Shown piece after piece: positions 1-64,000 of a stretch of DNA of 64,000 bases; position 1 is the stretch's first letter; every line of letters starts with the position of its first letter. The stretch covers positions 682,501 through 746,500 of the forward strand of contig JAXDDX010000018.1 of NCBI GenBank assembly GCA_034670405.1, read 5' to 3'. The translations under genes were made by a program, and so were the position numbers. Under the pieces are notes generated by a model. It was not told where the DNA came from, made no database searches, and was given only the letters and a program-made list of their open reading frames with translations. The DNA comes from Hoplostethus atlanticus. Lineage: Eukaryota > Chordata > Actinopteri > Trachichthyiformes > Trachichthyidae.

Positions 1-317
1 AGACAGAGCAAACACGCTTCAAATCCAGGTGTAAATACACCCAAGACGCATTGAAGATCTGTCTGTCTGTCTCTCTAATCCGCATCCACACATAAACTTG
101 GATTCAACCAGGAAAAGCACACAAAATCCAGGAGAAGCCAGCTCAGATAGAACAATGTCTTGGCAAGTAATGTAATAACTGTTTTCCATGATTGTCATGG
201 ATATAGACAACACCTTTTATTAAGGGTTTGGCTATAGGTGTAAAGGTATGTTTCAGATTCTATACCTGCTGTTGAGCAAAAATCGGCTTTCTTTCAGCCC
301 TAGTATGGGGATCTCAC

Positions 318-22579
<22,262 letters not shown>

Positions 22580-23700
22580 AGCTGGCAAAACTTGTAACGT
22601 TAGCTAACAAGTTAGGCAGTTAATTGCAAGGTATTTTGTAAATTCAAGTGGCTGTTTAAGCAAACTCGAAGTAGCTTATCGTTGGAGGAAATCGGGCAAA
22701 CTGGCTGTCCAGTATGCTGAAACTGTTGCGGAACAACGGAGTACTTAACGTTAGATTAGCAAACACATCGCAGATAGAGCTGCCATAGACGCACCCAGCT
22801 GGCTAGCTCACGTCAATCTGACCGAGATATAATGTTATCCGCAGTTGTTTCACACAAAAAGGCAACTACAACAACAGCAAATTCAACTTAAAATGACAGC
22901 TTGTAACAAATTGTTCAACGTCACCGTTAGCCGGCCATCGAGCGCGTTATACCAACTGGCAGGATTTCGATGTAATGCACCTCCACTGTTGTTGAACACC
23001 TTGCTGCGTTCATTTTGACAAGACGCCGCGTCTTTACTGCTGCATGACAACCCCAACTAGGATACAATGCTGGCCAACGCGCAAAGATCTAAAATATCCG
23101 ACACCATAACATCCCCTGTTATGTTGATAAAGTGAAACAACAGTGACGCCTGAGCAGTGGTTGTTTTTATGCAAGAACGCAACGTCTGATGTGATGGCGC
23201 CCGGTCCATTCGCACAGCACCAGAACCGACTGTCAGTCTTTCATTATTAACCTTATGTACGTGTCTGCCCACGTTTCTACTAAGGGTTAAGTAAAAAAAA
23301 AAAATAAAAAATAAAAAATAGTGCCTTCGTTTATGTCGCGATTCGATGCGATTTCTGTTGTCAAACTTGTTAACAGGACTTAAATATTCCTCAGATTCGG
23401 GTAGAATGCACGCTAATTAGTATAGCGAGTCAGGTGCGTCGATCTAACGTTAACTAGCTAGCTAACGGCAGCTAAGCTAGCAAGCTAAAACAGTCTTTTC
23501 CAGATTTAACTTTCCTTCTTCATCCATTTTCTGTGTTGACAGTCGCGCCTAGCACTGCCAGCCTTCCGGGGAAAACACGGGCACGAATTCTCGCCAGTAA
23601 CCGTAGTGCTTGTCGGCTGTGGCCCTCGACTGTTCAAAATTATGCGATAACGTTACTTTCGAGCTGCAACATCCACGTTTTATGGACTTCTATTTATATT
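22580..23700 (-). promoter_or_regulatory. Presumed 5' UTR and promoter flank of mink1
   Basis: This is the sequence immediately upstream of the mink1 start codon on the minus strand. It has more CpG than the surrounding intron and spacer, for example around 22920-23040 and 23500-23640, and no clear TATA box. The 5' UTR start and any non-coding first exon cannot be placed from sequence. The assignment rests on position and composition only. Confidence 0.35.
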
Positions 23701-26700
23701 CCACGACTGTAAGACGGGGTGCAAAGACAAACTGCAGCTAAAAGCCCAACATATTATCTCGCCATGTTTTGGTGCCCTAGTCTTCCCAGCCGTGTAGTCT
23801 TACGGGGTTGTAATGACGTTTGGCTGCCCACAACACTCCTCAAGTGTTTTCTCTTCTTCGAGGTCTACGGTACTTCATCAGGGACAAATTACCTGAAAAC
23901 CTACAGCGGGCCTCAGGCTAAGCAGTCTCTCTCTGCTCTGAGACCACAGCTGAGGTCATGTTTGATTAAACAGCACTGGCTGAACTCACTTGAGTACTCA
24001 CTGAACACTTCCTAAAAGTAATAGTATAATAAGCTATAATGGAAATCATATTTTGTGATATCTGTTGCTTTTGTATTGGTTGTAAAGGGTGTATAGCCTT
24101 CCTAAATAAAATTATACTGTACTGGAAACTCATATAATTGTACAAAAACAATTGTACAATGTTCTTTAACATTCCTATAGGGAGTTGTGTGTCTGTTCTA
24201 CTACTTAGTGAGTTTAAGGTTACCTTATCATAGGGACTCACTGTGTAGTGTTGTTGTGATGTTTGCAAAATACCTTAACAGTTATTATATGATTACTACA
24301 GCTCTTTTTCATAAGGGCAGACCTGAACTAAAACAGTTCAACAGTGAATAATGCATAATTCTCTTCCCAAGGTGGAAAATAGAGAATCAACAGGCCAATC
24401 TGGAATGTCATAAAAGAAACAAAAAACCTGGAGCTACGTTATGACAATAAACTGGATACTGCATTTGTGGATTCATTGAATGTTTGCAGTCTCCCATTCA
24501 TTCCCATCCAAAAATAACTTGAGTAAAAAACATGTTTTATAGATAGCTATCTGATGTCCCTATAGGACTGTTGTAGGAATATTATAGGGATAGTGATACC
24601 ATGGGATTTAAAAAAAAAACAAAAAAAAACATGACGCATGATAAGGTCAGCATTAACTCAGTTTTGCATACCACAGACACACTTTGATTTTCCTTAGGAA
24701 TATTATAGTGTTTTCTGGGGGCTGCCAATAGAATTTCTACTCCCATTTCCGGCTTTGAGACAGACGTGTTGCTGTACACAAATCTTGACAGTACAGATTT
24801 TAGGAACAACATAAATTACATTACAGAGGGGATTGTTTATGTAATCTCTATGTCTCTGTATGTCTACTACTTTAGGAATTTCTGCTAAAATGTATAAAAA
24901 GTGCATGTTCGAAATGTCCTCATATTTCAGTGCTGTGCTAGGAAATGTCCAATATGAAAAGCATTAACCTCTATGGGTTAAATTAAAAAGGCTAAGGGTA
25001 TCATTCTCATTATTCTACTTCCTTTGAAAGATGTCTGGTTGTTGTATGGGAAGTTTATCATCATTATGATATGAATACATATTTAGTTTGATAAAAACTT
25101 TTTTTAATAAAGCAAAAAAATAGATCTGATTTGAAATGCGGTAGAAAATAAGTTTCTTAGAACAAAAATACTAATGCACCTTAAAGTGCAAGTTCTTCAT
25201 AACTGTACTTCAATGTGTACTCATTAACTCTCCACCCCTGTGTTAGTAATCTCTACATCAGTAAGGTCTACAATAATAACCTAGAACTGATTTATGTACA
25301 CAAAGTTTCCTCTGCGTGTAACCCCCCTCCCCCAAACATGCCATGAATCTACTCTCCACTAAAAAAAAATGTCAAAGTATTTTCACATGGTGACTCTTTA
25401 GGGCATGACGAGTTAGAAACAAGTTTTTATTAGTAATATATTAATAAAGATGTATTGGTAATAGTGGCTATTGGTCCAATAAAAAAAAATGTAGCATAGT
25501 AAACAGTAAAAGTCAATTCTCCACAGTATATCAGACATTTTTGTTGAATCTTTAAAGAAAGAATATCACTGAAAGCAACCATTTTGTGCTGCATAAAAGG
25601 TGCTAACATATCCTCAGCTTCTGAAACCAGCAATGCACCATTTCAAAATAGATGTTTTTACTGTTTTTTCTGTATGAAAGGTGCTCCAGTGTAGAATGAT
25701 GCAAACAGTATAACACATTCCATTCACAAACTCCACACACCACTTGTTGTCTGCTCCGTCCTCTAAAACACTCAAAAACTGTTGAGACATAATCATTGTG
25801 CTTTACAGAGTCACTGATAGAATCTGGCGAGGTTAAGCATGTAAAAATGTAAAAAATGCCCTTTACAACGGTCAGATGTTGAATAAACTGGCATAGAATC
25901 TCAAGCTACTGTACTAGGCAAGAGCCATAGAGCTGTAGCCGGCTGAATGAAGAACTCTTGAAGATGTTTTATTCCTCAACCTTTCATTAGCAGTCAGACT
26001 CCTTTTATGTCATTCATGTTTACAGCTAAGGGAATTTCCATAGCACATTTTTTGTTGCCATAAGTGCATTTCTCTTCCTTTAGGAGCATCCATGATCTCT
26101 CAAATGATTTCACAGTTCTAAGATTGCTGATATTTCCAAATAAATCAGAAGCAGGCTTCAAGCCACTTAGCCACATACTCCAACACCTTTCTTTGTATTT
26201 ACCACCAGAGCAAGATATTATGTTAGAAGATTTTTCCAGTTAGCTCAATAGTGGCCGCTTATTTCCTAATGGGTTGGTGAATAGAATGAACAGGATTGGA
26301 GAAAATGCATCACATGATTTTATATCATATAAATATAGAATTCATTGCAGCCTCAATATGACTGATCCAAACAGTCTATGGAAATTGCACCATTAGTGGA
26401 AGCCATAACCACTTGGTACTGCAGTGTTAAGGCTAAAAACAATAAAGACGATGCTTTAGCTAGGGGAACTAATTGAGAAGCTTTATGCAATGCTCCTAAA
26501 CAAATCATAGTGCAAGCAAATTAATATAAGGTAGAAAGACATTTTATGGCAACTGGACATAGGATTATAGAGCTCAAATGGAAACCGCTGAAAACTGGCC
26601 AAACAATCCATGTCTTTGCTTTACACAGCTTTCTCTAAACCAAGTGGAATAGTGCAATGCTCTGGACCACTGGCAACTTGGTTAAATAATAATTTACTTG

Positions 26701-27790
26701 GTTGCCATGGTAACATAAAAAAAATGCACCAATTACATTAACCTAGCACTACTTAATTATCTTTTCATCCTCCTTCTTTCATCTCATGGTTTTTCACCTG
26801 GTCATTTACCCAAAACCATTAAAATGTTTTTCCTTCCACAGAAATTGTCAGTCATCTTAGTATTATCTTCTATCTTCCGATACACAATCCTGACTTAGTA
26901 AGCTATCCCTCTCATCAATCGCCTCCTTTTTCTGCCCTATCCAGTCTTTATTTCAGCTACAATCTAGTCATCTCTTTATATCTGTCACCATAACAACCAC
27001 AAATGTTCTGACAGATTTGCTGGCACTGCAGTGAGAGGTGAAGCCTGAGAGAAAAAGAGACAGGGAGAGAGAGAGTCACACAGACACACACAGTGAGAGA
27101 GACAGAGAGAGACAAACACAGAGAGAGAGAGGCTGAGAGAGAGAGAAAAAGAGAAAGAGAGAGACAGACACTGAGAGAGAGCAACAGAGAGAGAGTCACA
27201 TAGACACACAGAGAGTGAGAGAGACAGTCAGACAGAGAGAGCGAGAGAGAGAGAGACCCACCCACGCACCCAAAAAGCCTTGCTACAATAAATGTACACT
27301 ATGTTCCCTGATCATCTGAGATGCTTGACTTCTAATAATGCTTTCTTCTAATACAACCTTCCAGTCCTCCCCCTGGCTCATACATTCATTAATTTGTGTG
27401 TTGCATCAGACCTATAGTTCAGGTTGCACTGTAAAAGTTATGAATCCGATGCTGCCATCATCAACAAATTGGCTAATACAGGTAATCTAGTGGTATAACA
27501 AATTATCTGATGTCATACAAAATACATTTGAGTGATTATATTCAGAGTAGCCCATCTTGAGTCTAATAAAAAATATAAAAACATACATGATTAAAAAAAT
27601 AAATTGTGTTAAGGTGTAGGCTAGGTTATACATCTTCCTCGCAATATAACTGACAATGCAGTAACTAGTTTAGTCTATTGGGATGAAGATTTGGGGCGAT
27701 AAAAATGAATGGAGGAGCATCTGGTGAAGTAGCCCTTCAGTTGGTAGGTGCCAATCTGCAGTTTGGGCCTCTATGGCTGACCTTGCACCG
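23701..27790. other. Spacer between mink1 and pld2
   Basis: AT-rich sequence without a recognised gene. A purine-rich repeat occupies 27046-27257. AATAAA on the minus strand occurs at 26947-26952, a possible but unproven poly(A) signal for pld2. Scattered short open frames are not supported. Confidence 0.5.
27046..27257. repeat. GA-rich simple repeat
   Basis: About 210 bp of GAGAGA with CACA interruptions. Possibly within the pld2 3' UTR if the signal at 26947 is used. Confidence 0.9.
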
Positions 27791-30700
27791 TTAAGTCCAC
27801 AGCTCTACAGGGGCCATGCCCTCTTTGCTGCCCAGTGGAGGCAGCAGGTTCTCCTCACACAGGAACCTAAGGGGGAAGTGGACCAGCAGCCCTCGGATGG
27901 CCTTCAGCTCCTCTTTTGCCTGCTCAGGGTCTGTGTCACAGAGACGCTCCTTGCTGCAATGCTCCTTCAGCTCTCGCATGTTGTGGACAGCGTTACAGGG
28001 GAGGCAGTTGAAGACCTGCGTCAGGATCACAGCGTGGAGCAAAGGAGAGCAAAGGTTACACATTCACTGGTTAAGAAAAGAAAGATCTAGGAGGTATAAT
28101 ATGAAATAATACAAATAATATACAATTTTCATTTGATTAATACCTTGTCATAAATTGAGGCATTTAATTTAGCAGGTGCATTCCAGGCCAAGAAGAAGAA
28201 TTCATCACTGATTGGATCATCGATATTGATACTGGGGTCTGAAGCAGCTCCTACAAGAACCCTGGTAGGGAAATACACATAGGCCAGAGGTTTAAATATT
28301 TCAGACAACAGTGCATTCAAACAATAGCCAGGCTTACTGTTAATAAGCTATTTTTGTACCAATTTTTCACATTATATGGTTTAGAAATTCACAATTCTCA
28401 AGTAGAGAAGGAGAAGGAGAAGGATAACTATGCTTGCCTAAAATTGTCATCTGAGATGGTTCCACTGTAAACCAGAAAATTCATAGTCATGCTTGAAAGT
28501 TCGTGAACACAACAGAAAGGGGTCATTATTTCATACATTGTATAGGAATAACCTTATTAAAACTTATAAAACCTTAAAATCTTACTGAAGATATCCCAAT
28601 TAAAGAACATGCAGAGATCTCAGATATCCCTGTGTGCAAAAATATATGAACTCCTTCCATCAATAACTTGGCACCTCCTTTAGCAGTGACGACTTGGAGT
28701 AAAGGTAAAATTGGTAAATATAGATCCTTTATTTCAGTCCAGTTCAGCTCATTTTGATTAAATAAGGATTACATGGTGAAAATTCAAACTTTCAAGCATG
28801 ACTGTGCATGGTATCTGGCTAGCTACCCGTTGGCGTTCTGTAGTTGAGTTTTAGTTAGGAGTTCAATATGTTTGTTTATGTGCATATTTGGTCAAGTATG
28901 CTCACAAAACGTTGTAGAGAATCACCTAATCGCTAACCCGCTTCTCCATTAATTGTGTAGCTGTGATACACTTGTACTCAGCTGTACTAGCCTTGATTAG
29001 CCTCTATTTTATCTTGACATATAGGTGGGTGTTGTGCTCCCTTTATAAACTGAATCACCTCTGCAGAAGTAGTAACCCCTCCATGATCGCACATACTGCA
29101 GTTTACAGTCACAATGCCCTCCCAGTAGCTGCTTATTGTCCTGACCTGAAGCACTCTTTGCGCAGAGCAAGTGTGAGGGGTCCTGCCTGGTACTCCTCTC
29201 CTCCCATGGTGGACGGGACCCTCTCTTCATCCTCCACAATTACTGCCAACTCACTGTCTCTGGTGCCCAGCATACTGCGGTCATTGATGTTAGCCGAGCC
29301 TACAACACAAAGTAGAGTGTACATCCGTTCACAGTCTGTCCTGTGCAGTCATCATTCTTTTCAAACCACTATTCACAACATTACGCAACAAATGAAATAC
29401 CAAAAACAGGAAATATTTTCGAAGATGGGTGCTGCTTCTCAAGCTTGCACCATTCCTCCAGAGTCAACAATCTATTTATAGCTCAGCTCTTTATTTGAAA
29501 TGAAACAGTACTAGGTACGTACAATGGGAATCTGATAACTTGCCCTCAGCCACAAGCATGTCAACTACAATGTGCAAACCGCCTACTGAGTTAGTTATTC
29601 AGAGTTATGGATTAAGTCTCCACCAATGGTCAGCTGTGAATCCATAAGCTAGTACAGCTTCTAAATATTAGGTTTCTTGGAAATGCTGTCAACCCCCTTC
29701 CTGTAATTAAAAGCATTTTGTACCACATTGCGCTTACCGTCCGCTGTCCCCTGGGCTTTGGACCACCCAAACAAAGGAGCTTGCAAAATGTCATCCTCTA
29801 AATCGCTCTTTAAAATATTTTTTTACAGTGATGCTTCTGTGTAGTTTGTGTTTGCCCATATAGTTTTACTTTTTACTTTAGTTGTATTTGCCAGTTTTGA
29901 AAATTGCTATGAAACTAAATTTAAGTCCATAATAATCATCATCATCATCATATTCAGACTTATTTTCAATTTTTGCACAGAAATCCCCCTCCTCCTGTCT
30001 TTGTTCCCTCATGTAGCTCTCTGTTAAGGCCCAAACACACTGGACACAACTTTTGACATGCATCATTGGACGCACCTCGTTTGATGTTTCTATGGTGCAC
30101 TGCAGGTGGGAGATTTGAAGCATCAACACCAAGGCACTGGCATTTGCACTCCGCCACCACAATGTGTGATGATTACTGTGACATAAATTGTACAACCTGG
30201 TATAGTCTGCTCACAGTCTAGCCGAGCTGCCAATGGGTGATAATTAATCAAATCCAAAAACGTGCTGTAATATAACTGCAAATTAGGATACAGGATACAT
30301 AGATTATGTATCAAAAATATGCAACATAACACGGACATAGCCATCTAGATAATTACTAAGTCGAACATATCACTTTATCCTTTTTCCTTTTGCACTGTGG
30401 CTCGAGATACCATGAAAAACATCCAGGCTGGTCCTCTGTTGACACTCCCAAAATCAAACCAAATTCGGAGTAAATGGGTCAAGGCAGTCTTGAGTGCACG
30501 CTTGGCCATTGAAAACAATGAATGTGAACGTCTCACGCTTCCAGTGCGTTTCTGGCTTTACAGTGTCTAGTAGATGTTTCTCTTTACTCACCAGACACTA
30601 TCATTACTTCTGAAAAACATTTAGACCTCAACAGAAGCCAGCCCACCTGCCAAGTGTGGCTTAAGTAGTGTTATAATGCTGATTCTTGTGGAGGGAGATT

Positions 30701-32556
30701 AGTAATTAGCTACTTTGTCATTGAGCTCAATGATGACTCAACGTCACTGAGATGGTCTTTGAATGAGCCTGAGCCAACGGTGACTCACCGATGATGTAGC
30801 AGCGATCATCAGCAATGAGGGTCTTGCTGTGAACGTAGATGAGCTCTGTGACAAGAGACTGGGAGAGCTGGGAATGTGTTCTCAGGCCACACAGGGTGAT
30901 GTACTCAGTCCACTGTTCCTTCACTGGGGGAGACGAGAAACACATTATTCACTGGAGAAATATCCCACAGCTAGAAACAGCAATGTTTAGTACGAAAATC
31001 ATACATGGCATATGGAAACTCAAAATGGAGAACTACTTTAAGAACTACTTAAGGATGAAAATGGAGACTAGTTGGACAGATACCTAGTACCAGTAGCTTC
31101 AGTTAAAAGGAGCAACACAAGAAGAAAGAAAGAGACACAAGTTAGAGATTAAACAGGCGGCACTTTGAGATGTCCGGTGGATTTTTGAGTTGAATAGGAC
31201 AGCAGACAGGCAACTGAAAACCCACCTTCACTCAGTCTTGACAGGATGGAGTACTCTCCTCGGCACATAGTCCTAAGAAATTGAAACCCCATTATGCTAC
31301 ACGATATATGACAACAATATTAACACAAAGAGTGAGACCATTATGATCCTGACAAATTGATATATTTGATAGCCCACTAATTTATAGCTACAAAACGGAA
31401 AGCAGTAGGCTTCTTTCCACTTGTGCTTGTGGTCGATAGAAACCTCCACTTCAGGATATTCAAACTATAATAGGCCCATCACAGAGCTAGATAATATTGT
31501 TCATGATCTTATTCACTTTTAGAAAAAGAGACGAGAAGAGGAATCTGTATCTATAGAAGCAACGGTAGGCTCCTACAACTCAGATGCAATGACTATAAAT
31601 CCACTTCATGTTTCTTGTAATGCATGATAATGAAAGGAAAGGACAAAAACTAACTAAATGTGGCCAAATTTCAACTCAAAATACATTTGAGTAGTAGTGT
31701 TGTGTTGTTTACAAGTCCTTTTAAATGGTGTAGAGTCTATAAAGTCTATAAAATGTCTTGGACAGGCAAACCATTTCAATGCGAAATAAAGTCAAGTCAA
31801 ATAGAGCTGTACATGATTGGAAACAAGTCTTTGAGCCAGATTAAAGTTCAGATTAAAGAGCCAGATTAAAGCCAGTGGAACTTATTTTGCCCTTGGTTGC
31901 AGTAAATGATAGTGTATGTCTGTGGGTTGAGTGAAGAGGACAATGGAAGGAAAATGCTCTGACCTGTAAGTGAAGTGCAGTATAGCCTGCATGGCATTTC
32001 CACCTCCTTCATTGATGTTTCCCTCAAACCCAGGAAGCAGAGGCACCACCACAAACACTCTGTACTTCTTCTGCTCGCTGAAATAAGTCAGAAGAGTCAG
32101 CATGCATTTGTACAAGTGTACTACTTACGCATTCATGCAAGTGGACAACTCCATTCATTTAAAGTTTTGTTGCACTGACAAAATATAAATTTAATTGTGT
32201 AGCACAGCTGACTAATATCTGACAATAATCCAATGATGTGTTCCACTTATTGCATGGCATGAAATGTGCATCGCTGGTGATCCTTTCAGTAACTTATGTC
32301 AAAGTTGAAATTCACACATCTCAGTTTGTTGGACATGTTTTCAATTTACATAGATCTCCACCTCAAGTGCACATTTTACAAGCAGCTGCACCGAGACGGG
32401 GCATGTGCTCAAAACAATGAATTAAACACGACTAAAGTCTGAACATGGCCTGTCATTACACCAACCACACCTGTGCGCACGCAGGATTCGCTTCACAATT
32501 GCATCACCAATCCCATTGTGAACACTCCCATCCCCACAGCTGATGAAGAACTGGTT
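27791..32556 (-). CDS. pld2: pld2 exons 17-23: second catalytic half with HKD2 and C-terminus
   Basis: Exons: 32471-32556, 31964-32077, 31226-31272, 30789-30923, 29146-29299, 28144-28261, 27791-28015. Exon 17 begins NQFFISC. Exon 18 has [11 protein letters not shown]. Exon 20 carries HKD2, HSKTLIAD, continued by [14 protein letters not shown] across the exon 20/21 junction. Exon 21 contains [10 protein letters not shown]. The last exon codes 74 residues and stop. The C-terminal tail, needed for activity in PLD enzymes, is intact. Confidence 0.95.
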
Positions 32557-35500
32557 CTGAGGGCAGAGAAAAAACAGATGGTGGCTGGTCACTATGGAGG
32601 TGTGGGCTAGGAGGGGTAGGCCGTGAACCTGTGACAAGGAAGGGACCAAGCTGCAATAGCATCCAGACCTCAATGCTATGTAGGGATCCAGTGTAAAAGA
32701 CATTGGTAAATTAATAAATAAGAATTAATTGCCAAACGTAATTGTAAGGTGTCCTATGTTCACTGTAGATCTGCTGCAAAATATCTAACAAAAATGAAGC
32801 ATTGTTGTATCTTTCAATGAACAATGTATTGTTCTATCTATATACACAGGTATAAGGTAAGGTACTAGGCACTGAGGTTACAGTCAGATTTCTTTGCCAT
32901 AGCTGTCCCCATATCAGTGCCTTTATTCAGCAGCATTTGGGAGTCTTGACAGGATTATTCCAGGTTGATGTTGAGGTGTGGTAACAAATCTATATGCACA
33001 GACAGATTACATATTAATACTAAATATGGTCATTCTACTATGAGCTATTTATTTGTATATAAATAACTTTTTGTGTTACCTCAATGTAGATGTAGTGCTC
33101 ACTGTTCTCGATGGTGTGGATGTAGGCGTTGAGGATTGAGTTCTCACAGGTTCCAGTTGACCAGTGATCTGCAGAGCGTAACACCTGACAGAATGACCAG
33201 AAAAACAGGAGTGGATATTTGTGGGTTTGCAGATGCAGCGACAACAATGTATATGAACGCCCTTCAGCATATTGTTCAAGTATCTGTACTTTATTCAAGT
33301 ATTTCCATCTTTGGATAGTTTGTACTTTTATTTCACCACATTTAAAAGAAAACATCCTAGATTTGTACTGTTTTTTAATATACTAATTTCTGCCATCATC
33401 ACTGAAGGACATTTGTTTTTGTTCTATGTGTAATCGGTTCATCAAACATAATGTCTCCTTTAACAGACCGTATCAACTTGATTTGACAATAGCATAAACT
33501 TGAACATCTGGGTGGTGGAAATCTGCAGATCATAGGAACATGTTAAAAGGAAGGAAAGTCGTAAGTGTGCCCCTAGTGGCTGCATTTCTACACTTCTGAA
33601 AACTTTCACTCTGGTCATAGTGTGAAACAACCACTACCACCCCCCACTCAGCTGGCCCAGTGAATTCATGACTTTCCATTGGCACCAAAGGTTGTGAGAC
33701 TAAATCCAGGCTGGTGCTGAAGAACCATGACACAATCTCTTTTTGGGCAAATATGTGACTTCTGATATTTCAAGGTGTTGATTATGGCACATACAATGTG
33801 ACTTGTCCAGAAGGACTTGGACCCCTAGAGTGGCGGCTTGTAACTATATTTCTTCTTTTTATATTCTTCGACCATCTTTCACATTCCTCTCTGTTCTTTC
33901 TCCTAACTCTTCTTCATTCATAACTGCTTGCAGTTACTAGTTGACCTATCGATAGTGCTACATTCCTAAAACTAAACCTAACAAAACACTGCTCCAAAAA
34001 GGAACATACTTGTCCTATTCAACAAAGTGTAAAACAAAACTGTCTAATCCTGAAAAGGAGGGAGACCTGTGCACTCTCTAATACAAAACACCAACCACTG
34101 AGGCACTGGCCAGGGAGCTCCGAAACCTGATAGGAAAGCTACTGCACAATGGGGAGCAAGCGTTCGGGTTACAGGCCAACGCCCACAATAGAAGAGTCAC
34201 TTGAGCTGCCTAATGTCCTAATATCACCATATATATTAAAAATTAACCTGGTCAGGAATTAAGCTAATTAATACATCAATGAGCAAATATGTCTTTGCCA
34301 ACATACTTGTCTTCACATAACCGTGGATGGTGTTAATATGTAGTCTGTGTCTTAACACATTAAACAGTTAGAGTAGTTTCAAGAAAATCATTTTCTTCTT
34401 CACTAATATGAAAATGTATGCAGCAAGGTGCTCAAACATCTAACCAGCTAACCAGATCATCTACTGTATAAGGAGAACCTGTGGTGTAAGTATGAAGTTT
34501 CTATCATGTAAGAATGTGTCTTCTCACAGACAGACAGACAGACAGACAGACACCACCACGACAACATTATGTCCCACATACCATGTAGGCGGGATATAAA
34601 AGCAAATCCATGTAGGAAAAGCTTTTTTTTACCTAAGACTATCTGAACACTTATTAAGCACTAAAACATTATTATAAACATTTCTAGATTTGAAATTCAG
34701 TGAGAATAACCAAGCAAACCAAAGGTGAGCATGTGTGTGGTCAACAGAGCTGGACGATAAGAAAGGCAAACTTGTTTGAACAGTACTGATAAGCTTTTTA
34801 TGTAGCTAAACTCTGTCAGTCTGTGTACAGCATGGCACTGGAAGAACCACTCCTAGAATCTACACCTTCCCACCTCAGCAGAAACAACATTCTCTATTGT
34901 AACTGATGCAGAGCAGGAATCAAGGCTTGCAAAGACGACATGGAATTGGCTGATGTTATCATAAATTATGCCACTTAGTATGACCGCCAGTATTTGCTAT
35001 GAAAAACTATCTGCAGTTAGTCACCAATATAAGAGTAGGTATGTAATGTAACATCAATTCAGCCCAATTATGCTATGATATACTGACAAGACTCAACAGT
35101 CACAGCCATGTGTCACTGTAAGATGTGGAGTGATTTTCAGTCTTCTAAACAATATAACTATTATAACTTCATAACTTCTTTAGGGGACTGGAGGACCACC
35201 TAAGCACTTCTCTTGAAGGCGCTTTGCGTTTCATTGATAAATCAATTGTGATATCTTGGTATAATTACTATAAACCAATGAGACCATGGTCGAGATGATT
35301 AGTAGCCTCTACCTCACACCAGTAGTACTGTTCGTGCTAGTGTTTCTCAGAATTAAGACCACATTTCCCATAAACCCTGTTGCTTCCTGCTGCAAAGGGG
35401 ATGTTGCTACTTGTCCCTCCTCCCCCTCCCTGTTCTCCTTTTCGCTTTACTGAAGAGGATAACCATGTTGGAAGTGATTTTTCCATGGCCTTGAACTCCA

Positions 35501-36350
35501 TTGCCATTGCGAGAAACGCAATCCAGCAGATTTCCCACATAACCCAGTGTTACACAATGTAAAATGCAGAGTAGAGGCCAGTAGTAGTAGTAGGCCAGTA
35601 GTATATTAATGACTCAAAATGAATGTGTTAATGATTTACTGATGTTAAAATGCCTTTAACCACCTTAACAATGTCTCTTTAATATCTGAAACGAGCAATC
35701 TGATTTCTTTGTAAAAATGCTGAATATGTGAAGTCTCATATATTCTCTATGACTGTTCCAATTTCTGTCCCCTGATCCTGCCTGAGGGGCCTCATTAAGC
35801 TGGCCTCTGGGAATTATGGCTGTGCGTCACAAACTGTGAGTGTTACAGAGAATTGGCGTTTGTTCTGCATGGTTTCTGCTCTGACTGTTGTTTTACTTAT
35901 TGACTGTGATTTTTGTACCTTTGCAGATTGTCCTCGAGAAACACATTCATGCTATTTTCATGCTATTTCCAAATGAAATACTCTAACTGTGATTTATTAA
36001 TATAGTGAGTGATGCTCGTTCGGGCAGGACACTCGTGCATAAAGATTGTTGTGCATCAATTGACTGTCAGCTGATGATGTCTGCACAAATAGGATTCACA
36101 TACAGATTGTTGACTATTATATAATTGACTATAATTGACCAAAAGTGTAAATGAGAGTATGAGTGTGTTTGTCTATGTGTGTTAGCCCTGTGATTCTTGC
36201 CTCAAGCCCAATGCATACTGGGATAAGATGTAGCCCCCATGACTCTGAATAGGAGTAAGCACCTTTTACAGTACATATATTTAGTGGTACATAGTCTAGT
36301 CTGATACAACATATTTAAAGAAGGAATAGTGTTTTCTTGTCTGTAGCGAG

Positions 36351-36401
<51 letters not shown>

Positions 36402-39400
36402 ATGTCTGCACGCATTAAATACCTGCACTTTGGCTTTCCTGGAACGAGGCACAGTGAATGGTAGTTCATCAGCAGTGCTGTGAGACTTGGGCAGAAGGTA
36501 GGGGTAGAACTCGTCCTTGTACTTGTTCTTAAAGATCTGGAGCAGACAAAACAATTGAAATGAAAGTCAGATATTTCTTGCACTTCCATTTAGACATGCA
36601 AAGATTGTCCTCTGCAACTCTTGTTTTGAAGTCTGACCTTGGTAAAGTTCCAGCGTTGGATGAAGTGGCGGGCCAGGTCCCTGGCTGCTCTGCCATGAAT
36701 AGCTACAGACAGGTCACGCCATGGCATGCGAGGCACTTGAGTGCGGTCAAAGTTGTCTGAAAAAAATAAAAGGCAACGGTTTCAACACTTGTTTAGTCTG
36801 CGTCTGTGTGCTTGCACGTCTGTGTGTTTGTGTATGTGTGTGTGCCTGAGGGAGGAGATAGTAAAGGAGGTTTAGAACGTGTACCATCAAATGGTCGGTC
36901 CAGTTGGATCCAGTCTTTCCTGATAAAGTTGCTGTAGTCTTTGCCCAGCCACAGTTTACTGTTGCCCGTCAGATCCTCGGGGTTCTCCGTTTCCTGCACT
37001 GGCTCTGATGGCTTTGGACTCTCAGCCATCCCATTATCCTGGTTAACAGAGACATCTGTTTGTGTCTGATATAGCAAATACTCATTGGTTCACGAATGAC
37101 CATGAAAATATACTCTAATGACAATCAACGAGTGAAAAATGACTATCAGAGTCTAAACTTTTAATGTAACAAAGCACTTACATCTGTGGTATCCCTTGGC
37201 TCTGCCTCTAGGTGGTTGGCCGTTTCTGCAGGGCCCAGGTCAGTTAGTCGGTACAGGCTGTCATCCCACCTGCCAAACGCCAGGTCAAGGCCCCCCACAA
37301 AGGCTACCGTTTGGTCAATGGCCACCATCTTCTCATGGTGAGCCCACAGGAACACCACAGATGACACATGATCGGGATGTCGCATCACCTGATGGACATC
37401 AACGGGGAAAAACAGACATGAAAATATGAGATGTAGCTTATGCTGCACAAGCTGTTTGGAGAAATCTGAGGGGCATTTTATGTTTTTTTGGAGCTGGATC
37501 CATTAACTTCAATACTTTGGAAGAAGGCTGAGATGGAACTACAGGGCCAATTCACTGTGAGTTTGGTGGTCCTACAAATTTCAATGAAGTTTCGACTGGC
37601 ATGGGGGTGAATTTTCATTTTGGGGTCAACTATTCCTTCAACAGTTGTATTCTCCCTGCAGTGCAGTGCCAGTAATTGTCTTCACATGAGTATCAAAATG
37701 TGTGGAGAGCAGAGTCATTCTAAATCTTGAGACCTTGATGTTGGGGTGCATATTCATCAGAGTCTTCTTGCTGTGATCACTGTTGATACCCAGTGCTAGC
37801 TCCACCTCTTTGTAAAGCAGAACACACACTTTCACATCTTGTTCCTGCAGAGAATGGACAGAAACAAAGAGAAATGACATTTGAAAAAAAAAAAAAAAAG
37901 GACCAGGAAAGGTAGAGGGGCATTTGAAAACCATTTAAAAGATATAAAATGAGGAGAGAAAAATTCAGAGAGGCTCTGTACTGCTTTGCGTTTGAGTATC
38001 TCATCCAGGCGCCAGTACGTATCAGTAGCCGGTCTCTTCAGGAACACTTCAGGGCTGAGCCTGAGAGAAAGGACAGAGAACACTCTCCATCTATATTTAT
38101 ATGTTAACACTATTCAGCTGATGCTACAGAATATTTTTGCGATACAACATGTATGAAGGTAAAATAGAGACTCTACTCTCAAGGCTCATTTTACAGAATT
38201 CAGAATGATCAATTTACAGATGTGGATTTTGTTCCTGTGGATACCAAATCCAGACACGAGTACAGATCAAATCTTTCTGAGCGTTAAGATTCAAGTCCCT
38301 GTTGTACCTTCATAATATGTGCCAATTTCTTTTTCATAGACTGAACCCTATTCATCAGCATATCCTTGCTGACACTCACCACCAGTCTGTGATGAAGATC
38401 TCCTCCTTGGCTTGTTCGAGGGCATCGGCCAGGTCTTCAAAGTAGCCACTACCATTCACATACCTTTAAACAAAATCAATAAACAACTCAAGTTTAGCAA
38501 TTGAACACCGAACACACTCGGAAGGACACTGAAGAATGACATGCAGTGCAAATCTCTGACCATTTAGTGAGTGTGTCCTCCCGTGGCGGAGCAAAGCCCT
38601 GGAAGCGTTGCACTTTGAGAAAGTCAGAGGCATCTGCCAGCCCGTTGATTTCATGGCTCCACCACTGAGCCTGTCTATAGTTGCTGCATTTGATGATCAG
38701 ATTTCTAAATAAAAACAAAACACACCTAACATGTAATCATAGAATAACTTCATACATAAATATTTACCATCAATACATTATTTGCGCAGGAGATCCCATC
38801 ATATAATGTCATATTATACTTGAGGCATGGTGACCTCCATATGGAAAGCAACACATTGGTTGATGTTTTGACTCCTCTTGCAATGTGATCATGAGCACTT
38901 TTGTTAACGCTCCCCCCATTTCTGAGTGCCACGTGTATTTGAACAGATCTGGATTATATTCAGTAAGTAGTCATTGCTTGTATAGTCAAAAATGCATATT
39001 GTGCAATTCCATCTAAAAGTCTGCAGTCCATGATATTTTATCCCCAGGGTTCTCCTTCCATCGTTTTTCCATTTGTTTCTCAGAGGATTCAACTGCAGCT
39101 GCACTTGGCTCTAAATTATTCTGAAGCAGTATTCAATACATGGTTAATACAACCAAATATGGGTCTGAGTGATCATTTTAGGTTCATCCTTCTCCTCATC
39201 ATGCTCCTGCTACAGAGCTCCAAGATGAATGACTTTTCTCCCTACTTATTTACCTACTGAACTCTGGGAAGATTTTTTTGGGGGAAAAGACCTACTTGAG
39301 TTGTCCATAGCCTTCTTGAAGCTCCACAGCAGGAAGATGATAACTCAAAGCTGGTTTCACACCTTCAACCCTATCCAAATAATTGTGGCACCCGGAAATT

Positions 39401-42400
39401 GGTGGATGATGTACAAAAAAAGGACTATAGCCTTTAAGTGTTCATCTAATATGGCTCCCTCAAATGTCTTCCTCTACAGCTGACAGTGAGTACTTATTCT
39501 ATCATTTCTCAAGTATGGCATCAAACCATCAGACAATATGTTGCTGGAACTCTCAGCTTGGGGAATAGGAATGCACATCTGACTTACCGAGTGAAATTCT
39601 CAATGCAGACTCCATACTTGGTGTCTGTGTAAGCACGTCCCACTTTCACGTTGAACTCTGGGTCAAAGAGCAGCACAAAGGAAATGATCCCGTTGTCTCG
39701 GTTCATATACAGCAGGAAGGAGTCTTTGACCACCAGCCAGCGGCGTGACCAACGGAAGCAGAACTGATGGTGGCCAATGCAGTTCAGACCTTGGATTCGG
39801 TGACCTCCTGACCTCTTGAAGATGGGCCCCTCCCTGAGACAAATTGACACATAGCACACAATAATATCCTCTCACACATTTACTCATTGCCCCACTCTCA
39901 TTGTCGCTCACTCACTCACAAATAGTCTCTTTTCATGATTGTGCTTACAAGCCTTTGGGTCCAAGATCAGTGATGAAGGAGAGAGCACCGACAGAAAGGA
40001 ATTCCAGCTGAAACAAGACAATAGACAGTGCCACCTTACTGCATGACAAACCTGTGTGTGTGTGTGTGTGTGTGTGTTTTATATAGCTCTCACCATGCTG
40101 TGGTCATTCCTACAGAATGTGTTCTCCAACAGACCATTCAGGTACTCCTCAAGGTATTTCTGCAATACCAAGAGCAGATAGGAAATTGAGTGAAACACTA
40201 TGCAACCTCAACTCATCAAATTACCAGACAGACAAAACAGTCAGAGAGTAATAAAAAGACAAAGGTCATCAGTGATTGTTAGTGTTGTGGGGTAGAGATG
40301 GGCAGTATTTCCACTAAATATACAGTATTTCCAATGTGATACATTTCATTTATTTTTAGTTCCATTTTTATTTGTCAGGTGAAAATACACAATCATTTTT
40401 TTAAAAGAAAAAAACATAATTTCCAAAAGATATATTTCCCTGTGATATTAATATATGAGTGCTGTGATATGAGGCTCATCAAATTACTGAGTGCAACAAA
40501 ATAAGTAAATAAGCCAACTAATAGGCCTACATGAGGGACTCAGCTAAGACCAACACAGCAGAGACAAGTACAGGTTGGCATTGCACAGGATTCCCTTATG
40601 CCCTTAACAGCTTTCTACATTTAAACCTTGCTGTTCTATTAATGTATTTTTAATCAATTTTTGTTAATGTATCTGTTGATAATACATAATATGAATATTC
40701 TAAATTAAATATAATACATTTTAAAATCTTGCCACCACTATTTGGTAATTTAGTTTGTGCCCATCTCCGTTATCAGGGATATATTGTGTTTATGTGTTGG
40801 AGAGGCTTGTACACAGTATGTATAGCATTAGTATAGCATAGTATGTCTGACTGGTTTGCTTGATACCATTTTGCTGGAGGTCCTTCTGGTCCGTTCAGTC
40901 CCATGTAGGCTGGGCATTTCCTCAGACATAGCCCTCAGCTGCTGCCTCTCCTTTGCAAATCTATGGGAGGAATTTGAATAGGGTAGATGAGACTAGATGA
41001 GAAATCACAACAAGCCATCGCTCAGATTTCAGTTGCACCCCTCTCCATTAAACAAATGTCCTGCCGCACAGTCAGAGGTTGATTTGCATGATGAAGAGAG
41101 ACGGAGATGTGCACTGGCCTTCCCAGAGGCAGGAAGTGAAGCATCATCTTGTGCTTGTAAAGGTCTCGATGCAGCTCCTGGAAGTACTTGTACTTCCTCT
41201 TCACTGTCCAGGTGAACTGGCCATGTGTTAGGTGTACGGTGTACAGCGTGACCACGCGGACCTGGCGAGAGATTATAAAACATAGTTGCACAAATTTTAA
41301 ACATTAGAAAAATAACTGCATTTACTGAATGAAATTGTAATTTAACTAGCTTATAATTAAACTTGTTCTCTTCTTTGCTTTTTCTATTTTGCTAATATTC
41401 ATTCAGCAGTTACTACAGCAGTAATTAGAGTCACTTTCCTGATTTTACATTTTTTAAATTAAGTCGCCACGCCACTGAAACATATGGGGCTAGTCATTTT
41501 AGATATCATCTTACAACATTTACTAAAATCTATTTTAATTGCTACAAGTAAGTGTTCCAATTGCACAATAAGTAATCAATGGCAGTAATATTATCGCAAA
41601 GATTTTCATTATTATTATTGGAAATTATTATTAGAAAGTGACTTGAACAGTGCCTAGTAATGATTAACGACTATTAAGATTACTGGTGAGAGCTAATAAA
41701 TGACAATGATGATGTGTAGCCCCATTGAATTTACAATCTAAACAAACCTTTTTTTGTTTGCAAACAGTAAAAACAGAAAAATGACTGATGATTAAAGTTC
41801 CTATTAACTACTGAATAACTACTATTCTCTATTAAATAGGTAAAAATAAATCAGAAAACAAACTCCTAAAAACACAAGATACTAGTGACTATTTACGGTG
41901 AGCTCCATCAATATTTGGACAGCAACACTTCCCTTTTTTGGCTCCATACCGTCAATTAACAACACACAAGATCTTGGGCTCTTTTAGGTAAACGCCTACA
42001 TAGAGACATGGCTTGGGTGGAGAGGGGAACGGGTGAACGGGGGTAAATCATTGGCTGAGAGGGGCACCTCCCCTCTCAGATGTTTTGTTAAATTACAGCC
42101 CTGATACCTCCCGGGGCTGCCTCAAAGCAAGTCCAACAAAGTCAGGATATCTCATTGAACTCACTCTATCAACCAAGGATTGTCTAATTCAGCTATGAGC
42201 GCATTCACATAAACGGGGAGGGGGTTGGAACAAATAACCAATCACATGCAACATGGACTGATCCAGAGTAGCGTATTTAAAGAAACTATTGATCCCCACG
42301 GGGAAAGTTGCAGCAGCAGAAATAGGTCAAGGGAAACAGAGAACAGGGAAATAGAATACAGGTATAGTAAAAGAATACAATAAAAGCACTAAATTAGACT

Positions 42401-44829
42401 AGAATTGTGGGGTTTATGTAAATATAATCAGCCACATCATTAAAACCACTGACAGGTGAAGTGAATAATAATTGATTATTACAATGGCACCTGTCAAGGG
42501 GTGGGATATATTGGGAAGCAAGTTCTTGAAGTTGATGTGTTGGAAGCAGGAAAAATGGAGGATGTAAGGATCTGAGCAACTTTGACAAGGGCCAAATTGT
42601 GATGGCTAGACGACTGGGTCAGAGCATCTCCAAAACGGCAGGTCTTGTGGGGTGTTCCCGGTAAGCAGTGGTTAGTACCTACCAAAAGTGGTCAAAGGAA
42701 GGACCGGTGAACCGGCGACAGGGTCATGGACGCCCAAGGCTCATTGATGCGCGTGGGGAGCAAAGGCTAGCCCGTCTGGTCCGATCCCACAGAAGAGCTA
42801 CTGTAGCACAAATTGCTGAAAAAGATAATGCTGGCTATGATAGAAAGCTGCTGCGTATGGGGCTGCGTAGCCACAGACTGGTCGGAGTGCCCATGCTGAC
42901 CCCCGTCCACCACCGAAAGCGCCTACAAAGGGCACGTGAGCGTCAGAACTGGACCATGGAGCAATGGAAGAAGGTGGCCTGGTCTGATGAATCACATTTT
43001 CTTTTACATCCTGTGGACGGCCGTGTGCGTCGTTTACCTGGGGAAGAGATGGCACCAGGATGCAGTATGGGACGAAGGCAAGCCGGCTTAGGCAGTGTGA
43101 TGCTCTGGGCAATGTTCTGCTGGGAAACCTTGGGTCCTGGCATTCATGTGGATGTTACTTTGACACATACCACCTACCTAAACATTGTTGCAGACCAAGT
43201 ACGCCCCTTCATGGCAACGGTATTCCCTGATGGCAGTGGCCTCTTTCAGCAGGATAATGCTCCCTGCCACACTGCAAACATTGTTCAGGAATGGGTTGAG
43301 GAACATGACAAAGAGTTCAAGGTGTTTGGCCTCCAAATTCCCCAGATCTCAATCCGATCGAGCATCTGTGAGATGTGCTGGAAAAACAAGTCCGATCCAT
43401 GGATCCAATCCACCTCGCAACTTACAGGACTTAGAGGATCTGCTGCTAACGTCTTGGTGCCAGATACCACAGGACACCTTCAGAGGTCTTGTGGAGTCCA
43501 TGCCTCGACAGGTCAGAGCTGTATTTGCGGCGCGAGGGGGACTTAGACAATATTAGGCAGGTGGTTTTAATGTTATGGCTGATCAGTGTATACTGCCAAC
43601 AATTTCAAAATATTAAGTTCACTGTGAAAGTAAAAAAATATATAACAGCAAAAACAACAACTGCTGCTGCTGCCAGGCTTAAGAGGATTGCTGGAGGAAA
43701 ACTACAGATTGTGTAAAATGTAAGTAAAGAGGCTTACCACATTCACATTGAGGCTGTGAAAAGATTTTCTATACACAAAGTTTGTCTAATCCTATGGAAA
43801 AACTTCCAGCGCACTTCATATGGAACAGTAAATTTCATGCATTATTGTAGATGTTGTATAACTAAAGTCAAATAATGTAAGCCATCTGCTACTGGATAGA
43901 AGCCCTCTTTTATAGTGGTTCATGTCACAGTGGGCAAATGGCCTGGAAATGCTATAAACATTAAACCATCAGGGAAGTCAAAGGTGCTCTGACAAGCCCT
44001 TCTTACTGTCTGTTAGTTCAACAGAATCACCCTGTACTGTTCTTTTGATTACTTGTCCCACTGAGATTTTTCAATCTCAGTGGGCTAGAACAACAGCTGA
44101 AACAACCCACTCAGCAGTTCAGAAACCCAACTGTATCAACAATCACGGGCTAAACAGCTGACTCTTCTACGGCATCAATGAAGTGCAGTCAGTCAGTTTT
44201 AATTCCAGGGTGTTTTCAGACTTTCAGACTCCGGAACTCTCCGGATATAAAAACTGTCTTAAGGTGATTGTGTGCACTTCCATTTCATAGTCGTCCATCC
44301 ATCCTCTATACAAGTATAGAGCCAAAACGCCAAACATTGTATCACTGTCCAAATGTAGCTCACTGTAAGTACTAGTGCCCATTTTTAACAACTACCAAAT
44401 TTCCGGGAATACATTTTTAAACGGGTTGCCATTCACATCAGGAGAAAGATATTGCATACCTTAGAGCGAGTAGTATATTTCTCTGTGTTGTCCACTCTGC
44501 AGGTGACGGGGATACCAGGCATTAAGAAAGGTATACCTGCCTCCTTCACATCCGGAAGATGATGCACCATCATGAAAGTACGGCCCTCTGTGATTTGAAA
44601 GATTAGAATTTTTCACTGAATTTCTTCTAATACAACCATTAGGTGGCTCAACGGATGGGTGGGTGTTCATGAAAGGGACCTGTTTTTCCTCACCATCACT
44701 GAGCATGAGGCCATCGATCTCTTCTGGACTCAGAGTGTGGCAGTCCTTTGAGAAGCGCCTTCTGCCCAGGTTTTGGGCTGTCGAGCTGCTAGCCACTGGC
44801 TCGATCACTTCCTCCTCTGGACTGGCCAT
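27791..44829 (-). CDS. pld2: Phospholipase D2, complete, 23 coding exons
   Basis: Hydrolyses phosphatidylcholine to phosphatidic acid and choline at the plasma membrane and depends on PI(4,5)P2. Twenty-three exons join to 2895 coding bases: 964 residues plus stop, close to the roughly 930 of mammalian PLD2. ATG at 44829, TAA at 27791-27793. Order: variable N-terminus, PX domain (about 55-185), PH domain (about 205-310), HKD1 H448-K450-D455, HKD2 H786-K788-D793, and the conserved C-terminal PMEVWT-like end (here APVELWT). The loop region between the catalytic halves is short, as in PLD2, and lacks the long PLD1 insert. The C-terminal [10 protein letters not shown] also matches PLD2. The gene is upstream of mink1 on the same strand, as in human. 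A CAG acceptor just before the ATG suggests a non-coding first exon further right. Confidence 0.96.
28484..28805. mobile_element. Tc1-like MITE in pld2 intron 21
   Basis: About 320 bp with inverted ends GTCATGCTTGAAAGTT and AACTTTCAAGCATGAC next to TA and TG dinucleotides. It lies between pld2 exons 21 and 22. Internal sequence (CCCTGTGT, ACTCCTTCCATCAATAACTT, GACGACTTGGAGTAAAGGT) matches the longer degraded copy at 59700-60100, so it is a deletion derivative of the same family. Confidence 0.72.
33080..38463 (-). CDS. pld2: pld2 exons 9-16: first catalytic half with HKD1
   Basis: Exons: 38380-38463, 37982-38060, 37734-37844, 37182-37388, 36885-37065, 36638-36756, 36423-36536, 33080-33184. 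Landmarks are [33 protein letters not shown], then the HKD1 motif HEKMVAID with [16 protein letters not shown]. Exon 13 is the short variable loop; its acceptor must be tatatcag at the 37065 boundary, because the nearer cag would break the frame. [20 protein letters not shown] and [10 protein letters not shown] follow. All eight have canonical splice sites. Confidence 0.94.
34526..34552. repeat. GACA microsatellite
   Basis: Tandem ACAG units inside pld2 intron 15. Confidence 0.9.
36353..36399. repeat. GT microsatellite
   Basis: Uninterrupted GT run 24 bp left of pld2 exon 15, on the 3' (donor) side of that exon. Confidence 0.93.
37465..37645. repeat. Teleost DNA-repeat fragment in pld2 intron 11
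   Basis: The right side reads GTGAATTTTCATTTTGGGGT and CAACTATTCCTT, the common fish GGATAGTTCACCCC-type terminus. The opposite end is not clear, so only a fragment is claimed. Confidence 0.4.
38561..44829 (-). CDS. pld2: pld2 exons 1-8: N-terminus, PX and PH domains
   Basis: Exons: 44694-44829, 44460-44587, 41119-41261, 40867-40960, 40094-40159, 39949-40007, 39588-39833, 38561-38704. Exons 2-4 form the PX domain ([32 protein letters not shown]). Exon 7 holds most of the PH domain ([31 protein letters not shown]). The 106-bp intron between exons 1 and 2 is hidden inside a continuous open frame; splicing at GATG|gtgagg and cacag|AGGGCC restores the PX reading frame. The exon 3 donor reads AAG|gccagt, a GC donor. 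Where mammalian PLD2 has the palmitoylated Cys-Cys pair, this protein has Cys227-Ile228. Confidence 0.92.
42424..43590 (+). mobile_element. Tc1-like transposon, degraded, in pld2 intron 2
   Basis: The left end ATCAGCCACATCATTAAAAC pairs with the right end GTTTTAATGTTATGGCTGAT. TA lies at both sides. The element runs opposite to pld2. It resembles the widespread fish Tc1 family with CACTGATCAGCC-type ends. The left tip lacks a few bases present on the right. Confidence 0.88.
42555..43556 (+). pseudogene. Broken Tc1-like transposase
   Basis: Motifs in order: an N-terminal helix-turn-helix remnant ([19 protein letters not shown]), [16 protein letters not shown], first acidic residue in WSDES, second in QDNAPCH. 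A frameshift near 43335 moves the third region ([10 protein letters not shown]) to another frame, where TGA replaces the expected Trp codon after HL. The C-terminal end [18 protein letters not shown] is again readable in that second frame to 43556. A frameshift also precedes 42668. The longest open stretch is 42668-43546. Not functional. Confidence 0.9.
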
Positions 44830-47800
44830 TGTCCTGATGACAAGATGTTAAAAGGAGAGGGAGATTTGACAGTTTTTCACAAGTGAAATTCACAAACTTT
44901 AAGCGCTTTAAGTGTAAATGATTAATCAAAGATGGTTAATCAAGCACCCACAAAATAACCATTAGCGATATAGTAAGTGTTCTACAGTACAGGCAAAAAA
45001 TCCATGCCTTATTTCCAAGACAGCAGCATAATTTATGATCCAATCTTAGGGTGTAATTTGCCTTAACTGGATTAAAAATTATGATCATGTCAAGGGGCAA
45101 TTCACACTGGTTAAAGGGATTCAGTTGAATTCTCTTGATATAATAAATGGGGTCAAACCCATAATGTTTAATTCTAGGTTCTAAATTCAGTTTCAGTCTT
45201 CACTGACAATACTATCATCTATCAGCCAATGTATCTACAGTTCAACTGGCTGTTAGTAACTCAACGTCAAGGTTTTAATTTTATTCACACTTTGTTGGTT
45301 GATTTAAAACTGGTTTTAAAATAAGAAAAACTAAGTTAACCATTTTCTCTACATCTCATGATATTGAAACTCATGAGTTTCACGGTCAAGGTAACCAACA
45401 GCACCCCTCTGCTAACCTGCACTAGCTAGGCATAGTGGTAGGGAAGCAGTACTACCACTGCCAGCTCCTCCTGGGGGGTCCTGGGGGGAACACAGCTGTA
45501 CCACATCAGTAATCAAGGCAGCCAGAGAATCGCAGAGACAGTAGAGAGGAAGGTGGTTGCAAGTTGGTGTGTGAGCCAAGTCTGTGAGATGGTTGGAAAG
45601 ATTGAAGAGGAGACGCAAGTGGAGTGTGTGACCCCCATTATAGATTGGACGACAGCAGACTGTGATCCCTGGAAACCCGACCCCTGAGGACGGACACGAC
45701 AACGAATTGGATCTTGGACAAACGGTCATGGAAGCGCCTCGACCCCCAGCTATCCCTCCGCTTCTCACTCTTTATCCTCTGTGTGTCTTCCCAGGTCCCC
45801 CGGAGCCCTACATACCACTACCGGACCACGGCGATGCACCGCTCTCGTCCTCCCCCACTCTCTTCCGCTTCTTGCACTTTGACCAACTCTTGGCTCCTCA
45901 TTTACAGTGTTTCGGGTGCCGCCACGGGCTGGTGTATCACAGTATCTGTAATCTGGATCAATTCTGTTTGTCTTCCTGGATCACTACAATAATCATAATA
46001 CTACTGCACCTGGCTATAGCAAGCCAATAGTGGATTTGTGGTACTGGTTGAGGAAGAACACACTCCAAACAACACTCAACATGGACTGGCAGCAGATACA
46101 AAGTAAAACAGTCAATCTATGAACATTTCAACCACGCTCCAGTTGAACTGAGAACAAATTAAAGTTAATTTCTAAACCTCTTGAGCCAACTGCAAGAAGT
46201 TAGTCAGATGTTTCATATGGTTTCATGTATAGTTAGAGATGATCTATGGGTACAAGAGGACTCTTCATGTGAATCGAAATCCTTGAGGGGAGAATCAAAT
46301 ACTGATCACGTCACAACACAGCAGGAAGTCCGTCTCAATCGAGGTAGCTGCCACACACTGCAGTCATCTTTTGGTTTTGGTTTACCTGGTATTATCGTCG
46401 CCAGTGTGACACACAAGAAGTCGAGGGAGAGGGAGGGAGAAAAGGATTTGTGCACCCTGTTGTATACGAGTGGGCAGATGCCTTTGACTGGCTGAATGTA
46501 CTGTTGCCAAGGCAACAAGGCCATGGGGGAAGGGGGGTGAGGGAAGGAAGAAAAGGGTGGGGGGGTGAGGAAGGGAGGGAGTGTCAGGCAGTGAAAATGA
46601 GGCTGAAACACACTTGGATAGAATGCTTTATCGTATTCATTGATAGTCATGATTAAAGGAGCCACACCTAAAAAATAAACAGACATTTTGAAATCTAAAA
46701 ACTGAATACACCCACAAGTTTACGGTTGCAATAATTAGAATTGTTTTTTTAAAATCTAAAAATTAGAATACTACACATACAATAAATTATAATTAAAAAA
46801 TAAAGTTAAGACTTCTGCCTCCTACATTTGTACTTTTTACATTTATGCTTTCTACATAGTTTATCTGCTGCATTATTGATAGTATGCAGCCGATAGATGT
46901 GTGATAGATAGTAGCAATAGTAGTAGTAGCAGCAGTAATAGTAGAAGTAATAGTAGCAGTAGTAGTAGTAATAGTTGTAGCAGTAATAGTAGTAGCAGCA
47001 GCCATAACAGTAGAAAATTGCACAAAATCCAAATCTGTAGAGCAAGGATAGCCGGATCGCCTGTACCCTCCACTAAGCATACACAGTGTGCTTACGTGTT
47101 TGCATTACACTGGCATGCACTGGGGAAATACTGGTCACAACTTATTATTTTGTTTGTGTTTGTTCTCTGCCCTTTTGTTTTTCTGTTTATGTGTATCTGG
47201 TGTATGTACATTGTACATGTCTATTGTAATAAAAAAAACTATGAAGACTAAAAAACTAAACAGTTTGCACTGTTTGTTTAGTTTGGGTTTTCTGTGTGAT
47301 ACTACATGACAGAGACATTTCACAGATTCATAAAAGATTGCAACTCCCAGGTTCTTCAGCAATATGAATCAAATTAGCCAGGTAGGAGTGCTATGACTGA
47401 AAGCCAAAGCTAAGAAATTTAAAAGGCCACATCTTGCACACCATGCAGTCTTATTACTGTACATATCCGGCTATCCTTGCTCAACAAATTTCAAGTCTGC
47501 CACTTTGGATTTTGTGCAATTTTGATTTTGTCAAAAAAATCTAAAATCTCCTCTGACAAGATCTGACTGATTACCACCAAATCTGGCCAGGACCAGGCTG
47601 TCAGAGTTATCTACAGATGTTTGCTATCTTGTTGCATTGTGCCAATATTAACCAATGAACCTGCAACATGCATGGAGGATCATATTTCCATAATATTTCC
47701 ATAACTAATCATCATCATAAAAAATCATCATTCTTGCCAAATATTACACAAATCTATTACCCTAAATTGCCAGAAGGGATCATTATCATCTTATCATTTC

Positions 47801-50800
47801 AAAACAAAACAAAACTATCAAGATGCAAGTCAAGTCATTAAGACACAAAACGTGTTTTTTTCTTGATATTGCATTGTACAACAAAATTGTATGGCACTTT
47901 TATTCTTTTTAAAACGGGCAATTTTTTTTGGAGCAACATATATGGGAAACACTCTCAGCAACAGACAACAAAATGTTCCCATGTGATTAAGGCAACAACG
48001 CTGAGTCCACTCTTCCGGCGCTGTTTCCCATTACATTTCCCCTGCGTACAATTGGCTCAAGATATTTTTCTGACTGGATCATACTTTTTTACCCCATTAC
48101 ATTTACCTAACCTGTAGTTACTAGTTCTTTTAAAAACTACCAACGTACAAAACTTGAAAAACTCACACTTTTCTCTCGGTACTAACTGAACAGGGAATTA
48201 TTACTCCATCAGTTCAACTTTTCTTTAAATGTCTGAATCCAAGCCAATTTCTTCCACCACTTAAGGTTATCCATACAATACCAGCAACTAGGTCCATGTA
48301 ACCCTCCGGCTATCAAAAGGTTATTCTGACTTAAGCAAAGGTTCAAAACACTGAAGGTTACGTTTTCTCGTCCCCACCCATTCTCTACTTTCCTGCAGGA
48401 CGGCATTCCACGAAGAAACGGCACGTAACAAGTATTTTACGTTACAAATCTCCGCCAACTCAGCTGACAACAGTCTTTAGCAAAGGAGACCTATTATCAT
48501 GCCTCGGTGCTGTGAACCCCGCAGTTAGTCAAGCTTTAAACGTTAAACTCTGTAGTCGACTGACTGGAACAAGAACTCAATGGGGTGGAATACGTGGTGA
48601 AGTCCGATTCAGGCCTACTTTACTTACGTTCAGTTCAAAGCACACAGCCACGACTCGGACACAGCCCTTCCGCACCCGGGACCGCCAGATAAAACGTGCA
48701 AAAGTAAAACTAGAAAGTATAATTTCATCCTACGCCACTCGGTGTTTTCTTAGGAGGAGGAGAGTGTGTATCTGTATTCCCCAGAGGTGATGCACACACT
48801 TTCAAGTCCCTCCCATTCGGTGCCAAATCAGTCCCACGAAAGTCAATGTGCACGGAGGAGACAATAAAGGGAAATATAGAGAAACACTTTAGGCATCTCT
48901 CGCGCAACACAGTACATTTATGGTATTTTCACTGTTAGCTCATGAGGCAATTGTAATGAAAGGGTAGGGCGCGTTTTGAGTGCAGTGGGTCGTGTTTCCA
49001 GATTTGAGCAGCTGTGTAGAAAGCAGAGTGATAGGGCATTCACGCAGAACTGGGACCCTGCTCACGATAAAATAAGTGGACTCCTGTAGCATAACAAGTC
49101 CCAACTGGGCGCCAACCGGGGAAGAAAAAGCAGGAATGTACACAGAGTGGAGAGTCGCAGTCAGCTGACATTCGAATGACAAATGAAAAATCTCTCTATT
49201 ATCGATAGGCAGTGGCTCAATATCCAGTGGCTGTTGATTCTAACTTGTTAACAAGCAGAAGCCTATATCACCTTTCATTTAATAAAACAGAATGGAATAC
49301 GTTGGCATCGTGCCAGCCAAACATTCTCCAGTAACTTATTTGTTTCTAAAAACATGCCCACACCTAAGACATAAATAAAACTAATATAATTACATGGAAA
49401 TAACAAGGGGATGCCACATGTCAGACGATGTGTGATATGACCGCGGCTGCTGAATCGACAGCTCCTGCAGATGCTGTGGCCCATTAAGAAACGAGTACAA
49501 ACTGCTAAAGCAGAGGCTGACAAGTTTATACTATGCGCAAAAGGCTACTTGACAAATGAGAACAGGAATACGTGGCATTCACTGTCTGAGTTTTCAACAC
49601 TATGCACATTGAATATCTTACCGAGCCACCTCTTTTTCCGGCTAGCACAAATGTCCACTATTTTCTTTGGTGACAGTTTTGTCCTGTAATGTAAAACCTG
49701 CATACATTTTTAGCTGAGGCCGCTAGGGGGTGCTGTGAACACCCACAATCGACTAGTGTCGCAAGCCGGAATAAATATTTGACTTCCGGATGCATTTTTC
49801 ACAGTAAAAGCTTTATTGAAGAACATAATATGCTGTTTTTTAGATTAGCACCAAAATCAAAGAATTGAAGTCAAAATGTAGGATGAATTTTGTTACCAAC
49901 TCGATGGTTTTGACAGATCGTAACTTACTAACGGGTGCTTCACTGTGTTCCACAGTAAGCTCCTCGATTTCAACACGATTTAACATTGGAGTACCCATGT
50001 GTTTGTAACATTATTGTAAAGCGGAAAAGCATGAATCGTCATCGTTAACTTTACCCTGATACTGTGGGAAAATGCCGGTGTTATACCGAAATTGGTGACC
50101 ACTCGCGCTCATGTGAACATGCTCGCTCTCGCTAAAACGTGCACGCGGAGCGCGCTCAATAATGACATACACAGACACATATTATGATAATCACAAATGC
50201 AAACATAAGGTATTATGTTTCACCATCACAGATTTTGCTTTGTTTGAGCCTGTATTTTACATAACTATACTCAGGTCACATATTCTGACTGCCGCCAAAT
50301 TCAGCCTATCATAAATGGTGACCCCAATAGTTTTGCCTTCCTGTTGTCTGCAATCACAAAGAATCACACATTTTGAAAAATTACATGTCACAGATAGGGT
50401 TGTATTTGAATGTAGCATATCACTCACATTAAGTTTTGTAACACAAACATTTTCTCATAGTGATAAATACAGTAGAAGGACAAACGCCCTAATAGATTAG
50501 CAGACATACATGAAGTATGTAATGTCATGATGCTGTTATGATAGCAAAATATAGTATCTTGGCCCAATTTAACATATGATAGACCTCAGACATAACTGAT
50601 TTGACATAAAATGCATTGTTAAGTATAAGGCTTTTCCTCATATTTGTTTGATGGGCTTTTTCAATATATGTTGAGATAGGTCACACATCGTAATGTATAA
50701 GTGGTAAAACAAGTGAAGCAAGTCATGATGCACAATAAAATATTTATTTTTAAAAAATCATGGCACAATCATATCTAGATGATATCCCTCGAGGCCATCT

Positions 50801-52621
50801 ACTTCTAACAAGGCTTCCTAATAAATAAGTCATAGTAAGAAGAGTAAGGCTCTGATTCAGAGTTGGCTGGCTTAAGTTACGTGCGTAAATTCTTCACATA
50901 AGACAAGAGACACGCAGGGAAATTTATTTGTATTCAGAATTAAGCGTCATGGTTGCTTAGCTGTTATTTTGCCCTATTCTGCCCTCTGGGTTTCCAAGCT
51001 GTGTCATTAGAATCTCACACATCCTTTAAAAACAAAAAAATAACTTGTTATTAATTCTGAGAACATTATGAAACGGTATAAATGGTGTACTAATGCTTCA
51101 TAACAAGTATAAACCATTGTTGGCCAGACGGGGGTGCTATAATTAAAGCACACATTTTTAACACTTACCATATAACTCTTACACTATAAGGCCAGATTAA
51201 ACAAAAAATACAATTATATATATAACTAGATACGCAATCCTGAGGCAGAAAATCCATGTGCTCAGTGTATTTCTGTGATTTGTCATCGTTTTTCCAATGG
51301 CAGTATAACTATAAGTGCATTTAGTTGTTCCTGAGGCTTACTATGTTGGTGTTACTTTCACCTTTGCAAAGATACAACATTTAGCAAGATTTACAACTCT
51401 TTAAGAGAATTGCAAACTACAGCAACTACAATACAGTAACATCAGTATAAACTCCCCAAAAGACCTTACCGCCTTACTGTAGCACTCTCTTTTATTATCT
51501 TTTGACTGAGACTGTTTTGTCCAACTATCATTTTGCTTAGATACTTACAAAGGTATGTAGATGTTAAGTTTTGCAACTGTCAAGCTAGATTGCTTGCTGA
51601 TTTGACACTTGCTGAGCTCGGCTAAGCTACTAGCCATGTAGCATTTTATGGTAAGGTTAGCCTGTTTGGAAATTTGGAATGTGTATAATATGCAAGTTAG
51701 CCTTGCTGTCCATTTTTCTCCTGTCTGTACTGAGTTCCTTTATTAGCCTTAAGTTAACTTGATGTAATTGGTTTTAGTATCACCAACTCCAAAACAACAT
51801 ATTAGTGTGACTTGTATGGTTGTTGTGTAAGTGTAGTTTCCCAACTGTGTAATTTATTCTTAGCTAGATAAGCTAGATAGTTTATCATTGGGAAATCCTA
51901 AAGGTTACAAAATCAATGGAATGAAGGAACTGAGACTATATTTTAAAGGCCCAATCCCTTACTGCAGTATCTCACCCCTTGATGAAACACTGTTGCTTCA
52001 CTGCTAGTTTTGGTTACGTAGTGATTTATTGTGTTTTCTATGTATTTTTAGGTTGTAAAAGGTTTGTTTACATTGCTGATTTTTTGTAGACACTAAGTTA
52101 TTATATGTAAAGACAGTTCCATAAAGCTTATTTTCTATTCCATCATCAAATACTTGTGAAAATACCTAAAATATACATGGTTAAAAAGATTCCAGACAGT
52201 ATCTTAATTTCTTCTGGATCAATGAAATTGGTCTTATTCATATCCTCAGTGGGCAACTTGATGTAGAATTTTATTTTATTATTTTTTATATTTTGTTTCT
52301 ATTCAAAATACCACTTGCTTCACTAGACTTGATCCACGTTCTCTCAGGAGCAGATAGTGCATCTCTAAAGAACTTACACTTACACCTTGCAAGTTTGAAT
52401 CAAAACCCTCTCAGGACATGCCTGTAGTGCAGCTGCCCGAGGAGCACTTAAAAAAGATGAGCCTGAGGTCTGAATATGGACACACACAGATTTGGTATTA
52501 CATCCCTGCTGCACGGACTTAACTCAACCCTGAATCGTAGCCTGAGAGGAAAAGAGCAAGACCGCTAACTCTTATAGACAGCATGAGGTGCAATGAAGGT
52601 TTTGAGAGTGCGAAAGGCTTT
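44830..52621. other. Spacer between pld2 and chrne
   Basis: 7.8 kb without a recognised gene. It should include the pld2 promoter and non-coding first exon, but neither can be placed. 45412-46030 is relatively GC-rich with long open frames on both strands (118-122 codons) that resemble no family known to me. 46907-47003 is a trinucleotide repeat. AATAAA on the minus strand at 52270-52280 is a candidate poly(A) signal about 350 bp past the chrne stop. Confidence 0.45.
46907..47003. repeat. AGT/AGC trinucleotide repeat
   Basis: About 95 bp of TAG/CAG/AGT triplets. It gives artificial poly-Ser and poly-Leu frames that are not genes. Confidence 0.9.
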
Positions 52622-54495
52622 TTAACTGGGGGCATATCTTTTGTTCTCGTCAGGAAATGGAAATTCTGGCACCCGGTTGAAGACTCCTTTTAGGAAGATT
52701 GCCACTGTGCCGAAGGTGAAGAGGAGAAGGGCAGCCCAGAAACACACTTTGTCAATCATCTTTCCAATCAGTACCCAGCTTTCCATTTCCTGTTTGGAAA
52801 TAAAGGTGAAAGAAGATATAAAAATCACCCTCAAATTAGATGCATTGTTGTAGGGATTTGAAATTGCATAAGAGCAAATGTAGAGAAAGGAGAAGGAGCA
52901 CTAACAGATCCAATATCGTTTTGTTGTCTTCTGCCCTCAGCAATGAAGTTGCAGGCCTCCACGCATTCCTTGATCTCGGGTGCAGCTTTGGCCAAGCTCT
53001 TATACAAGTTGGCTGTGCTGCTGACATCTATGCCATCCACTAGAGGGAAGGAGACACCTACAGTTAGACAATGTCATGCTGTGCCAAGCTACAGCATTAG
53101 CTAAGGCAGAGAAAAAACATAGTCCCTACGAAGTAGTCAAGCTGCAGTTTATGTGTAAATACCAACTACTGATGTACTGATTGGGGCTTAATGGCTGGTT
53201 AGATCTAAGGGCTGGAAAATGCAAGTATAGTTTTAAGACTGAGCTATAAGAGCAATTTGAGGAAGAGTAGATTTCTTACCAATTGATCGTGCAAGACCAT
53301 GCTTCTCTCTTTGTTTGTCAAACATCATTTCACTGCGTGGTTGTTTCAGCACATATTCCTCTGCTCTCTGCATTAGGCCGAAGGAGCTGCGCCGCCGCTC
53401 CCTCACTCCATTTACCTCTGCCTCCCCCTTACCTTCATCCACCAGTGGGGACATGCCCAGGATGCGAGGGATCATGTCCAGGAACACCTGACGGAGGCAG
53501 AAAAGGTAAGAGTGGTTAGTCCACATAAATGTATCCTTAAATAGGCAACGCTTCTTTCACTCTAGGGTGTAGCATCTACATACATTTTTGATGGTGTGGG
53601 ACATAGTGTGAGTGGTAGGACTGCGCAGGGAGAAGTTGAGCACCACAATTTGGTTGGTAGCGATGAGAGTAGTCACACACATGACAAAGATCAGGTACCT
53701 GAGACATTAGAGGAGAACTGGGTTGGAAAGGAGGATGAGACCATATGGAATAAAGACAAGCATAAGAGATGAACAAGCCAGGGTGAGAAAAATCCAGAGC
53801 AGGTTATATAGTAGAGGATGCTGCAGTGAAAGGTCTCTTGAGGCCTCTCTGAGATATTGTAGATGAAACACACAGGCATGCACTGACTCACTTGACGATG
53901 AGAGGGACAGAGAGAGATGTTTCAGGGACCTTCTGAGCAATAAGAAAGAGGAAGACAGTCTGAGCCAGCAAGACAGAGATGGACACAGTCAACTTCTGTC
54001 CCCCAGCTGTGAAGGGGACAACAGAGAGTTAGAGGGTGGAGGACGTGGACTTTCTTTATTTGGACCAATAGAATTAGCCCTAAACTTACTGCTTACTTAC
54101 TTTACTACTGGCTGAATTTATGGGAAACAAACATCATAAGAAGAAATTCATTTTTATGTGTAAGGTGTAGCAATGTAAGCAAGACATTATGTGAGTGTGG
54201 ATATTCTATGACATCTTTGAAATACTTCCCCATTTACAACCTTGATTGTCTGCGTGGTAATGGCCTTAGGGAATTAAACATTGGTGGTACTGACCTTGTG
54301 CGGGTAGGAAATAGGCCAGTACGACCAGGGAGGAGATGAGGGCGCAGGGAAGGATGATATTTATTATGTAGAAGAGAGGCTTCCTCTGGATGATCAGATT
54401 GAAGGAGATCTCTTGATACTCCGGGTCATCGAGGGAATAACGTGAGTTGATCACTTTCCTGGCTGGACGATGCACAATGGCCCACTCGCCATTCT
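52622..54495 (-). CDS. chrne: chrne exons 7-12: transmembrane segments and cytoplasmic loop
   Basis: Exons: 54295-54495, 53892-54006, 53584-53698, 53280-53487, 52906-53039, 52622-52789. M1 about 246-270 ([12 protein letters not shown]), M2 about 277-297 ([20 protein letters not shown], pore lining), M3 about 312-333, M4 about 475-497 ([20 protein letters not shown]). Exons 10-11 encode the M3-M4 loop with an amphipathic helix before M4. The exon 11 donor is GGATCT|gttagt. Splice phases agree throughout. Confidence 0.93.
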
Positions 54496-56907
54496 CTAAA
54501 AGGGTGACAACATACTAGGCTAGAGTGCCAGGATACCTCCTGGAATACGAGCTAGACCATAAAATGTAAAAGACAGAACTTTGATACTGTGTGTGTTTGT
54601 GTGTATGTGACAGAGAGAAACAGAGAGCGAGAAAGACAGAGAAGAAAAGACAGAGGAAAAAAGAGAAGACGGAGACTTCCCACACACAGAGACACAAAGA
54701 CTGTGTGTTTGAGTGTTGGACATGAACACACCTGTGAAGGCCTCCGGGTCGATGTCCACCCACTCAATAGTCTCCCCATTTGTTTGTACAGCCAAGATGA
54801 GGTCCACTTCATTGGCACTGTATGTCTGGGACCTAGAGTGGAAAGGAGCAGATAGAATAGAATAGAATAGAATAGAATAGATCCAAACTAATATATTCAA
54901 TCATATTATTGCATCATACCTGAATATTAGGGTGCAGTTTTGATAATCAAATGGGAAGTAGGTGGTCTCAATGGCACAAGTGCTGCGAAAGATAGCAGGA
55001 GGCAGCCAATACATCCAACCATTGCTGTGGATCAACACATTGGCATAGTACGCCACGTCAAACTGGCCATCAATGCTGCAGAGAATGGGGGAAAACAAGA
55101 GAGAGAAGAGTTGACTACAGGCATTAAAAACAATTTGACTGTTGCAAGCAGGGAAAAGAGGCAGTATGGCGCTCCTGTCCGGCACTTACTTGTTCTCAAG
55201 GACAATGTCAGGGAGCCAAACAGTGTTGAATGGCACACGAATAACCTTAATGCCAAAATAATTAGATGAGTTCCAGGCAAGGCGATAATCACTCCATTGC
55301 TGTGGGTGACATTGGAGAGAAGGGTAGTCATCAGTGATGTAAACACACCAATTGGACAGAAAAGAGGGCTGAATAAGTGAGAGAGCCTTAAGTCCTATAA
55401 AGAAAATGAACATGACTACCATGAGCCTTGCAAGATTTTGGCAAGAAAAATTCTAAACAACAAAAAAACAAGAATGGAAGTATGGAGAGAGGGAAAACTC
55501 ACAATCTCAATCCACACATTGGTCGTAAGAGTCTCCTCCTTTTCATTCTGTAGTAGAAGCAAAGAAGTAGTATGGATATCTGAGGTGTAAGTCTTAATTG
55601 TGCATTAGTTTGCTGTTTCAGTGATCAAAGAGCCAAATATGAACCACAGATGATACTGACATATGTACTTATGTCAAAAGGCTGTGCAGAATGGTGTTTC
55701 ATTCTAGTTTCCTATGGGAATGAGGTTGAACTTGTGCTCCATAGAGCATCCTGTGTCACCTTTGCAGTTTAGTGCTGTTGGTATAATCTACACTCTTGGG
55801 AAATTTTTGTTTTAGCAGGTAGGAAGAAGGAGCTCTCACCAGGGAGATAAGGTTAGTGAGGGTCAGCTTGAGCTGAACCTCCACCTTCTCTTCAGGATGG
55901 TTCACTGGGCGAGTATTCTTGTTGTAGCCTTTAAACAGGGCGCTCATCAACTGTGACTCCTCATTACACTCCACTGCTTGAAGGAAAAGAGGACATAGGA
56001 AATGAGTGAAATAAGTTTAGACTCACGTATCCTGTGAGGGGACAGTTTCCTGAGCTTAAAAATATGTCCAGTAATGTCGTGATAAATAAAAGGGTGGGTA
56101 AACTCTGACCTCCAGTCAGTGATCATCAAAGGCAAACAACCACCAATATGAACAAAATTAATTATATTTCCAGAAACTTATTAATGTATGCTTGTCTTTC
56201 CTTAAATAACCCTAACATTCATATAACTTGTAGTCTTCATAACCATAACTAACTAAGATTTATGTCAGCCTGAAAAAGTGGGTAAACTATTCTGAAAATA
56301 AAACTAAGTTTAGGTGGGTGCACTAACGCCACTACATCTCTGCATCAGCACAGATTCATTCAATTGTCAGGATAATTCTCTCACTCCACTCTTGCCCATA
56401 CAGCAATAAATACATTTTACATGTATTTTGCAATATGTTTTGAAATATGTTTCAAAATATACAAAAATGTATTTGCATTTGAAATATATTCTGAGGGGTC
56501 AAGAGTGTATAGAAGGGAAAGTATTTTCAGTCTAAATTTTGAATGAATATCATGTACATGTTCATAGAATTGTCCAATTTTTTAAAACATATCTCTAAAC
56601 ATATTCTGAAGTCAATTTGATATGTATTTCTTTCAGTATTGGTGTACAAGGGTGGAGTTTTCTGGAGGCTTGAAGGGTGTAAAGATCACTCTGGTGTACA
56701 GATTAGTGCAGCAAAACTTTGAGAGCTGGTTGTTACACTGAAAACACCAAACACAAGACAGGCAGTGAAGATACATTTGATAGATATGGAGGTGGTGAGC
56801 AAATGGATGAAAACGAGTTTTCAACTGCACAACTTACCCGGCACCATTAAAGTCCCGAGAAAAGTTACAACCCCCAAAAATGTCCAGAAGGAACGGGCTG
56901 CCATCAT
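52622..56907 (-). CDS. chrne: Muscle nicotinic acetylcholine receptor epsilon subunit, complete, 12 exons
   Basis: Adult-type subunit of the pentameric ligand-gated cation channel at the neuromuscular junction. Twelve exons join to 1557 bases: 518 residues plus stop, with ATG at 56907 and TAA at 52622-52624. The 12-exon structure equals mammalian CHRNE. Order: signal peptide, extracellular ligand-binding domain, Cys-loop C153-C167, M1, M2, M3, long cytoplasmic loop, M4. Epsilon rather than gamma: the loop segment [23 protein letters not shown] and [13 protein letters not shown] resemble epsilon, and the neighbours pld2 and mink1 are those of CHRNE. Some residues are gamma-like, so sequence alone is not absolute. 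Confidence 0.93.
54732..56907 (-). CDS. chrne: chrne exons 1-6: signal peptide and extracellular domain
   Basis: Exons: 56838-56907, 55840-55973, 55503-55547, 55190-55299, 54920-55075, 54732-54832. Exon 1 is a hydrophobic signal peptide ([18 protein letters not shown]). Exon 3 is the characteristic 45-bp exon ([15 protein letters not shown]), whose Trp belongs to the complementary face of the agonist site. Exon 5 carries the Cys-loop: two Cys 13 residues apart around FPFDYQN. NSS in exon 4 is a possible N-glycosylation site. Two ATGs are adjacent; the first is used here. A second copy of exon 1 lies at 59196-59265. Confidence 0.93.
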
Positions 56908-56960
56908 GCTGTGTTCCCTTTCTACTACACTATATTTCTGTATAAACTTTGAGAGAGAGA

Positions 56961-57066
56961 GTAAGGTGGAGGTTATTTCCAACCCTCTCTCCCCCAGCTG
57001 TCGCTATCCATGGCTCAGATTACACAACAGCCGGGAAGCACTAAACTAGGACTTAATGTCACACTC
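56961..57066 (-). promoter_or_regulatory. Conserved block upstream of chrne exon 1 (copy 1)
   Basis: 106 bp lying 54-159 bp upstream of the chrne ATG. Base for base identical to 59326-59431. It contains the E-box CAGCTG (56995-57000), the type of site bound by myogenic bHLH factors in muscle receptor genes, and TTCCCGGC on the minus strand. Promoter or 5' UTR function is inferred from position and identity. Confidence 0.55.
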
Positions 57067-58204
57067 AGGTCGTCCACAATAATCATCATCATTAGGCAAT
57101 ATGTATCGGTGGTGATGACAGTAGCACATATTATAAAGGTATTTCTCTCTGTCAGTTTACAGAGAGAGGGTGTGAGAGAGTGAGAGAGAGAGAATTTAAT
57201 TCACTTCCAACATAAGTAAATCATGTTGGATAAACAAATTTAAAACTGTACAGACAGAGTAGCAGGGGGACCTGCAGGCTAAATTAACTATTAACTATAA
57301 CTATAGCAAAATTAACTTAAGCAAAATAAGACTGCCTCACTCCTACACTGACAAGGGGAACAGACCGATTTTTGGAGTGTGCCATATGAGTTCCACGGTA
57401 TGTGATGTACTTCTAAATATACAGTTAGGGAAACAGAGATGTGGTCCTTTTAGGTAACTGGAGACTCCAGAAGGCCGGTAATGTGTCTGACGGTCAGTTA
57501 GAGTTCACAAACGGAAGAGGGGCTGGATCAGTCCAGCTTAAACAGCATGGGCAAATGAAAACATCAAAGGGGCAAGAGTATTTTTCATACCAAGTGCACA
57601 TGATACATGAAAGTACACTTTAAAAATACCAATATGCAGTTTTGAAAATGGGGCAGAGCCAATCCAGTGATACAGGCATAAAGCAGGTATGTTTGATAAG
57701 TTCACATTACTAACCAGACAAGTCCCCTCCACCATTCCTCACTGCGTATGCCTCTCTATGCACACGTTTTCTTCCATGTTGGCTGTGTGAGTTTTGAGTA
57801 ACGCCTGGACAGCCTTGCCAGTCCTCCTCATCACCTCCTGTCACTCAGGCAGTAGACAACTACCCTTGAATCTATATGTCTGTCATTGGCTAGCAAGACT
57901 AAAATATTTCTAACTTCTAACAAAGTATCAATAGTTCTAATTCAGATCAGTTATATGAGCGTAGACAAAGCCCTATAAAGGCTTCAGTTGCGGTTTACCC
58001 TGCAAGCAAGAGTGAAAAAAATGTACACAAATACACATCTATAAACAATTAAGCAGGTGCATAAAAGCCAACTCAGCCGAGATTATTATTTTTAGACAGT
58101 AGGGGATGAATGGCATTTCTGTTCAGTGTTCTTCTTGTTGTTGATGGATGCACAGTGACATCAGATGCAGCAATTGTCGCGATCTCTGGATGTTATTTTT
58201 GAGT

Positions 58205-58760
58205 TGATTTATACTAGTTATAATATTTTTCTTGTGGCTCTTGGTGATATTTTAGAAGGACGTCCACTTCTAGGCAGAGTCACTGTTGTGTTAAATGCTC
58301 TCCATTTGTATATTATTTGTCTCACAGTGGACTGATGGAGCCCAAATCTTTTTGATATGACTTTATAACCTAACCCAGACTGATGTGCGATCACTACTCG
58401 CTTCCTGAGCTCCTCTGACATCTCCTTAGATGGCAGCAAATCCTGCATCGTTAACATCGAACTGACTTGGTTTCTCACCTCTATTTATCGGAGTGCCACA
58501 CACATTCCTCCCCAAAGATCTGACCTTTGATTGGTTAACTTCATACCCAATTAATTACCCACCTGATTCTATTTACCTACTTGATTTAACTAATGCAAGA
58601 GGAGGTTCACTTATTTTTGCACCTTTACCAATTTCATTGGTAAATATACCTATTTAATTCAGTTAATATGGGGCTAGTTTTGATTAAATGATGGTAAAAA
58701 TTCAAAACTTCTATAATTGCTCAAGTGGTTCACAAACGTTCACGCATGACTGTATATATG
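58205..58760 (-). mobile_element. Tc1-like transposon fragment with 5' end and transposase N-terminus
   Basis: 58218-58478 encodes, on the minus strand, the helix-turn-helix DNA-binding start of a Tc1 transposase (SEELRKRVVIAHQSGLGYK, KRFGLHQSTVRQIIYKWR, GRPSKISPR). The end near 58740-58758 reads GTTCACGCATGACTGTA, a terminal repeat like that of the MITE at 28484. The catalytic part is missing to the left. Confidence 0.75.
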
Positions 58761-58789
58761 TGTATATATATGTTTATCTAACTGGGTCT

Positions 58790-58975
58790 GCCAAGGAGGT
58801 TATGTTTCCCCCCCCTGATAATTAGTTTGTCTGTCTGTCTGTCAGCAGGATATCTAAAAATGTAGGAACATATTTCCATGAAATTTGGTGGACAGATAGG
58901 CCTTGGGCCAATGTAGAATTTATTAGATTTTTGTGGTAATTTGGATCTGGGATTTCTGCCATTAGAAAATTATAT
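58790..58975. repeat. Common fish repeat (CTGCCAAGGAGGTTATGTTT type)
   Basis: The start GGTCTGCCAAGGAGGTTATG followed by a TGTCTG run and ATGAAATTTGGTGGA matches a repeat seen in many fish genomes. Family name not assigned. Confidence 0.5.
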
Positions 58976-58980
58976 TTGTT

Positions 58981-59140
58981 TATAATAACAACAATAATAA
59001 TAACAACAATAATAATCACAATCATAATAATAACAATCATATTATTATGATTATTATGATTATGAGTATTGCATTATTGTTATGATGATGATGATGATTA
59101 TTATTAGTAGTAGTAGTAGTAGTAGTATTATTATAATAAC
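58981..59140. repeat. AAT/ATC/AGT simple repeat
   Basis: Mixed trinucleotide run directly left of a TTTATATAGCACC repeat tail and the exon 1 copy. Confidence 0.88.
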
Positions 59141-59195
59141 TTTATTTATATAGCACCTTTTGAAACAAAGGTTACAAAGAGCTTACACAACTTAC

Positions 59196-59265
59196 CCGGT
59201 ACCATTAAAGTCCCAAGAAACGTTATAACCCCCAATAATGTCCAAAAGGAATGGGCTGCCATCAT
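59196..59265 (-). CDS. chrne: Second copy of chrne exon 1 (alternative signal-peptide exon)
   Basis: 70 bp with ATG at 59265 and donor GTACCGG|gtaagttg, the same length and phase as exon 1 at 56838-56907. By my reading 7 of 70 bases differ, giving R to H, F to L and V to I, with the other four silent. The reading frame, double ATG and donor are intact, so it could splice to exon 2 (acceptor at 55974-55975) and give a nearly identical signal peptide. It could also be a dead duplicate; expression cannot be judged here. Confidence 0.55.
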
Positions 59266-59325
59266 GCTGTGTTCCCTGATCTTTGTACTACACTATATTT
59301 TTGTGTAAACCTTGAGAGAGAGAGA

Positions 59326-59431
59326 GTAAGGTGGAGGTTATTTCCAACCCTCTCTCCCCCAGCTGTCGCTATCCATGGCTCAGATTACACAACAGCCGGG
59401 AAGCACTAAACTAGGACTTAATGTCACACTC
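59326..59431 (-). promoter_or_regulatory. Conserved block upstream of the second exon 1 copy
   Basis: Identical to 56961-57066 over all 106 bases, including the E-box CAGCTG at 59360-59365. It sits 61 bp upstream of the second-copy ATG. Weaker similarity continues to about 59523. Confidence 0.55.
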
Positions 59432-59689
59432 GGGTCATCACAATAATCATCATTGTCATCGTCAAACAATATCTATCAGTGGTGATGACAATGATACATA
59501 CCATAAAGGTATTTGTCTCTGCTACATAGACTATATGAATCACTTACTATGAATAGATCTTAGAGAGAATAGGTCTTGAAAGTCTGCCATGGTCTGTTGT
59601 CTGTTGGTCTTAATCGTCTCAACAGTTAGCAGCAGAGCCTACTAAAACCTCCAAATGAGAAATCACTGTAATGTTCCTAGAATATTCCT

Positions 59690-60530
59690 ATAGTGTGTCT
59701 GTTGTAGTCAATAGTGAGTTTATGTTTGTGAACCTTACAGAAGGTGGTCATTATTTCATACATTATAGAGGAATAACCTTCTAAACCTCAAATCTTTATT
59801 TTATTCCAAATAAAGAACATGCATATATAAATATATAAGTTAATTGTTTATTTAACTAAACTGGTTTATTTAATAAAATCTCAATTAAGGCTGATCAGCC
59901 TTAATTTGCCGCAGCAGCTGAGTCCAGCCTAAGCCTACCCCCCTCCCTCCCCCCAGTCCGCCACACTCAGTTATCCCTGTGTACATAAATATGTAAACTC
60001 CTTCAATCAATAACTTGTGGCAGCACCTTTAGCAGCGATGACTTGGAGTAAAGGTCTCCTATAGCCACTGATCAGTCTCTGGCATCTTCCATGAGGGAGT
60101 TTCTCCCACTCCTCCTAACAAAACTCAACCAACTCAGTGAGGTTTGAATTGTCTGTTTCAGGTCGTGCCAAAGGATCTCAATTGGATTTAAATTACGACT
60201 TTCACTTGGCCAATCCAAAACACTAAACATCTTCTTCCTGAGCCATTCTTTGGTAGATTTGCTTGATTCAAGAATTCAAGAATTCTCTGGTCTCACTCAG
60301 AATTCATGGTTACCTTAATAATGTCGAGTCGTCCAGGTCTAGAGGATGAAAAACAGACCCAGACCATGACATTTCCATTGGTGGTGGCCAGTTTTGTGTT
60401 GTCACCAAACATGGCATTTTTGATTGCGACCAAACAATTACATTTTTGACTCAACAGACTTCCAGAAAGCTTCAGGTTCGTCCAGGTGGTCTCTGGCAGA
60501 CTTAAGACGGGCAGGGTCTTGGCCTTCAAA
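59690..60530 (-). mobile_element. Tc1-like transposon fragment with transposase middle and 3' part
   Basis: 60293-60529 (minus) keeps the catalytic-core segment MVWVCFSSSRPGRLDIIK and NSE, typical of Tc1 transposases but with changed acidic sites. 59700-60100 matches the MITE at 28484-28805. The 5' end is absent at the right, where DIRS sequence begins. Confidence 0.65.
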
Positions 60531-60629
60531 GGCCAGATGCATAGCTGTAAGCAATCCGGGTTCGGGTGCCATATGCAACCTTCCAGTTGGAAAAGGTCTG
60601 GAAATTGGCCATTCTGACCATTTTGGGGC

Positions 60630-61645
60630 TTCTAGGAGTAGTCTATGGCCGTCTCATTGGACTCTAATGTTACAAGTATTAGAGAGTCGGAGGTTTCTGT
60701 GTGGAGTTTGCATGTTCTCCCCGTGCTCACATGGGATCCTCTTTCACAATAAGGACCCCAATTGAAAAACATGCAAGAAGATTGCCATCTCCTGTCCTGT
60801 CCCTGACCACGACGTGGACCCAAGATCTGGAGCTGTTGGTCCCCGGGTGCCGACACAGAGGGCTGCCTACTGCTCCTGGCCCCTACCCCTGGAGGGGCAG
60901 CGCAAAAAGACAGAGTGCCCTGTCCTAGTGGACTGGTCCTCTCCATGAAGGAGAACCAAAGGGAGCAGTGTGTCGATGCCTCCAAGGTGAGGAGGTCAAC
61001 TTCTGCTCTGCCATACTACATACATAATCTGCCAAACATGGGAGTCTGGGAGTCTTCACACCCCTGAAGGGAGGATAGCAAATCTGCCACACAGTTGTGC
61101 ACTACCGAAAGATGCATGGCCCTAAGGCTTAAAAAGCGGGGAAAGGCCAAAGTGAGAAGCTGCTGTGTCACCCGCAGACATTTGCTGGACTCTTTGCCAC
61201 CATGACAGTTTATCTGGTAAACTGTTGAGGTGTTGTCTGTCCGGATACCAGTTCCTCAGAGCTGGTAGAAAGTGTCTGGGAGTGGGCAATGGGAGGGTAT
61301 CACTCCCAAGAGAACAACCCTGGTTAAATACACCCTCCTCCTCCACGGTTTCAGGGCAAGGAGGCACTGCTTAGACACTCTGACCTTCCTGCTTCTACGC
61401 CACTTGGGGTCCAAATAGAGGCCATTCATCCAGATCTGAAGAGAATGCAAGGCAAGAAGGCCCAACGGTACTACCGTGGATGCTGCCATGAACGTGCCCA
61501 GCAGCTGGAGGAAGAGGTTGTGTTCCAGCTCCTGGTTTTGCTGGAAACAACGTAGAAAGTGTAGCATGGCATCTACATGCTTCGGGGAAGGGGAGACTCT
61601 CATTGACTGAGAGTTGAGAGTCACCCCAAGGTAGACCACCCTTTT
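60630..61645 (-). mobile_element. DIRS-type retrotransposon remnant (RT end, RNase H)
   Basis: The minus strand reads LGVTLNSQSMRVS and LLGTFMAAS (end of reverse transcriptase) from 61639, LKPWRRRVYLTRVVLLG, then RTDNTSTVYQINCHGG (RNase H, about 61195-61244) after a frame change, then EASTHCSLWFSFMERTSPLGQ near 60900-60985. This order is that of DIRS elements, which use a tyrosine recombinase. The recombinase, gag and terminal repeats are not seen. Several frameshifts and stops break it. Confidence 0.7.
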
Positions 61646-63670
61646 GGGCTTTCCTTAGCCCAAACTGAAGTCTATAAAAGTCTTCTATAAAAGGACCTTG
61701 AACTAGTAAGCTTCACCTGTAAAGGTGAAGCGGAGAAATCGCCTGTGGTGTGGCTAATGGGTACATGAATGTATGCATTTTTCAGATATATGGACATGAA
61801 CCAATCCTCCTGTGCAACGGCACAGTTAGTTTACAATTTGTTGACAATTTGTTAACGAGTTGTTGCTATGGAGCTAGTTAGCAATAACCAAGGACTTCCC
61901 AATGAGTGAATGCTTCCAGGTTGGTGCAATGGAAAATCTTCCCATATTTCTGCTTCGTCCGACATGATGTGAATGCAGCAGCAACAAGTTTAGCCCATTC
62001 TCTGGGGTTTGCCAAAAGACAAAATGTAGGAAATTGCAAACTGAAGTAGAAGTTGACAAGGCAGGTTGAGGGAAAGTGGGTACAACAAAAAGGAAAATTA
62101 CAAAACTCCCATCGCAAAATAACTCCTGGAATGCAATCACAGATTGCTGATATATAGCTGTCCATTGCAAGATATCTCTACTATGTAGATTTTAGGGGAG
62201 ACTGGGGGTCATGTCCCCATCAATATTAGGAGAAGGATCAACTGTCCCCCCCAATTATTTCTGCCTCAAGTCTGTATTTTTACTCACTCTGTTTTTATAC
62301 ACACAGTTGAGTTTTCCTGAAGTACATTTTATGTCACTCCTTCCCTTTAAAAATGGGCCCCTTCTTCACATTTTTTTGAATCGCCTTTAAAGGCTTTTCA
62401 TCAACAAATTAGACTGCCATGTTTCATGTTTTCATTGTTTGCCCTTCAAATCAGGATCAGTGTCAGTGTGATGAATCCAGTTTCGCCCCCGAAGTTGAAT
62501 TGAAATCCACGCCTTTGCATCCACTCAACAAACACACACACAGGCTGTAATCATACCATGTGTCTCAGTCAAGTTTAATGGTACTGTGATGTCATTTGTG
62601 ACCAACTCGACTTTAATGTGGATTAATGTGACCAACTGAAACCCTGACAAAGGGAAGGGTTGATAAAGTGGCTGTTTGGTTAACTACTCTAAAAGTAGAT
62701 TTGAGCGATCAAAACTAAAAGAAAGAAAGAAAAACATTTCTTTAAACAGCTTAGCCCTTTGTAGGGCTAAATATTTAAAGTATTCCAAAAGTGTCACATG
62801 TTTTCACAAGGTTTCAGTCTCCCCTCAGTTGCTGCCTGTTTCAAATGTCGTCTTCCATTGGTTGCACAGAATAAAAGCCCCATGACCAGTCCCTCCCTTC
62901 CCACTAATGAATGCCCCTGCTTTCACTTGTCCAGCTCCTCCACTGAAAAATACCATTGTTGAGTCTCTCTTCATGAGCACACATGTGGTTTGGCCAGAGT
63001 GTTGAGTTCAATGTCTGTTCCCCTCCCCCACAGCACCAGCAGCAAATCCATTGATAGGAACTACAATCTATCAGAGGTGATAATGGTGGGAACGCCTTTG
63101 CCATGGCATTCCTGTTTTATTGACGCATCTTACTTTATACTTAAATACATTTTCTCAAGTTCAATATCAGAATTTCTTACTTCAGAAAACAGTCCAGTCA
63201 TTAAACCATGACAATGTAGACATCAAAATTGAGAGTAGCTATACAATCTGAATCACTTGTCATGAAAGATATATTCACAAGAAAGAAGAATTGAAGCCTT
63301 CTTTATCTCTTCTTTAACATAGGTGGACCTTTAGTTATTCCTTGTTCCATAACAACCAGGAAAGGGTAGGGCAGACTTTGTAATTCATTAACAAGCATGG
63401 ATTTTTTTTCTCTGTTCTGCGACTGAATGGAGATTGTGTTGTCCCATGACTGAATCAATACTGGAAAAAAAACAGAGGTTTAGGTTGTCATGACTTTTGT
63501 CATGACTTTTGTCAGGTTTAGGTTGTCATGACTCCATGTAAACAATTTGTTTACATGGAGCTTCTTTGCCACTTCTGTTATACTTTGATATTTCTCCTGT
63601 TAAACTTTCGTATGTCTCAACATGTCTTGAAATTTGTCAAGGTGTCAACACTATTGTTGTTTGTGGTGGT
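61646..63670. other. Right-hand spacer
   Basis: No gene recognised. A 29-bp near-perfect palindrome lies at 63532-63560, preceded by short repeats of GTCATGACTTTT. Confidence 0.45.
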
Positions 63671-63671
63671 G

Positions 63672-63673
<2 letters not shown>

Positions 63674-63708
<35 letters not shown>

Positions 63709-63722
63709 TGTGTGTGTGTGTG

Positions 63723-63767
<45 letters not shown>

Positions 63768-63772
63768 GGAGG
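63674..63772. repeat. GT then GA microsatellite
   Basis: A GT run to 63728 followed by a GA run. The sequence after it (63850-64000) has no recognisable coding content. Confidence 0.93.
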
Positions 63773-64000
63773 GGCTGAAGGGGGCAATGGTGGGAGGAGA
63801 AGAGAGAGCAAGTGTTTACTTGAGCTGGTCAGGAATATAGCACATATATAGAAGATGAGTCTGGAGGAAGGGGGTTACTGGCGGACAGGCTGCATTGGCT
63901 TGCTTTATCAGTCAGTGGCTGGACTCGGCTAATCTCTGGACCCTCAGATTGAGCAACATAACAAGAGACAAGCGGTTTGAAAAGGACAGAGTCAGAACAG

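Follow-up and report, generated by a model that had tools for sequence, protein, structure and literature searches.

Why should a muscle receptor gene carry two first exons, and why should part of the non-coding DNA upstream be identical in both copies when the exons themselves have diverged? We examined this question in a window of 64,000 nucleotides from Hoplostethus atlanticus (the window being the whole stretch of DNA that was analysed), in which a minus-strand gene at 52622–56907 has two first exons before one exon 2. With either exon 1 the gene is intact, with 12 exons, GT-AG boundaries at all introns and a coding sequence of 1,557 bp (518 residues), and the intron between the proximal exon 1 and exon 2 is 864 bp in length.

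The encoded protein contains complete Neur_chan_LBD and Neur_chan_memb domains. Among the best 60 of 327 matching sequences of solved structures, bit scores of 718.5 for a gamma subunit, which we take to be Torpedo gamma, 593.4 for epsilon, 587 for the next gamma and 514.7 for delta were obtained. Judged from its sequence, the gene is a muscle acetylcholine-receptor (AChR) gamma/epsilon subunit, the scores of epsilon (593.4 bits) and gamma (587 bits, with a gamma also as top entry) not separating the two. The neighbouring exons favour epsilon, provided that the human gene order is PLD2-MINK1-CHRNE, as we assume: an exon at about 37.2–37.4 kb is PLD-like, and another at about 15.2–15.3 kb matches the kinases MAP4K4, MINK1 and TNIK almost equally (90.7, 88.7 and 87.9 bits, respectively). 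However, the PLD-like exon matches PLD1 (90.8 bits) above PLD2 (74.7 bits), which does not help this reading, and TNIK and PLD1 are presumably also human neighbours, with no AChR gene beside them. A 95-residue frame that we take to belong to PLD had no match in PDB or Pfam, and the frames at 36796–37089 and 9105–9485, presumably from PLD and MINK1, had none in Pfam. Overall, the name chrne is likely, and it is used below for the following features.

52622–55973, minus strand: chrne exons 2–12 and intervening introns, each GT-AG; TAA stop codon at 52622–52624
55840–55973, minus strand: exon 2, with an acceptor at 55973 that joins either first exon in frame
56828–56837, minus strand: initial 10 bp of proximal intron 1, donor GTAAGTTGTG, identical between copies; homology boundary
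56838–56907, minus strand: proximal exon 1, 70 bp, 23 residues and one base, phase 1; intact 518-aa protein when spliced with exons 2–12
56908–56950, minus strand: proximal segment from ATG to block, with 4/43 mismatches and gaps
56951–57066, minus strand: proximal 116-bp block, equal to 59316–59431; E-box CAGCTG at 56995, near-N-box CCGGGAA at 57031, upstream ATG at 57011
57067–57151, minus strand: upstream end of the proximal unit, with 15 mismatches in 84 aligned sites
57152–59185, no strand: sequence between the copies, 2,034 bp, with a transposase fragment and ATT-rich repeats
59186–59195, minus strand: 10 bp following distal exon 1, with donor GTAAGTTGTG; homology boundary, adjoining unrelated sequence
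59196–59265, minus strand: distal exon 1, 70 bp, 23 residues and one base, phase 1
59266–59315, minus strand: distal segment from ATG to block
59316–59431, minus strand: distal copy of the 116-bp identical block
59432–59521, minus strand: upstream end of the distal unit

The duplication of the chrne upstream region and exon 1 is real, and it is a known kind of event. A unit of 324 bp (56828–57151) is present again at 59186–59521 (336 bp) on the same strand, and the two copies are 88% identical with gaps counted (297 identities, 26 mismatches and 14 gap columns in four gaps). Each copy takes in the first 10 bp of intron 1, where the GTAAGT donor is identical in both, the signal-peptide exon of 70 bp, and DNA upstream of the ATG that measures 244 bp in the proximal and 256 bp in the distal copy. 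The exon copies lie 2358 bp apart and the identical blocks 2365 bp apart. An earlier note on this DNA had described two direct copies 2.36 kb apart in the same orientation, which the alignment bears out, while the full unit proved larger than the note had described. When the two copies were compared by blastn with all 64 kb of the window (E up to 0.01, with low-complexity filtering), only the copies themselves and one 21-bp match at 29925 were returned. Chance similarity of the two copies was rejected from the direct alignment together with blastn, and blastn found no further copy of the block within the 64-kb window that would mark it as a repeat. A whole-gene tandem duplication was likewise rejected, as tblastn (E up to 1) detected no second exons 2–12 within the window, the sole further match being of 38 residues with an E of 0.41. 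The sequence between the copies contains a Sleeping Beauty/Tc1-type transposase fragment (58218–58484, minus strand), and blastn (E up to 0.01) found no similarity of 57157–59185 to intron 1 or to 59522–64000. No known structured RNA reached the Rfam gathering scores in 50000–64000.

Both first exons keep ATGATG, the frame and phase 1 and are followed by 10 identical intron bases, donor included. The ATG, frame, phase and donor of the distal exon are all compatible with the shared acceptor at 55973. The alignment agrees with the earlier description of 70-bp exons that differ at seven sites while keeping ATG, frame and donor. Four of the seven differences are synonymous and three change amino acids (R5H, F10L and V14I), which corresponds to 4 differences at 16 synonymous sites against 3 at 53 other sites (Fisher p 0.046), and five of the seven fall at third positions (binomial 0.043). 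When seven neutral changes were simulated, 12% of the trials altered three codons or fewer and 84% remained without a stop, which makes the open frame a weak argument for the use of both exons. In alignments with solved relatives, the mature chains begin, at chain residue 1 or 2, opposite query residue 27, which lies inside exon 2. Exon 1, covering residues 1–23 and one base, is therefore probably removed wholly with the signal peptide, both starts would probably give an identical mature subunit, and the differences between them are probably limited to regulation or to the signal peptide. The proposal that chrne has two alternative promoters whose protein products are almost the same is partly upheld, in that the anatomy fits alternative first exons, but the mature protein is probably identical rather than almost so. 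In viral contigs, six stretches matched the pattern for the first 272 residues of the protein, with none confirmed as fish-derived relatives, and 30 bases of the block had no match.

Substantial variation in divergence was observed along the unit. The longest identical run is 116 bp, from 56951 to 57066 and from 59316 to 59431; an identical block of 106 bp had been claimed, of which the perfect identity stands while the length falls short, the GA-run edge perhaps having been partly left out. Mismatches number 7/70 in the exon, 4/43 in the segment from ATG to block, 0/116 in the block and 15/84 at the upstream end, with the divergence on either side of the block amounting to 9–18%. The upstream end contains ATC-like simple sequence, which may mutate faster, so that 4/43 and 7/70 are the cautious rates. 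The probability of 0/116 is 1.2e-5, 4.9e-6 and 1.2e-10 at rates of 4/43, 7/70 and 15/84, respectively, though the block was chosen as the longest run, a choice for which these simple probabilities do not allow and the permutations do. Random placement of the 26 mismatches and four gaps across 327 columns produced a run of 116 or more in 6 of 200,000 trials; for the non-coding part alone (23 events, 247 columns), none of 300,000 trials did.

The reading that we modestly favour joins these observations as follows. A segmental duplication of about 325 bp took in the chrne upstream region together with exon 1 and 10 bp at the start of intron 1, leaving two tandem first exons 2.36 kb apart before the single exon 2. 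The block may act as core promoter, and its identity would stem from gene conversion that took place recently and locally between the two copies, perhaps aided by constraint that had preserved the similarity of the block. The proximal copy would be the original and main start, suggested by its position nearer to exon 2 (864-bp intron) and, as a weak sign, by a tilt in the exon from G/C to A/T: at five of the seven sites the proximal exon has G/C where the distal exon has A/T, with one reverse. This tilt is confined to the exon, the non-coding differences showing none (eight each way), which counts against using it as support. The distal copy, if active, would serve as a redundant alternative first exon, whose transcript would splice over the proximal exon and yield the same mature subunit.

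For the identity of the block in particular, conversion, with or without constraint, is fairly probable. The contrast between 0/116 and the 9–18% alongside is better explained by recent local gene conversion than by constraint alone. Conversion accounts for the perfect run with its abrupt edges, and also for the CTCTCTCCCCC tract, which is unchanged and equally long in the two copies, while the GA run at the block edge differs by 2 bp. In mammals, ectopic conversion generally requires unbroken identity over more than 100 bp. Outside the block, identical runs reach at most 23 bp, suggesting that conversion between the diverged copies would not be easy and may need prior constraint. A mixture, in which constraint keeps the block alike and conversion completes the identity, is plausible. 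The earlier note had offered constraint or conversion, and of these the perfect run against 9–18% flanks leans to conversion, although one sequence cannot separate the two.

A reading that overlaps with the favoured one is that the distal copy is dead, hardly or never transcribed, with a drifting exon and a block that is only a conversion tract. We regard it as quite possible, if short of probable. The five exon sites with A/T in the distal copy against G/C in the proximal one are in keeping with such drift, the neutral simulations deprive the open frame of much of its weight, and transposase fragments flank the distal copy on both sides. However, its ATG, frame, donor and block are all intact, and the excess of differences at third positions (5/7, binomial 0.043) argues against unconstrained decay.

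The next question is whether purifying selection alone, with both promoters active and nearly every base of the 116-bp block constrained since the duplication, could have preserved the block. Relative to the proximal ATG the block occupies −44 to −159, and relative to the distal ATG −51 to −166. In human CHRNE, N-box variants are located at c.-95 and c.-96, according to part of the text of PMC11078748, and an N-box CCGGAA is described for AChR subunit promoters in part of PMC7506097. The block spans the distance of these human variants from the ATG, so it may be the core promoter, and this position speaks for selection, as do the title of Duclert 1993, which refers to an 83-nucleotide epsilon promoter, and the weak purifying sign in the exon (4/16 synonymous vs 3/53 other, Fisher p 0.046). 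However, the exact N-box CCGGAA was not found in 56838–57160 or 59196–59525. With one mismatch, CCGGGA and CGGGAA occur in the block of both copies, forming CCGGGAA at 57031 and 59396 (one G more than CCGGAA), while CCGGCA and CCAGAA lie in the proximal exon and CCGGTA in the distal exon. Each copy has a single E-box CAGCTG (56995 and 59360), which is about chance level since CANNTG averages 0.61 per 116 bp in the window, and neither copy has ETS, CArG, MEF2 or GGGCGG matches. TATAAA was observed at 56941 and 57132, on the opposite strand and in the proximal copy only, and an ATG in the block (57011; context GAGCCATGG) opens a 12-codon frame in both copies. Position thus supports a promoter role, and motifs hardly do. 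Furthermore, selection alone would need a rate reduced by about 80–90% over 116 contiguous bases (P 0.029 at 80%, 0.17 at 90%), a tighter constraint than the exon shows at its amino-acid-changing sites (the rate there gives P 0.0012), even though simple-sequence runs lie within the block. We consider selection alone rather unlikely, and conversion remains the preferred source of the identity.

A further reading, which goes beyond the favoured one, is that the two copies both work as promoters and that rounds of conversion, together with selection, have kept them identical. They would then be interchangeable starts of one receptor-subunit gene, differing only in the removed signal peptide and the genomic setting and amounting to a dosage or a stage- or fibre-specific doubling of a synaptic promoter; we hold this to be distinctly unlikely. 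The fibre-type specialisation suggested earlier found no support, as zebrafish slow-muscle receptors lack epsilon and gamma, according to part of PMC9592714. An assembly artefact, with an unpurged haplotype piece or with polishing having made the copies alike, is very improbable: nothing positive speaks for it, the homology covers just 0.33 kb, the copies differ by 9–18% outside the block and are separated by 2 kb without similarity between them, and the window is without any N. That the distal exon is a remnant of a whole-chrne tandem duplication, which would account for a distant promoter and exon 1, is hardly credible, since no homology extends past the first 10 bp of the intron.

Use of both starts would make the locus a small natural test of synapse-specific promoter doubling with the mature protein unchanged, and also of whether duplicated promoters are kept alike by conversion. 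A dead distal copy would mean an ordinary local duplication with a conversion tract.

Several known systems resemble this locus. Tandem alternative first exons, or alternative promoters, arise by local duplication, and here likewise two first exons, each with an ATG and a donor, precede one shared acceptor; however, as putative starts these copies would yield the same mature protein. Interlocus gene conversion between tandem duplicates is a known process, and here too an identical tract with abrupt edges lies inside diverged copies, though the unbroken identity beyond the tract is short and the donor and direction cannot be named. As in the AChR epsilon core promoter, the block is found at the corresponding distance from the ATG with one E-box CAGCTG, whereas that promoter has the N-box CCGGAA and the block has no exact CCGGAA. 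The likeness to CHRNE extends to the complete Neur_chan_LBD and Neur_chan_memb domains, the 12 coding exons, which we take to be the number in human CHRNE, and the PLD-like and MAP4K4/MINK1/TNIK-type exons in the window. A doubled chrne first exon was not described among the literature matches listed (titles and abstract starts). Part of the text of PMC6354393 states that no additional teleost duplicates were retained for CHRNE as a gene, and that part makes no mention of a doubled exon 1. The present gene differs from CHRNE elsewhere in that exon 1 and its upstream region are doubled.

The distal copy of the repeated chrne upstream region and exon 1 (59186-59521) is surrounded by fragments of transposases, of which one lies between the proximal and distal copies and the other upstream of the distal copy. 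Features in and around the copies:

58218-58484 and 60072-60275, minus strand: Tc1/Sleeping Beauty-type transposase fragments (HTH_SB 1.7e-18; DDE_3 7e-07)
57011 and 59376, minus strand: upstream ATG, context GAGCCATGG
60632-61830, minus strand: interrupted frames, DIRS-type retrotransposon-like

The upstream ATG, which falls within the 116-bp block identical in both chrne copies, opens a frame of 12 codons that is the same in the proximal and the distal copy. Within chrne intron 1, self-similarity in inverted orientation was observed at 56383-56658 (blastn, pieces of 28-82 bp, 73-86%), and this stretch is perhaps a small palindromic element.

Repeats were also observed elsewhere in the window. 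A direct repeat of ~600 bp (12299-12905 and 17154-17740, 95% identity) flanks the kinase exon near 15.2 kb, and its two copies have an open frame in common, with no Pfam match found for the frame at 17519-17806. An inverted repeat of 327 bp (5123-5448 and 7954-8280, 98% identity) was detected, with one arm overlapped by a frame at 5233-5541 that had no Pfam match, together with a tandem array at 6532-7109 (146 bp offset, 99.5% likeness among copies). The PHD-finger match at 6274-6627 (minus strand) is weak, scoring 20.3 bits, under the curated cut-off of 24 bits.

None of the five frames searched at 60632-61830 matched Pfam; these broken frames have the look of a DIRS-type retrotransposon.
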